Shown here piece after piece: positions 1 to 64,000 of a stretch of 64,000 bases of DNA. The DNA comes from Meridianimarinicoccus sp. MJW13. Lineage in GTDB: Bacteria; Pseudomonadota; Alphaproteobacteria; Rhodobacterales; Rhodobacteraceae. The notes under the pieces were generated by a model. It was not told the origin of the DNA and searched no databases. It saw only the letters and a program-made list of their open reading frames with translations. The stretch lies in assembly GCF_014901205.1 (NCBI RefSeq), contig NZ_JACNMU010000012.1, positions 1 through 64,000 of the forward strand. Reading direction: 5' to 3'. A program made the position numbers and the translations under genes. Every line of letters begins with the position of its first letter. Within the stretch, counting starts at the first letter, position 1.

Positions 1-21
1 CAAATCCTGCCCCCGCAACCA
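1..21 (+). tRNA. 3' end of initiator tRNA-fMet (truncated by window edge)
   Basis: The first 21 bases read as the 3' part of a tRNA: the end of the T loop (CAAAT), the 3' T-stem strand (CCTGC), the 3' acceptor strand (CCCCGCA), discriminator A and an encoded CCA. The acceptor strand ending in CA is the hallmark of initiator tRNA, whose 5' end is CGCGGGG with an unpaired first base. In Rhodobacteraceae rRNA operons commonly run 16S-Ile-Ala-23S-5S-fMet, so this is likely the tail of an rrn operon. The anticodon is outside the window. Confidence 0.75.
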
Positions 22-119
22 AAAATTTAACAGAATATCAAAGACTTGAAGTCGGCTCCAGCCGATCAAGTTTTTGATGTCGCGTTTTACATCAACGCCA
101 CATCAACGTTGGACGAGTC

Positions 120-271
120 TGACCTGAGACCCGACTTCCCTCCAGTTTGAGGTAGATTCCGTCCCGAACGAGGAGACGGACAGAATGAAGAGATCACGGT
201 TCAGCGAAGAGCAGATCATTGCGATCCTGAAGCAGCAGGAGAGCGGCGTGGCGACGGTAGATGTGTGCCGA
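120..271 (+). mobile_element. Remnant of an IS3-type insertion sequence (left end plus start of orfA)
   Basis: An IS-end-like sequence starts with TGACCTGAGACCCGACTTCC at 120 and is followed by an ATG at 185. The encoded residues 1-29 (MKRSRFSEEQIIAIL and on to DVCR) match the N-terminal helix-turn-helix of IS3-family OrfA transposases. The similarity stops abruptly after codon 29, so the helix-turn-helix is incomplete and no orfB follows. This is a decayed, non-mobile fragment. The reading frame runs on to 391 but only through unrelated sequence overlapping the marR gene. Confidence 0.7.
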
Positions 272-369
272 GATCGACGCTGCCCTCGACCGCCGGCTGA
301 GCAAAGCCACGCCATTGTTGCCAGGTCACCGGACAGAGGTTCGTTGCAAGCGAAACAAAACCCGCTACA
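272..369 (+). other. Junction sequence between IS remnant and marR gene
   Basis: After the transposase similarity ends, a second frame stays open across the junction and reads IDAALDRRLSKATPL and on to a stop at the start of the marR gene. It could be the tail of another broken gene brought in by deletion. I do not recognise it. The stretch also carries the operator-like site at 343-356. Confidence 0.25.
343..356 (+). promoter_or_regulatory. Operator-like site before the marR gene
   Basis: GTTGCAAGCGAAAC lies 13 bases upstream of the marR ATG. It matches, at 12 of 14 positions, the site at 7096-7109 before the MBL/hydroxylase operon. Both follow the pattern GTTnCA..nGAAAC of an interrupted inverted repeat. 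I infer that the MarR protein binds here and controls its own synthesis. Confidence 0.45.
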
Positions 370-810
370 ATGTCTGGTGAAATGCAGCTAGATTCATTCT
401 TTCCATATCGTCTCGCCGTCGCTTCGGAAGCCTTCTCGCGGAAGCTTACCGAGGTCTACCAGCAGGGATTTGGCTTGTCGCGGGAAGAGTGGCGCCTTCT
501 GTTCCTGTTGGCCGATGCCCAGAACCTGACATCGCGGGAGCTTACCCAACGCACGACTCTCGACAAGGTGCAGGTCCATCGCGCTGCGCAGCGGCTGGAA
601 GACAAGGGTCTGATCACCCGTGCCATTTCTGAAGGCGACCGCCGTATCAGGGTCTACAGTTGCACGCCGGAGGGCCATCGGCTTTTCGATGAACTCCTGC
701 CGCAGGTCGAAGCCCGTGCGCAGGAAATGCTGATGTCCATGTCTGACGAGGATCGGGTGGCCCTCAACCGTGGTGTCTCTGCGCTTTTGAAGGCGGCAAC
801 CGGGTCTTGA
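370..810 (+). CDS. MarR-family transcriptional regulator
   Basis: A 146-residue DNA-binding protein of usual MarR length. A helix-turn-helix spans about residues 53-80 (LTSRELTQRTTL to LEDKGLI) and the beta wing carries the conserved EGDRRIRV at 88-95. MarR proteins act as dimers and usually release DNA on binding an aromatic or phenolic ligand. It sits convergent to the TRAP/hydroxylase operon, and matching 14-bp motifs lie before this gene and before that operon's first gene, so it is the likely regulator of that operon. No good ribosome binding site precedes the ATG; a start at 382 is possible. Confidence 0.85.
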   Translation: MSGEMQLDSFFPYRLAVASEAFSRKLTEVYQQGFGLSREEWRLLFLLADAQNLTSRELTQRTTLDKVQVHRAAQRLEDKGLITRAISEGDRRIRVYSCTPEGHRLFDELLPQVEARAQEMLMSMSDEDRVALNRGVSALLKAATGS

Positions 811-1257
811 CGTCCAGACAGTGAAGCCGCTGCCAGAAGGGGCTGTTACCGAAACCCGGCGATCAGGGTCTTACGTGCACGTGAGAGATTGGCACCTTGA
901 TGGCGGCCGACGCTTTCCGGGCAGTCCGGTCACCCTGCCAACCTCTTCGAAGGGGTTGCGCGGGACACTCCGGTTGATCTGATCGCGTTTCCAGGTCCTT
1001 GCCTTTGAACGCAGGATGCCGGTCGCGTTCCTGTCGGCAGGGATCAGGTTGCCACGCCGAATGGCGTCATTGATCCGGCAGCGGCGGTCCGGGGGATCGC
1101 TCTTGCGGGCTGGTTCCCACGTCGCTCGGTGCGCTTCATGTCAGGGAGGGGGCGGGCGAGGGTGCATTCCCCAGGGAGCAATTGTTCCCCTCGAGTTCCC
1201 TCGCGTGCAGCCAACCGGCGTGTTTCAGGCCCACCCTTTTGGGGGCAGTGCCAGAGT
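811..1257. other. Intergenic stretch, no gene recognised
   Basis: This stretch lies between the convergent marR and TRAP permease genes. The open frames here are short, arginine-rich and lack ribosome binding sites. I see no RNA gene or repeat. Confidence 0.5.
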
Positions 1258-1283
1258 GGCGGGGCAGACGGCGCTGCCCCGCC
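1258..1283 (-). terminator. Hairpin after the TRAP/hydroxylase operon
   Basis: A perfect 10-bp stem GGCGGGGCAG/CTGCCCCGCC with a 6-base loop lies 3 bases past the stop codon of the last operon gene. There is no clear T-run, so it may end transcription weakly or protect the 3' end. Confidence 0.5.
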
Positions 1284-1286
1284 GGT

Positions 1287-2603
1287 TCACATCAATCCCA
1301 CAAGCCAGAGCGAGAGCGACGGGATGAGGATGAGCAGCGCCAGCCGGATCACGTCGGCGATCCAGAAGGGGAACACCCCCTTGAAGATCGTGCCCAGCGA
1401 GACATCCTGCAGCACACCCTTCAGAACGAAGACGTTCATGCCGACGGGCGGCGTGATCAGGCTGATCTCGGTCGCCACGACGACGACGATGGCGAACCAG
1501 ATCAGGGCGTTCTCCGGGTCGAGCAACAACTCGTTGGCAAACTCCAGCTCGAACATCAGCGGGTAGAAGACCGGGACGGTGAGCAGGATCATCGACAGGC
1601 TTTCAAGCACGCAGCCAAGCACCATGTAGACCACGATGATAAAGGCGATCACCGCCCAGACCGGCAGTTGGTTGTCGAGCACGAAGCCCGAGAGCGCATC
1701 TGGCAAGCCGGCGAAGTTGATGAAGTTGGTGAAGAGCTCGGCACCGATGATGACCGCAAAGATCATCGCCGTGGCCCGGATCGAATCCAGCGTGGCGGAG
1801 AAGAACCCCGACCATGTCATCGTCCTGAGCGCCAGAGCGATCAGAACCGAAGCCCCCGCGCCCATGCCCGCGGCCTCGGTTGGCGTGAAGAAGCCACCGT
1901 AGATCCCGACCATGATGAAGATGAACAGGCCAAGCACACAGACGACCCCGATAACGTCATCCCGGCTCATCGGTTCGGTGCTTGCCTTTTCCGGCGCCAG
2001 GGCCGGGTTGATCCGAACCGCCACCAATACGGCGCCAAGATAGAGCAGCACTCCGATGATCCCCGGCACGATGCCGGCGATGAACAGCTTGGCGATATTG
2101 GTTTCCGTCAGCAGGCCATAGATGATCAGGATCACGGACGGCGGTATCAGGATGCCGAGCGTGCCGCCGGCGGCAATGGAGCCTGTGGCGAGACGATCAT
2201 CATATCCGAAACGGCGCATGGAAGGCATGGCCACCTTGGACATCGTCGCCGCCGTTGCCAGTGACGAGCCGCAGACCGCCGAAAAGCCACCGCAGGAGAA
2301 GACCGAGGCCATGGCCAGCCCGCCGCGAAACCGTCCAAAAAGCCGGTCGGCCCCGGCAAACAGGCCGTGCGCGACACCAGAACCCGCCAGGATGTTGCCC
2401 ATGAAGATGAAAAGCGGGATGACCGACAGGCTGTACGACAGGGTGGTGTCAAAGGCGACCTGTCCGGTCATGGCCCATGCAGGTTCCCAGCCGCGCATGA
2501 AGGCAAAGCCAAACCCGCCCACAGCCGCCATCGCGAAGGCAATCGGCACCCGCAGAAGGATGAGGCCAAGAAGTACGGCGAAACCGATCAGGGACTCGAT
2601 CAT
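1287..2603 (-). CDS. TRAP transporter large permease (DctM type)
   Basis: A 438-residue, very hydrophobic membrane protein of the DctM family, the sodium-coupled transport subunit of a tripartite ATP-independent periplasmic transporter. Glycine-rich segments such as GGTLGILIPPSVILI and ITPPVGMNVFVLKG are typical of the two repeated halves with re-entrant loops. It follows the small permease with a 4-base ATGA overlap, so the two are translationally coupled. It is the last gene of the operon that begins with the MBL-fold protein. The substrate is unknown; the hydroxylase in the operon suggests an aromatic or other organic acid. Confidence 0.92.
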   Translation of the reverse strand: MIESLIGFAVLLGLILLRVPIAFAMAAVGGFGFAFMRGWEPAWAMTGQVAFDTTLSYSLSVIPLFIFMGNILAGSGVAHGLFAGADRLFGRFRGGLAMASVFSCGGFSAVCGSSLATAATMSKVAMPSMRRFGYDDRLATGSIAAGGTLGILIPPSVILIIYGLLTETNIAKLFIAGIVPGIIGVLLYLGAVLVAVRINPALAPEKASTEPMSRDDVIGVVCVLGLFIFIMVGIYGGFFTPTEAAGMGAGASVLIALALRTMTWSGFFSATLDSIRATAMIFAVIIGAELFTNFINFAGLPDALSGFVLDNQLPVWAVIAFIIVVYMVLGCVLESLSMILLTVPVFYPLMFELEFANELLLDPENALIWFAIVVVVATEISLITPPVGMNVFVLKGVLQDVSLGTIFKGVFPFWIADVIRLALLILIPSLSLWLVGLM

Positions 2604-3151
2604 GGTGTCGCCTCCAGGTGGTCTTTGTCGGTATTGTGTTCGGGGGGCGGTTGCACGCCCCGCAGGAAGGCGATGAAGGCCGACACCATGCAGGAGGCCC
2701 CTGCAAGGTAGCCAAACGGCGCCAGCGGGATCTCGAGTGCGTTGCTCACCGCGCCGTCATGGGCCGCCCTGGCTGCGTGGGTAAACAGCCGCCAGGAAAA
2801 TGTGGCCAGAAGCGCCGCTGAAAACAGTCCGGCGAAGGCCGCAAGCAGGCGTTGCGCCTTGGCTCCCAGAACCATGTTCAGCAGGTCCACCTCGACGTGT
2901 TCGCGCCGTTCGGTGGTAAGCGGCAGCGCCAGGAACACAAGCGCCGCAAGCAGGATTTCGGTGAGTTCGAACGCGCCGGCCAGCGGCGCGTTGAAGAAGT
3001 AGCGCCCGACGACATCGGCGCAGGTGATCAGGATCAGGCTGAACAGGATCAGAGCAGCTCCGACGCCCAGTGACCTGTCGAGCAGCAGCCCGATATCCAG
3101 CCCCCCTTCTTCAGGGGGCCGGTCGGGGAAACGATGGCGAAGCCGCTCCAT
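2600..3151 (-). CDS. TRAP transporter small permease (DctQ type)
   Basis: A 183-residue protein with four predicted membrane helices, the usual DctQ layout. The segment CADVVGRYFFNAPLAGAFEL near residues 43-62 matches the conserved DctQ signature (VxxRYxFnxPLxwaxEl). It forms the membrane complex with DctM. It starts 3 bases after the stop of the binding-protein gene and overlaps the large permease gene by 4 bases. Confidence 0.9.
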   Translation of the reverse strand: MERLRHRFPDRPPEEGGLDIGLLLDRSLGVGAALILFSLILITCADVVGRYFFNAPLAGAFELTEILLAALVFLALPLTTERREHVEVDLLNMVLGAKAQRLLAAFAGLFSAALLATFSWRLFTHAARAAHDGAVSNALEIPLAPFGYLAGASCMVSAFIAFLRGVQPPPEHNTDKDHLEATP

Positions 3152-3154
3152 CGA

Positions 3155-4189
3155 TCAGAAGTCCACGCCGGCTTGTTTGCGCAGTTCGGCCAGGGCTGCT
3201 GTGCCGTCATAGCCATCCGCAGCGATTTCGTCGGACCAGGACTGTTCGTACTGGGCGGCAATCGACTTGATCCCGTCCAGAACCGCAGGCGGGGCTTCGT
3301 AGATTTCGATGCCGGCGTCCTGGATCTTGCTGATGGCCTTGTCGTCAGCGTTGTTCCAGGCTTCGCCGACCAGCTCGGCAAAGGCTTCGCCAGAGATCGC
3401 CTCGATCGCGGCCTGATCTTCCGGAGAGATTTCGGCCCATTTCTCGTCGTTGACCACCAGGAACCAGGTGGTGTTGTAGATGCCGCCCGGGACGGTCATG
3501 GAGTATTTCAGATCGTCGGTCAGTTTGAAGGCGGTCAGGGCTTCATAGGTGAAGGTCGCACCGTCGATCACCCCGCGCGACAGCTTCTCGTAGACTTCTC
3601 CCGAGGACATGAAAAGCGTGGTCGTCCCCAGGTCGGACATCATGTCAGAGATGTAGCCGCCGGGAACCCGGATCTTCAGACCGGCAAAGTCCTCGGGGGT
3701 TTCGATCTTGCGCGCGTTGTTGTGCAACACGCCGGGCCCGTGCACGAACAGGCCCAGAAGCTTGACGCCGTCATGTTCTTCCTGGGCGTTGAGCGGACCG
3801 GAATAAACGTTCCAGAAGGCTTTGGACCCGGCAACGGCGTCGTCTCCGATGAAGGAAAACTGGCCAATGCGGGACCGGCTGAAGCGATCGTCGGTGGTGA
3901 AGGAATGCAGGCCATAGGTGATGTCGGCGATGCCGTCCGCTGCCATGTCGTAATGCGTCGGCGGCGGCCCCATCGGCTTGGCCAGCACGCGGACCGTCAC
4001 GCGGCCGTCGGTAACTTCGCCCACCTGTTTGGCCCAGGGCTTGATGGCGTCCACGACGATGGGGTGGCGCGGCGGCAGCCAGCTGGACAGCGCCAGCGTG
4101 GTATCGGCAATGGCCATCGACGCAAACGACATGGTGACGCTGGCTGCGCCGGCGAGCAGCAGTGCTGTGCCTTTAAACTTGATTTTCAT
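3155..4189 (-). CDS. TRAP transporter substrate-binding protein (DctP type)
   Basis: A 344-residue periplasmic binding protein. An N-terminal signal peptide (MKIKFKGTALLLAGAASVTM and following) ends near AIA-DTT at about residue 29. The motif GLKIRVPGG near residue 170 carries the arginine that, in DctP proteins, pairs with the ligand carboxylate, so the substrate is probably an organic acid. It is preceded by a GGAGG-like ribosome binding site and lies directly behind the DUF2783 gene. The P-Q-M order is the standard TRAP order. Confidence 0.92.
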   Translation of the reverse strand: MKIKFKGTALLLAGAASVTMSFASMAIADTTLALSSWLPPRHPIVVDAIKPWAKQVGEVTDGRVTVRVLAKPMGPPPTHYDMAADGIADITYGLHSFTTDDRFSRSRIGQFSFIGDDAVAGSKAFWNVYSGPLNAQEEHDGVKLLGLFVHGPGVLHNNARKIETPEDFAGLKIRVPGGYISDMMSDLGTTTLFMSSGEVYEKLSRGVIDGATFTYEALTAFKLTDDLKYSMTVPGGIYNTTWFLVVNDEKWAEISPEDQAAIEAISGEAFAELVGEAWNNADDKAISKIQDAGIEIYEAPPAVLDGIKSIAAQYEQSWSDEIAADGYDGTAALAELRKQAGVDF

Positions 4190-4208
4190 GGTATCCTCCC
4201 TTGGTGTT

Positions 4209-4397
4209 TCAGATCTTGGCGGCAGCGAGAGCCTGGTTCAGGACCTCCCGGTCGCCGATGTGGTTGGCCAGTATCAGGATCAGCCGGGCGTTGATCGCAT
4301 CGCTCTCGGCCTTGTCCTTTCCTTCGTGGATCGCCAGCAGATCGGCATAGAAATCGTCGGTCCCGTCGATATTGGGGGTCAGGATCAAATCGCTCAT
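4209..4397 (-). CDS. DUF2783 small protein
   Basis: A 62-residue acidic helical protein (MSDLILTPNIDGTDDFYADL at the start). It matches the DUF2783 family, which is repeatedly found directly behind FAD monooxygenases of this type. No catalytic motif is visible. Its start overlaps the stop of the hydroxylase gene, so the two are probably translated together. It may be an accessory or stabilising subunit; that is inference from position only. Confidence 0.7.
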   Translation of the reverse strand: MSDLILTPNIDGTDDFYADLLAIHEGKDKAESDAINARLILILANHIGDREVLNQALAAAKI

Positions 4398-6028
4398 CAG
4401 ACGGACTCCTTTCCGGTGGCGCGGCGCAGCGCGGTGCGCATCAGGGCTTCGTTGAATTCGCTGCGGCGGGAGGCAACATGCTGATCGGGCCGGATCAGGT
4501 AGACCGCCGATGTGGCCTCGCCCAGATAGCGCTCCTTGAGTCGCCCCGACGGGTCGTCGCTGGCCGAAAGGGCAATCCGCCGCGCGGTGATGCCGTCTTC
4601 TTCCAGTGTTTCGGGCGCATCCGCGTCGATTGTCAGGATCACGAATTCATCGCCGAGCTTCGACAGCAGGAAGTCGTCGCCCAGGGGGGCATCCGGACAA
4701 GGGGCCCCGGGGCGTGTGCGCGACGGGCCACCCAACAGCGCGTCCGCAGAGTTGAGGCCTGATCCGTCATAGACACAAGGCACGCTGAGCCGACCGGAAT
4801 TGACCATTGGCCGGGCAAACGCATACTCCCTGCTCAGGCCCAGCACCGCATCCCGGAAAATCCGGCTGGTTTCGGTTTTCGGCGTGATGAAGTCGGTCGC
4901 GCGCGTGGAGTTCAGGATGTTCTCATCCGCTCCGTGGACCCGCTCAACGTCATAGCTGTCCAGAAGGCTTTCGGGAGCCTTGCCTTCGATCACAAGGCCC
5001 AGTTTCCAGCCGAGGTTGTCCACATCCTGCATGCCGGAGTTGGCACCCCGTGCCCCGAAGGGCGAAACCTGGTGCGCGGCGTCTCCGGCAAAAAGAACGC
5101 GGCCGGATCGGAAGCTGTCCATCCGCTTGCACTGGAACGTGTAGATCGAGGACCAGACCATCTCGTAATCGACATCGCCCAGCATCGCGTCCAGCCGGCG
5201 GCGGATGTTTTCCTCTTTCATTTCCTCCTTGCGGTCGACGTCCCAGCCGATCTGGAAGTCGATCCGCCAGACATCGTCGGGCTGTTTGTGCAGCAGCGCC
5301 GACGCGCCCGATCCGTGGCTGGGTTCGAACCAGAACCACCTTTCGGTCGGGAAGCGTTTTTCGCCCTTCAGCTTGATGTCGGCAATCAGGAAGCTGTCCT
5401 GAAACACGCGCCCGCTGAAGTCGAGGTCGAGCATCCCGCGCAGCGGCGAGCTTGCGCCGTCACAGCCGATCAGCCAGTCAGCCTCAAGGACATAGGGGCC
5501 GTCGGGTGTCATCACGGTCAGGACCACGTGGTCGTCCCGGACCTCTACCGCATCGACGCGGTTCTTGCCCCGCAGTTGGATCGGCGCACCCGCGGACTGA
5601 AGCTCGCGGGCCCGGTCAATCAGGAATTGCTCGAAATACGGCTGCTGCAGGTTGATGAAAGCGGGATACTGGTGACCCTCTTCCGGCAGCAGGTTGAATT
5701 CGAAAACCATGTCGTCGCGGTGGAACACCTTGCCAAGGTTCCAGACGACGCCCTTTTCCAGCATCGGTGTCCCGCAGCCATAGCGGTTCGAGATTTCCAG
5801 GCAACGCTTGGCAAAGCAGATTGCCCGGCTGCCCATGCCAATTCCTTCGTGATCGTCGAGCACCACGACAGGGATGCCCTGGCGACCGAGGTCAAGCGCG
5901 GTGGCCACGCCAATCGGACCGCCGCCCATGACCACGACCGGATGGCGCACTGGCGCCTCGGCATCCTGGTCGGGCGATCTCTCGTACGGATAGGCCTTGA
6001 AGGCCAGCTTGTATCTGTCATCAAACAT
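4397..6028 (-). CDS. FAD-dependent aromatic-ring-hydroxylase-like monooxygenase
   Basis: A 543-residue group A flavoprotein monooxygenase, close in plan to 3-(3-hydroxyphenyl)propionate hydroxylase (MhpA). The FAD-binding GGGPIG lies at 35-40, the DG motif GCDGASS at 188-194 and the second FAD motif GDAAH at 315-319. Such enzymes use NAD(P)H and O2 to hydroxylate phenolic rings. I chose the ATG at 6028 because GGAGGAGA lies 8 bases before it; the open frame extends upstream to 6073 into the preceding gene. The operon supplies a TRAP importer for its likely substrate. The exact substrate cannot be read from sequence. Confidence 0.85.
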   Translation of the reverse strand: MFDDRYKLAFKAYPYERSPDQDAEAPVRHPVVVMGGGPIGVATALDLGRQGIPVVVLDDHEGIGMGSRAICFAKRCLEISNRYGCGTPMLEKGVVWNLGKVFHRDDMVFEFNLLPEEGHQYPAFINLQQPYFEQFLIDRARELQSAGAPIQLRGKNRVDAVEVRDDHVVLTVMTPDGPYVLEADWLIGCDGASSPLRGMLDLDFSGRVFQDSFLIADIKLKGEKRFPTERWFWFEPSHGSGASALLHKQPDDVWRIDFQIGWDVDRKEEMKEENIRRRLDAMLGDVDYEMVWSSIYTFQCKRMDSFRSGRVLFAGDAAHQVSPFGARGANSGMQDVDNLGWKLGLVIEGKAPESLLDSYDVERVHGADENILNSTRATDFITPKTETSRIFRDAVLGLSREYAFARPMVNSGRLSVPCVYDGSGLNSADALLGGPSRTRPGAPCPDAPLGDDFLLSKLGDEFVILTIDADAPETLEEDGITARRIALSASDDPSGRLKERYLGEATSAVYLIRPDQHVASRRSEFNEALMRTALRRATGKESV

Positions 6029-6051
6029 GTCGGGTCTCCTCCCCTGACGTC

Positions 6052-7002
6052 TCAGCCCTGCAATTGTTCCCACATTTCTATGTCACGCTGCGCGGTCCAG
6101 ATGCGCGGCGTATCGATGCCCCGCGCTTCATCGTAGGCGCGGGCGACATTGAAGGGCAGGCAGTGCTCGTAGATTGCGTAGTCCGCGAATTTCGGATCGC
6201 AGGCGGCGCGCACCGCGTCCCATGCGTCCTTCAGGCTGCCACCGCGTGCGGCCACGCGGGCTGCGGGGCGATAGGTGCTCTCGACGAAATCGCGGGTGCT
6301 TTCGATCGCGGCATGGACCATTTCCTTGCCAACCAGCGCATCGCCGCGGCCCGGTGCAATGGCATCGACGTCGAAGCCGGCGATATTGTCCAGCGTGCCG
6401 CCCCAATCGTTGAAATGCCCGTCGCCACAGTAGCAGGCGGAGTGGTATTCGACGATGTCCCCGGTGAACATCACGTTCTGGTCCGGAACGTGAATGACGA
6501 TGTCACCGGCGGTATGCGCGCGCCCCAGATGCATCAGGTCCACGCGGCGGTTGCCTAGAAAGACCGACATCCTGTCCTTGAAGGTGGTGGTGGGCCAGGT
6601 CAGCCCTGGGATGCTCTCGTGTCCCTCGAACAGACGCGGGAAGCGCTGGAACTCGCTGTCCCAATCTTCCTTGCCGCGTTCAGCCACCATCGCGCGGGCC
6701 TTGTCCGACATGAGGACCTGGCTTGCCCCGTAGGCCGAAGCGCCAAGAACCCGCACGGCATGGTAATGCGTCAGGACCAGGTGAGAGATTGGCTTGTCCG
6801 TTACTTCGCGAACTTTTTCGATCACCTTGTTTGCCAGGCGCGGCGTCGCCTGTGCTTCGACGATCATCACGCTGTCATCGCCGATGATCACACCCGAGTT
6901 CGGGTCGCCTTCGGCGGTGAAGGCCCAGAGCCCGTCGCCCACTTCGGTAAAACTGATCGTTTTCTCTCCCAGGTCTCCCTGCGATGCGAATGCCTTTGCC
7001 AT
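6052..7002 (-). CDS. MBL-fold protein with only one intact metal site
   Basis: A 316-residue metallo-beta-lactamase-fold protein, first gene of the operon. The usual HxHxDH motif reads HYHAVR (79-84): the two leading histidines remain but Asp and His are Val and Arg. Motif 3 histidine (GRAHT, H163) and motif 4 aspartate (FTGD, D182) are present. The last ligand, normally PGHG, is PGRG (R219). So the site-1 ligands are kept and the site-2 set is lost. Start chosen at 7002, with GGAG upstream; an earlier ATG at 7071 would remove most of the promoter region. Its role is unknown, perhaps a hydrolase acting on the product of the adjacent hydroxylase. Confidence 0.85.
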   Translation of the reverse strand: MAKAFASQGDLGEKTISFTEVGDGLWAFTAEGDPNSGVIIGDDSVMIVEAQATPRLANKVIEKVREVTDKPISHLVLTHYHAVRVLGASAYGASQVLMSDKARAMVAERGKEDWDSEFQRFPRLFEGHESIPGLTWPTTTFKDRMSVFLGNRRVDLMHLGRAHTAGDIVIHVPDQNVMFTGDIVEYHSACYCGDGHFNDWGGTLDNIAGFDVDAIAPGRGDALVGKEMVHAAIESTRDFVESTYRPAARVAARGGSLKDAWDAVRAACDPKFADYAIYEHCLPFNVARAYDEARGIDTPRIWTAQRDIEMWEQLQG

Positions 7003-7074
7003 GTGTTTCTCCGTGGGTGCTTCGTTGTTCGGGGCAACGGAATGGGTGGGAACTTCGGCGTTACTCTTCACAAT

Positions 7075-7088
7075 GTTTCATATGAAAC
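7075..7088. promoter_or_regulatory. Perfect palindromic operator before the MBL/hydroxylase operon
   Basis: GTTTCATATGAAAC is a perfect 14-bp palindrome 72 bases upstream of the chosen MBL start. A second copy of the motif follows 21 bases further upstream, two helical turns away, and a third lies before the marR gene. The size and symmetry fit a MarR dimer site. Confidence 0.6.
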
Positions 7089-7095
7089 GTTTATC

Positions 7096-7109
7096 GTTGC
7101 AAATGAAAC
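7096..7109. promoter_or_regulatory. Second operator copy before the MBL/hydroxylase operon
   Basis: GTTGCAAATGAAAC is an imperfect copy of the palindrome at 7075-7088, with equivalent positions exactly 21 bp apart, so both sites face the same side of the helix. This spacing suits cooperative binding of two dimers. Confidence 0.5.
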
Positions 7110-7539
7110 GAAAGTCAAGGATGTCGCTCGCGCACCGTCAGTTCCCAAGAAAGGTCAGAATATCCAAATCTTTTCAAAAGGTCACAGATATTATCGTCCG
7201 GGGCCCTGCGCCGGGCCACGAAAAGAAGGGAATCGATGCGGCATATCGAACTGGCACAGGTGCGTCGAAGCATGGGCCAAACTGATCAGAGGCCGGCCAA
7301 ACCGGCCACGGCAAAGACCGACCGGTCCCCGCGATCCTGCTTTGGGTCTTCGAACGCCGGGGACGGACCGCGCCCGTGGGCGAGGGTCTTCAGGCCGCAG
7401 GCGGCACAGCGCAGCTCACCCCCCCGGGCAGACCGGCAGGGCGATGCACTCTTCGTCATCTTGGTCCCTGATGGGCGCGCAGGACGTCGCCCACGCTGTC
7501 GCAGGGTTGCCCTGAAAAAAACGCTGCGGTTGGCCCGGG

Positions 7540-8322
7540 TCAGTCGAAGGGGCTGTCGCGGCCCTGTGGGTGAACGTTTTCGTAGTATTCGGAGAGGGTC
7601 AGCGCGCCGGCAGCGGCTTCGTCAAGGATGATCGTGGCGCGGGCATGTAGTTGCAGTGCCGAGGCCGGGCAGGCTGCACTGAGCGGGCCTTCGACCATGC
7701 GGGCGACGGCATCGGCCTTGGCCTCTCCGGTGGCGAGCAACAGACAGGCCCGCGATGCAAGAATGGTGGCCACGCCCATGGTGATGGCGTAGCGCGGCGT
7801 TTCTTCGAAGGATGCGAAGTAACGCTGGTTGGCGCGGCGGGTGCTTGTTGTCAGCGTCTTGATCCGGGTGCGCGAGCCAAGGCTGGCCGTCGGTTCGTTG
7901 AAGCCGATATGCCCGTTGTGACCGATCCCGAGGAGTTGCAGATCAATGCCGCCCGCGGCCTCGATCAGGGCCTCGTAGTCCGCCGAGGCGGCCTGCGGAT
8001 CGGCGGCGTCCCCCTTGGGCAGATGGGTGCGCGTCGGGTCGATGTCGACCAGCCCGAAGAACGCCTCTTGCATGTAGCTGTGGTAGGAACAGGGGTGGTC
8101 CGGCGCCAGGCCGATGTACTCATCCAGGTTGAAGCTGGTGGTTTCGGCAAAGGACAGCCCGTCGTCACGGTGACGCTGGGCAAGGGCCTGATAGAGCGGC
8201 AGCATGGTGCCGCCGGTCGCCAGCCCCAGCACCGCGGCGGGCTTGGCTTGCACGGTGCGGGCGACCAGATCGGCGGCGCGTTGCATCGCGGCCTGTTCGT
8301 CAGGAAGGATCAGGACCTTCAT
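7540..8322 (-). CDS. nagB: Glucosamine-6-phosphate deaminase
   Basis: A 260-residue cytoplasmic enzyme that converts glucosamine-6-phosphate to fructose-6-phosphate and ammonia. The substrate loop ATGGTM lies at 35-40, the catalytic NLDEY at 65-69 and GHNGHIGFNEP at 134-144, with His138 and Glu143. The residue that is Asp141 in E. coli NagB is Asn here, as in the Bacillus-type enzymes. It is the last gene of the sialic acid operon and overlaps the kinase gene by 4 bases (ATGA). It completes entry of amino sugar carbon into glycolysis. Confidence 0.93.
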   Translation of the reverse strand: MKVLILPDEQAAMQRAADLVARTVQAKPAAVLGLATGGTMLPLYQALAQRHRDDGLSFAETTSFNLDEYIGLAPDHPCSYHSYMQEAFFGLVDIDPTRTHLPKGDAADPQAASADYEALIEAAGGIDLQLLGIGHNGHIGFNEPTASLGSRTRIKTLTTSTRRANQRYFASFEETPRYAITMGVATILASRACLLLATGEAKADAVARMVEGPLSAACPASALQLHARATIILDEAAAGALTLSEYYENVHPQGRDSPFD

Positions 8323-9227
8323 GGGTTTTCCTTTCCCAGGTGGGCAGCCAGCGCGCCAATCAGCGGCGCGTCATGGCCAAGTTCGGCAAGAACAAGGCGC
8401 GGGCGGAACAGTTCGGGTTCATCGCTCAGCACGCTGCGCATGCGTTCGATGTATCCGGGTGCAAGGCCGATGCTGCCGCCCATCGCCACCGTATCGAGGC
8501 CCAGAATAGCGGTCAGGTCACCGATCAGCGTGGCCACCGCGCGGGCCGAAGTGGCGACGATCCGGTCGGCCCAGTCCTGGCCTTCGGACGCGGCCAGGAA
8601 CACGGCGCGGGCATCGACGCCCTGGTGACCGGCGGCCGCCGCTGCGGCGGCAATACCGCGCCCGCCCGCGGTGCTTTCGACCGTTGCCATGCGGCCGCTG
8701 CCGCAGGGGCCGTTGGCGTGGCGGCTGGAAACGAACCCGACATGCCCCGCAAGGCCGTTTTCGCTTGAAACAAGGCGGTTGCCGATGACCAGCCCACCGC
8801 CAACCCCGGTCGAGACCGTGATGTAGGCAAAGCTGTCGCTGGTAGCGCCAGCGCCGAAAAGCCCTTCGGCAAAGGCGGCGGCTGCGGCGTCGTTCAGGCA
8901 GGTGGCGGCGCCAAGGGCGCGCACCAGTTCCTGTTCCAGCGGAAACCCGAGGATCGCGGGCAGTGTCCCGCTGTTGACCGCGTGCCAGGCCCCCGCGCGA
9001 TCGACCCGCCCGGTGACGGCAGCGCCAAGGGGCGCGCCCTTGCTGTGGCCCAACTGGTCCAGCAACGTGCGAATGGCGGCAATCTGAGCCTCGGGTCCGG
9101 CGGCGGGGTCAGTGGGGGCCAGAAGCCGCTCGACGACCTTGCCGTTTTCAATCCGGGCGGCGGCGATCTTGGTGCCGCCCAGATCGGCAGCGAACCCATT
9201 CAGGGCGTCGCGCTGAATGATCTTCAT
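8319..9227 (-). CDS. nanK: ROK-family N-acetylmannosamine kinase
   Basis: A 302-residue sugar kinase of the ROK family. The ATP-binding LGGTKIA is at about 17-23 and [11 protein letters not shown] marks the second phosphate loop. The position between nanE and nagB argues for phosphorylation of N-acetylmannosamine to its 6-phosphate. The zinc motif of many ROK kinases (CxCGxxGC) is reduced to GPCGSGR, with a single cysteine, so structural zinc may be absent. The gene overlaps both neighbours by 4 bases. An N-acetylglucosamine kinase is the main alternative. Confidence 0.85.
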
Positions 9228-9916
9228 GCCCGTTCCTCGATGGCCTGCGAAACGGCATCACGGAACCAGCCGGTGACATGCTCCAGCCGCGTCAGCGCGG
9301 TGCCGACCGTTACGGCGTCCGCCCCGGCGGCCATCGCCTGGGCGGCAAGCGCGGGCGTATTGGCCCGCCCCTCGGCCATGACAAAGCCGCCGAGGTCCCG
9401 GAATGCGCCGATCAACACCGTATCCAGGCCTTCGGTCCGGCCCGCGGTTTCGTCGGTATAGCCCGACAGGGTGGTGCCAAGGATCGCCGCGCCTTCGGAC
9501 AGGGCCCGCCGCCCGTCCGCAAGCGTAGAGCAATCGGCCATGGCCAGTGCGCCGGCCGCATGGATCGCGGCCAGGATCGCGGCGGTGGATTCCGGGCGAG
9601 GCCGGTCGGTGGCGTCATAGGCGATGATGTCGGCGCCTGCCTCGGCCAGGGCCCGGACATCCGCCAGATAGGGGGTGATGCGCACCGGGCTGTCGTCCAG
9701 GTCGCGCTTGAGGATGCCGATGATCGGTACCGAGACGCGCGGGCGCACCGCGGCCAGGTTTTCGACGCCTTCGATCCGCAGCCCGTCCGCCCCGCCTGCC
9801 ACGGCGGCAGCGGCCATGGCGGCGACGATATCGGGGTGGTCCATAGGTCCGTCATCGACAGGCTGACAGGAAACGACAAGGCCGCCGCGCAGGGTATCAA
9901 GCAGGGTCATGGTCAT
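9224..9916 (-). CDS. nanE: N-acetylmannosamine-6-phosphate 2-epimerase
   Basis: A 230-residue TIM-barrel enzyme of the NanE family, which interconverts N-acetylmannosamine-6-phosphate and N-acetylglucosamine-6-phosphate. Seen in sequence: the N-terminal [34 protein letters not shown] in the substrate-binding region, and [13 protein letters not shown], a strong family signature. It lies 1 base after the TRAP permease stop and overlaps nanK by 4 bases. The product would need NagA for deacetylation before NagB can act; no nagA is in this window. Confidence 0.93.
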
Positions 9917-9917
9917 G

Positions 9918-11192
9918 TCAGTCCATCAGGCTCGGCAGGCCGGTTGACAGGATCGGAAAGGCACAGACCAGGATCAGCACCACGAACGGCGGGATCAGCC
10001 AGGGCAGGATCGCCTTGGCAAGCCGCTGATACGGGATGCCCCCGACCTGTGCGACCACGAACAGGGCCATGCCCATGGGCGGCGTCAGGATCGAGATCAT
10101 CAGGTTCAGCACGGTGATGATGCCGAAGTGCACCGGGTCGATGCCAAAGCCCATGGCCACCGGCACCAGGATCGGCACAACCACCAGCAGGATCACCAGC
10201 GCCTCGATGAAGCAGCCCAGGAAGAAGATCATCACGTTGACGGCGATCAGGAAGGTGATCGGGCTGTCGGCGATGGACAGGAAGAACGTCGCGATCTGCT
10301 GCGGGGCCTGTTCACGCGCCATGATGAAGCTGAGCAACCCCACGCCCGCGACGATGGTGGCGATCGACGCCGATGTCGTGGTGGTTTCATAGATCGCATC
10401 CCACAGTTTGCGGAAGGTCAGCTCGCGGTAGAAGACCAGGTCGATCAGGATCGCGTAGAGGACGGTAATCGCCGCGGCTTCGGTGGGTGAGAACAGGCCG
10501 GAAAAGATGCCGCCGACGATGACCACGGGGGTCATCAGCGCGGGCAGGGATTTCACGAACAGCGTGCCGACCTCTCCGGCACTGCTGCGCGTGTCGGTGG
10601 GATAGTTGCGCTTGCGGGCGATGAACCAGACCATGACCATCAAGGCCGCCGCACACATGACGCCGGGAATGATGCCGCCAAGGAACAGTTTGCCGATGGA
10701 GACGTTGGCAATCACCCCATACAGAACCATGGTGATCGACGGTGGCACCAGCGGGCCGATCATCGACGATGCGGCGGTCACGGCCCCGGCGAAGTCATCG
10801 TCATAGCCGGCCTCGCGCATGGCCTCGATCTCCATCTTGCCCAGGCCGCCGGCGTCGGCCAGCGCCGAGCCGGACATGCCGGAAAAGAACAGTGATGCCA
10901 GCACGTTGACGTGACCCAGGCCGCCGGTGATATGGCCAACAAGCGACCGCGCAAAGCCGAAGAGATGGTTGGTGATCCCGGCAGAGTTCAGAACCCCCGC
11001 CGCGAGGATGAACAGCGGCACCGCCAAAAGCGGAAAGCTGTTCAGCCCGTCGGTCATGCGTTGCATGGCAAAGCTGATGCCCATGCCGGTGTAATAGAAA
11101 TACCCCATGGATACGAAGATCATGGCGACCCCGATGGGCACGCCGATCAGCACGAAGACCAGCCACAGGATTCCGACGATGGCAAGGATCAT
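9918..11192 (-). CDS. siaM: Sialic acid TRAP transporter large permease
   Basis: A 424-residue DctM-family permease with the typical paired hydrophobic repeats ([15 protein letters not shown] and [13 protein letters not shown]). It is the sodium-coupled translocation subunit. It overlaps the small permease gene by 4 bases and is followed by nanE, kinase and deaminase genes, which fits uptake of N-acetylneuraminate. In some bacteria SiaQ and SiaM are fused; here they are separate genes. Confidence 0.9.
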
Positions 11193-11668
11193 AGCGTGGG
11201 CTCCCGAGAGACGGTGACATTGCGGCGGCCCAGCAGGCGGCGGACAATCCGGTGAAAGATAAGGATGGCGGCAACCAGACCGGAAGCGTACAGCACCGCG
11301 TCAGTGGTCGGCAGGGTGACAGTGGTGTTGTCGGCGGTCCGCAGAACTGTCTTGTAGGCGATCCAGATGAGATGGCCGACGATTCCCAGGTAGATCAGGT
11401 CGATCACCGTATAGAGAACAAGGCGGGCGCGCGCGGGCAGCCGCTCGGCCAGAAACGCCATGCGCAACTGGCCGTCCTGGCGTTCGACCTCGGCGATGCC
11501 GATGAAGGCCATCCAGACCCAAAGCCAGCGTGCGGCTTCCTCTGTCCAGACGGGGCCACGAAACAACGGGGTGCGGCCAAAGACCTGGATCAGCACAACG
11601 CCGATCAGGACGATGAAGAACAAAGAGGCGACGATGCCTTCGATGCTGTACTTGCGCGGAGTCTTCAA
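11189..11668 (-). CDS. siaQ: Sialic acid TRAP transporter small permease
   Basis: A DctQ-family membrane protein with four helices (IEGIVASLFFIVLIGVVLI first) and the DctQ-like segment GPVWTEEAARWLWVWMAF. I place the start at a TTG codon at 11668, giving 159 residues: AGGGGGA lies 6 bases before it and the protein then begins with the conserved LKTPRKY segment. The upstream ATG at 11779 would add 37 poorly conserved-looking residues and overlap the binding-protein gene by 50 bases. Confidence 0.85.
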   Translation of the reverse strand: MKTPRKYSIEGIVASLFFIVLIGVVLIQVFGRTPLFRGPVWTEEAARWLWVWMAFIGIAEVERQDGQLRMAFLAERLPARARLVLYTVIDLIYLGIVGHLIWIAYKTVLRTADNTTVTLPTTDAVLYASGLVAAILIFHRIVRRLLGRRNVTVSREPTL

Positions 11669-11729
11669 CGGCTTTCCCCCTACAGGCAGATGAACTCTGC
11701 GGGCGCCAAAGCGCCCGCAGAGGGGTTGA

Positions 11730-12692
11730 TTACTCGCCGCGAACGCGGGCGATGGCGCCTTCGCCGAACTGCTCTTCAAGCGTGTCGTAGTACGGCTTCA
11801 TCGCAGCCCGGAACGGGGCCAGGTCAGGACGGGTGATGGTCAGGCCGCGCCCTTCGAACGTGGCGATCAGGTCGTTCTCGGCCTGTTCGGTCAGGCTGTT
11901 GTTCAACTCGCCACCGGCGGCCACCGCTTCGTTGAACCAGCCCTGTTCCTCGGCACTAAGGCTGTCCCACAGGTCGTCCGCAATCTGAACCGCAGCGGAT
12001 GCGATGAAGTGGTTGGTCATCGCCACATGCGACTGCACTTCATAGAACTTCATTGCCTCGATGGTGGGCAGCGGGTTCTCTTCGGCGTCAACCTGGTTGG
12101 TCTGAAGCGCCAGGTAGACTTCTGCGAAGGCGACCGGGGCGGGGGTGGCGCCGACGTTCTCGGCATAGGCAATCAGGAACGGAACGTTGGGTGTGCGCAG
12201 CCGCAGGCCCGCCATGTCATCGATGGATTCGATGGCCCGGTTCGACGTGGTCTGACGGGTGCCGTAGTACCACACGTCCAGCAGGTGAACGCCCTTGTCC
12301 TCGAACTTCGCCGCCATCTCCTGACCCCACGGGCCGGCGATGATTTCCTTGAGGTGGGCGAAATCATCGGCAACATACGGCGCGCCGATCAGGTTCAGTT
12401 CCGGAATGATATAGCTCATGTCGGGATAGCCGGTGATGACCATGTCCAACTCGCCCGCCTGAAGCTGAGCAACCATCGATTTGAAGTCGCCGAGGGTCGA
12501 AGAGGGGAACAGTTTCACGGTCATTTCGCCGCCCGAGACTTCTTCCAGCTTGCTGGCGAATTCCTGAGCGCCCTTGTAGACGTTCGAGCTTTCGTTGTCC
12601 TGCAGGCCGAATGTCAACGTGCGTTCGGCCATGGCCGGGGCGGCCAATGCCAGGGTCGCCGCGCAGGCAAGCAAAGTGGTCTTAAGTTTCAT
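11730..12692 (-). CDS. siaP: Sialic acid TRAP binding protein (SiaP type)
   Basis: A 320-residue periplasmic protein with a cleavable signal ending at about residue 22 (APAMA-ERTL). It resembles SiaP closely in the ligand region: GLRLRTPNVPFLIAY followed by FAEVYLALQTNQVDAEENPL, then KFYEVQSHVAMTNH. In SiaP these segments hold the arginines and asparagine that bind sialic acid. It is the first structural gene of the minus-strand nan operon, with a good GGAGG site, and directly follows the GntR gene. Confidence 0.92.
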   Translation of the reverse strand: MKLKTTLLACAATLALAAPAMAERTLTFGLQDNESSNVYKGAQEFASKLEEVSGGEMTVKLFPSSTLGDFKSMVAQLQAGELDMVITGYPDMSYIIPELNLIGAPYVADDFAHLKEIIAGPWGQEMAAKFEDKGVHLLDVWYYGTRQTTSNRAIESIDDMAGLRLRTPNVPFLIAYAENVGATPAPVAFAEVYLALQTNQVDAEENPLPTIEAMKFYEVQSHVAMTNHFIASAAVQIADDLWDSLSAEEQGWFNEAVAAGGELNNSLTEQAENDLIATFEGRGLTITRPDLAPFRAAMKPYYDTLEEQFGEGAIARVRGE

Positions 12693-12739
12693 GGTATCCT
12701 CCTTGGTGATTGATATACGGCGGGAGCACCCGCCGGGTG

Positions 12740-13483
12740 TCAGTGTGAGAAACGCTCGTCATTGGCTGGTGGAAGCTTCGGGGCCTTGAGACGGGCACGA
12801 TAGGATCGGGCCAGGTGGCGATCCATCACGTCGGTCGCCGCCACGACATCGCCATCCAGGATCGCCTGATAGATCTTGCGGTGTTCATCATAGGCGATCC
12901 GGTCGTAACGCATTGCATCATCCGTCGGCGGCCGATGGGCGATCATCGTGCTGACAAACATGTCGTGCAGCGTCAGGATCACCGGGTTGCCAACAACAGA
13001 GACCAACGCGCGGTGAAACGCAATGTCGGTGGTCGCGAAATCGGGGGTGCCAACGGCGTCGAAGTTGCGCTCGAGCGCGGTTTGCAATTTGGTCAACTGG
13101 ATATTGTCGGCGCGCATTGCGGCCTCGCGCGCGGCCCCGGTTTCGATGAACTGGCGCATCTGTTCCAGGTGGGCGCCGCTTTCGGCGTCGCCGAAAATAT
13201 CGCGGATAAGGTCGCCCGTTCCCTTCAGCACGGTTGCAATCGACGGGAGTGCGGCGCGCGGCCGTCTGCCTGCGCCCGTGGCGGCATAGCCGCGTATCTG
13301 CATCTGAACCAATGCTTCGCGCACCGTGGGGCGCGAAGCGGAAAACCGTTCGCACAGGTCGCGCTCTGTCGGCAGGGGGGCATCGGGCTGGTACTCGCCA
13401 TTGCGGATCTCGGCGATCAGCGTATCGGCGATCACGTCCGGCGTTCGCCGCTGTGCGAGATCATCGTCGGTGGTCGCGGGCAT
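12740..13483 (-). CDS. GntR-family regulator (FadR subfamily), probable nan regulator
   Basis: A 247-residue regulator. The winged helix lies at about residues 10-75 (PLPTERDLCERFSASRPTVR) and an all-helical FCD ligand domain follows, with histidines in DIAFHRALV, HRKIY and DRHLAR that usually bind a metal or effector. It lies between the two halves of the sialic acid cluster and is divergent from nanA, with an inverted repeat between them. I infer control of both transcription units by a sialic acid catabolite. A GAGAGGAG site precedes the ATG. Confidence 0.87.
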   Translation of the reverse strand: MPATTDDDLAQRRTPDVIADTLIAEIRNGEYQPDAPLPTERDLCERFSASRPTVREALVQMQIRGYAATGAGRRPRAALPSIATVLKGTGDLIRDIFGDAESGAHLEQMRQFIETGAAREAAMRADNIQLTKLQTALERNFDAVGTPDFATTDIAFHRALVSVVGNPVILTLHDMFVSTMIAHRPPTDDAMRYDRIAYDEHRKIYQAILDGDVVAATDVMDRHLARSYRARLKAPKLPPANDERFSH

Positions 13484-13511
13484 CTGGCGTCTCCTCTCGC
13501 TAGTTTGGTAT

Positions 13512-13554
13512 TACATCAATCAATTCTTGTCAAACCAAAGATTGATTGTATATT
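13512..13554 (+). promoter_or_regulatory. nanA promoter with overlapping inverted repeat
   Basis: A sigma-70-like promoter reads TTGTCA (13527-13532), 16 bases, TATATT (13549-13554). The -35 element is flanked by an imperfect inverted repeat, TACATCAATC at 13512-13521 and GATTGATTGTA at 13540-13550. A further pair TTTGGT (13504-13509)/ACCAAA (13534-13539) is nested with it. This is the likely GntR regulator site; a bound dimer would block the promoter. Confidence 0.5.
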
Positions 13555-13644
13555 GCGGATGATGGAATTTGGCCTGCTATGTGTAAGGCCAAATGGAAAT
13601 CTGGCTTTCCGCGATGGCCTGCCAAGCAATAGGTAGAGGTTCGA

Positions 13645-14547
13645 ATGACCGAGAAACTGACTGGAATGTATGCCGCGTTGATGACCGGCCTCGACGATGC
13701 CGGAGAATTCGACGAAGGCAGGCAGCGCAGCCTGACCGGCTATGTGTTGAAGCAGGGGCTGACAGGGCTCTACGTCGGCGGCAGCAGCGGCGAATCGGGG
13801 CTGCTGGGTGTTGATGAACTGGCCGAACAGCAAGGCGTCGTCGCCGATTGCGCCAAGGGCACGGATGCCAAGCTGATCGCCCATGTCGGGATGCCCAACC
13901 TGCGTGATTCCATTCGCCTGGCGCAGCGCGCGTCGGATCTTGGCTATCATGGTCTGTCTGCCCTTCCTCCGCATTCCTACCCGTTCAGCGATGCCGAGAT
14001 TGAAGGCTATTACCGCGACCTGGCCGGGGCAACCGACCTTCCGCTGATCGTCTACGAGGTGCCGATCCGCACCGGGCGTCCGATCCCGCTGGACTCGCTG
14101 GAGCGGATCCTCGACTTGCCGAACGTCACCGGCATCAAGTTTACCTCGACCGACCTGTTCAAGCTTTCGATGCTGCGCCGCCGTCGTCCCGACAGCAGCT
14201 ATTTCTTCGGCTTCGACGAAATCTACCTGACCGGCGGCGTGCTGGGCGCGGATGGCGGGATCGGGACGACCTACAACATCCTTGGCAAGCTTTATGTCGC
14301 GCTGGATGCCGCACTGCGGGCCGGCGACCTGAGCCGCGCGCAAGAGTTGCAGGACGCGTCGCAGATCTTTGTCGAGGCGCTTTTGGACACCGGCGTTCTG
14401 CCGGGCATGAAGGCGGCGTTCCGCATTCTTGGCATCGACTGCGGCAAGACCCGTGCGCCGATGAGCCTGCGCATGTCCGACGCCAAGGCCGAGGCGCACA
14501 TGCGCGCGGTTCTGGAGCGCCCCGAGATCAAGGCCTGGCTCGTCTGA
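13645..14547 (+). CDS. nanA: N-acetylneuraminate lyase
   Basis: A 300-residue class I aldolase of the DapA/NanA superfamily that splits N-acetylneuraminate into N-acetylmannosamine and pyruvate. The pyruvate-binding GGSSGE is at 45-50, catalytic Tyr137 lies in VYEVP and the Schiff-base Lys165 in GIKFTS. These positions equal those of E. coli NanA. It is transcribed divergently from the GntR gene and followed by nanM. All key residues are present, so it should be active. Confidence 0.92.
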   Translation: MTEKLTGMYAALMTGLDDAGEFDEGRQRSLTGYVLKQGLTGLYVGGSSGESGLLGVDELAEQQGVVADCAKGTDAKLIAHVGMPNLRDSIRLAQRASDLGYHGLSALPPHSYPFSDAEIEGYYRDLAGATDLPLIVYEVPIRTGRPIPLDSLERILDLPNVTGIKFTSTDLFKLSMLRRRRPDSSYFFGFDEIYLTGGVLGADGGIGTTYNILGKLYVALDAALRAGDLSRAQELQDASQIFVEALLDTGVLPGMKAAFRILGIDCGKTRAPMSLRMSDAKAEAHMRAVLERPEIKAWLV

Positions 14548-14615
14548 GCCAGACCTTCACAGCACGAAGCCCGGCACCGGACACCAAAGACACGACTTCA
14601 GGAGGAGAAGGTTCA

Positions 14616-15776
14616 ATGTCACGACGCAGACAAATACTCGGCGGGGTGAGCGCGCTCATGCTCGCCACGACGGCCGCAACCGCCATGGCAGAAACCTGGC
14701 CGGACCTGCCCGTCGGGGTCAAGAACGGCATCGCTGCACGTATCGACGACAAGCTGATCGTCGGCCTGGGCAGTGCTGGTGCGCAGGTCTTCGCGCTGGA
14801 TCTGAACGATACGGCGGCAGGTTGGCAGGCGCTTGCGGACTTTGACGGCCCTGCGCCCGGGCAGCCCGCCACCGCGGTGGCGAATGGCGCGCTCTATGTC
14901 TTCAGTGGCTCTGGCAAGGCGACGCCCGACGCGGCATCCCCGATCATCTTCGACGCGGTCAGCCGGTATGACCCAGAAGCAAACACTTGGGAAACGCTGG
15001 ATACGACGACGCCGGTCGGCCTTCTGGGAGCCAGCGCCGTAACGCTGGAAGATGGCCGCATCGCCATCCTGGGCGGATACAACAAGGAGCTTTTCGACAC
15101 CTATCTGGCCGAGGTCCTTGCCATCGACAAGGCGACCGACCCTGACGGATGGAACGCGGTCGTGGATGCCTACATGGGCATGGCGCCGGAAGACTACCGC
15201 TGGAACGACATGGTGCTGACCTACGATCCCGCCGCGAATGCCTGGGGCGATTTGGGTGCCAACCCGGAACTTCCCAACACCGGATCGGCGGTTGTCGAGA
15301 CCGCGCCCGGCACCTTCCTGGTCATCAACGGCGAAATCAAACCGGGTCTGCGCACCGACGCGGTCAAATCCGTCACGTTCGATGGGGATGCGGCCAAATG
15401 GTCCGCCATTGCGCCGGTGCCCGCCCCGGACGGCAGCGACGTGCAAGAAGGTCTCGCAGGGGCCTATGGCGGCCTGTCGAACGGCTATGTCCTGGTCGCT
15501 GGCGGTGCAAACTTCCTGGGTGCGCGCGCGGCAGCCGATGCCGGCAACTGGTACGCGCATGAGGGCCTTTCAAAGAACTGGGCCTCGGATGTGTTCGCAT
15601 TGAAGGATGGTCAGTGGGCGCAGATCGGGCAACTGCCCGACGGTCTCGCCTATGGCGGGTCCTTCACCGTCGAGGACGGGCTTCTTGTCGTTGGCGGCGA
15701 GGATGCAGAACGGAACGCGCGCAGCGAGGTCTTCTTGCTGCAATGGGATGGCGAGAGCCTGGCAATCACGGACTGA
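14616..15776 (+). CDS. nanM: N-acetylneuraminate epimerase (mutarotase), kelch-type
   Basis: A 386-residue secreted protein of the NanM family, which speeds conversion of alpha- to beta-sialic acid outside the cytoplasm. The N-terminus is a signal peptide with a twin arginine-like start (MSRRRQILGGVSALMLATTA, cut near AMA-ETW). The rest is made of kelch repeats forming a six-bladed propeller, for example GALYVFSGSGK, GRIAILGGYNK and GYVLVAGGANFLGA. A GGAGGAG site lies 9 bases before the ATG. It sits 68 bases after nanA in the same unit. Confidence 0.88.
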   Translation: MSRRRQILGGVSALMLATTAATAMAETWPDLPVGVKNGIAARIDDKLIVGLGSAGAQVFALDLNDTAAGWQALADFDGPAPGQPATAVANGALYVFSGSGKATPDAASPIIFDAVSRYDPEANTWETLDTTTPVGLLGASAVTLEDGRIAILGGYNKELFDTYLAEVLAIDKATDPDGWNAVVDAYMGMAPEDYRWNDMVLTYDPAANAWGDLGANPELPNTGSAVVETAPGTFLVINGEIKPGLRTDAVKSVTFDGDAAKWSAIAPVPAPDGSDVQEGLAGAYGGLSNGYVLVAGGANFLGARAAADAGNWYAHEGLSKNWASDVFALKDGQWAQIGQLPDGLAYGGSFTVEDGLLVVGGEDAERNARSEVFLLQWDGESLAITD

Positions 15777-15783
15777 CACGACC

Positions 15784-15818
15784 TTGCAGCCGGCCCGCAT
15801 CTGCTGGGCCGGCTGCAA
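15784..15818 (+). terminator. Terminator hairpin after nanA-nanM
   Basis: A 13-bp perfect stem (TTGCAGCCGGCCC paired with GGGCCGGCTGCAA) with a 9-base loop lies 7 bases after the nanM stop. Only a weak T-rich tail (CACTTTC) follows. Confidence 0.65.
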
Positions 15819-15921
15819 CACTTTCGCCGGCATTGCCCCCGGGGCGCATCCCAGACGCCTGCGAGCGGCGCGCCGGTCGGCGACCCAAGCAACCCCTGCT
15901 CTAAGGGGGCGTGTCGGGCGA

Positions 15922-16815
15922 CTATGCGTCTTTGGATGATACCGCCGGTATCACCTCTATACGGCGATAGGGCGCGACGAATCCGGCCTTGCGCAGGGCT
16001 TCGTCCACAAGGGTAAAGACCTCGTCCCGGCAATCGATGTCACGGTCGAAGCGGGACAGCCAATAGCGCAGCGCATAGGTGATCCCCCCTTCCTCATAGG
16101 CCAGAACCCGAACGTCCGGCGCAGGGTCCTGCTGGATGAGTTCCGCGGCTTCCAGGGCCGCCAGCATCACTTCGCGGGCGCGTGCGATCGACACGCTGTG
16201 GTCGAGCGTGATGCTGACCTGGGCGCGGTACTTCGGCTTTGGTGCGGAATAGTTGGTGATGCGCTGGCGCGCGATCTGGCTGTTGGGCAGGATCACATAG
16301 GCAGCATCGCGGGTCAGAAGACGCGTGGTGCGCCAGCCGATCTCGATCACCTTGCCACGGGCCAACCCTTCGATGTCGACCCAGTCGCCGATGCGAAACG
16401 GCCCCTCAACGCCCAGGGCAATCCCGGACAGCGTGTCGGCGACGACGTTTCGAATGGCGAAACCCAGCAGGGCCAGCACAAGGCCGGACCCCGCCAGCGC
16501 TCCGACCGCGCCTTGCCCCATGAAATGCGAGGTGGTCGCGACAAAGGCGGCCAGAAACATCAGGGCCGCCACCATGTCCTTGAGGAGGCGCGGGTAGGGA
16601 CGACGCCGCACCGCCGCCTGGTCGAAGGCCAGTCCCGCGATACGGCTGACCAGCCAGGCCGCCGCGAAATACGCCAGCGCGGTGACGGCAAGCGTCACGG
16701 TCTCGCTGGTTCCGAAAACCACGGCCACCCGCGCCGGAAACAGCAACAGACCCAGGCTGACAACCGCCAGAATGACGGGCCAGAGTAGTCGGCGGATGTG
16801 ATGCATCACGGTCAT
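15922..16815 (-). CDS. MscS-family mechanosensitive channel
   Basis: A 297-residue small-conductance mechanosensitive channel. Three membrane helices occupy the first 140 residues; the pore helix region has the glycine/alanine pattern GQGAVGALAGSGLVLALLGF. The MscS beta domain follows (GPFRIGDWVDIEGLARGKVIEI). These channels release solutes under osmotic downshock. I placed the start at 16815, just before the first membrane helix; the frame is open further upstream to 16998, but that part is a low-complexity Arg/Pro-rich sequence. Confidence 0.85.
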   Translation of the reverse strand: MTVMHHIRRLLWPVILAVVSLGLLLFPARVAVVFGTSETVTLAVTALAYFAAAWLVSRIAGLAFDQAAVRRRPYPRLLKDMVAALMFLAAFVATTSHFMGQGAVGALAGSGLVLALLGFAIRNVVADTLSGIALGVEGPFRIGDWVDIEGLARGKVIEIGWRTTRLLTRDAAYVILPNSQIARQRITNYSAPKPKYRAQVSITLDHSVSIARAREVMLAALEAAELIQQDPAPDVRVLAYEEGGITYALRYWLSRFDRDIDCRDEVFTLVDEALRKAGFVAPYRRIEVIPAVSSKDA

Positions 16816-17198
16816 GGCAGGTGCTCTTTCGGCTGGTTGGACTGCGGGGGGCGCAAGGACCAGGCAGGGCCGGTTGGGATGAGGACCGGCCTTGGCCCGG
16901 CGGATGGGGCGGCGCGGGTGCGGCCCGTGGGGGGAAACCCGAAAGCGTCGCGGCGAACCGGGCGCGACCGCACGTTGGGCGAGGGCCGGCAGGCGCACAC
17001 CGAAGCGGTGCCTTTCGGGCGGTGCCGGTCGCGCGGGTCTGGCAATCGGTCATAGCGGTGCCTCCGGGCGGCCCGTTTCACGCAGGGTGGTATCGGCACT
17101 CAACGTGCCCCCCGGAGGGTCCATCGGCGATCGTCTTGCGTCAACGATTTCCTGAAAGGGCGGTCCAGATGGGGGCCGCCCTCACGGTTGTCGTGGTG

Positions 17199-17639
17199 TC
17201 ATGCCCTACCCTTGACCGCGGGTGGCTCTACCCGGATCACCGTCAGCATCCGCCGTTGGTCGGCACGCGTGTCCCAGTGGAAAACGGCGCCTTCGGCCAG
17301 CCCCAGCAGCGCGACACCAATGGGGGTCAGGACCGACACGCGTTGTTGCGTGATGTCGGCATCTTCGGGAAACACCAGCGTCACGCGTTTCTCAAGGCCG
17401 GTGGTCTCGTCGCGGTAGGTCACGGTGCTGCCGATTGACACGACATTTGCCGGCATCTTGGACGGCGCGACAATCCGGGCCCGTCCCAGTTCGTCCAACA
17501 GGCGGTCCGCCAGTGCGGGATTGCGGTGCAAAGCGCCTTCGGCCAGGGCTTCGATATGCGCAAGATCATCGGCACTGATCATGACTTTTGGAGCCCGAAG
17601 GCTACGCTTTTTGGCGGGTTTGTTCATTTCGACCATCAT
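17199..17639 (-). CDS. rnk: Nucleoside diphosphate kinase regulator Rnk (GreA/GreB-like)
   Basis: A 146-residue protein with a short N-terminal helical hairpin and a C-terminal FKBP-like GreA/GreB domain (VSIGSTVTYRDETTG to VSVLTPIGVALLGLAEGAVF). It lacks the long acidic coiled coil of true GreA, so it fits the Rnk group, which binds RNA polymerase without transcript cleavage. AGGAGG lies 8 bases before the ATG at 17639. Its neighbours are stress-type genes. Confidence 0.85.
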   Translation of the reverse strand: MMVEMNKPAKKRSLRAPKVMISADDLAHIEALAEGALHRNPALADRLLDELGRARIVAPSKMPANVVSIGSTVTYRDETTGLEKRVTLVFPEDADITQQRVSVLTPIGVALLGLAEGAVFHWDTRADQRRMLTVIRVEPPAVKGRA

Positions 17640-17802
17640 TGAAAGGCCTCCTCGATGTGAGTGCGTGAAGGCGAAAGGCGGGGTGCCGTTCGCTGTTGGG
17701 GACTATCTGGGTTTCAGCACGGGTTCCGCGCGGCGCCATACCGCTCGCGGACAGGTTCTGGTCTTGCGTTCCTGTCGTGCAGGTCCTGCACGAAGGCCGT
17801 TG

Positions 17803-17895
17803 TCAGGTGGCGGCGGGGGCCTGAACGACCGGCTGCGCGCGCAGGTCAGATCGGGTCTGGGTGTTGGTCCGCAAGGTGTCTTGGATGCAGCTCAT
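17803..17895 (-). CDS. Possible 30-residue peptide
   Basis: An ATG at 17895 preceded by GAGGAGAAATC, a strong ribosome binding site, opens a frame of 30 codons (MSCIQDTLRTNTQTRSDLRA at its start) ending in TGA. It has no known domain. It could be a leader peptide upstream of rnk or a chance frame; only the ribosome binding site supports it. Confidence 0.25.
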   Translation of the reverse strand: MSCIQDTLRTNTQTRSDLRAQPVVQAPAAT

Positions 17896-17984
17896 GATTT
17901 CTCCTCGGACGACTGCGTCGCCGCGTGTTCATTTCAGGACAATGAGGAGACCCCGGGTGGTTCGGCAGGCGCGAACGCGCCTAG

Positions 17985-18006
17985 ACCGCCCGGGGAAACG
18001 GGCGGT
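17985..18006 (-). terminator. Hairpin between small ORFs
   Basis: An 8-bp stem ACCGCCCG/CGGGCGGT with a 6-base loop, 72 bases past the end of the 49-residue ORF. There is no T-run, so the function is uncertain. Confidence 0.3.
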
Positions 18007-18078
18007 TCAACAGACGAAATCGGAAATGATCTGCATGTGCCATCATGATCCTTGAGGTAGGTATCCGGTTCCCAATAG

Positions 18079-18228
18079 TCAATCGGCAACCGCCATACAG
18101 TTCGTGCCGCACATCGTGACCGACGGATTCGGGCGCTTTTTGGCCGAAAGGTCGCACCCCTCAGCGACCGTATTGAAAGCCACCGTTGCGGTGACCATAT
18201 CAGGACCATGATGATGTTCAGCTTCCAT
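18079..18228 (-). CDS. Possible 49-residue small protein with cysteines and a histidine cluster
   Basis: The frame begins MEAEHHHGPDMVTATVAFNT and ends with a segment containing CGTNC before VAD and a stop. AGGA stands 7 bases before the ATG. Three cysteines and an HHH run suggest metal or redox chemistry, but I recognise no family. It lies within a block of stress-related genes. The amino acid composition is unlike the Arg-rich shadows around it. Confidence 0.35.
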   Translation of the reverse strand: MEAEHHHGPDMVTATVAFNTVAEGCDLSAKKRPNPSVTMCGTNCMAVAD

Positions 18229-18444
18229 ATGAGGTTCCTGCTCAACGCAGGAAAGCTACTGAACCGCCGGTAACCCCGGGCGGGCAGGCAGCCGTGCTTG
18301 TTCACGCCTCGGGGTTCTCTGATCTTCCTTAGATTAATCAAGCAAGACGCAGGCGTTCACGCAGGATATGCGGACCACCGTGTCCAACTGTGCGCGTTGA
18401 CACCCAACGTCTTGATACCAGCAGTTTCAGGATTGGAGGATGAC

Positions 18445-18744
18445 ATGTCCATCTACATCACCCGTCAAGATATCGCCCCCGCTTCCGGAAAGCATGGCGG
18501 TGAGGAATACAGCAATCCCTTCCGGCGGTTGTTCGGCCGCGCAATCAGAAGTTTGCGGCGTCGCAAGATGATCGCAATGCTCGAGTCCCTGGATAACAAC
18601 ACGCTCAGGGATATCGGCCTCAACCGCCGCGATATTGTCCGCGTGGTCAACGAGTTCGATGATCGCGAATTGGGCATGGCGCCCTTGGCACAGCCCGCAG
18701 CGCCAGTCCGGGCAAGCCTTGAACCGCAGCAGATGGCGGCCTGA
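18445..18744 (+). CDS. DUF1127 small protein
   Basis: A 99-residue protein. The Arg-rich helical DUF1127 motif covers about residues 31-70 (FGRAIRSLRRRKMIAMLESL then NTLRDIGLNRRDI). In alphaproteobacteria such proteins link RNA and phosphate or stress responses and may bind RNA. I start it at the ATG at 18445, with GGAGG 7 bases upstream, rather than at the upstream open frame. The C-terminal 25 residues are Ala/Pro-rich and lie outside the domain. Confidence 0.8.
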   Translation: MSIYITRQDIAPASGKHGGEEYSNPFRRLFGRAIRSLRRRKMIAMLESLDNNTLRDIGLNRRDIVRVVNEFDDRELGMAPLAQPAAPVRASLEPQQMAA

Positions 18745-18837
18745 CCGGCCTTGAACGTGACCATCGCGTCACCGGGTTCCGGTGACGCGAGCCCCAAACT
18801 TGCATGTGACCTGTTTCGATCGGAAAGGACCGAAGAG

Positions 18838-19161
18838 ATGATGATCTGTAGAGCCGATTTCGAAGAGCTGTTTCCCGAACTGTTCCCGGCCGAGCCGGCC
18901 CCCGAAGTGAGCCAGGTGGCAATGCCTGACAGCGCGTCGATCAGCGCGCGCCCGGATGACAACGCTGGCAAAAGACGGCCCTCGCCCTGGCAAGGCCGTG
19001 TGGTTTCCGATCGCGAGCCGCACCATGATCCGGACAATCTGGGGAACGCCTCGGAAGGTGCCGCCGCCGCCGTGATGCCGGCCGCGATGGCCTATGCCGC
19101 CGCATGGACGATGCTGTCGGCCCTCGGGTCGATGTCAGCGGACCGGCGCATGGCGTTTTAA
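18838..19161 (+). CDS. Hypothetical 107-residue protein
   Basis: It starts at ATG-ATG 18838 behind GGAAAGGACCGAAGAG. The N-terminal part is acidic (FEELFPELFPAEPAPEVSQ), the middle is polar and the C-terminus holds an alanine-rich helix (AAAAVMPAAMAYAAAWTML) that could sit in or on a membrane. I recognise no family. It lies between the DUF1127 and universal stress genes on the same strand. Confidence 0.5.
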   Translation: MMICRADFEELFPELFPAEPAPEVSQVAMPDSASISARPDDNAGKRRPSPWQGRVVSDREPHHDPDNLGNASEGAAAAVMPAAMAYAAAWTMLSALGSMSADRRMAF

Positions 19162-19203
19162 TCGCCGAACCGTTGGGTTCATGTTCCAGAAGGAGGATTG
19201 ACC

Positions 19204-20079
19204 ATGAAGGCCATGCGCATTCTCGCGGCGGTCGGCCGGTTTCCGGATGACGACGCGGTGCTGCAGCGCGGTATGGAGATTGCAGCGCGCCACGGTGTGC
19301 CGCTGACCATCGCGCATGTGTTGGAAACGCCCGATGATCCGGCGGCCCCTTCTTCTCGAAATACGGCGGAAACCGTCGCGCGTGACGAGATCGAAACGGC
19401 GTTGCACCGGCATGGTTTCGATCCGGCGGACACCGAGATATGGATCGAGACCGGTTCCCCCCCGCGGGTTCTTGTCGAGATCTGCAAAGGTCTGAAGCCG
19501 GCGCTTGCCGTGATGCGCGCGCATCACAAGCCCTGGCTGGTCAAGAAGCTGATCGGATCGACCACCGAAAAGGTGATCGCCGCTGACATCGTGCCGGTCC
19601 TACTTGTCCGGCACCCCGTCGAAAAGCCGTACGGACGCGTGGTGCTGGCGATCGACGGACCCGACGCGGCACCGGCGGCGCTGTCTTTCGTGGGGGCGCT
19701 GTTGCCGGATGCGGCCTTGCACCTGGTTCAGGCCGTCGAAGTGGCACAACAGCTTGAAGAGTCAATGCTGCGTGTGGGGCTGCCTCGGTCCGACCTGGTG
19801 GCGCATCACGATGTCCTTGCACAGGCCGCCGAAAGCCACCTTCGCGCGCTGACGGGCGCACTTGAGACCGGTGTGACCTGGCAGGTGTTGCTTGGCGAGC
19901 CGTCGGCGGAACTCACCCGTGTGACGCAGGACGCTGATGTGGACCTGATCGCGCTTGGACCCAACCGGTCCGGTCTGGTCAGGCGCGTGTTCATGGGCAG
20001 TGTGACCCAAAGCTTGCTGCGCGACGCTGCCTGCGATGTGCTGGTCGGCCGCCGCTCGATGCCTGTATCCGGGATGTAG
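19204..20079 (+). CDS. Tandem-domain universal stress protein
   Basis: A 291-residue protein with two UspA domains, about residues 1-140 and 145-290. The second ends in the nucleotide-binding pattern ALGPNRSGLVRRVFMGSVTQ, close to the G-2x-G-9x-G(S/T) consensus; the first has MRAHHKPWLVKKLIGSTTEK, a less typical version. Such proteins support survival under starvation, low oxygen or oxidative stress. Start at ATG 19204, 7 bases after AGGAGG; the TTG two codons earlier is too close to that site. Confidence 0.9.
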   Translation: MKAMRILAAVGRFPDDDAVLQRGMEIAARHGVPLTIAHVLETPDDPAAPSSRNTAETVARDEIETALHRHGFDPADTEIWIETGSPPRVLVEICKGLKPALAVMRAHHKPWLVKKLIGSTTEKVIAADIVPVLLVRHPVEKPYGRVVLAIDGPDAAPAALSFVGALLPDAALHLVQAVEVAQQLEESMLRVGLPRSDLVAHHDVLAQAAESHLRALTGALETGVTWQVLLGEPSAELTRVTQDADVDLIALGPNRSGLVRRVFMGSVTQSLLRDAACDVLVGRRSMPVSGM

Positions 20080-20150
20080 ACTGGACTGGCACATGGGCGG
20101 CCGGTGGCACCAAGACCGATACCCAATAACGCTCGAAATAGGAGGTTCCC

Positions 20151-20645
20151 ATGACGAACACTTTGAAACAAAACCCGCAAACCAAAGACTCCAAGACCGA
20201 TCTGTCGAACGCCCTGTCCGTGTCTGATGCCCTGGGCAAGGTTCTGAGCGACACCTACCGGCTTGTTCTGAAAAGCCACGTCTACCACTGGAACGTGACC
20301 GGCCCGTTGTTCGTTTCGGTCCACGACATCACCGAGCAACAGTATACCGACATGTTCGCCGCCGCTGATGTGTTGGCCGAGCGCATACGGGCCCTGGGCA
20401 AGCCTGCCTTGATCAGTCCGGCGGGTCTGGCTGCGGGGCCGGACGGGCAGGACCTGAACGCAGGCCTGTCGGCGGAAGAGATGGTCAAGGACCTTCTGTC
20501 CGACCACGAGGCTTTGGCAGAAAGCATGCGTGCGCTGGTCGAAACCGCAGAGTCCGCGCAGGATCCGGTGACCGCGGACCTTGCCACCGAACGTGCCGGC
20601 TTCCACGAACAGGCGGCCTGGATGCTGCGCGCGATCGCGTCCTAG
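20151..20645 (+). CDS. dps: Dps-family ferritin-like DNA protection protein
   Basis: A 164-residue Dps protein, forming a 12-mer shell that oxidises and stores iron and shields DNA. The ferroxidase residues are visible in KSHVYHWNVTG (His43, His46) and in DMFAAADVLAERIRALG. The Lys-rich N-terminal 20 residues (TLKQNPQTKDSKTD) could contact DNA. GGAGG precedes the ATG and a strong terminator follows. It fits the stress block. Confidence 0.93.
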   Translation: MTNTLKQNPQTKDSKTDLSNALSVSDALGKVLSDTYRLVLKSHVYHWNVTGPLFVSVHDITEQQYTDMFAAADVLAERIRALGKPALISPAGLAAGPDGQDLNAGLSAEEMVKDLLSDHEALAESMRALVETAESAQDPVTADLATERAGFHEQAAWMLRAIAS

Positions 20646-20678
20646 GTCCACGCGGGCACCACGATGCCCGTCAGATCA

Positions 20679-20706
20679 GCCCCGGCTATAGCCGGGGCTT
20701 TTTTTT
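20679..20706 (+). terminator. Rho-independent terminator after dps
   Basis: An uninterrupted 22-bp palindrome (AGCCCCGGCTA and its complement) is followed by a run of seven T. It stands 34 bases after the dps stop codon. Confidence 0.9.
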
Positions 20707-20798
20707 GGTGCGTTCCTGACGGGGGCAATCTACGCTTGGGGCAGCATGACAGCCCGCCCTAAACCGTTTGCTGGAGACAGAAGATTCCCGATCAAGCC

Positions 20799-22073
20799 GT
20801 GCCCCATAATTTTCGCAGTCTGCTGTCGCCTGTAAAATCCCTGCTTGGCGGCACCATCGCTTTCATGGCCGGCAACAGCCTGCTGGGTGTTGTGCTGCCG
20901 CTTCGGATGCAGGCGGCGGACTATTCCGTGGCTTTGATCGGCGCGATCATGGCGGCCTACTATCTGGGGCTGGCCCTTGGTGGCTACAAGGCCAAGCATG
21001 TCATCCTTCGGATCGGACATATCCGCGCCTTCGCCGCCTTCGCGGCGCTGACCGCGGCCACATGCCTTGCCTATGACTTTTTCTTCACGCCGGCTGCCTG
21101 GGTGGCCCTGCGGGTTCTCAACGGTTTCTGCATCGCCGGGATGACAACTTCGATCGAGAGCTGGCTCAACGAAAGAAGCAGCAATGCAACGCGGGGGCGC
21201 GTTCTGGGCTTCTACATGCTGGCGTTCTATCTTGCGATTGCGTTTGGCCAGACCCTGGTGAACGTTGCTCCGGTTGGCGGCAGTGATCATCTGATGATTT
21301 CCGCGGCGCTGATCGGGTTGTCGCTGGTGCCGATCGCCATGACCGGGCTGGGCGAACCCAAGCTTGGTGATCTGCGCGTTCTGGGCGTCAAGAAACTGTA
21401 CGCCGCGTCGCGGGTTGGGGTGATCGGCGCGGCCGTCGCCGGAATTCTTGTCGGTTCGTTCTACGCCATGGGTGTAGTCTTTGCCCGTCAGATCGGGTTG
21501 GGCGTGACCGAAGCCGCCATGTTCATGAGTACCGTGGTGATCGGCGGTCTTGCTTTCCAGGTGCCGGTCGGCATGCTGGCGGACAGGTTCGACCGACGCA
21601 TTGTCATGGCCTGCATGTTGATCGCCGTCGGGCTGTCCTGGGGGTTGTTGTCGAACTCGATTGCCAGCGGGGTTCCGCTGTCCTGGCTGATGGTCCTGGC
21701 GCTGCCCTTCGGGGGTACAATCAGCAGTGTCTACCCGCTTTGCGTCGCCCAGACCTTTGACCGGCTGGAGCGGAAATACTACGTCGCGGCGTCGGGGCGT
21801 CTGCTGATGGTCTATTCCATCGGCGCGACGATCGGACCGCTGCTTGCGTCAACGCTGATGTCGATCTACGGGCCCTATTCGTTCTTTCTGTTCGAATCCG
21901 CCGTCGCGATTTCCTACGCCATCTTCGTTCTGTTCTGTGTCCGGGCGCGGCCTGATCTGCCCGCCGAAGGAAGCGAAAAGTTCGTGCCGCTGCCAGACAT
22001 CTCGCCGGTTGCCATGGCACTGGATCCACGCGTCGAACCGGAACCGGAAACGCCCGAGTCCAAGACGGCCTGA
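20799..22073 (+). CDS. MFS transporter (YcaD-like)
   Basis: A 424-residue protein with about 12 membrane helices of the major facilitator superfamily. The loop after helix 2 reads GGYKAKHVILRIGHIRAF and the mid-loop ESWLNERSSNATRGRVLGFY resembles the YcaD/UMF1-like drug/metabolite subgroup (ESWL signature). Start is a GTG at 20799; the frame is closed just upstream and no strong ribosome binding site is seen. The substrate is unknown. Confidence 0.82.
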   Translation: MPHNFRSLLSPVKSLLGGTIAFMAGNSLLGVVLPLRMQAADYSVALIGAIMAAYYLGLALGGYKAKHVILRIGHIRAFAAFAALTAATCLAYDFFFTPAAWVALRVLNGFCIAGMTTSIESWLNERSSNATRGRVLGFYMLAFYLAIAFGQTLVNVAPVGGSDHLMISAALIGLSLVPIAMTGLGEPKLGDLRVLGVKKLYAASRVGVIGAAVAGILVGSFYAMGVVFARQIGLGVTEAAMFMSTVVIGGLAFQVPVGMLADRFDRRIVMACMLIAVGLSWGLLSNSIASGVPLSWLMVLALPFGGTISSVYPLCVAQTFDRLERKYYVAASGRLLMVYSIGATIGPLLASTLMSIYGPYSFFLFESAVAISYAIFVLFCVRARPDLPAEGSEKFVPLPDISPVAMALDPRVEPEPETPESKTA

Positions 22074-22241
22074 TGTGGCGAGATCCTGTCGGCCTTGCGG
22101 ATAGGCGACGGGGTACGGGCCGACAACGCCATGTGCGCCCATATCGGCAACACGGCAGCCTGTGCCGCGATCACCCTGTCATAGGGCCTGATGGGCGGGT
22201 GGCCGCGCAATCGCCAAGCGCCCCCTGCCGAAACGGGACAT

Positions 22242-22272
22242 CACCGCGCGACGGGGAGGACGCCGCGCGGTG
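22242..22272. terminator. Hairpin between convergent genes
   Basis: A 9-bp perfect stem CACCGCGCG/CGCGCGGTG with a 13-base loop lies between the MFS gene and the sugar operon end. It has no T-run on either strand. Confidence 0.3.
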
Positions 22273-22278
22273 GTCTGG

Positions 22279-22303
22279 ATGAGGCGTCGTCCACACGCCT
22301 CAT
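22279..22303 (-). terminator. Hairpin at the end of the deoxysugar operon
   Basis: An 8-bp stem ATGAGGCG/CGCCTCAT with a 9-base loop lies 8 bases past the stop codon of the FAH hydrolase gene. Confidence 0.4.
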
Positions 22304-22311
22304 CATTCGGG

Positions 22312-23154
22312 TCAGCTGGCGGTGACGCGCTGATGCTGTTCGCCCAGCCCTTCGATACCCAGACGCATCTCGTCGCCCTCCTTCAGGAAACGCGGCGGCG
22401 TCATGCCCAGACCCACGCCCGGAGGGGTGCCGGTCGAAATGATGTCGCCGGGCTGCAGCGACATGTAGCGCGACAGATAGGACACAACGTGCGCAACGCC
22501 GAACACCATGGTGCGGGTCGAGCCGTCCTGCACGCGTTTGCCGTTCAGCTCCAGCCACATGGACAGTTGCGCCGGATCGGCCACCTCGTCCCGCGTCACC
22601 ATCCAGGGGCCGATGGGGCCGAAGGTGTCGGCGGATTTGCCTTTGACCCACTGGCCGCCGTGCTCCAGCTGGAACGCGCGTTCGGACAGGTCGTTGACGA
22701 CGCAATAGCCCGCCACATGGTCCAGCGCGTCCTCTTCGGACACATCCTTGGCTTCCGTGCCGATGACCACGCCCAGTTCGACTTCCCAATCGCCCTTCTC
22801 GGCACCGCGCGGCAGAACGATGGTGTCGTTGGGGCCGATGATGGCCGAGGTCGCCTTCATGAAGATCACCGGTTCTTTCGGCACTTCCATACCGCTTTCG
22901 GCGGCGTGATCGGCGTAGTTCAGGCCGATGCAGATGAATTTTCCGACATTGCCGACGCAGGCGCCGATGCGGCTGTCGGCGTCGATCACCGGCAGGCTGT
23001 CCAGCGACAGGCCGCGCAGGCGGTCCAGGGTTTCAGGCAGAAGTGCTGCGTCTGCAACATCTTCGATCTCGCCCGACAGGTCACGAATCGATCCATCGGA
23101 ATGCAGTGCTGCGGGACGTTCCTGGCCCTTGGGGCCGACGCGCATGAGTTTCAT
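22312..23154 (-). CDS. Fumarylacetoacetate hydrolase family protein, probable 2,4-diketo-3-deoxy-acid hydrolase
   Basis: A 280-residue FAH-fold hydrolase. The signature GLNYADHAAE is near 77-86, the metal-binding DWEVELGVVIG near 121-131, and KSADTFGPIGPW and STGTPPGVG follow. This subgroup includes 2,4-diketo-3-deoxy-L-fuconate hydrolase, which splits the diketo acid into pyruvate and L-lactate. It is the last gene of a tightly coupled operon, overlapping the aldolase gene by 4 bases, which supports that role. Confidence 0.82.
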   Translation of the reverse strand: MKLMRVGPKGQERPAALHSDGSIRDLSGEIEDVADAALLPETLDRLRGLSLDSLPVIDADSRIGACVGNVGKFICIGLNYADHAAESGMEVPKEPVIFMKATSAIIGPNDTIVLPRGAEKGDWEVELGVVIGTEAKDVSEEDALDHVAGYCVVNDLSERAFQLEHGGQWVKGKSADTFGPIGPWMVTRDEVADPAQLSMWLELNGKRVQDGSTRTMVFGVAHVVSYLSRYMSLQPGDIISTGTPPGVGLGMTPPRFLKEGDEMRLGIEGLGEQHQRVTAS

Positions 23155-24059
23155 GTCAGTTCCTTGTGTTTCGCTGTGTTGGCGGCGACCCGCTGCACCA
23201 TTTGTTCCAGTTCCTTGGCAGTGATGGCGTCGGGCTGGCTGGTGGGCGGTCGCACATAGGCGGATTTGAAGATGCGGCGCTGCACCAGCAACGCCTTGTG
23301 AATGTGATAAAACAGATCGCCCGACTGAAAGCCCAGACGGCTGACCGGCAGTATCCCGGTTTCAACCAATGCGGCGGCAGTGTCAAATTCACCGGCACAA
23401 AGGGCGTTCCAGACCAGCATGAATTCGCGTGCCTGGCTGGCAAAGGGCATGGTGCCCCGCGCGCCACGGCGGAATTCCTCGACCAGCGTGCCGCCGCCCG
23501 CACCACCCAGGATCGCCAGCTTGTCGCCAACGGCGGTCGTCATGGCCTGCACCTGCGCGACGGTGGGCTGGGTTTCCACCTTGATGGTGTCGACCAGCGG
23601 CACGGCGTCGGCGATGCGCAGGGCCAGCGCCGGCGGGATCGGCGATTGGGGTACATCCTGAAGGACAATGGGCAGACCTGTGGCCGACGCGATCTGGTGC
23701 AGATGTTCAATCACCGCGTCTGGCCCGCTGGGGAAGAAATCGGGCGGCCAGATCATCAGGCGGGTGGCGCCGGCCTCGGCGGCCTCGGTGGCCAGTTGCA
23801 CGGCCACATGGGTGCCGGGCGCCGAGACGTTCATGATGACCGGCATCTGTCCATCGACCTGATCGGCCACCGCGCTCAGCATGACGCGCCGTTCCTGCTG
23901 GGTCAGCTTGAAGATCTCGCTGCCGATGGCGATGCCGATGCCGTGTACACCGGCCTCCAGCATGTCATCGACCTCCAGCCGCAGGCTGCCATAGTCGATG
24001 GCGCCATTGGCGGTGAAGGGGGTCAGCAGGATCGGGACGATTCCGGTCAGCCCAGTCAT
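23151..24059 (-). CDS. DapA/NanA-superfamily aldolase, divergent active site
   Basis: A 302-residue class I aldolase-like TIM barrel. The Schiff-base lysine is Lys160 (VDTIKVE). The usual GTTGE loop is AIGSEIF and the tyrosine expected in YxVP is replaced: the segment reads IVLQDVPQ, with Gln134 in place of Tyr. So proton relay must differ from NanA. By context it would cleave a 2-keto-3-deoxy sugar acid to pyruvate and L-lactaldehyde. The start at 24059 overlaps the mutarotase stop by 4 bases; the longer frame upstream is a shadow. Confidence 0.8.
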   Translation of the reverse strand: MTGLTGIVPILLTPFTANGAIDYGSLRLEVDDMLEAGVHGIGIAIGSEIFKLTQQERRVMLSAVADQVDGQMPVIMNVSAPGTHVAVQLATEAAEAGATRLMIWPPDFFPSGPDAVIEHLHQIASATGLPIVLQDVPQSPIPPALALRIADAVPLVDTIKVETQPTVAQVQAMTTAVGDKLAILGGAGGGTLVEEFRRGARGTMPFASQAREFMLVWNALCAGEFDTAAALVETGILPVSRLGFQSGDLFYHIHKALLVQRRIFKSAYVRPPTSQPDAITAKELEQMVQRVAANTAKHKELT

Positions 24060-24388
24060 TCGGCGCTCTCCGTCAGGGTCAGGGAAAATACGGGTTTCAG
24101 GGGGTAGTGCTCGGGGCGGCCGTCGGCGTCGGTCACCATCAGTTGCGCCATCTCGTTCCACCAGCGGGTGGTGGTTTCGCTGGCCGGTGCACCGGGGGCC
24201 GGGAACGGGCGGTCCCGTTCCTGAAAGGCGAAGATCGTGGTGCCGGTGCGGAACAGGTGGAACTGGCGGATGCCGCTTGCGGTCATCTGGTCCAGAAGCT
24301 CGGGCCAGACGGCGGCATGGGCCTTGTCATAGGCCGCTTCCGCGCCGTCCTTCAGGCGCATGGTCCAGGCGCGTCGATGCAGGGTCAT
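24056..24388 (-). CDS. L-rhamnose/L-fucose mutarotase (DUF718)
   Basis: A 110-residue protein of the RhaM/FucM mutarotase family, which equilibrates the anomers of L-rhamnose or L-fucose. Seen: the N-terminal RRAWTMRLKDGAEAAYDKAH, the active-site VWPEL, and TRWWNEMAQLM near the C-terminus, all family hallmarks. It overlaps the genes on both sides by 4 bases. Its presence is the best clue that the operon handles a 6-deoxy-L-hexose. Confidence 0.85.
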   Translation of the reverse strand: MTLHRRAWTMRLKDGAEAAYDKAHAAVWPELLDQMTASGIRQFHLFRTGTTIFAFQERDRPFPAPGAPASETTTRWWNEMAQLMVTDADGRPEHYPLKPVFSLTLTESAE

Positions 24389-25548
24389 GACGTCACCCGG
24401 TTGTCGTCGATGTAGTCCCAGACCACATCGTAGCCCAGGCCGGGACCAGTGGGCATCGCCACATAGCCCTCGGCATCCATCGGATCGCAGTTGCGGCGTA
24501 GATAGGGGTGCGGAGCGTCATAGTCGACGCCGGGGGCCAGCAGCCCTTTCTCGTACCATTCGCTGGTGTCTTCCGAGGTGGCGCCCATGACCTGAAGGTT
24601 GCCCCAGCCCGCCATGTGAATCTCGCAGCGCTGGCCAAAGGCTTCGCAGACCACGGCGGTCTTGCGGCAGCCGGTGATGCCACCCCGGCGAATGTCCATC
24701 CGGCTCATGTCCGAGGCGCCCTGAAGGATCCATTCGGCGCGGGTGAAAACGCCGCCTGCGGCGATTTCGGGGGCCAAAATCGGGATCGACAGTTCGCGGC
24801 ACAGCCGGCGATAGCTTTCGACCCGGTATTCGGGCATCGGATGTTCGAACCAGTAGAAGTCGAGCTTCTCCAGCTCGCGGCCGACTTTGATCGTCTCTTC
24901 CAGCGTGTGGTAGGTGCCCCAGACGTCGTACATCAGCACCATGTCCGGCCCGACCGCCTCGCGCACCAGGTTGATGGTCTCGATATCGGCGCGGATGTTC
25001 GAGGGGCGGCCGTTGGTGGGTTTGCCGGTGTCCGGGTTCCAGAAATAATGCGGATGGATCTTGTAGGCCTTGTAGCCCTCGGCCTTGCAGGCCAGCGCAT
25101 GCTCGGCATAGACCTGCGGCGGACCGATGTTGGGATAGGTCGAGGCATAGGCGGGCACCTTGTCGCGTGCCCCGCCCATCAGCTTGTAGACCGGCAGGCC
25201 GGCGTGGTTGCCCGCCAGATCCCACAGTGCGCAATCGATGACGCTTTGCGCCACTTCGGGAGTGTTGCGCACCCACATCCATTTCCAGATCAGTTCGCGG
25301 TCGAACGGGTCGGCCCCAAGGATCATGTCGCGGACCTGGCCTTCGATCAGGCGCTGTTCGTCCGGCGTCATGCCGTCCTGATCGCCATGCTTGCCGCCGC
25401 CGAAGAAATGGCCGACCAGCCCCGCGTCGGTCTCGATGGTGGTCACGGTCTGGATCACCTCGGCGCCGGGTTTCAGCCGGGCATGGCCGATGTCCCAGCG
25501 GTCCGCGTAGGTGCGGAACCGCGTGACCTTGACGTCGCTGATCTTCAT
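24385..25548 (-). CDS. Enolase-superfamily sugar acid dehydratase (MR subgroup) 1
   Basis: A 387-residue enzyme. The C-terminal barrel carries KIHPH (the KxH base region), metal ligands in MYDVWG, WFEHPMPE and LAPEIAAGG, and the DIRRGGITGC/EIHMAG pair supplying the second acid/base. This layout fits dehydration of a sugar acid to a 2-keto-3-deoxy acid. The substrate may be fuconate, rhamnonate or galactonate; length (387) is shorter than classical L-fuconate dehydratase (about 440). Start at 25548 overlaps the ATPase gene by 4 bases. Confidence 0.82.
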   Translation of the reverse strand: MKISDVKVTRFRTYADRWDIGHARLKPGAEVIQTVTTIETDAGLVGHFFGGGKHGDQDGMTPDEQRLIEGQVRDMILGADPFDRELIWKWMWVRNTPEVAQSVIDCALWDLAGNHAGLPVYKLMGGARDKVPAYASTYPNIGPPQVYAEHALACKAEGYKAYKIHPHYFWNPDTGKPTNGRPSNIRADIETINLVREAVGPDMVLMYDVWGTYHTLEETIKVGRELEKLDFYWFEHPMPEYRVESYRRLCRELSIPILAPEIAAGGVFTRAEWILQGASDMSRMDIRRGGITGCRKTAVVCEAFGQRCEIHMAGWGNLQVMGATSEDTSEWYEKGLLAPGVDYDAPHPYLRRNCDPMDAEGYVAMPTGPGLGYDVVWDYIDDNRVTS

Positions 25549-26615
25549 GACGCGCCGCCGACCTGACCAAGCGCCACTTCGGTGGCCGCGTCGAAGCAAT
25601 GCATCTTGCCGGGAACGATCGACAGATGCACCTGGTCGCCCGGCGCATGAGGAATGCGGTCGCGGGTGGTCAGGGTGACGGTGCCATCCGGCGTGCGCAG
25701 CACCATTTCGGTTTCCGCGCCGGTGGGTTCGATGACGACGATCTTGGCGGGAATGCCGGTGTCGGCCAGGCGCAGATCCTCGGGGCGGAAGCCCGCGATG
25801 ACGTCATGACCGTCTTTCAACTGGGTGCCAGCGGAGCCCAGGATCACCCCCGAGGCGGTGCGCAGCCCCTCTGCCGACGCTTTCGCGGGCAGGAAGTTCA
25901 TGGCGGGCGAGCCGATGAACCCGGCCACGAAGACATTCGCCGGATGGTCATACAGGTCCAGCGGCGAGCCGATCTGTTCCACATGACCGCCGCGCATGAC
26001 GACGATCTTGTCGGCCATGGTCATGGCTTCGATCTGGTCGTGGGTGACATAGATCGTCGTGGTCTTCAGACGCTGGTGCAATTCCTTGATCTCGGCGCGC
26101 ATCTGCACCCGCAGCTTGGCGTCGAGGTTCGACAGCGGTTCGTCGAACAGGAACACTTCCGGATCCCGGACGATGGCCCGGCCCATGGCCACGCGCTGAC
26201 GCTGGCCGCCCGACAATTGGCGCGGGAAGCGTTCCAGCAGTGGCACGAGGTCCAGGATCTCGGCCGCGGCGTTGACCTTGCGGGCGATCTCGTCCTTGGA
26301 TTCCTTGGCCAGCCGCAGCGAGAACGCCATGTTCTTGGCCACGTCCATATGCGGGTACAGCGCGTAGTTCTGGAACACCATCGCGATGTTGCGTTCCTTG
26401 GGCTGCAGCCGGTTGATGACGGTGCCGTCCAGCACGATCTCGCCGCCCGAGATGGTTTCCAGCCCGGCGATAGAGCGCAAAAGCGTGGACTTGCCGCAGC
26501 CCGAGGGGCCGACCAGCACGGTGAATTCGCCGTCCGAAATGTCGAGGTCGATGCCGTGCAGGACTTCGACCGCGCCATAGGATTTACGGATGTTTCTAAG
26601 CGCTACTGATCCCAT
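25545..26615 (-). CDS. Sugar ABC transporter ATP-binding protein (MalK/UgpC type)
   Basis: A 356-residue ATPase: Walker A GPSGCGKST at about 37-45, signature LSGGQRQRVAMGRA, Walker B VFLFDEPLSNLD, then a C-terminal TOBE domain (GFRPEDLRLAD). This length and the extra domain are typical of sugar importers of the CUT1 class. GGGAGGAT lies before the ATG at 26615. It is placed between two dehydratase genes instead of next to the permeases. Confidence 0.93.
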   Translation of the reverse strand: MGSVALRNIRKSYGAVEVLHGIDLDISDGEFTVLVGPSGCGKSTLLRSIAGLETISGGEIVLDGTVINRLQPKERNIAMVFQNYALYPHMDVAKNMAFSLRLAKESKDEIARKVNAAAEILDLVPLLERFPRQLSGGQRQRVAMGRAIVRDPEVFLFDEPLSNLDAKLRVQMRAEIKELHQRLKTTTIYVTHDQIEAMTMADKIVVMRGGHVEQIGSPLDLYDHPANVFVAGFIGSPAMNFLPAKASAEGLRTASGVILGSAGTQLKDGHDVIAGFRPEDLRLADTGIPAKIVVIEPTGAETEMVLRTPDGTVTLTTRDRIPHAPGDQVHLSIVPGKMHCFDAATEVALGQVGGAS

Positions 26616-26619
26616 CGGA

Positions 26620-27774
26620 TCATCCTCCCTTGGAAATTTCAGCACCCGCGTCGAACGCAGGCAGCACAAACTGGGGAGGGCGGTTGCCCTCCGGGTCACG
26701 GGGGACGGCCACCTGGCCGCCCGCAAGATCGGGGCGCGGCCCCATCAGGCTGTACAGCGGCGAAGTCTCGCCACGGTCGACGCATTCCACCTGCGCCCCG
26801 GTCTGGCAGGCCGCGGCCATCGCCAGCGCCCAGGGTTGTTCGCAGGTGTTGTGCAGGATCACCGCCACATCGGCACCGGCGGCCATGTCGAGAACGGCCA
26901 GGGTTTCGGTGATGCCGCCCGCCCAGGCCACATCCGGCTGCAACACCCCGACCACGCCGCTGCGCAACAGGTCGGCGCAATCGACCCGCGAGAAGGCGAA
27001 GTTGCCAAGCGCCAACGCGATGCCCGGATCCAGGGCGTTTCGGATCCGTTGCAGGTCTTCGATGTTCTGCGGCGGGATCGGATCCTCGATCCAGGCCAGC
27101 GGCAGACCGGCGGCGGCTTCGGCAAACCGCAGGGTGTAATCCGCATCCCACGCCAGGAAGGCGTCGATCATGATGGGTACATCGGGACCGGCGGCCTCGG
27201 CAAAGCGGCGCATCAGGGCGATATTGGCCTCCAGCCCCTCTTGCCCGGCCTCGGGTCCGTAAGGTGCTGCCGCCTTCAGCCCGTGCCACGGCCCGCCGGA
27301 GAAGGCTTCGGGCCGCGGCGTGGTCACATAGACCGGCAGGGTGTCCTGCGCACTGCCGCCCAGCAGATCCACCAGCGGCTGGCTGCTGGCCTTGGCCTGA
27401 AGATCCCACAGGGCAATATCCACCCCGGCCACCGCCATCATGGCAAAGCCCGAGCGATCGTTGGGCAGAAGCGAGGCTGTCATCTGGTCTTGCAACAGCG
27501 CCACATCGCCCAGATCCTCGCCGGTAAGCAGCCGCGCCAGATGGGCATTGACGATCATCTCGACAACCTCGCCGCCATTGGTGCAGCCCCAGCCGATGTG
27601 GCCATCCTCGCCCTCGACCCGGACAAAGACCTTCTTGGTCGGCCACATCCAGCTTGCGCGAGACTCGGCAAACCGGGGGAAGCGCGACATGGGCGACGCG
27701 ATCCTTGTGGTTTGCAAGGTCTGCTTCTGGAAGCCGCAATCCACGGCCCGGGCAGTGATGGACCGGATCTTCAT
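26620..27774 (-). CDS. Enolase-superfamily sugar acid dehydratase 2, L-rhamnonate-dehydratase-like
   Basis: A 384-residue enzyme of the RhamD-like subgroup. The segment LKAAAPYGPEAGQEGL aligns with the PYGPADG region of L-rhamnonate dehydratase, though the lysine spacing is altered. Metal ligands are in IMIDAFLAWD and WIEDPIPP, and the third, usually Glu, is unclear (ALGNFAF has Asn). The C-terminal catalytic His region is ILHNTCEQPW. It overlaps the permease gene by 4 bases. Some expected residues are changed, so it may act on a different acid from the first dehydratase or not be a dehydratase at all. Confidence 0.75.
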   Translation of the reverse strand: MKIRSITARAVDCGFQKQTLQTTRIASPMSRFPRFAESRASWMWPTKKVFVRVEGEDGHIGWGCTNGGEVVEMIVNAHLARLLTGEDLGDVALLQDQMTASLLPNDRSGFAMMAVAGVDIALWDLQAKASSQPLVDLLGGSAQDTLPVYVTTPRPEAFSGGPWHGLKAAAPYGPEAGQEGLEANIALMRRFAEAAGPDVPIMIDAFLAWDADYTLRFAEAAAGLPLAWIEDPIPPQNIEDLQRIRNALDPGIALALGNFAFSRVDCADLLRSGVVGVLQPDVAWAGGITETLAVLDMAAGADVAVILHNTCEQPWALAMAAACQTGAQVECVDRGETSPLYSLMGPRPDLAGGQVAVPRDPEGNRPPQFVLPAFDAGAEISKGG

Positions 27775-28628
27775 CCTTTCACGGCCCCGGCCAGAAGTCC
27801 GCGCGTGAAGTAGCGTTGACCGAAGAAGAACACGAGCATGATGGGAAGGGCCACGATGGCTGCTGCCGCGCCGACGTACTGGAACTCAAGCGTGAACAGT
27901 TCGACAAAGCTGGCCAGACCGATGGTGACGGTCTTGTTGTCGTTGGATTCCAGCAGGATAGAGGCAAAGGCGAACTCGGACCACGCTCCCACGAAGTGCC
28001 ACATGGCGGCGGTGATCAGCGCCGGGGTCGCCAGCGGCAGCACCACCATGACCATGCTTTGAATACGGGTCGCCCCGTCCATCATGGCGCTTTCTTCCAG
28101 TTCGCGCGGAATTTCCCGCAGGCTGGAGGCGATGATCCAGGTCGCGAAGGGCAGGCCAAAGGCGGAATAAAGCAGCACCAGACCGATCAGGCTGTCCTGC
28201 AGACCGATCATGTTCATCAGCCGGTAGGTCGGCAACAGCAGGGCGGCCCCCTGGAACATGCGGCTGATGAGCAGCCCGCCCAGGATCAGGTCGCGGCCCG
28301 GAAATTTCAGCCGCGCGAAGGCATAGCCGGCCAGGGTTCCGAAGAAGACCACAAGGACCGTCGAGGTGATCGCGATGAAGAAGCTGTTGCCGATCAGGCG
28401 CGGCCAGTCCAGCAGTTGCCCCTTCTGGTGCGTCGGCGAGAACAGCGCCTTGTAGGCGTCCAGTGTCGGCGTTTGCGGCCAGAACGAGATCGGAAGCTGG
28501 GCCAATTCGGCCTGCGTCTTGAACGACGCAAGGAACAGCCAGAAGATCGGGAACAGGATGTAGATGGCGATCACGACGCCCACAAGGCTGAGCGCGATCC
28601 AGTAGAATGTGCGGGGAGACTCGTTCAT
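27771..28628 (-). CDS. Sugar ABC transporter permease (MalG type)
   Basis: A 285-residue permease with six membrane helices. The coupling EAA-type loop reads EESAMMDGATRIQSMVMVVL, contacting the ATPase. The start at 28628 (MNESPRTFYW) overlaps the other permease by 4 bases; the frame upstream is a shadow. It works with the MalF-type permease as a heterodimer for uptake of a mono- or oligosaccharide. Confidence 0.92.
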   Translation of the reverse strand: MNESPRTFYWIALSLVGVVIAIYILFPIFWLFLASFKTQAELAQLPISFWPQTPTLDAYKALFSPTHQKGQLLDWPRLIGNSFFIAITSTVLVVFFGTLAGYAFARLKFPGRDLILGGLLISRMFQGAALLLPTYRLMNMIGLQDSLIGLVLLYSAFGLPFATWIIASSLREIPRELEESAMMDGATRIQSMVMVVLPLATPALITAAMWHFVGAWSEFAFASILLESNDNKTVTIGLASFVELFTLEFQYVGAAAAIVALPIMLVFFFGQRYFTRGLLAGAVKG

Positions 28629-29506
28629 TCCGAACCCTCCGAGGCCCACGAGCGGCGGTTGATGTAGAGATACAGCGCGACGATCGAGGCCAGCATCACC
28701 AGGTTGATGACCGACATGGCCGAGGCCACGCCCCAGTTGAAGAATTCGAAGCTCTGCTGGTAGATGTAGGTCGACATGATCTGGCTGGCATTGGCCGGGC
28801 CACCCCCGGTCATGATCCACGGCAGCGCGAATTCAGCGGTGATCCAGATCATCGAGATGACGGTCACGGCGGTCAGCGAAAACGCGATGTTGGGGATGAT
28901 GACGAAGCGGAACCGCTCCAACGGGCTGGCGCCATCCATGCGCGCGGCTTCGATCTGATCATCGGGAACCGATCGGATGGCGGCGCACAGGATCAGTGCC
29001 ACCAGCGGCATCTTGCGCCAGATCAGCACCACGACCAGGGCCCACATGACAAGGTTGGGATCGCCCAGGAAGGATATCGTGCCTTCAGTCATCCCTGTCG
29101 ATTCCAGGGTCTGGCCAATGATGCCGACCTGACCGTGAAGCATCCATTTCCAGGCCATGGCGGTGACCACGTCTGGCAGCACCCAGGGCAGCAGGATCAG
29201 TGCCCGCAGGGTGCCGGTCAGCTTGCTGTCCACGGCAAGGAAGGTGCCGACACCCAGGCCGACGAGCACGCACAGGCAGGTGCCGCCCAGGATCCAGATG
29301 GCGGTGTTTTTCATCACCAGCCAGAACACCGGATCGGCGGTCAGCGACGTGAAGTTGCTGAAGGTTCCAAAGCCGCGCTCCTGCCCCATGACGATCTTCG
29401 TCAGGCTGAGCGTGGCAACGTTGTAGGTGGGCCCGATGACGAACGCCAGAACGGCGATCACCACGGGCAAAATCATGAAATACGCCAAGAGGCGATCATT
29501 CTGCAT
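28625..29506 (-). CDS. Sugar ABC transporter permease (MalF type)
   Basis: A 293-residue inner-membrane protein with six helices. The EAA loop is EAARMDGASPLERFRFVIIP. It is the second gene of the operon, 34 bases after the binding-protein stop. Confidence 0.92.
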   Translation of the reverse strand: MQNDRLLAYFMILPVVIAVLAFVIGPTYNVATLSLTKIVMGQERGFGTFSNFTSLTADPVFWLVMKNTAIWILGGTCLCVLVGLGVGTFLAVDSKLTGTLRALILLPWVLPDVVTAMAWKWMLHGQVGIIGQTLESTGMTEGTISFLGDPNLVMWALVVVLIWRKMPLVALILCAAIRSVPDDQIEAARMDGASPLERFRFVIIPNIAFSLTAVTVISMIWITAEFALPWIMTGGGPANASQIMSTYIYQQSFEFFNWGVASAMSVINLVMLASIVALYLYINRRSWASEGSE

Positions 29507-29540
29507 TGTCTTCGGGCCCTTTCTTCTGTCGGCCGAGAGA

Positions 29541-30857
29541 TTATCCGCGGATCAGGTCGATCTGGGTCTGGGCGGCCTTGGTCGCGTCGTCCAACGCCTC
29601 TTGCGGCGTCTTCTGGCCGAGCACAGCTTCCTGAATGGCGGTGCCAAGCGCCGATTCAATGGCGGAAACGCCGATGAACCGCGGCATCGGGGCCGCCCCT
29701 TCGAAGAGCGTGCCTTCGTTGTAGGCTTTCACCCAGTTCGGCCAGACGGCCTCAAGCTCGGCATTGTCCCAGGCGGCGACGCCGGCGGGGATGCGGGCGA
29801 TCTCGGGCTGGCCGCCCCAGATTTCCAGCTGCTCGTTCTGCGACCAGAAATCGAGGTACTCGATGGCCGCTTCTGGATTGTCCGAGCGCGCGGAGACCAT
29901 CAGGATTGCGGTCGGATCCATGATCGCGTTCACCGGCGGGAAGGAGCCGGTGGCCTCATCCGGACGGGGGAAGGGGACGCCGGTCCAGCGCACGTCTTCA
30001 TTCACACCCCAGGGGGTGTTCAGCCACGACAGGCCGATCCACATGGCCGAGCGGCCCTGTCCGAAAAGCTGCGCGGTGTCGCGGAAGAAGGTCTCGGTCA
30101 GCGAGGTGGCTGCCGGGGTCGAGCCATCGGCGATCAGATCGACATAAAGCTGCAGCGCATCCACGATGCCGGGATCGTTCAGGGTGACCTTGCCGGTTTC
30201 ATCGTCGAATATCCGGCCGCCGTTGGCATAGGCGATGCCTTCGAAGATGTTGATGTCCACGGGTGCGGTGGTTGCCGGGAAGGCAATGCCGGGACGCCCG
30301 GGCTTGGTCATCGCCTTGGCGTATTTGCGCAGCTCGTCCCAGGTTGCGGGCGGGCGGTCGAAACCCGCTTCTTCCAGCGCGTCCAGATTGACGGCCAGGA
30401 AGCTCGCCATGTCGACATAGGTCGGAAGGCCATAGAGCTTGCCGTCTTCCATGCCGGATTCCAGCACCTCGGGAACGATGCGCTCTTTCCAGCCGTCGAT
30501 CCTGTCACCGGCAATGTCGTCCAGCGGCTGCACCATGCCGAAGCCGACGAATTCAGGGATGTCCTGCCCGAAGGCCACGATCACATCGGCCAGGCGACGG
30601 GTCTGGAACCCAGCAAGGATCTTCTGACGGCGGATCTGGCCGTTGAAGTAAGAGTAGTTCAGCTCGACGTCGGGGTTGGCTTCGGAAAACGCGTCGTTCC
30701 GGCCGGCCCACTGTTCAACCTCGTTGGGCGTACCGCCGAATTTCCAGACCGAAAGTTCGCCCGACTGCGCATAGGCGCCGCCGACGGTTGCAAGGGTCAC
30801 GGCCCCGGCAACGGCCGTCGTGCCAAGGAAGCGGCGACGGTTGATTGCATTGATCAT
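29541..30857 (-). CDS. Sugar ABC transporter substrate-binding protein
   Basis: A 438-residue extracellular solute-binding protein family 1 member. The signal sequence NRRRFLGTTAVAGAVTLATV has a twin-arginine motif (RRRFLG), with cleavage near AYAQ, so it may leave by the Tat system. The core shows GELSVWKFGGTP and later WIGLSWLNTPWGV. GGGAGGAT lies 8 bases before ATG 30857. It is the first gene of the nine-gene operon; the LacI operator lies 52 bases upstream. Confidence 0.92.
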   Translation of the reverse strand: MINAINRRRFLGTTAVAGAVTLATVGGAYAQSGELSVWKFGGTPNEVEQWAGRNDAFSEANPDVELNYSYFNGQIRRQKILAGFQTRRLADVIVAFGQDIPEFVGFGMVQPLDDIAGDRIDGWKERIVPEVLESGMEDGKLYGLPTYVDMASFLAVNLDALEEAGFDRPPATWDELRKYAKAMTKPGRPGIAFPATTAPVDINIFEGIAYANGGRIFDDETGKVTLNDPGIVDALQLYVDLIADGSTPAATSLTETFFRDTAQLFGQGRSAMWIGLSWLNTPWGVNEDVRWTGVPFPRPDEATGSFPPVNAIMDPTAILMVSARSDNPEAAIEYLDFWSQNEQLEIWGGQPEIARIPAGVAAWDNAELEAVWPNWVKAYNEGTLFEGAAPMPRFIGVSAIESALGTAIQEAVLGQKTPQEALDDATKAAQTQIDLIRG

Positions 30858-30908
30858 GGTAGATCCTCCCAGGTGATGTGGCGACAGGACTGTCGCCTCC
30901 GAATCTCG

Positions 30909-30926
30909 ATGATATACGTGTATCAT
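30909..30926. promoter_or_regulatory. LacI-type operator 1
   Basis: ATGATATACGTGTATCAT is an 18-bp near-perfect palindrome (8 of 9 positions pair) with a central CG, as bound by LacI-family regulators. It lies in the divergent intergenic region between the binding-protein gene and the lacI-type gene. Confidence 0.65.
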
Positions 30927-30951
30927 TCGATATTGACGGAACCTAAGGGCA

Positions 30952-30969
30952 ATGATATTCGTGTGTCAA
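30952..30969. promoter_or_regulatory. LacI-type operator 2 (weaker)
   Basis: ATGATATTCGTGTGTCAA resembles operator 1 at 14 of 18 positions, including the left half ATGATAT and the central CG, but is less symmetric. Centres are 43 bp apart, four helical turns, so one tetramer or two dimers could loop or co-bind. Confidence 0.4.
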
Positions 30970-31057
30970 TTGCTAATACGGTCGTTTTCGTTCCCTCGGT
31001 GGAAGGGCGGCCAGGGCACCCCCGGGGGTGTTTGAACCGGTGAAAGGGCTGGGGCCG

Positions 31058-32077
31058 ATGGCAGGAGAGACTCGCAAGAAGGTGACGTTGAAAGATGTCT
31101 CAAAGGCGTCCGGATTGTCGCTGATCACCGTGTCGCGCGCCCTGCGCCAGCCACAGACCGTGCACGCGGACACCCGCGCCAAGATTCAGAAAACCATCGA
31201 TGAGCTGGGCTATATTCCAAACCTCGCCGCGCGCTCTCTGGTCTCGCAACGCTCCGACATGATCGGGGTCGTTGTGCCGATTCTCGCCAGCTCGCTGTTT
31301 GCCGATTTCGCGGAGGGCGTGTCCAAGGCGCTGGAGCCGCAAGGCCAGCGGGTTCTGCTGGCGGTCAGCAACTGGCAGCCCGAGAAAGAGGAAGAGGCGA
31401 TTCGCACCTTCATCGCGCGGCAGGCCGATGCGATCATCCTGACCGGTTTTTCCCACACCGATGCCGCGCGGCGGCTGCTGGACCGGTACGACGGGCCGGT
31501 GGTGGAGGCGTGGAACACACGCGACAACGTGATCGACAGTGCCGTGGGGTTTGACAACCACGCGGCGGCGGCGGACATGACCCGCTATCTTATCGACAAG
31601 GGCTACAGGGACATCGTGATGGTGGGCGGCAGTTCGGTCAACAACGACCAGGCCGCCGACCGGACGCAGGGGGTCATCGATGCGATGACGGCTGCGGGCC
31701 GCGAGGTGGGGCCGGAGACCATCGTCGAATTCGACAATCCCGCCACCATCGAAAGCGGCGGCCCGTTGATTCGCAGCCTATTGGCCCGTGACCGCAAGCC
31801 CGATGCGGTGTTCTTCCTTGCCGAACTTCCCGCGCAGGGCGCCATGCTGTGGTGCCTGTCGAACGGTGTCCGGGTGCCCCGGGATGTGGCGATTGCCGGG
31901 TTCGGGGATCTCAGCCTGTCCGCCTTGCTGCCGGTCCCCATGACGACAGTGCAGATTCGCGGTCGCGAGATCGGCGAGGCCGCCGCGGCGCAGACATTGC
32001 AGCGGCTGCAGGGCGCCCCGGCGGATCGCACCGTCAAGGACGTCGGATTTCAGTTACAGATCAGGAGCAGCACATGA
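31058..32077 (+). CDS. LacI-family transcriptional regulator
   Basis: A 339-residue repressor of usual LacI length. The helix-turn-helix and hinge occupy about residues 8-60 (VTLKDVSKASGLSLITVSRA; ALRQPQTV; NLAARSLVSQRSDM). A periplasmic-binding-protein-like sugar domain follows (IGVVVPILASSLFADFAEGV). The closest relatives in plan are GntR/IdnR-type gluconate regulators. Start at ATG 31058; an alternative GTG at 31028 adds ten residues. It faces the ABC operon across two operator-like palindromes, so it probably controls both arms. Confidence 0.88.
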   Translation: MAGETRKKVTLKDVSKASGLSLITVSRALRQPQTVHADTRAKIQKTIDELGYIPNLAARSLVSQRSDMIGVVVPILASSLFADFAEGVSKALEPQGQRVLLAVSNWQPEKEEEAIRTFIARQADAIILTGFSHTDAARRLLDRYDGPVVEAWNTRDNVIDSAVGFDNHAAAADMTRYLIDKGYRDIVMVGGSSVNNDQAADRTQGVIDAMTAAGREVGPETIVEFDNPATIESGGPLIRSLLARDRKPDAVFFLAELPAQGAMLWCLSNGVRVPRDVAIAGFGDLSLSALLPVPMTTVQIRGREIGEAAAAQTLQRLQGAPADRTVKDVGFQLQIRSST

Positions 32078-32123
32078 AGCTTTCACGCCGGGCCAGTGGT
32101 TTCGCGGCCAACGGAGGCCGATC

Positions 32124-33179
32124 ATGGTAAAAGCTGCCATCATCGGCGCTGGTCATTTCGCCTATCGCATGCACATCCCGGTTCTGGCTGCGCGGCCCGA
32201 GGTGGTTCTGGACAGTGTCTGCCGTCTGGGCCGGGAAGAGTTAGACCTGATCCGCGACGAATTCGGGTTTGCCTTTGCCACCGAAGATTGGCGCGAGATT
32301 CTGGAACGCGACATCGACATTGCCGTGATCGCCTCGCCGCACAACTTCCACTACGCGCAGGCCAAGGCGTTTCTGGAAAAGGGCTGTCACGTCCTTGTCG
32401 AAAAGCCCATGTGCCTTGATCCCGCCGAAGCCTGGGATCTGGTCGAAACCGCGCGCCGCGCCGACCGCGAGTTGCTGGTCGCCTATGGCTGGAACTACAA
32501 GCCCGGTCTGGATCGGATGCGCGAGATGGTCGGCAAGATCGGCGAGATCGAACATGTGGTCTGTCACATGGCTTCGTTCACGCGGGCGATCTTCTCGGGT
32601 GGCGCGCTGGGCCGATGGCAGCATGTAGCGATCCAGCCGGACCGCTCGACGTGGGAATCCCCAGATCAGGGCGGTGGTTACGCTTACGGTCAACTGTCGC
32701 ACGCGCTGGGCATCCTGTTCTGGCTGACCGACCTGCGCGCCGCCGAGATCCAGGCGATCACCTATGATGCGCCGACCACCATCGATCTGCACGACGCCGC
32801 CACCGTGCGCTTTGCCACCGGCGCGACCGGGGTGTTTTCGGGCAGTTGCGGGGTGCCCCAGGGCCATGGGTTCGAGGTTGATCTGCGGATCTACGGCAGC
32901 ACCGGCTCGGTCCTGCTGGATATCGAAACCCAGCGGCTGACCCTGAAACTGCCCGACGGGGTTTCCGAAACCGCGACGGTGCCGCCCGGCGCCTGGACCT
33001 ACAGCTGCGAAGGCCCCGCCAACCGGCTGGCCGATATCGCCCTTGGCAAGGGCCGCAACGAAAGCCCCGGCGATGTCGGTGCCCGCGCGGTCGAGGTTCT
33101 GCACGCCCTTCTGGGATCGGCCCATTCGGGCGGCGCCCGGCAAACCATCACCACCGCCCCGGCGGCCCCTACGGAGTAA
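32124..33179 (+). CDS. Gfo/Idh/MocA-family oxidoreductase
   Basis: A 351-residue NAD(P)-dependent oxidoreductase. The Rossmann motif AIIGAGHFAYRMH is at residues 4-16 and the family EKP signature is in VEKPMCL near 92-98. The C-terminal alpha/beta domain contains GGGYAYGQLSHALGIL with the catalytic-region histidine. Such enzymes oxidise sugars or inositols; by context it may oxidise the deoxysugar to its lactone. GGAGG precedes the ATG. The gene follows the regulator by 46 bases. Confidence 0.85.
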   Translation: MVKAAIIGAGHFAYRMHIPVLAARPEVVLDSVCRLGREELDLIRDEFGFAFATEDWREILERDIDIAVIASPHNFHYAQAKAFLEKGCHVLVEKPMCLDPAEAWDLVETARRADRELLVAYGWNYKPGLDRMREMVGKIGEIEHVVCHMASFTRAIFSGGALGRWQHVAIQPDRSTWESPDQGGGYAYGQLSHALGILFWLTDLRAAEIQAITYDAPTTIDLHDAATVRFATGATGVFSGSCGVPQGHGFEVDLRIYGSTGSVLLDIETQRLTLKLPDGVSETATVPPGAWTYSCEGPANRLADIALGKGRNESPGDVGARAVEVLHALLGSAHSGGARQTITTAPAAPTE

Positions 33180-33187
33180 CATCAGAC

Positions 33188-33916
33188 ATGCAACAGATTG
33201 CCATCGTAACCGGCGGCGCGCAGGGCATTGGCCGCGCCGTCGCCGAGAAACTTGCCGCCACGGGCGCCCGCATTGCCATCTGGGACAATGACGCAGACCT
33301 GGCCGAAAAAACCGCGCAGGAGATTGGCGGGGGCGCCTTCGCCTGTGCCGTCGATATCTCGAACTGGGACAGCGTGCAGCAGGCCATGGCCGCAACGCAG
33401 GCGCAGGGCGGCCCGATTGCCATCCTTGTGAATTCGGCGGGGGTGGCCGGGTCCAACGCGCCGCTGGCTGACTATCCGGTCGAGGAGTTCCGCAGGATCT
33501 GCGAGATCAACCTTATCGGTGCGTTCCACGCCAATCGCGCCGTGGTGCCCGCCATGGTGGCCGAAGGCTATGGCCGCATCGTCAACATCGCCTCGGTCGC
33601 CGGGAAAGAGGGAAATCCCAATGCCTCGGCCTATTCCGCGTCGAAAGCCGGGGTCATCGGACTGACCAAATCGCTGGGCAAGGAGCTTGCCGATCTGGAC
33701 ATCGCGGTGAACTGCGTCACCCCGGCGGCGGCGCGTACGCGCATTTTCGACCAGATGAAGCAGGAGCATATCGATTATATGCTGTCGAAAATCCCGCGCG
33801 GCCGGTTCTTGGAGCTGAACGAGGCCGCGGCCATGATCGTCTGGCTGTGTTCGCCGGAGAACAGCTTTACCACCGGCGCGGTGTTTGATCTGTCCGGCGG
33901 GCGCGCGACCTATTGA
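33188..33916 (+). CDS. Short-chain dehydrogenase/reductase
   Basis: A 242-residue classical SDR. Cofactor motif TGGAQGIG (8-15), NSAG (about 86-89), catalytic Ser in NIASVAG, and YSASK supplying Tyr and Lys. The acidic residue after beta-2 (IWDND) favours NAD over NADP. In the L-fucose and L-rhamnose routes an SDR oxidises either the sugar itself or the 2-keto-3-deoxy acid; the FAH hydrolase in the cluster requires the second activity. It overlaps the lactonase start. Confidence 0.88.
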   Translation: MQQIAIVTGGAQGIGRAVAEKLAATGARIAIWDNDADLAEKTAQEIGGGAFACAVDISNWDSVQQAMAATQAQGGPIAILVNSAGVAGSNAPLADYPVEEFRRICEINLIGAFHANRAVVPAMVAEGYGRIVNIASVAGKEGNPNASAYSASKAGVIGLTKSLGKELADLDIAVNCVTPAAARTRIFDQMKQEHIDYMLSKIPRGRFLELNEAAAMIVWLCSPENSFTTGAVFDLSGGRATY

Positions 33917-34902
33917 GCGGCCGTTTCGTGACGGCGGCTGAAACGGCAGGTGTTTCGCAGGAGGCTTCAGACCTCTTGCGGGGCATCGCGCTGATCGACG
34001 GGCATCACCACTACTGGCAGATTGGCCGGTTTCCCTATCGCTGGCTGGATCCTTCGGCGCCGGCCGCGCGGTTTGGGGACAAGGCGGGCATCGCGGGTGA
34101 CTACCTGCCCCCACAGTATCTGGCCGATTTCGCCGGACTTCCGCTGCAGGGCAGCGTGCATGTGCAGGCCAATTGCGGGGCGGATCCCGTCGCGGAAACC
34201 CGCTGGCTGCAAGACCTTTCCGACCGCACCGGTTGGCCCACGGCCATCGTTGGGCAGGTTGATCTGGCCGCGCCCGACGCGCGGCAATCCATCGACCGGC
34301 ACCGGGCGTTTGCGGCCCTGCGCGGCTTGCGCACGCCCGTGGCCTGGGACGCCGCCGGGCGCTGGCGCGTGGCCGACCGCCCCAAGGTGCTGTCGGACGC
34401 CGGATTTCGCGCGGCGGCGGCGCATATGGCCGACCATGATCTGTGCCTGGAGATGGTTGTGGTGCCCGAACAGCTTGGCGAGTTGGCGGATTTCGCCGCC
34501 GCGCATCCGCGCTTGCGGATCGCCGTCAACCACTTCGCGACGCTTGAGCCGTCGCAGCCTGGCAATACTGATGCCTGGGAGGCCGGAATCGCCGGACTGA
34601 CGAATTGTCCCAACGTTTCCATCAAGTTGTCCGGGCTGTGGACCGTCGACAAGACATGGGATCCGCAGGTTCTGCAGCCTTTCGTCGATCATCTTCTGGC
34701 CTGTCTCGGGTCTCAGCGGGTGCTATATGGCTCGAACATGCCGGTGGAAGGGGTCAACTGCCCGGTGCCCCGGCAATTTGCCAGCCTCGCACGGGTGCTT
34801 GGCGGGCGTTCCCGTGCGGAGCTGGAGGATATCTTCGGCCAGACCGCGCGAAGGCTCTATCGGTTGGCTCCCTTCGTAACAGGGCAGACACGTGCCCCCT
34901 GA
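33913..34902 (+). CDS. COG3618 amidohydrolase, probable L-fuconolactonase
   Basis: A 329-residue amidohydrolase-2 family enzyme. The first metal motif is DGHHHYWQ (residues about 28-35), followed by VQANCG, VNHFATLEP and LYGSNMPVEG near the C-terminus, the set seen in L-fucono-1,5-lactonases. It would open the sugar lactone to the acid. The start is a TTG that overlaps the SDR stop; a GTG five codons later is an alternative. It is the last gene of the plus-strand arm. Confidence 0.83.
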   Translation: MSGRFVTAAETAGVSQEASDLLRGIALIDGHHHYWQIGRFPYRWLDPSAPAARFGDKAGIAGDYLPPQYLADFAGLPLQGSVHVQANCGADPVAETRWLQDLSDRTGWPTAIVGQVDLAAPDARQSIDRHRAFAALRGLRTPVAWDAAGRWRVADRPKVLSDAGFRAAAAHMADHDLCLEMVVVPEQLGELADFAAAHPRLRIAVNHFATLEPSQPGNTDAWEAGIAGLTNCPNVSIKLSGLWTVDKTWDPQVLQPFVDHLLACLGSQRVLYGSNMPVEGVNCPVPRQFASLARVLGGRSRAELEDIFGQTARRLYRLAPFVTGQTRAP

Positions 34903-35107
34903 ATTCTGCCCGGCGGTGAGGCTGGTGGTCAGAAGGTCCGCCATCCGGAACATTCGTCAGCCCAGACGGAAAACGGCGCATTCATGCCGGTGGCGTCCCG
35001 GCGTTCAACAGAGCTTTGTAAAAGGTGACGTTAGCGTTAACCTTTTTCTGACATGTCACCGCAAAGTCCATTTCCGCTGATTCCTTTCGTGACTTCCGGA
35101 GGAGTGA

Positions 35108-36475
35108 ATGAGCCGTTTTGAGCGCTTCGTAACCCGCAGGGTGCCGGTTTGGGCCGTCGGCCTTCTGGTGGTGTTTGGCCTGATCGGCACGATCGCTTTT
35201 TCCAATATCGCGGTGCACACAGCGCAAGGCGGGCGCAAGGCCGGGGTCGCGGGGGACATGATCTTTGCGGTCTCGAACATCCCGAAATTCCTCAACAGCC
35301 TTGTCTCGGCCGAGCGCTACCTGAAAATCTCGAACCGGCGGTTCGAGGGCCGCTCGGGGTTCACCTTTGCCTATCCGCCGGGCATTCGCGTCGATGCCGG
35401 GTACCTGCTGCTCAGCCGCTACGATCCGGATCGGGCGCGCGGCGTCATCGAATTGTGGGACCTCAACGCCCAGACAGAATTGCACGTCTGGCTGCCGCCC
35501 ATCGACGAAATCAACCGACAGGCCACGGATTTCAAGAGCGACACCATGGATCTGGCCCGCGACAAGAACCAGAGCCGTTTTCTGCCGCGCCATCCGGCGA
35601 TCCTGCCCAACGGCGATATCGTCATCAAGTCGCGCACGCCCCTGTCCCGCGTAGATGCCTGCAACCGCATCGTCTGGATCAACGACGACTACCTGTTTCA
35701 CCATTCGACCGAGGTCGACACCGATGGCTCGCTCTGGGTGGCCACGGTGCTGAATCCGCCTTCGATCGCCCGTGTGAACAAGGAGGAATTTCTCGACGAC
35801 GCCATCACCCACGTCAGCGCCGAGGGGGAGGTTCTGATGGTGCGTTCGGTGGCCGATATTCTGCTCAAGCAGGGGATGCACAATTTCGTTTTCGGCCGGG
35901 ATGAGTATCTGGCCAATCCCATTCACCTCAACGACATCCAGCCGGTGACGGCCGATGGCCCCTACTGGAAGAAGGGCGACCTGTTCCTGAGCCTGCGGAA
36001 TCCGTCGATGATCGCGCTGTACCGTCCGTCCGAGGATCGCATCGTCTGGTCCAAGTCCGGTCCCTGGAGCCACCAGCACGATGTCGATGTGCTGGACGAT
36101 CACCGGATTGCGGTGTTCAACAACAACTCTTACGAAGCCTATCCGATCCCGTGGATTCCCGATCATTCCGAGGTGCTGGTCTATGACTTCGACACCCAGA
36201 CGGTCACCTCGCCGTGGGGGGACGTGCTGGCCGAGATGGCGTTGCGCAGCGCGACCGAGGGATTGCAGCAAATTCGTGCCTCGGGCGAAATCATGATCGA
36301 GGAACAGAATGCCGGGCGGCTGTTCGCGCTGGATGCGGACCAGAGCCTGCTGTGGGAATATATCAACCGGGATGAAGAGGGCTATCAGGCCCGTCTGGGG
36401 TGGAGCCGCTTTCTGGAACCCGCGGCCGGTGATGCGCTGGTTGCAAAGCTCAACACCCTGACCTGCCAAAGCTAG
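35108..36475 (+). CDS. Membrane-anchored arylsulfotransferase-like beta-propeller protein
   Basis: A 455-residue protein. A single N-terminal membrane helix (about 14-33, VWAVGLLVVFGLIGTIAF) anchors a periplasmic propeller. HHSTEVDTDGSLWVA and later HQHDVDVLDDHRIAVFNNN are typical of the ASST family, in which such a His is part of the sulfate-transfer site. Real ASST enzymes move sulfate between phenols; many roseobacter relatives are uncharacterised. No partner gene is next to it. GGAGG precedes the ATG. Confidence 0.7.
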   Translation: MSRFERFVTRRVPVWAVGLLVVFGLIGTIAFSNIAVHTAQGGRKAGVAGDMIFAVSNIPKFLNSLVSAERYLKISNRRFEGRSGFTFAYPPGIRVDAGYLLLSRYDPDRARGVIELWDLNAQTELHVWLPPIDEINRQATDFKSDTMDLARDKNQSRFLPRHPAILPNGDIVIKSRTPLSRVDACNRIVWINDDYLFHHSTEVDTDGSLWVATVLNPPSIARVNKEEFLDDAITHVSAEGEVLMVRSVADILLKQGMHNFVFGRDEYLANPIHLNDIQPVTADGPYWKKGDLFLSLRNPSMIALYRPSEDRIVWSKSGPWSHQHDVDVLDDHRIAVFNNNSYEAYPIPWIPDHSEVLVYDFDTQTVTSPWGDVLAEMALRSATEGLQQIRASGEIMIEEQNAGRLFALDADQSLLWEYINRDEEGYQARLGWSRFLEPAAGDALVAKLNTLTCQS

Positions 36476-36543
36476 GCGTGTGGCGTGCGCCGGGGGCGGA
36501 CAATTCCCTTGCCAATCCGACGTGCTTGGCGGCAGATGCGACC

Positions 36544-37791
36544 ATGACCTCATTTGCCGATGCCGCCCTTGCCGCCACCGCCCGCATGCGGGCCCTGTTT
36601 CCGCCCACGCCCCTGTTGCGCAACGACTTTCTGTCGGAAAGATACGGCGCGGACATCTGGTTGAAGCGCGAAGACCTGTCGCCGGTACGCTCCTACAAGA
36701 TCCGCGGGGCCTTCAACGCCATGCGCAAGGTCCGCGCCGAGACACCCGAGCAGGATCAGTTCGTTTGCGCCAGCGCCGGCAACCATGCGCAGGGCGTGGC
36801 CTTTACCTGCAAGCATTTCGGGGTGCGCGGCACGATCTTCATGCCGGTGACCACACCGCAACAGAAGATCCAGAAGACCCGCGCTTTCGGCGGCGACGCC
36901 ATCAAGGTGCGGCTTACAGGGGATTATTTCGACGACACGCTAGCCTCGGCGCAGGCGTACTGCCGCGAGATCGGCGGCCATTTTCTGGCCCCCTTCGATG
37001 ATGCCGATGTGATCGAAGGACAGGCCTCGGTCTCGGTCGAGATCCTGGACCAGTTGGGAAAATCACCCGATCTGATGGTGCTGCCGGTGGGCGGGGGTGG
37101 TCTTGCCTCGGGGGCGCGACGGTATCTGTCCGAAGTGGCACCGGCGGTGGATCTGCGTCTGGTGGAGCCGCAGGGCGGTGCCAGCCTGAGTGCGGCGCTG
37201 GCTGCCGGGGCGCCGGTGAAGCTGGCCAAGGTGGACAATTTCGTCGATGGCGCGGCCGTGGCCCAGATCGGCGCGCTGACCTTCGAGGTATTGAAAGCAA
37301 CGCCGCCGGAAAAGGTGCTGACGGCGCCCGAGGATCGCATCTGCACCACGCTGGTCGAGATGCTGAACGTCGAGGGCATCGTGCTGGAACCGGCGGGCGC
37401 GCTGGCCGTGGACAGCCTGGCCGACATCACGCAGGACATATCCGGAAAGACCGTGGTCTGCGTCACCTCGGGGGGCAATTTCGATTTCGAACGTCTGCCG
37501 GAGGTGAAGGAACGGGCCCTGAAATTCTCGGGCATCAAGAAGTACTTCATCCTGCGCCTGCCGCAGCGGCCCGGCGCGCTGAAGGATTTCCTGAACCTTC
37601 TGGGGCCGGATGACGATATTGCCCGGTTCGAATACCTGAAGAAGTCGGCGCGCAACTTCGGGTCGGTCCTGATCGGGATCGAAACCCCCGATGCGGGCAA
37701 TTTCGACGATCTGTTTGCCCGGCTTGATGCGCATGGCTTCGTCTATCAGGACATCACCCGCAACACGACACTGGCCGAATTCCTTATCTGA
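36544..37791 (+). CDS. ilvA: Threonine ammonia-lyase
   Basis: A 415-residue PLP enzyme that deaminates threonine to 2-oxobutanoate, the first step of isoleucine synthesis. The PLP lysine is in SYKIRGAFNAM, the substrate loop is SAGNHAQG and the phosphate loop is PVGGGGLASG. One C-terminal ACT-like domain (FILRLPQRPGALKDFLNLLG) is present instead of two, as in the shorter regulated form. Start at 36544 gives the standard N-terminus; an upstream GTG at 36478 abuts the previous stop. Confidence 0.9.
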   Translation: MTSFADAALAATARMRALFPPTPLLRNDFLSERYGADIWLKREDLSPVRSYKIRGAFNAMRKVRAETPEQDQFVCASAGNHAQGVAFTCKHFGVRGTIFMPVTTPQQKIQKTRAFGGDAIKVRLTGDYFDDTLASAQAYCREIGGHFLAPFDDADVIEGQASVSVEILDQLGKSPDLMVLPVGGGGLASGARRYLSEVAPAVDLRLVEPQGGASLSAALAAGAPVKLAKVDNFVDGAAVAQIGALTFEVLKATPPEKVLTAPEDRICTTLVEMLNVEGIVLEPAGALAVDSLADITQDISGKTVVCVTSGGNFDFERLPEVKERALKFSGIKKYFILRLPQRPGALKDFLNLLGPDDDIARFEYLKKSARNFGSVLIGIETPDAGNFDDLFARLDAHGFVYQDITRNTTLAEFLI

Positions 37792-37794
37792 GCT

Positions 37795-38115
37795 TCAGGC
37801 CGCCGACCGATGCTCGGCCAAAGCCTGCAGGCACTGGTCATATCGCGCCAGGATGCCCGCCAGATCGACCTGATCGGCCTGTCCCTGTCGGGCCAGCAGT
37901 TCGCCGGCCTGGCAAGCCTCGGCCAGCGGCGTGAACCCAAGGTTCAGGGCCGCTCCGCGGAGGAAATGCAGATCCGCGCCCAGAGTGGCCGGATCCGGCC
38001 CCGCGCGCAGCTTGGTGGCCAACTCCTCGATCTCGGCCATGAACATCTCGACGATCTCGTCCAGCGCCTCTGCGCCGACTTCGTCCCGCAATTCATCCAG
38101 TCGCGCCCAATCCAT
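37795..38115 (-). CDS. Histidine phosphotransfer (Hpt) domain protein
   Basis: A 106-residue single-domain Hpt protein. The phosphorylated residue is His50 in LHFLRGAALNLGF, matching the HxLKGxxxxLG pattern. It starts at the ATG 38115 with GGGAG upstream. It is divergent from a REC-PP2C protein, so it probably passes a phosphoryl group to that receiver, though a kinase is not in the window. Confidence 0.82.
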   Translation of the reverse strand: MDWARLDELRDEVGAEALDEIVEMFMAEIEELATKLRAGPDPATLGADLHFLRGAALNLGFTPLAEACQAGELLARQGQADQVDLAGILARYDQCLQALAEHRSAA

Positions 38116-38254
38116 GCGCCAAACTCCCACACCTATTACCCGGCCCGGAGCCTAGCGGAGCCGCCTTAAGAACCCACTGATAAAACCCGTAGAATTGTCG
38201 GTTTCACTTTTTGTTAACACTGCGCTGTCACTGGAGGATCATTCGGGGGTTCCG

Positions 38255-39535
38255 ATGACCAGACATGACACCTTGCCTTTCGTGGGCGCCGACACGACCG
38301 CCGGGGCGCGGCCCCGGATCCTGATCGTGGACGACAGCCCGGCGCAGCGGATGCTGATGGCGGCGCAATTGCGGCGGTTCGGCTTTGACGTGCTTGAGGC
38401 CGATTGTGCCGAACGCGCGCTTGAAGTCTGCCGCAGCCAGGAGATCCGGCTGATCCTCAGCGACTGGGTGATGCCGGGCATGTGCGGCCCGGAACTGTGT
38501 CATCGGGTCAAATCCGATCCCGATCTCAGCTATGCCTATTTCATCCTGCTGACGTCAAAAAGCGAACGGGCGGATATTGCCCACGGGCTGGATCGCGGGG
38601 CCGACGATTTCCTGACCAAGCCGGTGAACGGCGACGAGTTGCGCGCGCGGCTGAAGGCCGGGATGCGGGTGATCGCCATGCAGCACGAATTGTCCGAGAA
38701 GAACCGCCTGATCGGCCAGACATTGTCCGAACTTCAGGGCCTTTACGGCAAGATCGAGGAAGACCTGCTTGAAGCCCAGAAACTGCAGGAAGCGCTGGTG
38801 CGCGAGCGGTTTCGCGATTTCGGCACCGGGCAGGTGTCGCTTCTGTTGCGGTCCAGCGGCCATGTGGGCGGCGACCTGGTGGGTTTTTTCCGCGCCAGTG
38901 CCAGCCAGGTGGGGCTCTATTCCATAGATGTCTCGGGGCATGGCATCAGCTCTGCTCTGATGACCGCGCGGCTGGCCGGGCACCTGAACACCGCCAGCCC
39001 GCGCCAGAATATCGCCCTGTCGCACACCGCCGGGGATTTCTACCGCGTGCTTCCGCCGGATGAAGTCGTGCGGCGGTTCAACGAATTGATGTCCACGGTG
39101 ATCTCGACGGATCTCTATTTCACCATCGCCTATGCCATCGTCGATCTCGACAGCGGGGTGGTGGATTTCTGCCAGGCCGGCCATCCGCACCCGGTGGTAC
39201 AGCGCGCCGATGGATCGGTGGAACTGCACGGGCAGGGCGGGTTGCCCGTCGGCCTGATCGACGCGGCGGACTATGCCCCCGTGCGGGTCAAGCTGTGCCC
39301 CGGCGACCGGCTGCTGCTGGCCTCGGACGGGATCACTGAATGTCCCGGTCGCAGCGGCGGGCAGTTGGAAGACGCAGGCTTTCAGACCATGCTGGCCGCA
39401 CGCAAGTCTCTGGCGGGACCGGCATTGCTGGACGGTCTGGTGACCGATCTGGAGGATTTCTCGGGCGTGTCGGAGTTTCCCGACGACGTCTCCGTCGCGA
39501 TGTTCGAGTTTCGCGGGGCCGAGCCGGGTCGTTAA
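38255..39535 (+). CDS. Response regulator fused to PP2C-type serine phosphatase
   Basis: A 426-residue two-domain protein. Receiver at about 21-140, with Asp26, Asp27, the phosphorylated Asp70 (LILSDWVMP) and a conserved Lys in LLTSKSE. A helical linker (140-185) leads to a SpoIIE/RsbU-type PP2C domain with GGDLVGFF, IDVSGHGISSAL and LLLASDGITECP, which supply the metal aspartates. Such proteins dephosphorylate anti-sigma factor antagonists in the general stress response. Alternative upstream start at 38195. Confidence 0.88.
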   Translation: MTRHDTLPFVGADTTAGARPRILIVDDSPAQRMLMAAQLRRFGFDVLEADCAERALEVCRSQEIRLILSDWVMPGMCGPELCHRVKSDPDLSYAYFILLTSKSERADIAHGLDRGADDFLTKPVNGDELRARLKAGMRVIAMQHELSEKNRLIGQTLSELQGLYGKIEEDLLEAQKLQEALVRERFRDFGTGQVSLLLRSSGHVGGDLVGFFRASASQVGLYSIDVSGHGISSALMTARLAGHLNTASPRQNIALSHTAGDFYRVLPPDEVVRRFNELMSTVISTDLYFTIAYAIVDLDSGVVDFCQAGHPHPVVQRADGSVELHGQGGLPVGLIDAADYAPVRVKLCPGDRLLLASDGITECPGRSGGQLEDAGFQTMLAARKSLAGPALLDGLVTDLEDFSGVSEFPDDVSVAMFEFRGAEPGR

Positions 39536-39978
39536 AGCCCGATCTTTCGGGCATAGCGGCGCAAGGCGGCGCGGTCGCCGGGACTGCCGACCAGTTTTGC
39601 AGCGGTATCCACGGGCAGCCAGACGGCGGTGTGACCGGCCTCGGGCGGTGGCGCCACTGCGCGGGCCGGGCGCGCCACGTAGATCAGGCAGATCTTTTCC
39701 GCCCAGATGTCGTATTCGGGCATGAAGGTGAACCGCCGGTGCGCGTCGAACCGGGTGGCCCGTCCGATGTGCCAGCCGGTCTCTTCGAACACTTCTCGAT
39801 ACAGGGCGCACAGGGGCTGTTCACCGGGGTCGATGCCGCCACCGGGAAGCTGAAACTCGGGCACCGGCGCCATCTGATGGGTCAATAAAACCTGGTCGCC
39901 GCGCGCCAGAATGGCGTAAACGCCGGGCCGCGCCACGTGGCGACGCGAGCCATCCACCGGGTCTCCGTATCTGCGCAT
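39532..39978 (-). CDS. Nudix hydrolase
   Basis: A 148-residue Nudix enzyme. The box GGGIDPGEQPLCALYREVFE followed by ETGW fits GX5EX7REUXEEXGU, with Trp at the last position. It would hydrolyse a nucleoside diphosphate derivative; the substrate is unknown. Its stop overlaps the stop region of the PP2C gene by 4 bases. Confidence 0.85.
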   Translation of the reverse strand: MRRYGDPVDGSRRHVARPGVYAILARGDQVLLTHQMAPVPEFQLPGGGIDPGEQPLCALYREVFEETGWHIGRATRFDAHRRFTFMPEYDIWAEKICLIYVARPARAVAPPPEAGHTAVWLPVDTAAKLVGSPGDRAALRRYARKIGL

Positions 39979-40047
39979 CCCTTGGACCTTCGGTTGTCGT
40001 GCCTATATGGACGCGGTATGCCCCCCTAATCGGGCGAAGGAAACCCC

Positions 40048-41058
40048 ATGACCCTTGGATCGAAGATTGCCTGGGACGACACCGTCCTGCCATTTCAACT
40101 TGACCGCACCGATGTGCGGGGCCGCGTCGCGCGTCTGGACGGGGTGCTGGATGGCATCCTGTCCCAGCACGATTACCCGCCCCAGATCGAAGCCCTTGTG
40201 GCCGAGATGGCCCTGCTGACCGCGCTGATTGGCCAGACCATCAAGCTGCGCTGGAAGCTGTCGCTGCAAGTGCGCAGCAGCGGCGCGGCACGGCTGATCG
40301 CCACCGACTATTATGCCCCGACCGAGGATGGCGCTCCGGCGCGGATCCGGGCCTATGCCAGCTATGACGCCGACAAGCTGACCGATGACACCGCCTTCGC
40401 GCAGGTGGGCAAGGGCTATTTCGCGATCCTGATCGATCAGGGCAAGGGCACCAAACCCTATCAGGGGATCACGCCGCTTGCGGGCACCTCGCTGAAGGGC
40501 TGCGCCGAGACCTATTTCGCCCAGTCCGAGCAGTTGCCGACCCGTTTTGCCCTGACATTCGGCGAATCGACCGAAGCCGGTGGCACGCCGCATTGGCGCG
40601 CAGGCGGCGTCATGCTGCAGATGATGCCCAAGGGCGCGGCCCCGGCGTCGGGCGAAGGCGGTTCGGGAGATGCCGGGCTGATGCAGGCCGAGGATCTGCT
40701 GGACGGCGACGCCGAAGAGAACTGGTCGCGCGCCAACCTGCTGCTGGACACAGTGGACGAGTTGGAGCTGATCGGCCCTTCGGTGCAGCCCACCGAACTC
40801 CTGGTGCGGCTCTTCCACGAGGAACAGCCACGCGTCTTTGATGCCCAGTCGGTGGCCTTCGGCTGTACCTGCAGTTCTGATCGGGTGCGCCAAAGCCTGT
40901 CGATCTATTCGGCCAAGGACATCGGCCATATGACCACGCCGGAAGGCACGGTGACCGCCGATTGCCAGTTCTGCGGCGCGCATTATGAATTCGACCCCGC
41001 GACCCTGGGGTTCGAAGCCACCGCCGCGCCGGATGCCGACAGCGATGCCGGCCAGTGA
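40048..41058 (+). CDS. hslO: Hsp33 redox-regulated chaperone
   Basis: A 336-residue holdase activated by oxidation. The C-terminal zinc switch is complete: CTC in FGCTCSSDRV and CQFC about 40 residues later. In reduced cells the four cysteines hold zinc; oxidation and unfolding expose the client site. The middle region (residues about 195-230) has an extra Gly/Ala/Asp-rich insertion. Confidence 0.93.
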   Translation: MTLGSKIAWDDTVLPFQLDRTDVRGRVARLDGVLDGILSQHDYPPQIEALVAEMALLTALIGQTIKLRWKLSLQVRSSGAARLIATDYYAPTEDGAPARIRAYASYDADKLTDDTAFAQVGKGYFAILIDQGKGTKPYQGITPLAGTSLKGCAETYFAQSEQLPTRFALTFGESTEAGGTPHWRAGGVMLQMMPKGAAPASGEGGSGDAGLMQAEDLLDGDAEENWSRANLLLDTVDELELIGPSVQPTELLVRLFHEEQPRVFDAQSVAFGCTCSSDRVRQSLSIYSAKDIGHMTTPEGTVTADCQFCGAHYEFDPATLGFEATAAPDADSDAGQ

Positions 41059-41653
41059 CACCGGGCGCCGCCTTCGGGCGGCGCTGACCCTGCAGACCGG
41101 GGCCTCGTCGGATTTCGATCTGAACCCGGATGCGGTTTTGCCCCCGGGCCGCAAGCTGCGCGATGCGGCGGTGCTGGTCGCCGTTCTGGACACCGCCGAC
41201 GGGCCGCAGATCTATCTGACCAAGCGCGCCTCGCATCTGGCGCATCATCCCGGCCAGATTGCCTTTCCCGGCGGCAAGGTCGATGCCACCGACAGCGGGA
41301 TCGAAGCCGCGGCCCTGCGCGAAGCACGCGAGGAGATCGGCCTGCCCGCCTCTCATGTGTCCATCCTGGGCCGGCTGCCTTGCCACGAGACCGTCACAAG
41401 TTTCCGGGTGACGCCGGTGCTGGCGCAAATCACCCGGCCTTTCGCGTTGCGGCCCGAACCCGGCGAGGTCGACGAGGTCTTCACCGTGCCGCTGCGCCAT
41501 CTGGCTGATCCGGCCCGCTACCGGGTCGAGGGCCGACGCTGGCGCGGCGCAAGGCGCCATTACTACACCGTGCCCTTCGGGCCGTACTATGTCTGGGGCG
41601 CCACGGCGCGCATTCTGCGGGGGCTGGCGGACCGGCTGGCGCAGGTCCCGTGA
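41045..41653 (+). CDS. Nudix CoA pyrophosphatase-like protein
   Basis: A 202-residue protein. The UPF0035/CoA motif reads HLAHHPGQIAFPGGKVD just before the Nudix box GGKVDATDSGIEAAALREAR ending EEIGL, the combination that marks coenzyme A diphosphatases (NudL type). It starts at 41045, inside the end of hslO (14-base overlap), and is followed directly by cca. Confidence 0.87.
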   Translation: MPASDTGRRLRAALTLQTGASSDFDLNPDAVLPPGRKLRDAAVLVAVLDTADGPQIYLTKRASHLAHHPGQIAFPGGKVDATDSGIEAAALREAREEIGLPASHVSILGRLPCHETVTSFRVTPVLAQITRPFALRPEPGEVDEVFTVPLRHLADPARYRVEGRRWRGARRHYYTVPFGPYYVWGATARILRGLADRLAQVP

Positions 41654-42810
41654 CCCGGATTGACGCCGACTGGCTGGCGGACCCGGCGGCGCGCGCGGTT
41701 TGTGCGGCCCTGACCGAGGCCGGGCACAGGATCTATTTCGTCGGCGGATGCGTCCGCAACACGCTGTTGGGCCGCCCGGTCAGCGATCTGGATCTGGCCA
41801 CCGATGCACGACCCGAACAGACCGAGGCTGCTGCTGCCGCCGCCGGGTTGAAGTCGGTGCCGACCGGCAAGGATCACGGCACCATCACGCTGGTCGCCGG
41901 GGGGCAGGGCTTCGAGGTCACCACCTTTCGCCATGACATCGAGACCGATGGCCGTCACGCGGTGGTGCGGTTTTCGGACAAACTGGAAGACGACGCGGCG
42001 CGGCGCGATTTCACCATGAATGCCCTATACGCCACGCCCGACGGTCAGATCCTCGATCCCGTGGGCGGGTTGGAGGATCTGCGCGCCGGCCGCCTGCGGT
42101 TCATCGGCGACGCCGATCAGCGGATTGCCGAGGATTACCTGCGCATCCTGCGATTCTTCCGCTTCCATGCGTGGTATGCCGACCCCGCAGGCGGCATGGA
42201 CGCCGAGGCCCTGGCCGCCTGTGCCGCCGGGGCCGAGGGGTTGGACCGGCTGGCGGCAGAGCGGGTGGGGCAGGAAATTCTGAAACTCCTTGCCGCCCCC
42301 GATCCCGGCCCCGCCGTGGCGGCGATGGAACAGGCGGGCCTTCTGTCCCGCGTGCTGCCCGGCGCGACGGCCCACGCGCTGCCGGTGCTGATCCACCTGG
42401 AAGGCGATCTGCCCGCCGATCCGCTGCGCCGTCTTGCGGTGCTGGGGGGCGAAGATGTCTCGACCCGGTTGCGACTCAGCCGCACGCAGGCCCGCCGGTT
42501 GGACCTGTTGCAGCAGGGGCTGGCCGATCCGTGCCCGGTGGCTGAGGCCGCTTATCGTCATGGTCCCGATGCGGCGCGCGACATCGCCTTGCTGCTGGCC
42601 GCCAGCCTGGAACAGCCCTTGCCTGCGACGCTGGAGGCCGATCTGGCGCGGGGGGGGGCAGCGCGCTTTCCGATCAAGGCCGCCGACCTGATGCCCCGGC
42701 TTCAGGGCAAGGCCCTGGGCACGGCGCTGACCGCGCTGGAAGCACGCTGGATCGCATCGGGGTTCACGCTGGACAAATCCGCCCTGCTGCAATTGCCCGA
42801 AGCGGGCTGA
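41650..42810 (+). CDS. cca: CCA-adding tRNA nucleotidyltransferase
   Basis: A 386-residue class II nucleotidyltransferase. GGCVRN and DLDLATDA hold the catalytic aspartates, followed by DFTMNALY and the RFIGDADQRIAEDYLRILRF nucleotide-selection region. It adds or repairs the tRNA 3' CCA; the tRNA in this window already encodes CCA, so here it would mainly repair. The GTG start overlaps the Nudix stop (GTGA). Confidence 0.92.
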   Translation: MTRIDADWLADPAARAVCAALTEAGHRIYFVGGCVRNTLLGRPVSDLDLATDARPEQTEAAAAAAGLKSVPTGKDHGTITLVAGGQGFEVTTFRHDIETDGRHAVVRFSDKLEDDAARRDFTMNALYATPDGQILDPVGGLEDLRAGRLRFIGDADQRIAEDYLRILRFFRFHAWYADPAGGMDAEALAACAAGAEGLDRLAAERVGQEILKLLAAPDPGPAVAAMEQAGLLSRVLPGATAHALPVLIHLEGDLPADPLRRLAVLGGEDVSTRLRLSRTQARRLDLLQQGLADPCPVAEAAYRHGPDAARDIALLLAASLEQPLPATLEADLARGGAARFPIKAADLMPRLQGKALGTALTALEARWIASGFTLDKSALLQLPEAG

Positions 42811-42921
42811 GCGGCCTTCCGCCCGGCCCCGGCCGGATTCCACGCGCCCCCCCGGTTTCCCAAGACCCGGTTTCGGGCTAGGTCTGAGGCATTGTCCTTC
42901 TCATTGGCAGGCCTGCCCCCC

Positions 42922-44775
42922 GTGTTCCGCTTTTTCGAAAATCTGGTCGATCCCTATGTGGAGTATGAAGAGGTCGACGCCCCGCCGCGTCGGCTCTGGC
43001 CGTTTCTGCGCGCCTATTCCCGCCCGTTCCGGCGGGTGTTCGTCGTGGCGGCTGTGCTGTCCATCGTCGTGGCAGCGGTCGAGGTCGGGCTGATCTACTA
43101 CATGGGCCGCATCGTCGATCTGTTGTCGGGCGGGGCGCCGGGCGAGGTCTGGCAAGCGCATCGCGTCGAATTGATCGCCATCGCCCTGTTCATCGTGTTC
43201 CTGCGCCCGCTGGTGCAGGGTGTGGACGTGATGCTGTTGAACAACGGCATCCTGCCCAGCTATGGCACGCTGTTTCGCTGGCGCGCACATCGGCAGGTAC
43301 TGCGCCAGTCGGTGGGCTGGTTCGAGAACGATTTCGCCGGCCGCATCGCCAACCGCATCATGCAGGCCCCCCCGGCGGCGGGCGAGGCGGTGTTCCAGGT
43401 CTTCGACGCGCTGACCTTCTCGTTGGCCTATCTGATCGGGGCCGCGGTGCTGCTGGCCGAGGCTGATCTGCGGCTGGCGGTGCCGCTGCTGATCTGGTTC
43501 GGCTTCTACGTGGTGCTGGTGCGCTGGACGGTGATCCATGTCGGTCCGGCGTCGCAGGCGGCCTCGGACGCGCGGTCGATGACCACCGGGCGGGTGGTGG
43601 ACAGCTATGCCAATATCCATTCGGTCAAGCTGTTCGCCCATCACGATCGCGAGTTGGAATATGCCAAGGAAGCCATCGAGGAGACCCGGCAGACCTTCAT
43701 TCGTGAAATGCGGGTGTTCACGATCATGGATGTGGCGCTGACGGCGCTGAACGGGCTGCTGATCATCGGTGTGGTGGGCTGGGCCTTCGCGCTGTGGATG
43801 CAGGGTTCGGCCAGTGTTGGCGTGGTGGCGGCAGCGACGGCACTGACCCTGCGCCTGAATGCCATGACCGGCTGGATCATGTGGGCGGTCAGCACGTTCT
43901 TTCGGTCGTTGGGCATCGTCGCCGAGGGGCTGGAGACCATCGCCCAGCCGATCACCCTGCTGGATGCCCCTGACGCGCAGCCCCTTCAATTGCGCGCGGG
44001 CGAGATCGCCGTGCGCGATCTGCGCCACCATTACGGACGCGGCAGCGGCGGGCTGGACAAGGTCAGCTTCACCCTGAAACCGGGCGAGAAGATCGGTCTG
44101 GTGGGCCGGTCCGGGGCCGGGAAATCGACGCTGGTGAAGTTGTTGCTGCGGTTCTACGAGCCTGAAGGCGGGCGCATCGAGATCGACGGGCAGGACATTG
44201 CCTGCGTCACACAGGACAGCCTGCGCGCCCGGATCGGCATGGTGCAACAGGACAGCAGCCTGCTGCACCGCTCGGTCCGCGACAACATCCTGTATGGTCG
44301 TCCCGACGCCAGCGAGGCCGAGATGATCGCCGCCGCAAGGCGCGCCGAGGCGCATGACTTCATCCTTGGGTTGCAGGACCCGGAAGGCCGGCGCGGCTAT
44401 GACGCCCATGTGGGCGAGCGCGGTGTGAAACTGTCGGGCGGGCAGCGCCAGCGGATTGCGCTGGCGCGGGTGATTCTGAAGGACGCGCCGATCCTTGTTC
44501 TGGACGAGGCCACCAGCGCGCTGGACAGCGAGGTCGAGGCCGCCATCCAAGACACGCTGTACGGCATGATGGAGGGCAAGACGGTGATCGCCATCGCGCA
44601 TCGCCTGTCCACCATCGCCCGGATGGATCGGATTCTGGTGCTGGACGCCGGCACCATCGCCGAGGAGGGCAGCCACGAGGAACTGCTGGCGCGCGGCGGG
44701 TTGTACGCAGGCTTCTGGGCGCGGCAATCGGGCGGGTTTCTGGGCACCGACCCGGACGGAGCGAGTGCGCCGTGA
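42922..44775 (+). CDS. ABC exporter half-transporter 1
   Basis: A 617-residue protein with six membrane helices in front of a nucleotide-binding domain: Walker A GRSGAGKST, signature KLSGGQRQRIALARV, Walker B ILVLDEATSALD, H-loop AHRLST. It overlaps the next gene by 4 bases; the two should form a heterodimer. Start uncertain: GTG 42922 gives MFRFFENLVDPYV, a typical opening for this group, while TTG 42892 adds ten residues. Substrate unknown, perhaps a lipid or peptide. Confidence 0.88.
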   Translation: MFRFFENLVDPYVEYEEVDAPPRRLWPFLRAYSRPFRRVFVVAAVLSIVVAAVEVGLIYYMGRIVDLLSGGAPGEVWQAHRVELIAIALFIVFLRPLVQGVDVMLLNNGILPSYGTLFRWRAHRQVLRQSVGWFENDFAGRIANRIMQAPPAAGEAVFQVFDALTFSLAYLIGAAVLLAEADLRLAVPLLIWFGFYVVLVRWTVIHVGPASQAASDARSMTTGRVVDSYANIHSVKLFAHHDRELEYAKEAIEETRQTFIREMRVFTIMDVALTALNGLLIIGVVGWAFALWMQGSASVGVVAAATALTLRLNAMTGWIMWAVSTFFRSLGIVAEGLETIAQPITLLDAPDAQPLQLRAGEIAVRDLRHHYGRGSGGLDKVSFTLKPGEKIGLVGRSGAGKSTLVKLLLRFYEPEGGRIEIDGQDIACVTQDSLRARIGMVQQDSSLLHRSVRDNILYGRPDASEAEMIAAARRAEAHDFILGLQDPEGRRGYDAHVGERGVKLSGGQRQRIALARVILKDAPILVLDEATSALDSEVEAAIQDTLYGMMEGKTVIAIAHRLSTIARMDRILVLDAGTIAEEGSHEELLARGGLYAGFWARQSGGFLGTDPDGASAP

Positions 44776-46646
44776 GCCTGACCATCGACATCCTGTCCCG
44801 GCGCATGGGGCTGCATCGGCTGGGCGCCCTGATCGATCCTTTCGCGCCATCAGAGGGACCGCCGCCGCGCCAGTTGTGGCCGTTCCTGCGCTGGTGCCTG
44901 CGCGGCACCACCCCGCATCTGGCGGTGGCCGCAACCATCGCCGGGCTGGCGGGCGGGCTTGAGGTCCTCAACGCGGTGCTTCTGGGCGTGGTCATCGACA
45001 CCGCGCTGGATCATGGCGCCGAAGGGCTGTTTGCCACCCATTGGCCGCTGCTGGTCGGCGTGGCCCTGGTGATCCTGCTGGTGCGGCCGCTGATCCTTGG
45101 CATTTCCTCGGCGATGCAGACGGTGGTGATTGCGCCCAACGTCAGCACCCTGGCGCTGAGCCGTCTGCACAAGTGGACATTGGGGCAGGCCGTTACCTTC
45201 TTCGACAACGATTTTGCCGGCCGGATCTCGCAGAAAGAGATGCAGTGCAGCCGTGCGGTGGCCGATGTGACCGTGGAATGCCTGAACACGGTGGTATTCG
45301 CGCTGGCCTCGCTGCTGGCGGCGGCGGTGGTCCTGATCGCGATCGACTGGCGCATCGCCGCCCTGCTGACCCTGTGGATCGCGGGTTACCTGAAGTTCAT
45401 CTCGTGGTGGCTGCCGAAGATCCGCAGCCGGGCGGCGGGCCGGGCCGGGGCGCGGGCGGCGGCCTCGGGGCTTGTGGTCGACACGATTTCCAACATGCGG
45501 ACGGTGAAGCTGTTCGCCAATGATCCGCTGGAAGACGGCAAGGCGATGGCGGCGATTGCGGGCTACCGGACCAAGGCGCTGACCTTCGGCTATGCCTCGA
45601 CGCTGTTCCGCTCGTCGCTGATGGCCATTGCCGGGGTGGTGCCGGTGCTGTTGGTGGGCGGGGTGCTGTATTTCTGGTCCCGTGGCAGTGCCACACCCGG
45701 CGATATCGCGGCGGCGGGCACCATCGCGATCCGCATTTCGCAGATGACCGGCTGGGTGAGTTTCACCTTGATGGGGATCTACGCCAACCTGGGCGAGATC
45801 GAGGACGGGATGCGCACCCTGTCGCCGCCGCACACGCTGACCGATGCGCCGGGGGCCCCCGATCTGCCTGCCACGGCGGCCGACCTGCGCTTTGACGGGG
45901 TCAGCTTTGCCTATGGCCGGGCGCGCGGCGGGGTGTCTGGCATCGATCTGGCGCTGCGTCGGGGCGAAAAGGTCGGGATCGTCGGTGCCTCTGGCGCGGG
46001 AAAATCGACGCTGGTGGGCCTGCTGCTGCGCCTGCACGACGTGGAGGAGGGCCGGGTTCTGGTCGGCGGGCAGGACGTGCGCGCGGTTACGCAAGCCAGC
46101 CTGCGCCACCAGATCGCCATGGTCACGCAGGAAACCGCGCTGTTCAACCGCTCGGCCCGCGAGAACATCCTTTATGGCCGCCCCGAGGCCAGCGAGGCCG
46201 AGATGATCGCGGCGGCGCGCCGGGCCGAGGCGCATGAGTTCATCCTCGGGCTGGAGGATCACACGGGCCGGCGCGGCTATGACGCCCATCTGGGCGAGCG
46301 CGGCGTGAAACTGTCGGGCGGGCAACGTCAGCGCATCGCCCTGGCCCGTGCCATCCTGAAGGACGCCCCGATCCTGGTGCTGGACGAGGCGACCTCGGCG
46401 CTGGACAGCGAGGTCGAGGCGGCGATCCAGCACGCGCTGGATCAGGTGATGGAGGGCAAGACCGTGCTGGCCATCGCGCATCGCCTGTCAACGCTGGCGC
46501 AGATGGACCGGATCGTGGTGCTGGAAGCCGGGCAGATCGTGGAAACCGGGCCTCATGAGGCGCTGTTGGCCCAGAACGGCCTGTATGCGCGCTACTGGCA
46601 GCGGCAGTCGGGCGGGTTCATTTGCCCACCCGACGCGGCAGAGTGA
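44772..46646 (+). CDS. ABC exporter half-transporter 2
   Basis: A 624-residue exporter protein of the same plan as its upstream neighbour: six helices, then Walker A GASGAGKST, LSGGQRQRIALARA, ILVLDEATSALD. The nucleotide-binding domains of the two genes are nearly identical over long stretches (for example EASEAEMIAAARRAEAHEF), while the membrane parts differ. This points to an old gene duplication. GTG start overlapping the previous stop. Confidence 0.9.
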   Translation: MSLTIDILSRRMGLHRLGALIDPFAPSEGPPPRQLWPFLRWCLRGTTPHLAVAATIAGLAGGLEVLNAVLLGVVIDTALDHGAEGLFATHWPLLVGVALVILLVRPLILGISSAMQTVVIAPNVSTLALSRLHKWTLGQAVTFFDNDFAGRISQKEMQCSRAVADVTVECLNTVVFALASLLAAAVVLIAIDWRIAALLTLWIAGYLKFISWWLPKIRSRAAGRAGARAAASGLVVDTISNMRTVKLFANDPLEDGKAMAAIAGYRTKALTFGYASTLFRSSLMAIAGVVPVLLVGGVLYFWSRGSATPGDIAAAGTIAIRISQMTGWVSFTLMGIYANLGEIEDGMRTLSPPHTLTDAPGAPDLPATAADLRFDGVSFAYGRARGGVSGIDLALRRGEKVGIVGASGAGKSTLVGLLLRLHDVEEGRVLVGGQDVRAVTQASLRHQIAMVTQETALFNRSARENILYGRPEASEAEMIAAARRAEAHEFILGLEDHTGRRGYDAHLGERGVKLSGGQRQRIALARAILKDAPILVLDEATSALDSEVEAAIQHALDQVMEGKTVLAIAHRLSTLAQMDRIVVLEAGQIVETGPHEALLAQNGLYARYWQRQSGGFICPPDAAE

Positions 46647-46657
46647 GAGGACGGGCA

Positions 46658-46700
46658 GGGATTTCTTGCCTCCGGCGGGAGTATTTTCGCCAAGAAGAAA
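46658..46700 (+). repeat. Dispersed intergenic repeat, copy 1
   Basis: The core GCCTCCGGCGGGAGTATTTT followed by CGCCAA and an A-rich tail recurs almost unchanged at 55024-55065. Both copies follow directly on a stop codon in the plus direction. Similar elements are widespread after genes in Rhodobacteraceae. Confidence 0.7.
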
Positions 46701-46739
46701 TCCGTTTCCGTTGCCTCCGGGCTGCGGTAGGGACGCGTC

Positions 46740-47957
46740 ATGGCAGAGTTGACGATCAACCGTTTGGGGCATCTGGGCGACGGGATTGCCGATGAGGGCA
46801 CCCTTGTCCCCCTGAGCTTGCCGGGCGAGGTGGTTCGGGGCGAGGTGACGGGCGGGCGCATGGAGGCACCGGCCATCGTGACGCCGTCGGCGGAGCGCGT
46901 GGCGGCACCGTGCCGGCATTTTCCGGCCTGTGGCGGCTGCGGATTGCAGCATGGCGCGGATGGGTTCGTCGCCGGTTGGAAAGAGGGCGTTGTGCGTGCG
47001 GCGCTGACTGCGCGCAAGGTCGCGGCTGAGTTTCGGCCGATCGTAACCTCGCCCGCGCGGTCGCGGCGGCGGGCGGTTCTGTCGGGACGGCGGACCAAGA
47101 AGGGCGCTTTGGTCGGATTTCACGCGCGCCGGTCGGACACGGTGATCGAGGTGCCCGAGTGTCTTCTGGTGACGCCCGCGATCCTGGCGGCGCGGGAGAC
47201 CCTGATCGAGATGACGCGGGCAGGTGGATCGCGCAAGGGCGAGATCGCCTATACCGTCACCGAGACCCGGGGCGGGCTGGATGTGGCCGCGACCGGGGGC
47301 AAACCCATGGATCCGGCGCTGAACGCCGATCTGGTGCGGCTGGCCCATGCGGGCCGTCTGGCGCGGCTGAGCTGGAACGGCGAACCGGTGGTGACCCTGA
47401 CCGCGCCGCAGGTCGCCTTTGACGGGGTCGCGGTGACGCTGCCGCCGGGGGCGTTCTTGCAGGCCACGGTGGCCGGAGAGACCGCCCTGCGCAACGGGGT
47501 GACGCAAGCCGTGGGCGCGGCGCGCCAGATTGCCGATCTGTTTGCGGGTTGCGGCACCTTTGCCTTGCCGTTGTCGCGGCGGGCGCAAGTGCATGCGGTG
47601 GAGGGCGATGGCGCGATGATTGCCGCGCTGGATGCCGGCTGGCGCGCCGGGCAAGACCTGCACGCGGTGTCGGGCGAGGTGCGCGACCTGTTTCGTCGTC
47701 CGCTGATGGCCGGCGATCTGAAGCGATTCGACGCCGTGGTCATCGATCCGCCGCGCGCGGGCGCACAAGCGCAGGTGACGGAACTGGCGGCCTCGACCGT
47801 GCCGGTGGTGGCGGCGGTGTCCTGCAACCCGGTCAGCTTTGCCCGCGATGCCGAGATCTTGATCGCGGGGGGCTTTCGTCTGGACTGGGTGCAGGTGGTC
47901 GACCAGTTCCGCTGGTCGCCGCATGTGGAACTGGTGGCGCGATTCGTTCGAGATTGA
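46740..47957 (+). CDS. TrmA/RlmD-type RNA uracil-5 methyltransferase
   Basis: A 405-residue SAM-dependent RNA methyltransferase. The cluster-binding cysteines appear in CRHFPACGGCGLQH with a further Cys in CLLVTP. SAM motif: DLFAGCGTFALPLS. The catalytic Cys is in VSCNPVSFARD. It methylates a uracil in 23S rRNA or tRNA; which one cannot be decided from sequence. The N-terminal TRAM domain is short. Confidence 0.87.
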   Translation: MAELTINRLGHLGDGIADEGTLVPLSLPGEVVRGEVTGGRMEAPAIVTPSAERVAAPCRHFPACGGCGLQHGADGFVAGWKEGVVRAALTARKVAAEFRPIVTSPARSRRRAVLSGRRTKKGALVGFHARRSDTVIEVPECLLVTPAILAARETLIEMTRAGGSRKGEIAYTVTETRGGLDVAATGGKPMDPALNADLVRLAHAGRLARLSWNGEPVVTLTAPQVAFDGVAVTLPPGAFLQATVAGETALRNGVTQAVGAARQIADLFAGCGTFALPLSRRAQVHAVEGDGAMIAALDAGWRAGQDLHAVSGEVRDLFRRPLMAGDLKRFDAVVIDPPRAGAQAQVTELAASTVPVVAAVSCNPVSFARDAEILIAGGFRLDWVQVVDQFRWSPHVELVARFVRD

Positions 47958-48041
47958 TTTGAAGTCGGGACTTGGCGGCCTGCTGTCAGCGCCCATATAG
48001 GCCGTGCTGCCCTTGTACTGGATTGGAACTGGAGCTTTGAC

Positions 48042-48830
48042 GTGGGTTTGACCCGGGACACCGTGGGCCAATGGCTGGATCGCCCGGCCGTGCGTAATTT
48101 CATCATTGGCGTGATTCTGTTCAACGCCGTCGTGCTGGGGGTCGAAACTTCGGACACGATCATGGCCCATGCGGGCGGGTTGGTGGTCACGCTGGACCGG
48201 CTCTGCCTGACCATCTTCGTGATCGAGATCGGCGCCAAGATCTATGCCCGTGGGCTGCGATTCTTCCGCGATGGCTGGAGTCTGTTCGACTTTCTCATCG
48301 TCGGCGTGGCCCTGATCCCCGCTGCGCAGGGGCTGTCCGTGCTGCGGGCCTTGCGGATCCTGCGCCTGTTGCGGGTCATCTCGGTGGCGCCGGCGCTGCG
48401 CCGGGTGGTCGAGGGTTTCGTCAACGCGCTGCCCGGGATGGGCTCGGTCTTCCTGCTGATGGGGATGATCTTCTACATCTCCAGCGTCATGGCCACCAAG
48501 CTGTTCGCCCAGGCCTTTCCCGACTGGTTCGGCACGCTGGGCCTGTCGGCCTATTCCCTGTTCCAGATCATGACCCTGGAAAGCTGGTCGATGGGCATCG
48601 TGCGCCCGGTGATGGAGGTCTACCCCCACGCCTGGCTGTTCTTCGTGCCCTTCATCATGATCACCACCTTCGCCGTGGTGAACCTGCTGGTCGGTCTGAT
48701 CGTGAACTCGATGCAGGACGCCCATTCGGCGGAGGAAATCGAACAAACCGAAAACTACCGCGACGAAGTGCTGGAACGGCTGAAACGAATCGAAGCCGAT
48801 CTGGGCGAGATGCACCATCGTGACGGTTGA
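48042..48830 (+). CDS. Bacterial voltage-gated sodium channel (NaChBac/NavAb family)
   Basis: A 262-residue single-repeat channel with six helices that works as a tetramer. The voltage sensor S4 has Arg at 102, 105, 108 and 111 in the regular every-third pattern. The selectivity filter TLESWSM (178-184) is the same as in NavAb-type sodium channels. A C-terminal polar helix and coiled coil (AEEIEQTENYRDEVLERLKR) follow. GTG start with GGAG 9 bases upstream. Confidence 0.9.
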   Translation: MGLTRDTVGQWLDRPAVRNFIIGVILFNAVVLGVETSDTIMAHAGGLVVTLDRLCLTIFVIEIGAKIYARGLRFFRDGWSLFDFLIVGVALIPAAQGLSVLRALRILRLLRVISVAPALRRVVEGFVNALPGMGSVFLLMGMIFYISSVMATKLFAQAFPDWFGTLGLSAYSLFQIMTLESWSMGIVRPVMEVYPHAWLFFVPFIMITTFAVVNLLVGLIVNSMQDAHSAEEIEQTENYRDEVLERLKRIEADLGEMHHRDG

Positions 48831-48902
48831 GTCTTCCTTCGCGGCCCGCGTCGCCCTATGTTGGTGGTGCGTAAGAAAACAACAGTCGAGCAGGCTATAC
48901 AC

Positions 48903-49397
48903 ATGCGCATATTATTGACCGTACTTCTGCTTTTCGGTGTGCTCAGCACATCGGCCTGCAGTTCCTCGAAGTTCAAATCCTATGACGGGCCCGAGGTGAC
49001 GCAGCTGTTCATCTCGAAGGAGAATCGCAAGCTGTACTTGCTGAACGGCAAGGACGTTCTGGCGGATTACGACATCAAGCTGGGATTCGCGCCTGAAGGC
49101 CACAAGCAGATGCGTGGAGACGGGCGGACGCCGGAAGGGTTCTACCTGATCAACCGCCGCAACCCCAACAGCACCTATCACCTGTCGCTGGGCATCTCGT
49201 ATCCGAACCGCCGCGATATCGAGGCGGCCAAATCGGTGGGGCTGGATCCTGGCGGGGATATCTTCATCCACGGAGCCAACAGCAAGGGCCCAAATGGCGG
49301 CGACTGGACCGCCGGGTGCATTGCCGTAGACGACAACGAGATCGAAGAGATCTACGCGATGGTGAAGGACGGCACGCCGATCTATATCGCGCCCTGA
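48903..49397 (+). CDS. L,D-transpeptidase lipoprotein
   Basis: A 164-residue YkuD-domain protein. The signal MRILLTVLLLFGVLSTSAC ends in a lipobox with Cys19. The active site HGANSKGPNGGDWTAGCIAV supplies the catalytic His and Cys. These enzymes cross-link peptidoglycan or attach lipoproteins to it. Start at 48903 chosen because the lipoprotein signal begins there. Confidence 0.88.
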   Translation: MRILLTVLLLFGVLSTSACSSSKFKSYDGPEVTQLFISKENRKLYLLNGKDVLADYDIKLGFAPEGHKQMRGDGRTPEGFYLINRRNPNSTYHLSLGISYPNRRDIEAAKSVGLDPGGDIFIHGANSKGPNGGDWTAGCIAVDDNEIEEIYAMVKDGTPIYIAP

Positions 49398-49443
49398 TGC
49401 GGGGCGTGGCAGATGTGACGGCATGACAACGGAAAATCCGGAT

Positions 49444-49469
49444 ATCGCGCCCCTTGGGGCGCGATTTTT
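49444..49469 (+). terminator. Terminator after the L,D-transpeptidase gene
   Basis: A 10-bp stem ATCGCGCCCC/GGGGCGCGAT with a 2-base loop and five T. It also lies at the end of the convergent CAP gene and could serve both. Confidence 0.8.
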
Positions 49470-49472
49470 GGT

Positions 49473-49988
49473 TCAGAACCCGGCGCTTGGGGCTATGGCA
49501 CCGCCGGCGCTGCCCAGCGTGATGCACCACCAGATCAACCCGGAACTGTCCTGTTTCCAGCCAAAGCCCATGTCGGTGGCCGCCGGATCAAGGATCTCGT
49601 CGCCCCAGGCGCCATCATCGACCCAGGCGGCGAGGGTTTCCAGCTCGGTCTCGTAGGACTGGGAATAGATCTCGGCCACCAGCGCACCGTTGTAGCCCGA
49701 GCGCGCCACGCGGTTGTAGGGGTTCGAACGATCCGATCCATAGGACCAGGCCCGGCCCTGCCGCGACATGTCGTTGGCATGGGTCTCGGCGGCCGAGGTC
49801 AGCTGGGCGTTCAGACGCAGGGGCGGGGCCCCCCTGCCGGCGCGCAGCGCATTGACCGAATCAAGCATTCGGTACTGAACTTCCGCCTTGTCGCCGGAAC
49901 GCAACACATAGACCCCGGACTTGTTTACGCTGGGGCCTGCGTCACAGGCGGCCAGGGCCAGCATTACCAGAAAGGCACGGCGCTTCAT
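49473..49988 (-). CDS. CAP-domain (SCP-like) lipoprotein
   Basis: A 171-residue protein with a lipoprotein signal (MKRRAFLVMLALAAC, Cys15). The CAP domain shows LDSVNALRAGRGAPPL, then ETHANDMSRQGR and YNRVARSGYNG. CAP proteins are often secreted and may bind lipids or cell-wall parts; no function is assigned here. A strong GGAGGATC site precedes it. Confidence 0.83.
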   Translation of the reverse strand: MKRRAFLVMLALAACDAGPSVNKSGVYVLRSGDKAEVQYRMLDSVNALRAGRGAPPLRLNAQLTSAAETHANDMSRQGRAWSYGSDRSNPYNRVARSGYNGALVAEIYSQSYETELETLAAWVDDGAWGDEILDPAATDMGFGWKQDSSGLIWWCITLGSAGGAIAPSAGF

Positions 49989-50132
49989 CTTGATCCTCCG
50001 TCAGGTCCCGAATCCCTACCGCGCATCCAGAAGCAACACAAACAGTCTGACGAATTTACGGCGAGTTGATTTGAGGATGTTTCGCCCCAACACTATAGAA
50101 GACGCAAGAGATCCCTTGAGAGTTGGAACCAG

Positions 50133-50726
50133 ATGTCACAATCGAGCCATAAAGACGTGAAACGGCGCCAGCTGTTGATGATGACAGCAGGCTTTGTCGC
50201 CACACCAGCGATTCTGCGCGCGCAGGACGGTAGCCTGCCACTTGATGAGGAGGACGCGCCAGTCAGACGCAACGTGTCCGGATTCCGGGCCCAGACATGG
50301 CAGCCCTACTTCGACAGCCTGAGAAACGGGGCGATCCTGGTGGATACCAAATCGCGCACCCTGCACTACTGGTCTGATGACGAGACCATTTTCCGGGTGT
50401 ACCCCACGTCGGTGCCCCTGTCGGAGGAACTGACGCGGCGGGGCCGCACCAGCGTGACCCAGAAGGTCGAAGGCCCCGGCTGGGCGCCCACACCGTCGAT
50501 GAAAAAGCGCAATCCGGAATGGCCGGACTATGTGCCGCCGGGGCCGGACAACCCCCTTGGCACCCATGCGCTGTACCTGTCGTGGAAGTATTATCGCATC
50601 CATGGCACCCATGACACGCGCAAGATCGGGCGTCAGTCGTCGAACGGCTGCATCGGGCTTTACAACGAAGATATCGCCGAGCTTTTCGGGATGGCGAACG
50701 TCGGTACACAGGTTCTGCTTATCTGA
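50133..50726 (+). CDS. L,D-transpeptidase with Tat-like signal
   Basis: A 197-residue YkuD-domain protein. The N-terminus KRRQLLMMTAGFVATPAI looks like a twin-arginine signal. The active site HGTHDTRKIGRQSSNGCIGL includes catalytic His and Cys. It belongs to the ErfK/YbiS-like family. It is the second such enzyme within 2 kb. Confidence 0.88.
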   Translation: MSQSSHKDVKRRQLLMMTAGFVATPAILRAQDGSLPLDEEDAPVRRNVSGFRAQTWQPYFDSLRNGAILVDTKSRTLHYWSDDETIFRVYPTSVPLSEELTRRGRTSVTQKVEGPGWAPTPSMKKRNPEWPDYVPPGPDNPLGTHALYLSWKYYRIHGTHDTRKIGRQSSNGCIGLYNEDIAELFGMANVGTQVLLI

Positions 50727-50871
50727 GGCGGAATTGCATCACCTCGTTGATTGTGCGTAACTTCTGTTGCGTTGGTCGGAAATCCACGGCTATAGGATTC
50801 ACACGAGGTACAGTTTTCCGTCGTCCGTAGTCCTCAATCATTTCAGCGGGCGGCAACTACTGGAGGTCAAC

Positions 50872-51054
50872 ATGAAGAAACTTGCACTTGCTGCCGCACT
50901 CGCAGTCACCGCTTCCACCGCAGCTTACGCTGGCGGCCTGGATGAGCCGGTCGTCGAGCCGGTCATCATCGAAGAAGATACGTCGGGTTCGGGCGGCGCA
51001 TGGGTTATCCCCGTGGTTCTGCTGGCCCTGATCGGTGCCGCAGCTGCTTCCTAA
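50872..51054 (+). CDS. Small secreted/membrane protein before hemH
   Basis: A 60-residue protein: signal peptide MKKLALAAALAVTASTAAYA, a short acidic valine-rich stretch (EPVVEPVIIEEDTSGSG) and one membrane helix (GAWVIPVVLLALIGAAAA). I know no function. GGAGG precedes the ATG at 50872; the open frame upstream is not coding. A terminator follows. Confidence 0.72.
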   Translation: MKKLALAAALAVTASTAAYAGGLDEPVVEPVIIEEDTSGSGGAWVIPVVLLALIGAAAAS

Positions 51055-51074
51055 TCTTTAGGAACACGAATGCA

Positions 51075-51102
51075 AAAGGGCGGCCCTCACGGGCCGCCCT
51101 TT
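51075..51102 (+). terminator. Terminator between the small membrane protein and hemH
   Basis: A 12-bp perfect stem AAAGGGCGGCCC/GGGCCGCCCTTT with loop TCAC. It lies between convergent genes and is symmetrical, so it can act both ways. Confidence 0.85.
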
Positions 51103-51135
51103 ACATTTTCCGGGGACGGTTTCGGTCCGCGCGGA

Positions 51136-52191
51136 TCAGATCCAGCCTTCCAGGTTGCGCGCAATGACGCCGGTCAGCGCGTCGATATGGGCATCGTCAT
51201 CGTTCAGGCAGGGAATGTAGGTAAACGACTCGCCTCCCGCCTCTTCAAAGCTCTCGCGGATCTCTTCGTTGATTTCCTCAAGGGTTTCGATGCAATCGGC
51301 CGAGAAGGCCGGGGCAATCACCGCCATGCGCTTCTTGCCGGTCTTTGCCAGTCTTGCGACCTCTTCCACCGTATAGGGCTTGAGCCATTCCTCGGGACCG
51401 AAGCGCGACTGGAATGTGGTGGTGATGGCGTCATCCTCCCAGCCCAGCCGCTCCTTCAGCAGGCGCGTCGTCTTCTGGCACTGGCAGTGATAGGGATCGC
51501 CTTCCATCAGGTAGCGGTGCGGCAGCCCGTGGTACGAGCACACCAGCACATCCGGGCGCTGCTCCATCTGCCCGTAGGCGCGTTCGACCGACTGCGCCAG
51601 CGCGTCGATATAGACCGGATCGTCGAAATAGGGCGGTACCGTGCGGGTCGCCGGCTGCCACTTCTCTTTCATCAGGGCGCGGAAGAACTGGTCGTTGGCC
51701 GTGGCCGTCGTGGCGCCCGCGTATTGCGGGTACAGCGGGAAGAACAGGATCTTGTCGCAGCCCTTGGCCACCATCTCACGAACTTTTGAAGGCGTGGACG
51801 GATTGCCGTAGCGCATGCAGAAATCGACTTCGACGGCGTCACCATACCGCGCTTTCAAGGCGTCGGTGATCTTGGCGGTCTGGGCCTTGGTGATGGTCAT
51901 CAACGGGCTTTCACCGGCCTCGTGGTTCCAGATCGATTCGTAGGCCTCGCCGGATGTGCGGGGCCGCTTCGACAGGATCACCAGTTGCAGCAAGGGTTGC
52001 CAGAACCACGGGCTGTAGTCGATGACCCGGCGATCCGAGAGGAATTCATTCAAGTAGCGGCGCATCGACCAATAGTCGGTGCCATCGGGCGTGCCCAGAT
52101 TGGCCAGCAGGATGCCCAGCTTACGGGCGCGGACCGGCGGGTGATCGCCCGGCAGGTGCGGATTGGAACCGTCGGTGGTCTGGTCTTTCAT
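51136..52191 (-). CDS. hemH: Ferrochelatase
   Basis: A 351-residue enzyme that inserts iron into protoporphyrin IX to make heme. Features: LANLGTPDGTDYWSMRRYL, SYHGLPHRYL with the metal-binding His, YHCQCQKTTRLL, and AFSADCIETLEEI. The chosen start (52191) follows a weak ribosome binding site; the frame is open up to 52227. The cysteines in YHCQCQ and DC are those seen in cluster-containing ferrochelatases. Confidence 0.92.
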   Translation of the reverse strand: MKDQTTDGSNPHLPGDHPPVRARKLGILLANLGTPDGTDYWSMRRYLNEFLSDRRVIDYSPWFWQPLLQLVILSKRPRTSGEAYESIWNHEAGESPLMTITKAQTAKITDALKARYGDAVEVDFCMRYGNPSTPSKVREMVAKGCDKILFFPLYPQYAGATTATANDQFFRALMKEKWQPATRTVPPYFDDPVYIDALAQSVERAYGQMEQRPDVLVCSYHGLPHRYLMEGDPYHCQCQKTTRLLKERLGWEDDAITTTFQSRFGPEEWLKPYTVEEVARLAKTGKKRMAVIAPAFSADCIETLEEINEEIRESFEEAGGESFTYIPCLNDDDAHIDALTGVIARNLEGWI

Positions 52192-52287
52192 GTGTCTTGG
52201 CTTCCCGGTGGCTGTTGCGCCCAGCATAGGTGGCGTCGGTCTGTGTTCAAGCGGTGCATAGGGGAGGTAGAGGCACCGCCGGGGTCG

Positions 52288-53133
52288 TCAATCCGACCCG
52301 TCGCCGGGCAGCTTGACCTCATCGGTGTTCAGGGCGTCGGCCAGGCGTGCAGCGGCGCTGCCGGGGCGCAGGGGCTTGGGCTGGTCTTCGGCGGGGGCCC
52401 AGCCGGTCAGGGCGATGATCTCGGCGGTGGCCGCGATGCGCCCGTCGGGGCGGGCGAAGGTCAGGGCATAAAGTTCGATCGCCCGCATGATCACCGCACG
52501 GGGGGTGAAGCTGCGCGCGCGGCCTGTCAGCGCGTTGGTTTCGCCCATGGCGCGCAGATCCCACATCAGGCCCAGCGGCGAGGGGTACAGCACGTCACGC
52601 CGCCAGCTGTCGGCCACCGGCAGCGCGAATCCCGCCCGTTGCAGCAGCGCGCCCAGATCGCGGATCTCGCCCATGGGGGCCACGCGGGGGGACATGCCGC
52701 CGCGCAGTTCCGCTTCGGCGCTGCCAAGGCACTGGCGCAACTCCTGCAGGCTTTGGCCGCCGTAGGCCATGCCCAGGAACAGCCCGTCGGGACACAGCGC
52801 GCGGCGGGACTGGATCAATTGGCCCACCGGATCATTGGCCCAGTGCAGGGCCAGCGCATGGATCACCAGGTCATGGGCACCGGGTTCCAGATCCAGCGTG
52901 TCGGTATCCTCGACCACCCGCGCATCGGGAAAGGCGCGTTGCCAGAACTCGGGAAAGCCGGTGACGATCGCGGGCCGGGTAAACGTCCTGTTAACCTCGG
53001 CGAGCCTCTCCTGAACCTCGTCCAGCACGTCTTCGTGCAGGAACAGCGCCGGGGCCCTGCGGGCCCGCGCGCGGGCCCGATGCTTGCGCAGGGCGGTACG
53101 GTCGGTAAGCGGAGGGCGTTGATCGGATGGCAT
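52288..53133 (-). CDS. SAM-dependent methyltransferase (BioC/NDUFAF5-like)
   Basis: A 281-residue protein with a class I methyltransferase fold. The N-terminus LTDRTALRKHRARARARRAP and FLHEDVLDEVQERL resemble alphaproteobacterial homologues of NDUFAF5, an assembly factor of complex I in mitochondria. The central DLVIHALALHWANDPVGQL is typical. The glycine-rich SAM loop is not clear, so activity is uncertain. The start codon overlaps that of comF on the other strand. Confidence 0.75.
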   Translation of the reverse strand: MPSDQRPPLTDRTALRKHRARARARRAPALFLHEDVLDEVQERLAEVNRTFTRPAIVTGFPEFWQRAFPDARVVEDTDTLDLEPGAHDLVIHALALHWANDPVGQLIQSRRALCPDGLFLGMAYGGQSLQELRQCLGSAEAELRGGMSPRVAPMGEIRDLGALLQRAGFALPVADSWRRDVLYPSPLGLMWDLRAMGETNALTGRARSFTPRAVIMRAIELYALTFARPDGRIAATAEIIALTGWAPAEDQPKPLRPGSAAARLADALNTDEVKLPGDGSD

Positions 53134-53891
53134 CCTCGGGATCCTTGCAAGGCGGGGCGCGGCTGCGCGCCGTGGTTCGGGCCGGGTTGGCGACAGTCTT
53201 CCCGCCGCAATGCCTGCTTTGCGGGGCGCTTGTCCAGACCGAAGGCGGCTTGTGCGGCCCCTGTTGGCGCGACACGCCGTTCTGTCACGGGCTGCGCTGC
53301 GATCTGTGCGGGGTTCCGTTGCCGGGGGAAGATCCTGGTTTTTCCATCGCCTGCGACGATTGCCGGGGGCTGGACCGGCCCTGGGTGCAGGGCCGCAGCG
53401 TGATGATCTACGACCACGGCGCGCGGCGGCTGGTGCTGGCGCTGAAACATGGCGATCGGCTGGATCTGGCGCCGGCGCTGGCGGGCTGGATGGCGGTGCA
53501 GGCCCAGGCGCTGTTGCGCGCGGATACTCTGATCGTGCCGGTGCCGGCGCATCGCTGGCGGCTGTTCCGGCGGCGCTATAACCAGGCGGCGGTGCTGGCC
53601 ACGGCCCTGGCGGCCCGGCTTGACCGCCCGGTGCTGCCCGACCTGCTGTGCCGTCCGCGCGCCACCCAGCCGCAGGACCGCAAGAGCGTCGGCGACAGAT
53701 ATGCCGCCATGGCCGGGGCCTTTGCCCTGTCGGACCGGCATGGGGCGCGGATTGACGGGGCCGAGGTGCTGCTGGTGGACGACGTGATGACCTCGGGCGC
53801 AACGCTGGATGCCTGTGCGCGGGTCTGTCTGGCGGAAGGCGCGGCCAACGTCCGCGTGATCGCACTGGCGCGCGCGGTCCGGGATGCCTAA
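53127..53891 (+). CDS. comF: ComF-family phosphoribosyltransferase
   Basis: A 254-residue protein. An N-terminal zinc-ribbon (CLLCG, CGPCW, CDLCG, CDDC) is followed by a PRTase domain with the PRPP-binding VLLVDDVMTSGATL. ComF is needed for DNA uptake in other bacteria. It is divergent from the methyltransferase, with the two ATG codons only one base apart on opposite strands, and 29 bases before grxC. Confidence 0.87.
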   Translation: MASSGSLQGGARLRAVVRAGLATVFPPQCLLCGALVQTEGGLCGPCWRDTPFCHGLRCDLCGVPLPGEDPGFSIACDDCRGLDRPWVQGRSVMIYDHGARRLVLALKHGDRLDLAPALAGWMAVQAQALLRADTLIVPVPAHRWRLFRRRYNQAAVLATALAARLDRPVLPDLLCRPRATQPQDRKSVGDRYAAMAGAFALSDRHGARIDGAEVLLVDDVMTSGATLDACARVCLAEGAANVRVIALARAVRDA

Positions 53892-53920
53892 ATCAGGGGC
53901 ACCACAAAGGATGACCGACC

Positions 53921-54178
53921 ATGCAGACGATCGAGATCTATACCAGCCCCACCTGCGGCTTCTGCCACGCCGCCAAGCGGTTGCTGTCCTCCAAGGGCGT
54001 GAGCTTTACCGAGTACGACGTGGCCCGCACGCCGGGGCTGCGCCAGAAGATGATGCAGCGCGCCAATGGCCGCCACACGGTGCCGCAGATCTTCGTGGGC
54101 AAGACCCATGTGGGCGGCTGCGATGATCTCTATGCGCTGGACCGGTCCGGCAAGCTTGATCGCCTGTTGAAGGGCTGA
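53921..54178 (+). CDS. grxC: Glutaredoxin 3
   Basis: An 85-residue class I glutaredoxin. Active site TCGFC (CGFC at 12-15) instead of the usual CPYC; TVPQIFVG and GGCDDL complete the glutathione site. It reduces protein disulfides with glutathione. It lies directly before the nitrilase gene. Confidence 0.92.
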   Translation: MQTIEIYTSPTCGFCHAAKRLLSSKGVSFTEYDVARTPGLRQKMMQRANGRHTVPQIFVGKTHVGGCDDLYALDRSGKLDRLLKG

Positions 54179-54182
54179 GACG

Positions 54183-55016
54183 ATGCGCGCAGCCCTTGTC
54201 CAGATGACCAGTTCCGACCAGCCGCTGGACAACCTGTCCACGGCGCGCGGCTTCGTGCGGCAGGCGGCGGCCGAGGGGGCGGGCTTCGTGCTGACCCCCG
54301 AGGTGACCAACTGCATGTCCGCCAGCCGCCGCCACATGACCGATGTGCTGCGCCCCGAGGCCGAGGATCCGGTGCTGGCCGGGCTGCGCGAGGCGGCGGT
54401 GGAGGCGGGTGTCTGGCTGCTGATCGGCTCGCTGGCACTGAAACGCCCCGGGGATGCGGACGGACGCTTTGCCAACCGCAGCTTCCTGATCGCGCCGGAC
54501 GGGGCGATTGCCGCGCGCTATGACAAGATCCACATGTTCGATGTGCAATTGTCCGAAACCGAGACCTACCGCGAATCCGATGGGTTTGCGCCGGGGGATC
54601 GCGCGGTGCTGGCGCAGACGCCCTTTGGCACCATCGGCATGGCGATCTGCTATGACCTGCGATTCGCGCCGCTGTTCCGGGCGCTTGCGCAAGGCGGGGC
54701 ACAGGTGCTGACCGTGCCCGCGGCTTTTGCGGTGCCCACCGGGCGGGCGCATTGGGAAAGCCTGCTGCGGGCGCGGGCCATCGAGACCGGCAGCTTCGTG
54801 CTGGCCCCCGCACAGGTGGGGCGGCACGCCCATGTTGCCGGTACGCAGCGCGAAACCTGGGGCCATGCGCTGGCCATCGATCCCTGGGGGCGTGTCCTTG
54901 GCGATGGCGGCGATGTTCCGGGGCTGACCTTTGCCGATCTGGACCTGGCAGAGGTGGACACAGCGCGGGCGAAGGTGCCGGCGTTGCGCCATGATCGGGC
55001 GTTTACCGGTCCCTGA
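54183..55016 (+). CDS. Carbon-nitrogen hydrolase (Nit/omega-amidase-like)
   Basis: A 277-residue nitrilase-superfamily enzyme with the triad Glu40 (LTPEVTN), Lys115 (YDKIHMFD) and Cys156 (AICYDLRF). The Nit1/Nit2 group hydrolyses omega-amides or deaminated glutathione. It starts 5 bases after grxC, which fits a role in glutathione repair (inference). Confidence 0.87.
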   Translation: MRAALVQMTSSDQPLDNLSTARGFVRQAAAEGAGFVLTPEVTNCMSASRRHMTDVLRPEAEDPVLAGLREAAVEAGVWLLIGSLALKRPGDADGRFANRSFLIAPDGAIAARYDKIHMFDVQLSETETYRESDGFAPGDRAVLAQTPFGTIGMAICYDLRFAPLFRALAQGGAQVLTVPAAFAVPTGRAHWESLLRARAIETGSFVLAPAQVGRHAHVAGTQRETWGHALAIDPWGRVLGDGGDVPGLTFADLDLAEVDTARAKVPALRHDRAFTGP

Positions 55017-55023
55017 CGGGACC

Positions 55024-55065
55024 GGGATTTCAAGCCTCCGGCGGGAGTATTTTCGCCAAAAAGAA
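55024..55065 (+). repeat. Dispersed intergenic repeat, copy 2
   Basis: It repeats the element at 46658-46700 with the same core (GCCTCCGGCGGGAGTATTTT) and again stands 8 bases after a stop codon. Confidence 0.7.
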
Positions 55066-55099
55066 TGAGCGCCGTCTCGGAAATGGTGCGGCCGAGGCG

Positions 55100-55122
55100 A
55101 AAAGGCGCTAGTAGCGCCTTTT
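55100..55122. terminator. Terminator between the nitrilase and ubiG genes
   Basis: A near-perfect palindrome AAAAGGCGCTA-G-TAGCGCCTTTT, with A/T tracts on both sides, serves convergent genes. Confidence 0.75.
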
Positions 55123-55177
55123 GCCGCCAAACGGGGAGCGTTTCAGGCGCGAAACTGTGGAGCGCTGCCCTTGATCG

Positions 55178-55924
55178 TCAGCCCGGTTTGCGGCTGGCGG
55201 TGACGTAGTTGACCGACAGGTCCTTGTCCGAGATTGACCAGCTCCATCCCAGCGGATTGAAGACGAAGCCCTTGCGGTCGATCGGGTCGAGGCCCGCGCC
55301 GCGGATCAGGTCGAACAATTCGTCCGGGGTGAGGAACTTCTTCCAGTCATGGGTGCCTTTCGGCAGCCAGCGCATGACGTATTCGGCACCGATGATGCCC
55401 ATCACGAAGCTTTTGGGATTGCGGTTCAGGGTCGAGGCGACCATCAGACCGCCGGGTTTCAACAGCGCGGCGCAGGCGGCCATGTAGTCGGGCGGGCTGG
55501 CCACATGTTCGACCACTTCCATGTTCAAGACCACGTCGAATTGCTCGCCCGCCGCAGCCAGCGATTCGGCCGTGCAGTGGCGATAGTCGATCTCGAGCCC
55601 CGATTGCTGCGCGTGTAGGCGGGCCACCGGGATGTTGCGTTCCGCCGCATCCGCACCCACCACGGTGGCGCCCAGCCGCGCCATGGGTTCGGACAGCAGC
55701 CCGCCGCCACAGCCGATGTCGAGGATTCGCAGCCCCGCGAAGGGGGTGGCGCCGGACAGGTCGCGGTCGAATTCCACGGCGATCTGGCGGGTGATGTAGT
55801 CCAGCCGGCAGGGGTTGAGCATGTGCAGCGGTTTGAACTTGCCGTCCGGATCCCACCACTCGGCGGCCATGGCTTCGAATTTGGCGATCTCGGCGGGGTC
55901 GACGGTGCTGGTGGAGTCGGTCAC
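55178..55924 (-). CDS. ubiG: Ubiquinone O-methyltransferase
   Basis: A 248-residue class I methyltransferase for both O-methylation steps of ubiquinone synthesis. SAM loop [20 protein letters not shown], then [11 protein letters not shown] and the UbiG-typical [11 protein letters not shown]. Start is a GTG at 55924 with AAGGA upstream. Confidence 0.93.
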
Positions 55925-55989
55925 GGGGTCGGTCCTTTTCTTGCGCAGCCCATATGGTCGGGGCCTCTGGCGCGTTATATAGTCCGGTC

Positions 55990-56979
55990 ATGGAGCAATT
56001 CGCAGGTCAGAAGAAGGCGACACAATTTCTTTATCCGCCGGTGGACCCGTTCGACCAGCGGATGATGGACGTGGGCGATGGCCACAGCCTCTATGTGGAG
56101 CAATGCGGCAACCCCGAGGGGATGCCGGTTGTCGTGGTGCACGGCGGCCCCGGTGGCGGTTGCAGCCCGGCCATGCGCCGCTATTTCGACCCTGAAGTGT
56201 ATCGCATCGTGCTGTTCGACCAGCGCGGCTGCGGGCGGTCCACCCCGCATGCCAGCGTCGAGGCCAATACCACCTGGCATCTGGTCGCCGACATGGAGGT
56301 GATCCGCAAGGCGCTGGAGATCCCGCGCTGGGTGGTCTTCGGCGGCAGCTGGGGGGCGACGCTGTCGCTGCTCTATGCCCAGTCGCACGCCCGCCACACC
56401 GCCTATCTGGTGCTGCGCGGCGTGTTCCTTATGACCAAGCCGGAACTGGACTGGTTCTATGGCGGTGGTGCCGGGTTGTTCTGGCCCGACCTGTGGCAGC
56501 GGTTCGTGCAACTGGTGCCAGAGGACGAGCGTGACGACCTGATCGCGGCCTACCACCGGCGGCTGTTTTCCGGGGACCGCATCGTCGAGACCCGGTTTGC
56601 CCGTGCCTGGGCGGCGTGGGAAAACGCGCTGGCCTCGATCCAGAGCAACGGCATCACCGGGGAAAGCCCGGCGGAATATGCCCGTGCTTTTGCGCGGCTG
56701 GAAAACCACTACTTCGTGAATGGCGGCTTTCTGGAAGGCCCCAACCATATCCTCGACCGGATGTCGCTTCTGGCGGACACGCCCGGCACCATCGTGCAGG
56801 GGCGCTATGACATGATCTGTCCGCCGGCCTCGGCGTGGAAACTGTCGCAGGTCTGGCCGCGGGCGGAATTGAAGATGATCGGGCAGGCGGGTCACGCGCT
56901 GTCGGAGCCGGGGATCAGTGCTGCCTTGGTGCAGATCATGAACCGGCTGCCGCGCCACCGCCGCGCCCTTGGGCTTTAG
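55990..56979 (+). CDS. pip: Proline iminopeptidase
   Basis: A 329-residue alpha/beta-hydrolase of peptidase family S33. The oxyanion motif HGGPGGG is at 51-57, DQRGCGRSTPH follows and the nucleophile is Ser120 in GGSWGATL; the C-terminal GQAGHALSE supplies His. It releases N-terminal proline from peptides. Start at 55990; the frame is open 12 codons further up. Confidence 0.9.
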   Translation: MEQFAGQKKATQFLYPPVDPFDQRMMDVGDGHSLYVEQCGNPEGMPVVVVHGGPGGGCSPAMRRYFDPEVYRIVLFDQRGCGRSTPHASVEANTTWHLVADMEVIRKALEIPRWVVFGGSWGATLSLLYAQSHARHTAYLVLRGVFLMTKPELDWFYGGGAGLFWPDLWQRFVQLVPEDERDDLIAAYHRRLFSGDRIVETRFARAWAAWENALASIQSNGITGESPAEYARAFARLENHYFVNGGFLEGPNHILDRMSLLADTPGTIVQGRYDMICPPASAWKLSQVWPRAELKMIGQAGHALSEPGISAALVQIMNRLPRHRRALGL

Positions 56980-56992
56980 GGAGGAACGCACC

Positions 56993-57625
56993 ATGGCCGA
57001 GGACGGACCGAAAATCGAGGAACGCGAGAACGGGCCGCTGATGGCGCGGGGCATCTCGAAAATGGTCGGGCCGGACGGGGCCGAGATCGCGGGGAAACCG
57101 GTGATGGCCCTGTGCCGCTGCGGCCACAGCAAGAACAAGCCCTTCTGCGACGGCTCGCACAAGGACGCCGGGTTCCGGGATCGCGGTGGCAAGCCCGAGG
57201 GACCGGACCGGGTGTTTTCCTATGCCGGGCAGGAGGTGACCGTCACCTTCAATCCGCGCCTGTGCAGCCATGCCGCCGAATGCGGGCGCATCGCCCAGAA
57301 CATCTTCAATCCGGCCCAGAAGCCCTGGGTGCAGCCTGACAACGGCAGCCGCGCCGAGGTCGAGGCCGTGGTGGCCGCCTGCCCGTCCGGGGCGCTGAAG
57401 CTGGCCGAGGGGCAGGACAAGGGGCCGGATCTGTTCGCCGACCGGGCCGAGATCACTGTGCAGCGCAACGGCCCCTATTGGGTGCAGGGCGTGACGGCGC
57501 CGCAACCGCCACAGGGCGCGGGCATGTCGGATCGCAAGTATGTGCTGTGCCGTTGCGGGCTGTCCGGGGCCAAGCCCTATTGCGACGGCACGCATCGCGA
57601 CCAAGGCTGGAAAAGCGGCGACTGA
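56993..57625 (+). CDS. Iron-sulfur protein: CDGSH - 4Fe-4S-like - CDGSH
   Basis: A 210-residue protein with three metal-binding parts. CDGSH 1: Cys41, Cys43, Cys52, His56. Middle domain: Cys91, Cys97, Cys130 with CSHAAECGRI and VAACPSGAL, as in the divergent mono-cluster ferredoxin family. CDGSH 2: Cys186, Cys188, Cys197, His201. CDGSH clusters hold 2Fe-2S with three Cys and one His. It may carry electrons; partner unknown. Start at 56993 with GGAGG upstream. Confidence 0.85.
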   Translation: MAEDGPKIEERENGPLMARGISKMVGPDGAEIAGKPVMALCRCGHSKNKPFCDGSHKDAGFRDRGGKPEGPDRVFSYAGQEVTVTFNPRLCSHAAECGRIAQNIFNPAQKPWVQPDNGSRAEVEAVVAACPSGALKLAEGQDKGPDLFADRAEITVQRNGPYWVQGVTAPQPPQGAGMSDRKYVLCRCGLSGAKPYCDGTHRDQGWKSGD

Positions 57626-57628
57626 GGC

Positions 57629-58003
57629 TCAGCCGGCGGGCTGCCACAACTCGACCCGGTTGCCTTCCGGGTCGGTCAGATGGGCGAAGCGGCCCACCGC
57701 CTCCATCTCGGGGGTTTGCGGCCAGGGCGTGACTTCGATCCCGGCGGCGCGCAGATCGGCGATGGCCGCGTCCAGATCCGGCACCCGGAAATTCAGCATG
57801 AACTGCTGTTCCTTGCGCCCGAAATACTCGGTGTCTTCGGCAAAGGGGGCGAAAACCGTGGGGCCCGCGGCCTGCATCCAGACCGTGTCGTCGGGGCCTT
57901 GCGGCACCGGATTTATACCGAAATGGGTGTCGTACCAGGCGGCCAGTGCCTGGGGGTCGCGGGCGCGGAAAAACACGCCGCCGATGCCGGTGATGGTTGC
58001 CAT
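57629..58003 (-). CDS. VOC-family glyoxalase/bleomycin-resistance-like protein
   Basis: A 124-residue protein of the vicinal oxygen chelate fold: two beta-alpha-beta-beta-beta halves, with PQALAAWYDTHFG in the first and LTDPEGNRVELWQP, holding the metal Glu, at the end. Substrate unknown. It is convergent with the CDGSH gene. Confidence 0.8.
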   Translation of the reverse strand: MATITGIGGVFFRARDPQALAAWYDTHFGINPVPQGPDDTVWMQAAGPTVFAPFAEDTEYFGRKEQQFMLNFRVPDLDAAIADLRAAGIEVTPWPQTPEMEAVGRFAHLTDPEGNRVELWQPAG

Positions 58004-58071
58004 GGTTGTCTCCGATCCATTGATGGACCCAGCCTAGCACGGCGGGCGGCAACCGTATCGGGGGTTTTCCC

Positions 58072-58100
58072 TTGCGAAGTCGTCCTTGGCTGCGTATATG
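58072..58100 (+). promoter_or_regulatory. Promoter of the rimP-nusA-infB operon
   Basis: TTGCGA (58072-58077), 17 bases, TATATG (58095-58100): close to the sigma-70 consensus with ideal spacing. It lies about 110 bases before the rimP ATG, leaving a leader of roughly 100 bases. Confidence 0.5.
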
Positions 58101-58154
58101 CCCCTCAACAGCGGCGCGTCGGGACCTGTCCCAATGTTCCACCGGGAAAGATCG

Positions 58155-58177
58155 ACGGGCCGCGTGCCCGTTTTTTT
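58155..58177 (+). terminator. Terminator-like hairpin in the rimP leader (possible attenuator)
   Basis: Stem ACGGGC/GCCCGT with loop CGCGT, then seven T. It stands between the promoter and rimP, 31 bases before the ATG. In that place it would stop most transcripts unless read through, and NusA is made from the same operon. Confidence 0.6.
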
Positions 58178-58208
58178 GTATCCATCGAACCCAGGCAGAC
58201 AGACTTTG

Positions 58209-58832
58209 ATGACCGATCTCATCGCCAAGGCCGCCATCGATCAGCGCATGGCCGCGATCATCACCCCGGTGATCGAGGACATGGGCTATGAACTGGTGCG
58301 CGTGCGCCTTATGGGCGGCAAGACCAACACCCTGCAGATCATGGCCGACAAGCCGGATGGCGGGATCGAGGTTGACGATTGCGCCCGCATTTCAACCGCC
58401 GTGTCCGCGGTGCTGGATGTCGAGGATCCGCTTGAGGAAGCCTATACGCTGGAGGTCTCCAGCCCCGGCATCGACCGCCCGCTGACCCGGCTGAAGGATT
58501 TCGAGGCCTGGGCGGGCTATGAGGCCAAGCTGGAAACCACCGAGTTGATCGACGGCCGCCGCCGCTTCAAGGGCCTGCTGGCCGGTGTCGAGGACGGCGA
58601 GGTTCTGGTCGAGATCGCCGATCAGGGCGAACCGGTGACCATCGGGCTTGAGTTCGATTGGCTGAGCGACGCCAAACTGGTGCTGACCGACGCGCTGATC
58701 GCCGAGATGCTGCGCGCCCGCAAGGCTTCGGGCGCCATCGACGAAAGCCAGTTCGACGAGATCCAGACCGAAGACATGGGCGACACCGACGAGACGGACG
58801 CCCCGCAAACCGCCCCCCAGAAGGAGGACTAG
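58209..58832 (+). CDS. rimP: Ribosome maturation factor RimP
   Basis: A 207-residue protein for 30S subunit maturation. [20 protein letters not shown] in the N-terminal domain, then the [20 protein letters not shown] and [10 protein letters not shown] signature. The last 35 residues form an acidic tail. Start at 58209; the frame is open upstream through the leader but without motif. It leads the conserved rimP-nusA-ylxR-infB operon, nusA following after 3 bases. Confidence 0.93.
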
Positions 58833-58835
58833 GAC

Positions 58836-60467
58836 ATGGCGATTACCAGCGCCAACCAGCTTGAGCTTCTGCAAACCGCCGAGGCGGTTGCCCGTGAGAA
58901 GATGATCGACCCCGGTCTGGTGGTCGAGGCGATGGAGGAATCCCTCGCCCGTGCCGCCAAGTCGCGCTACGGCGCGGAAATGGACATTCGCGTGTCCATC
59001 GACCGCAAGACCGGCGTGGCGACCTTCACCCGCGTGCGCACGGTTGTGGAAGACGAAGAGCTTGAGAATTATCAGGCCGAGCTGACCGTCGAACAGGCCA
59101 AGCAGTACAAGGAAGATCCGCAGGTCGGCGACGAGCTGGTCGAAGAGGTGCCGCCGGTGGAGCTGGGCCGGATCGCCGCGCAGTCCGCCAAGCAGGTGAT
59201 TCTGCAGAAGGTGCGCGAAGCCGAACGGGATCGCCAGTACGAGGAATTCAAGGATCGCGCCGGCACCATCATCAATGGTCTGGTCAAGCGCGAGGAATAC
59301 GGCAACATCATCGTCGACATCGGTCGCGGCGAAGCCGTGCTGCGCCGCAACGAGAAGATCGGCCGCGAAAGCTATCGTCCGAACGACCGCATCCGCGTCT
59401 TCATCAAGGATGTGCGCCGCGAGCCGCGCGGCCCGCAGATCTTCCTGAGCCGCATCGCGCCGGAATTCATGGCCGAACTGTTCAAGATGGAAGTGCCGGA
59501 AATCTACGACGGCATCATCGAGATCAAGGCCGTGGCCCGTGACCCCGGATCGCGCGCGAAGATCGCCGTGATTTCCTATGACAACTCGATCGACCCGGTC
59601 GGCGCTTGCGTGGGCATGCGCGGCAGCCGCGTACAGGCCGTGGTGAACGAGCTTCAGGGCGAGAAGATCGACATCATCCCGTGGAACGAGGATCAGCCGA
59701 CCTTCCTGGTGAACGCGCTGCAGCCCGCCGAAGTGTCGAAGGTGGTTCTGGATGACGAAGCCGAGCGGATCGAGGTCGTGGTGCCGGACGAGCAGCTGAG
59801 CCTTGCCATCGGCCGGCGCGGTCAGAATGTGCGTCTGGCCAGCCAGCTGACCGGTCTGGACATCGACATCATGACCGAAAGCCAGGAAAGCGAACGGCGC
59901 CAGCAGGAATTCGCGGTGCGCACCAAGCTGTTCATGGAGGCGCTGGACGTGGACGAGTTCTTCGCCCAGCTTCTGGTCTCGGAAGGCTTCTCCACGTTGG
60001 AGGAAGTGGCCTATGTCGAGATCGACGAGCTTCTGGTCATCGACGGGGTGGACGATTCCACTGCCGAGGAACTGCAGGCCCGGGCCCGTGACTTTCTTGA
60101 GGCGCAGGCGCAGGCCGCGCTGGCCAAGGCGCGCGAGCTTGGGGTCGAGGATTCGCTGGTCGATTTCGACGGGCTGACCCCGCAGATGCTGGCCGCTCTG
60201 GCCGCCGATGGCGTCAAGACGCTGGAAGACTTCGCCACCTGTGCGGACTGGGAACTGGCCGGCGGCTGGACAACGGTCGACGGGCAGCGGGTAAAGGATG
60301 ACGGGCTTCTGGAAGCCTTCGACGTCAGCCTTGAAGAAGCGCAGAATCTTGTGATGACCGCGCGGATTCAGCTGGGCTGGGTGGATCCAGATGATCTGCT
60401 TCCCGAGGATGAGGCCGAGAGCGGCGAGGAGCTTGAGTCGGCAGAGGCCGAGGAAGACCAGGCCTGA
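58836..60467 (+). CDS. nusA: Transcription factor NusA
   Basis: A 543-residue protein for pausing, termination and antitermination. N-terminal polymerase-binding domain, S1 domain (about 130-200), two KH domains ([18 protein letters not shown] and [17 protein letters not shown]) and C-terminal helix-hairpin-helix acidic repeats (about 365-520), ending in an acidic tail. It carries the two AR-type repeats found in proteobacteria. Confidence 0.95.
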
Positions 60468-60490
60468 GCCGCGACAACGGAGGATCTGGC

Positions 60491-61126
60491 ATGTCCCGTG
60501 GTGGATGCAGTAAAACGCGCGACGAGCCCGAGCGGCGCTGCATCGTCACCGGTGAACGGGGCGACAAGGCCGGATTGATCCGGTTCGTGCTGGGTCCGGA
60601 AGACCGGATCTATCCCGACCTGGCGGGCAAACTGCCCGGCCGGGGGATCTGGGTGACTGCGGATCACGAGGTTCTGGACAAGGCCGTCAAGAAAAAGGCC
60701 TTTGCCCGCGCCGCGCGACAGGCGGTGAATGTGCCCAGGGATCTGGTCGAACAGGTCGAAGCGGGGCTGACACAGCGCCTGGTCGGCACCCTGTCGCTGG
60801 CCCGCAAGGCCGGGCTGGCAGTGGCCGGATACGAGAAGACCAAGTCTTTCCTGGTTTCAGGGCAGGCCATTGCGTTGCTTCAGGCAAGCGATGGCTCGGT
60901 CCGCGGGAAGACCAAACTGCGGCCCCCCGAAGGGCCGAACGGATTGATCGAGGTGCTGACTGCAGCCGAATTGGGGCTGGCCTTCGGTCGTGAAAGTGTA
61001 ATACACGGTGCGCTTGCCGCTGGTGGACTCACGACACGTGTTGTAGAGGAAGCCGCACGACTGCAGGGAATGCGCAGGAAACACGGCGGGGACCGCCCCG
61101 CCCGGAAGGATACGACGACCACATGA
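60491..61126 (+). CDS. YlxR-family RNA-binding protein fused to an L7Ae-like domain
   Basis: A 211-residue protein. The N-terminal YlxR (DUF448) domain has [10 protein letters not shown] and the GRGIWV signature; the C-terminal part (about 95-190) resembles ribosomal L7Ae ([20 protein letters not shown]), as in alphaproteobacterial YlxR proteins. It likely binds RNA; exact role not known. ATGA overlap with infB. Confidence 0.87.
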
Positions 61127-63639
61127 GCGATAGTGACGGCAAGAAAACACTCGGCGTGCGCGGCGGCCCCCGGTCGGGGCAGGTGAAGCAGAGCTTCAGC
61201 CACGGCCGCACCAAGAATGTCGTGGTGGAGACCAAGCGCAAACGCGTGGTCGTGCCGAAGCCCGGTTCCGGCAAGTCCGGTTCCGCAGCTGGTGGCGACC
61301 CCTCGCGGCGCCCGGCGGGCATCTCTGATGCAGAGATGGAACGCCGGCTGAAGGCGCTTCAGGCAGCCAAGGCCCGCGAAAGCGAAGACGCCAAGATACG
61401 CGCGGACGAAGAAAAGCGTCGCGCCGATGATCGGGCCCGTCGCCGGGCCGAGATCGAGGCCAAGGAACGCGAAGAACGCGAACGCGAGGAACGTGCAGCG
61501 GCGAAGGCCGCAGCCGAGGAAGAAGAGCGTCAGCGCAAGGCCGCAGAAGATGCAGCCCGCAAGGAAGCTGAAGCCAAGTCCAAGGCGGCGCCGGCCGGCG
61601 GCGGACGTCAGGATCCCGCAAGGGAGCCCGATGCTGCGTCTGCACGTCCCGCGCCGACCAAATCCGGTGTGCCGACCCCGCGCAAGCAGGATCGCGACCA
61701 GGATCGCGACAGCCGCAAGAACCGCGGTGGCGATGGCCGCCGCTCGGGCAAGCTGACCCTGAACAAGGCGCTGTCGCACGGTGAAGGCGGGCGTCATCGC
61801 TCGCTGGCGTCGATGAAGCGCAAGCAGGAGCGTGCCCGTCAGAAAGCCATGGGCGGCAACGAGCCCCGTGAAAAGGTCATTCGTGACGTGCAACTGCCCG
61901 AGGCCATCGTGGTTTCGGAACTGGCCAACCGTATGGCCGAGCGTGTGGCCGATGTGGTCAAGGCGCTGATGCAGAACGGCATGATGGTCACGCAGAACCA
62001 GTCGATCGACGCCGATACCGCCGAACTCATCATCGAGGAATTCGGCCACCGCGTACAGCGCGTGTCGGATGCCGACGTGGAAGACGTGATTCACTCGATC
62101 GAAGACAATTCGGAAGATCTGGAAGCGCGCCCGCCGGTCATCACCGTGATGGGCCACGTCGACCACGGCAAGACCTCGCTGCTGGACGCGATCCGCAATG
62201 CCAAGGTGGTCTCCGGCGAAGCCGGCGGCATCACCCAGCATATCGGTGCCTACCAGGTTCGTACCGATGGCGGCGACCTGCTGACCTTCCTCGACACCCC
62301 CGGCCACGCGGCCTTCACCTCGATGCGGGCCCGTGGCGCGCAGGTGACGGACATCGTGGTGCTGGTGGTGGCAGCGGACGATGCAGTGATGCCGCAGACC
62401 GTCGAAGCCATCAACCACGCCAAGGCGGCCAAGGTGCCGATGATCGTGGCGATCAACAAGTGCGACAAGCCCGATGCGAACCCCGACAAGGTGCGCACCG
62501 ATCTGCTGCAGCACGAGGTGATCGTCGAGGGTCTGTCCGGCGACGTGCAGGACGTGGAAGTCTCGGCCATCACCGGCAAGGGGCTGGATCAACTGCTGGA
62601 AGCCATTGCCCTGCAGGCCGAGGTTCTGGAACTGAACGCCAACCCGAAGCGTGCCGCTTCCGGTGCGGTGATCGAAGCGCAGCTTGACGTCGGTCGCGGT
62701 CCGGTGGCCACCGTTCTGGTTCAGAACGGCACCCTGCGCCAGGGCGATATCTTCGTCGTGGGCGAACAGTACGGCAAGGTCCGGGCGCTGATCAACGACA
62801 AGGGCGACCGCGTCGAGGAAGCCGGCCCGTCGGTTCCGGTCGAGGTTCTGGGCCTGAACGGCACCCCCGAAGCCGGGGACGTGCTGAACGTGGTCGATAC
62901 CGAGGCGCAGGCCCGTGAAATCGCCGAGTTCCGTGAACAGCAGGCCAAGGATCGCCGTGCGGCGGCCGGGGCGGCCACCACGCTGGAACAGATGCTGGCC
63001 AAGGCCAAGGCCGACGAGGATGTGGTCGAACTGCCGATCGTGGTGAAAGCCGACGTGCAGGGCTCGTCCGAGGCCATCGTTCAGGCGATGGAGAAGATCG
63101 GCAACGACGAGGTGCGCGTGCGGGTTCTGCACTCGGGCGTCGGCGCCATCACGGAAAGCGATATCGGTCTGGCGGAAGCCTCCGGTGCGCCGGTGATCGG
63201 CTTCAACGTGCGGGCCAATGCTTCGGCGCGCAGCACCGCGAACCAGAAGGGCGTCGAGATCCGCTACTACTCGGTGATCTACGACCTGGTGGATGACGTG
63301 AAGGCAGCGGCCTCGGGCCTGCTGTCGGCCGAGATCCGCGAACGCTTCATCGGCTACGCCGAGATCAAGGAAGTGTTCAAGGTGTCGGGCGTCGGCAAGG
63401 TTGCGGGCTGTCTGGTCACCGAAGGGGTGGCACGCCGCTCTGCCGGTGTGCGACTGCTGCGCGACAACGTGGTCATCCACGAAGGCACGCTCAAGACGCT
63501 CAAGCGTTTCAAGGACGAGGTTGCCGAAGTGCAATCGGGTCAGGAATGCGGCATGGCCTTCGAGAATTACGAAGACGTGCGGGCCGGAGATGTCATCGAG
63601 ATCTTCGAACGCGAAGAAGTCGAAAGAACGCTCGACTGA
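61123..63639 (+). CDS. infB: Translation initiation factor IF-2
   Basis: An 838-residue GTPase that places initiator tRNA on the 30S subunit. The N-terminal 200 residues are highly charged, rich in Lys/Arg/Glu/Ala. The G domain has [10 protein letters not shown] (about 344), [21 protein letters not shown] and SAITGKG, then domains II, III and IV. A terminator hairpin follows. Confidence 0.96.
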
Positions 63640-63650
63640 TCAAGATCGTG

Positions 63651-63675
63651 AAAGGGTGGCTTCGGCCGCCCTTTT
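63651..63675 (+). terminator. Terminator after infB
   Basis: A 10-bp stem (one G-T pair) AAAGGGTGGC/GCCGCCCTTT closed by a TTCG tetraloop and followed by TTTTCGTT, 11 bases after the infB stop. Confidence 0.85.
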
Positions 63676-63680
63676 CGTTA

Positions 63681-63716
63681 CGTAAAGAAAGGCCGCGAAC
63701 CCTTCGGTTCGCGGCC
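63681..63716 (-). terminator. Terminator of the minus-strand small gene
   Basis: An 11-bp perfect stem GGCCGCGAACC/GGTTCGCGGCC with a 4-base loop. On the minus strand it is followed by TTTCTTT, so it reads as the terminator of the 45-residue gene. It stands back to back with the infB terminator. Confidence 0.75.
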
Positions 63717-63757
63717 TACGTCTTGTCAGTTCCCGCGGCAGGAGTTGGGAAACACGA

Positions 63758-63895
63758 TTAAGCCGCTTGAGACCTGACTGGCGTTCCTTCGAAAATCCGT
63801 TGCCCGACCTGTACTGCGATCTTGCCGTTGGAAAGCGCCTGAACAAACGTACCCTGAACCGAAACACACGTTCCTATCATGATCGTTTTCAGCAT
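63758..63895 (-). CDS. 45-residue conserved-looking small protein
   Basis: The frame starts MLKTIMIGTCVSVQGTFVQA, continues with GKIAVQVGQRIFEGTPV and stops. It looks like a short beta-rich protein, not a random shadow. GGGGA stands 8 bases before the ATG and its own terminator follows. I know no function. It is convergent with infB. Confidence 0.55.
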   Translation of the reverse strand: MLKTIMIGTCVSVQGTFVQALSNGKIAVQVGQRIFEGTPVRSQAA

Positions 63896-64000
63896 TGTTT
63901 TATCCCCAAAGCAGTGCCTGATATGTCAGATATAGTTAAAAAAACTTCATAAATCACTAACAAATACATCACAATATTGAAATGCAAGCCTGAGAACTGG
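63896..64000. other. AT-rich end of window
   Basis: The last 100 bases are clearly AT-rich compared with the rest, with A and T runs. They probably form the promoter region of the 45-residue gene. No gene is visible. Confidence 0.4.

Follow-up and report, generated by a model that had tools for sequence, protein, structure and literature searches.

Analysis of a 64,000-nucleotide stretch of the Meridianimarinicoccus sp. MJW13 genome (hereafter the window) reveals three palindromic sites which are very probably MarR sites, predicted to serve the MarR-family gene marR1 itself and an operon apparently for the uptake and hydroxylation of an aromatic acid. All three are parts of an 18-bp palindrome, TCGTTKCANNTGMAACGA, which is quite likely the operator of MarR-family repressors in a homogentisate-type regulon. 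The sites and genes concerned are as follows.

341-358, forward strand: marR1 operator TCGTTGCAAGCGAAACAA, two mismatches to the 18-mer TCGTTKCANNTGMAACGA
382-810, forward strand: marR1, MarR-family regulator (Pfam MarR_2, 58.1 bits, cut-off 27)
1184-1225, reverse strand: relic of a VOC-family gene, its last codons, KHAGWLHARELE against KHADWLHAKELN in relatives (blastn and tblastn)
1287-2603, reverse strand: dctM-like large TRAP permease (Pfam DctM, 290.7 bits)
2600-3151, reverse strand: dctQ-like small TRAP permease (Pfam DctQ, 85.8 bits)
3155-4189, reverse strand: dctP-like TRAP solute-binding protein (Pfam DctP, 121.8 bits)
4209-4397, reverse strand: DUF2783 protein of 62 aa, proposed MhaB-like coupling protein (Pfam DUF2783, 91.3 bits)
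4397-6028, reverse strand: FAD-dependent aromatic hydroxylase of 543 aa, proposed MhaA-like (NCBIfam PRK08132, 734.4 bits, cut-off 416)
6052-7002, reverse strand: MBL-fold metallo-hydrolase, first gene of the operon (Pfam Lactamase_B, 47.3 bits)
7073-7090: operator 2 of the MBL promoter, core GTTTCATATGAAAC at 7075-7088, starting 2 nt past the -10 element
7090-7118, reverse strand: MBL promoter predicted from sequence, TTGACT (7118-7113), 17-nt spacer, GATAAA (7095-7090)
7094-7111: operator 1 of the MBL promoter, TCGTTGCAAATGAAACGA, no mismatches to TCGTTKCANNTGMAACGA

The original prediction had placed 14-mers at 343-356 (GTTGCAAGCGAAAC), 7075-7088 (GTTTCATATGAAAC) and 7096-7109 (GTTGCAAATGAAAC), and all three are found there; GTTTCATATGAAAC is a perfect palindrome, as had been claimed, and the GTTGCAAATGAAAC core lies 21 bp from it, start to start. 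The pattern GTTNCANNNGAAAC gives five strand matches at four places of the window, against a mean of 0.07 and a maximum of 2 in 100 dinucleotide shuffles; its fourth place (8933-8946) is located within an ORF (8319-9227). In a window scan allowing up to three mismatches, the perfect palindrome is not in excess (2 matches, a number reached or exceeded in 18 of 100 shuffles), so it carries little weight by itself and the weight lies with the family of sites. A scan of the whole genome for unrelated sites gives a divided answer. The loose 14-mer first proposed does not prove specific: counted over both strands it matches 19 times, at 15 places (the reversed pattern gives 9 such matches), three of these places being GTTTCACGTGAAAC on contig C2, whereas the 18-mer TCGTTKCANNTGMAACGA with up to two mismatches is found in the 4.02-Mb genome only at C4:7094, C19:178470, C19:178423 and C4:341. 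The two C4 places are the window sites, and the C19 pair adjoins a second marR gene and homogentisate genes. The site at 7073-7090 has three mismatches to TCGTTKCANNTGMAACGA, all in outer bases, and is one of 20 genome places in the three-mismatch class, which for this search is background (the reversed control has 12 places at up to three); this speaks against the site. One-mismatch places elsewhere in the genome are C14:208443, C19:74206, C18:259872, C16:138095 and C20:81242, of which the TCGTTKCANNTGMAACGA search recovers only C14:208443, with three mismatches.

At the MBL promoter, the 14-bp core of operator 1 lies inside the -35/-10 spacer and the core of operator 2 covers the expected transcription start. 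TTGAC is present in 13/13 aligned MBL promoters (the window and 12 relatives), and the alignment has an operator in the spacer and a second operator past the -10 element. Placement in the spacer and over the predicted start site is repressor geometry. The automatic promoter scan, which reported two promoter-like sites in total against a shuffled mean of 1.1, missed this promoter because GATAAA breaks its last-base rule. It recovered the marR1 promoter, a promoter-like TTGCAA-16-TACAAT at 344-371, which the marR1 operator overlaps. The start of marR1 is ATG 382, with MQLDSFFPYRL conserved in an alignment of 13 sequences; the ORF tool had used the ATG at 370, which is not conserved in the relatives of that alignment. 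MarR1 also exceeds the cut-off of Pfam MarR (42.4 bits, cut-off 24.6) and belongs to the winged-helix proteins.

The comparison with related genomes covered 80 relatives' loci (1.53 Mb), 12 of which carry a close MarR1 orthologue, defined by more than 60% identity. The core GTTKCANNTGMAAC occurs in 40 copies in the 80 loci, whereas ten shuffles gave 0-2 copies apiece and the reversed motif none; 39 of the 40 are found no more than 400 bp upstream of one of the genes in the set considered here. Both MBL and marR1 are preceded by sites in 12/12 close-MarR1 loci, although the relatives cluster taxonomically and their sites are therefore not independent. In the same 12 loci marR1 is convergent and lies past the cluster's 3' end, after the TRAP genes and then VOC, HmgA, MaiA or FahA genes. 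A palindrome at the regulator's own promoter and at its target promoter, conserved in orthologues, is what an autoregulated repressor would leave, and together with convergent marR1 it supports the proposal that an autoregulated MarR, encoded at the far end of the MBL-hydroxylase-DUF2783-TRAP operon, controls that operon. This regulatory reading of the sites is well supported by sequence comparison. Among eight distant MarR1 genes, six are without a site of up to one mismatch in the 300 bp upstream of themselves and two have one; some of the site-less genes sit inside the operon. The 14-mer core is matched in at least 143 of the 149 genomes of the family, GTTTCACGTGAAAC places counted in, and finding it in a genome is thus uninformative; from the family-wide core matches listed, only places near MarR genes were taken further.

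What the operon does is best read, from its genes, as a two-component MhaAB-type hydroxylase (the FAD protein and the 62-aa DUF2783 protein) accompanied by a TRAP importer, which would feed homogentisate to the genes on C19. MhaA (560-566 aa) and MhaB (60 aa) form a described 3-hydroxyphenylacetate 6-hydroxylase encoded beside hmg genes, known from Pseudomonas putida U and proposed in Burkholderia xenovorans LB400, where the genes adjoin hmg (PMC3053370). Here too an FAD hydroxylase and a small protein of about 60 aa are encoded side by side, and on size, family and linkage we propose that the FAD protein, which also matches Pfam FAD_binding_3, is MhaA-like and converts 3-hydroxyphenylacetate to homogentisate. 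The likeness lies in a roughly 560-aa flavoprotein that makes homogentisate together with a 60-aa coupling protein; the window proteins differ in being 543 and 62 aa long and in being accompanied by an MBL-fold gene and a TRAP importer, and in P. putida U it is the IclR repressor HmgR that controls the hmg genes (PMC3053370). Elsewhere in the literature on DUF2783, a VOC-FAD-DUF2783 operon of B. diazoefficiens is described as lowered in an nnrR mutant. On C19, hmgA, maiA and fahA exceed their NCBIfam cut-offs, and the sites at C19:178423 and C19:178470 are located upstream of marR2 and VOC-hmgA-maiA-fahA. The genome search gave no HPPD match in the strain's own genome, and among seven genomes of the genus only MJW13 has matches to the hydroxylase and hmgA at the limits used. 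In the relatives' loci, FAD and DUF2783 matches share the MBL-bearing stretch in 77/80 cases, and an HmgA or FahA match does so in 65/80. Dinoroseobacter shibae DFL 12 has a MarR-MBL-FAD-DUF2783-hmgA-fahA cluster on pDSHI02. A VOC gene comes after dctM in the relatives, where the window retains the relic (best blastn E=7.9e-4 for 1184-1225; tblastn E=0.017). A stable stem-loop past dctM was not called a terminator, since it is without a T run and its z is only -1.68.

MarR2, the product of the second marR gene on C19, is a paralogue of MarR1; its own locus carries a site without mismatches and another with one. Sites of up to one mismatch are present upstream of 22 of the 25 genes of the MarR2 group, and upstream of 0/31 genes of the MarR3 group, which has an HKTK helix and a TAGTTACAAAATCAACTA-like site in 30/31 loci. 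The predicted operator changes along with the MarR recognition helix. It is conceivable, though we would put it at slightly less than even, that MarR1 and MarR2, about 30% identical and with helices LDKVQV and LEKPRV, read one 18-bp operator, while the third sister group (MHKTKI) at equivalent clusters has TAGTTACAAAATCAACTA. With two readers at the two halves of the pathway, uptake plus hydroxylation and ring cleavage, a split pathway would stay one regulon through the DNA code, and both the substrate and the intermediate may act on it as ligands.

The shared operator at the C19 homogentisate genes also means that MarR1 may share control or may even have lost it. An unlikely alternative is that the sites are real MarR operators on which MarR2 acts at the window operon, MarR1 being redundant or decaying after acquisition and rearrangement of the locus. 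The perfect and near-perfect sites at MarR2's own locus agree with this, as do the VOC relic and a transposase fragment adjoining marR1. The MarR1 recognition helix, DKVQVHRA, has an unusual His where other MarR1-group proteins have Ser (19/20) or Thr (1/20), and of the 13 marR1 operators only that of the window has CG instead of TG in the second half-site (TG in 12/12 relatives), so MarR1 may bind weakly or differently. Moreover, a MarR2-type gene is divergent from MBL in 16 of the 80 loci, with a core site within 300 bp upstream of MBL in each (15 with up to one mismatch, L051 with two). However, marR1 is an intact ORF with up to 83% identity to orthologues, and the 12 close MarR1 loci have kept their sites without a MarR2-group gene in the stretch examined. 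In four MarR2-type MBL promoters (L051, L053, L057 and L058) and on C19, one site is located just upstream of a TTGAC element, which would suit regulators that are activators or dual and act from upstream sites. We consider such a mode improbable here, because the window and the 12 close relatives place their sites in the spacer and over the expected start, positions at which a bound dimer is expected to obstruct RNA polymerase.

Two further readings were considered and rejected. The half-sites of parS are GTTTCA..TGAAAC, a likeness shared by the window motif, and GTTTCACGTGAAAC, which we take to be parS, fits the loose 14-mer at its three places on C2 and, among the matches listed, has places in many genomes of the family. 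A parS or ParB-related identity for the motif, through the common GTTTCA half-site, is nevertheless extremely improbable. It was rejected because the window cores GTTTCATATGAAAC, GTTGCAAATGAAAC and GTTGCAAGCGAAAC are without the GTTTCACGTGAAAC core; they differ in their centre and genome place, two of the three bear GTTGCA half-sites, which the three C2 sites do not, and the relatives' sites stand at marR, MBL and hmg promoters. A chance likeness of short palindromes could account for the loose pattern at 15 genome places and for a perfect palindrome that is not in excess in the window, but the shuffles, the genome specificity of the 18-mer and the exact promoter positions kept in relatives lead us to reject it as scarcely credible.

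We return to MarR1 as repressor of its own gene and of the operon. Taking together the sites, conservation, geometry and hmg linkage computed here, we infer binding, sign of control, effector and substrate as follows, and consider the scheme as a whole likely. A MarR1 dimer would bind one TCGTTKCANNTGMAACGA-type site over the -35 element of its own promoter and, at the MBL promoter, two sites on the same side of the DNA, separated by 21 bp or roughly two turns of the helix and occupying the -35/-10 spacer and the transcription start. It would thereby repress itself and the MBL-hydroxylase-DUF2783-TRAP operon until an aromatic acid released it, the likeliest being 3-hydroxyphenylacetate or homogentisate. 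The TRAP system would import the acid, the MhaAB-like FAD and DUF2783 proteins would hydroxylate it to homogentisate, and the products of hmgA-maiA-fahA on C19, under the same operator and MarR2, would break the ring.

The sole direct parallel found in our literature search for MarR regulators of homogentisate or hydroxyphenylacetate genes, within the accessible text of the sources, is HmgS, a MarR regulator predicted to control hmgAB in Alteromonadales and Pseudoalteromonadales (3 genomes, 6 sites; PMC5343134). By its description, HmgS shares with the present case the MarR family, the homogentisate genes and a prediction by comparative genomics. It belongs to gammaproteobacteria, however, and the accessible text describes no alphaproteobacterial MarR homogentisate regulon, hydroxylase/TRAP genes or operator of the present kind (PMC5343134). 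NadR and HpaR are likewise MarR regulators in hydroxyphenylacetate biology; NadR of Neisseria binds 4-hydroxyphenylacetate and, more weakly, 3-hydroxyphenylacetate (PMC4841544), and its structures 5aip/5aiq match MarR1 by sequence (E=1.2e-6). Both differ in their distant sequences and other target genes, and MarR1 was rejected as an HpaR at 45.1 bits against a TIGR02337 cut-off of 121.2.

The proposed control is sound but ordinary bacterial gene control and does not overturn current views. For a roseobacter cluster annotated, in the records examined, only as FAD-dependent oxidoreductase and DUF2783, it provides an operator and a regulator that can be tested, and it suggests DUF2783 as the coupling protein of an MhaAB-type hydroxylase. 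The operon might supply homogentisate to a strain whose genome gave no HPPD match, and the three natural pairings of helix and operator may be useful for understanding how MarR specificity changes.

The original prediction held that an autoregulated MarR regulator (MarR1; 382-810, plus strand) controls a minus-strand operon of an MBL-fold gene, an FAD hydroxylase, a DUF2783 protein and the dctP/dctQ/dctM TRAP importer, and the three 14-mers on which it was built are present in the window exactly at 343, 7075 and 7096. The loose consensus drawn from them is indeed rare in the window (5 strand matches against a mean of 0.07 across 100 shuffles), but this rarity did not hold up in the genome scan, which returned 15 places (19 strand matches versus 9 for the backwards-read pattern). 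We derived a wider palindrome, TCGTTKCANNTGMAACGA, from the sites of relatives and of a second locus on contig C19 of the same genome. Scanning the whole genome (4,018,212 bases) with up to two mismatches reveals four places (C4 denotes window positions):

C4:7094, 0 mismatches
C19:178470, 0 mismatches
C19:178423, 1 mismatch
C4:341, 2 mismatches

At three mismatches 20 more genome places appear, C4:7073 among them; reading the pattern backwards as a control yields 12 places in total. The palindrome TCGTTKCANNTGMAACGA is far more telling than the loose consensus. Three of the 15 places of the latter are GTTTCACGTGAAAC, located on another contig of the genome (C2:16470, C2:18369 and C2:18663), which we take to be parS-like; among the matches listed, GTTTCACGTGAAAC occurs in many genomes of the family, often paired about 1.9 kb apart.

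Relatives were sampled by an MBL protein search of genome contigs, using the best 80 of at least 545 confirmed stretches, each extending up to 10 kb on either side (1,530,327 bases in sum). Among these best 80, the FAD protein and DUF2783 have matches in 77, HmgA in 52, HmgA or FahA in 65, and some member of the set HmgA, FahA, MaiA and VOC in 74; other glutathione transferases may be among the MaiA matches. Identity across loci L034-L113 is 85-94% for the MBL protein and 44 to 88% for the adjoining FAD hydroxylase, a contrast for which the choice of loci by MBL similarity may account in part. The 80 loci contain 40 copies of the core GTTKCANNTGMAAC, the inner 14 bp of the operator; each of 10 shuffles contained 0-2, and the backwards motif was absent. 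If sites from 400 bp before to 30 bp after the beginning of any match to the 12 query genes are counted as upstream, 39 of the 40 exact copies and 38 of 55 one-mismatch copies qualify. A MarR1 orthologue of more than 60% identity is present in 12 of the 80 loci, placed like the window gene: convergent, past the cluster's 3' end. Comparison of the intergenic regions bears out sites at both ends: each of the 12 has two or more upstream of MBL and one or more upstream of marR1 (up to one mismatch). In another arrangement, seen in 16 of the 80 loci, a gene of the type of MarR2 (the paralogue on C19) is divergent from MBL; the core site before MBL has up to one mismatch in 15 of these and two in L051.

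Altogether 84 MarR-like proteins were gathered from these best 80 loci, eight additional relatives' loci, C19 and the window. Helix words divide them into MarR1 (n=21), MarR2 (n=25), a third sister group, MarR3 (n=32), and six ungrouped proteins. In a tree limited by few alignment columns, a single branch separates each group from the rest (support 100/99, 95/84 and 94/89). A site with up to one mismatch lies within 300 bp upstream of 22 of the 25 MarR2 genes (exceptions L051, L211 and L214) and of 15 of the 21 MarR1 genes, namely that of the window, those of the 12 close relatives and two of eight more distant MarR1 genes. Among the six MarR1 genes without one, some are located within the operon or immediately after it. 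All 31 MarR3 genes whose helix word is HKTK lack an upstream site of this kind, and 30 of their 31 loci hold a site of the form TAGTTACAAAATCAACTA, a pattern drawn up after seeing the sites. The sole EKTK protein of MarR3 (L082) belongs to a locus with GTTKCANNTGMAAC sites, and among the six ungrouped proteins that of L111 alone has such a site, with one mismatch, within 300 bp. Because the presence and type of site track the MarR group, operator and recognition helix, as read from these sequences, change together, and this co-change is the best computational hint of these sites being bound by these proteins. TAGTTACAAAATCAACTA itself is a distinct, strongly conserved palindrome in 36 of the best 80 loci (e.g. 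L059:7278 and L042:7202), split between 30 loci of the group with helix MHKTKI and six others.

We infer promoters for MBL and marR1. The former consists of the following elements:

7118-7113, putative -35, TTGACT
7112-7096, 17-nt spacer, containing the core 7109-7096
7095-7090, putative -10, GATAAA
7088-7075, second core, spanning the expected transcription start of the MBL operon

Alignment of the window with 12 relatives gives the same order, TTGAC(A/T), operator, GATA- or GACA-like -10 and operator, with the first operator copy degenerate in L036. The marR1 site overlaps the first hexamer of a promoter-like TTGCAA-16-TACAAT (344-371), and the marR1 start codon conserved among aligned relatives is ATG 382. 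The layout at both putative promoters is that of a repressor that would block RNA polymerase, and the system resembles in its working an ordinary MarR repressor that controls a catabolic operon. The nearest published idea that we found for such a regulon, in the accessible text of PMC5343134, is HmgS of gammaproteobacteria; among the papers searched, none was listed that describes a MarR operator at this cluster of roseobacters.

Two features of the window raise doubts about MarR1 as the regulator. Its helix, DKVQVHRA, has His where 19 of 20 other MarR1 proteins have Ser and one has Thr, and in its own operator CG replaces the TG shared by all 12 close relatives; both could reflect weakened binding. 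MarR2, encoded in the same genome and 30% identical to MarR1, may control the window operon, alone or jointly. The sites C19:178423 and C19:178470 lie between the second marR gene and VOC-hmgA-maiA-fahA, whose homogentisate ring-breaking genes score as follows:

C19, hmgA, 631 bits (curated cut-off 510.75)
C19, maiA, 258.6 bits (curated cut-off 171.05)
C19, fumarylacetoacetase gene fahA, 500.7 bits (curated cut-off 375.3)

The window keeps probable remains of a longer cluster. A piece of the end of a VOC gene, KHAGWLHARELE, persists at 1184-1225 between dctM and marR1, a position where 11 of 12 close MarR1 relatives have VOC followed by MaiA, some also FahA, and L036 has HmgA-MaiA-FahA instead. 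On the other side, between the contig start and marR1, is located:

185-391, plus strand, transposase fragment (Pfam HTH_Tnp_1, residues 2-30, resembling the start of an IS transposase OrfA)

The operon has thus probably been cut back, with later pathway steps supplied from C19. A perfect 10-bp GC-rich stem-loop without a T run (1258-1283, minus strand) directly follows the dctM stop codon. ORFs at 7540-12692 (minus strand) resemble by eye nagB, a ROK kinase, NanE and a second TRAP transporter, possibly an amino-sugar or sialic-acid operon.

Plasmids of Tropicibacter, Paracoccus, Dinoroseobacter and Loktanella carry related clusters; in Serratia, a conjugative plasmid has two marR genes together with hmgA-fahA-maiA. 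Core sites with up to one mismatch are present in four of these five; the Loktanella stretch, which starts inside hmgA, has none, and core sites are also missing from a Sphaerotilus cluster whose regulator belongs to the IclR family. On Dinoroseobacter shibae pDSHI02 (L237), the MBL-FAD-DUF2783 and hmgA-fahA cluster directly adjoins paa phenylacetate genes.

The FAD protein (543 aa) and DUF2783 protein (62 aa) have the same build as MhaAB of P. putida U, which the accessible text of PMC3053370 describes as a 566-aa flavoprotein with a 60-aa coupling protein, a 3-hydroxyphenylacetate 6-hydroxylase yielding homogentisate; the proposed B. xenovorans LB400 counterpart there (560 and 60 aa) adjoins hmg genes. 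MarR proteins able to bind hydroxyphenylacetates are known from NadR (accessible text of PMC4841544). The TRAP transporter would serve as importer for the proposed MhaAB-like hydroxylase. In this genome the HPPD model TIGR01263 finds no match at E 0.001, an absence that is not rare, since it matches 8 of 14 control genomes and exceeds its cut-off in only 1. At the limits used, MarR1, hmgA and the hydroxylase all lack matches in the six remaining genomes of the genus, one of which is just 74% complete; this fits a joint gain of both halves of the pathway.
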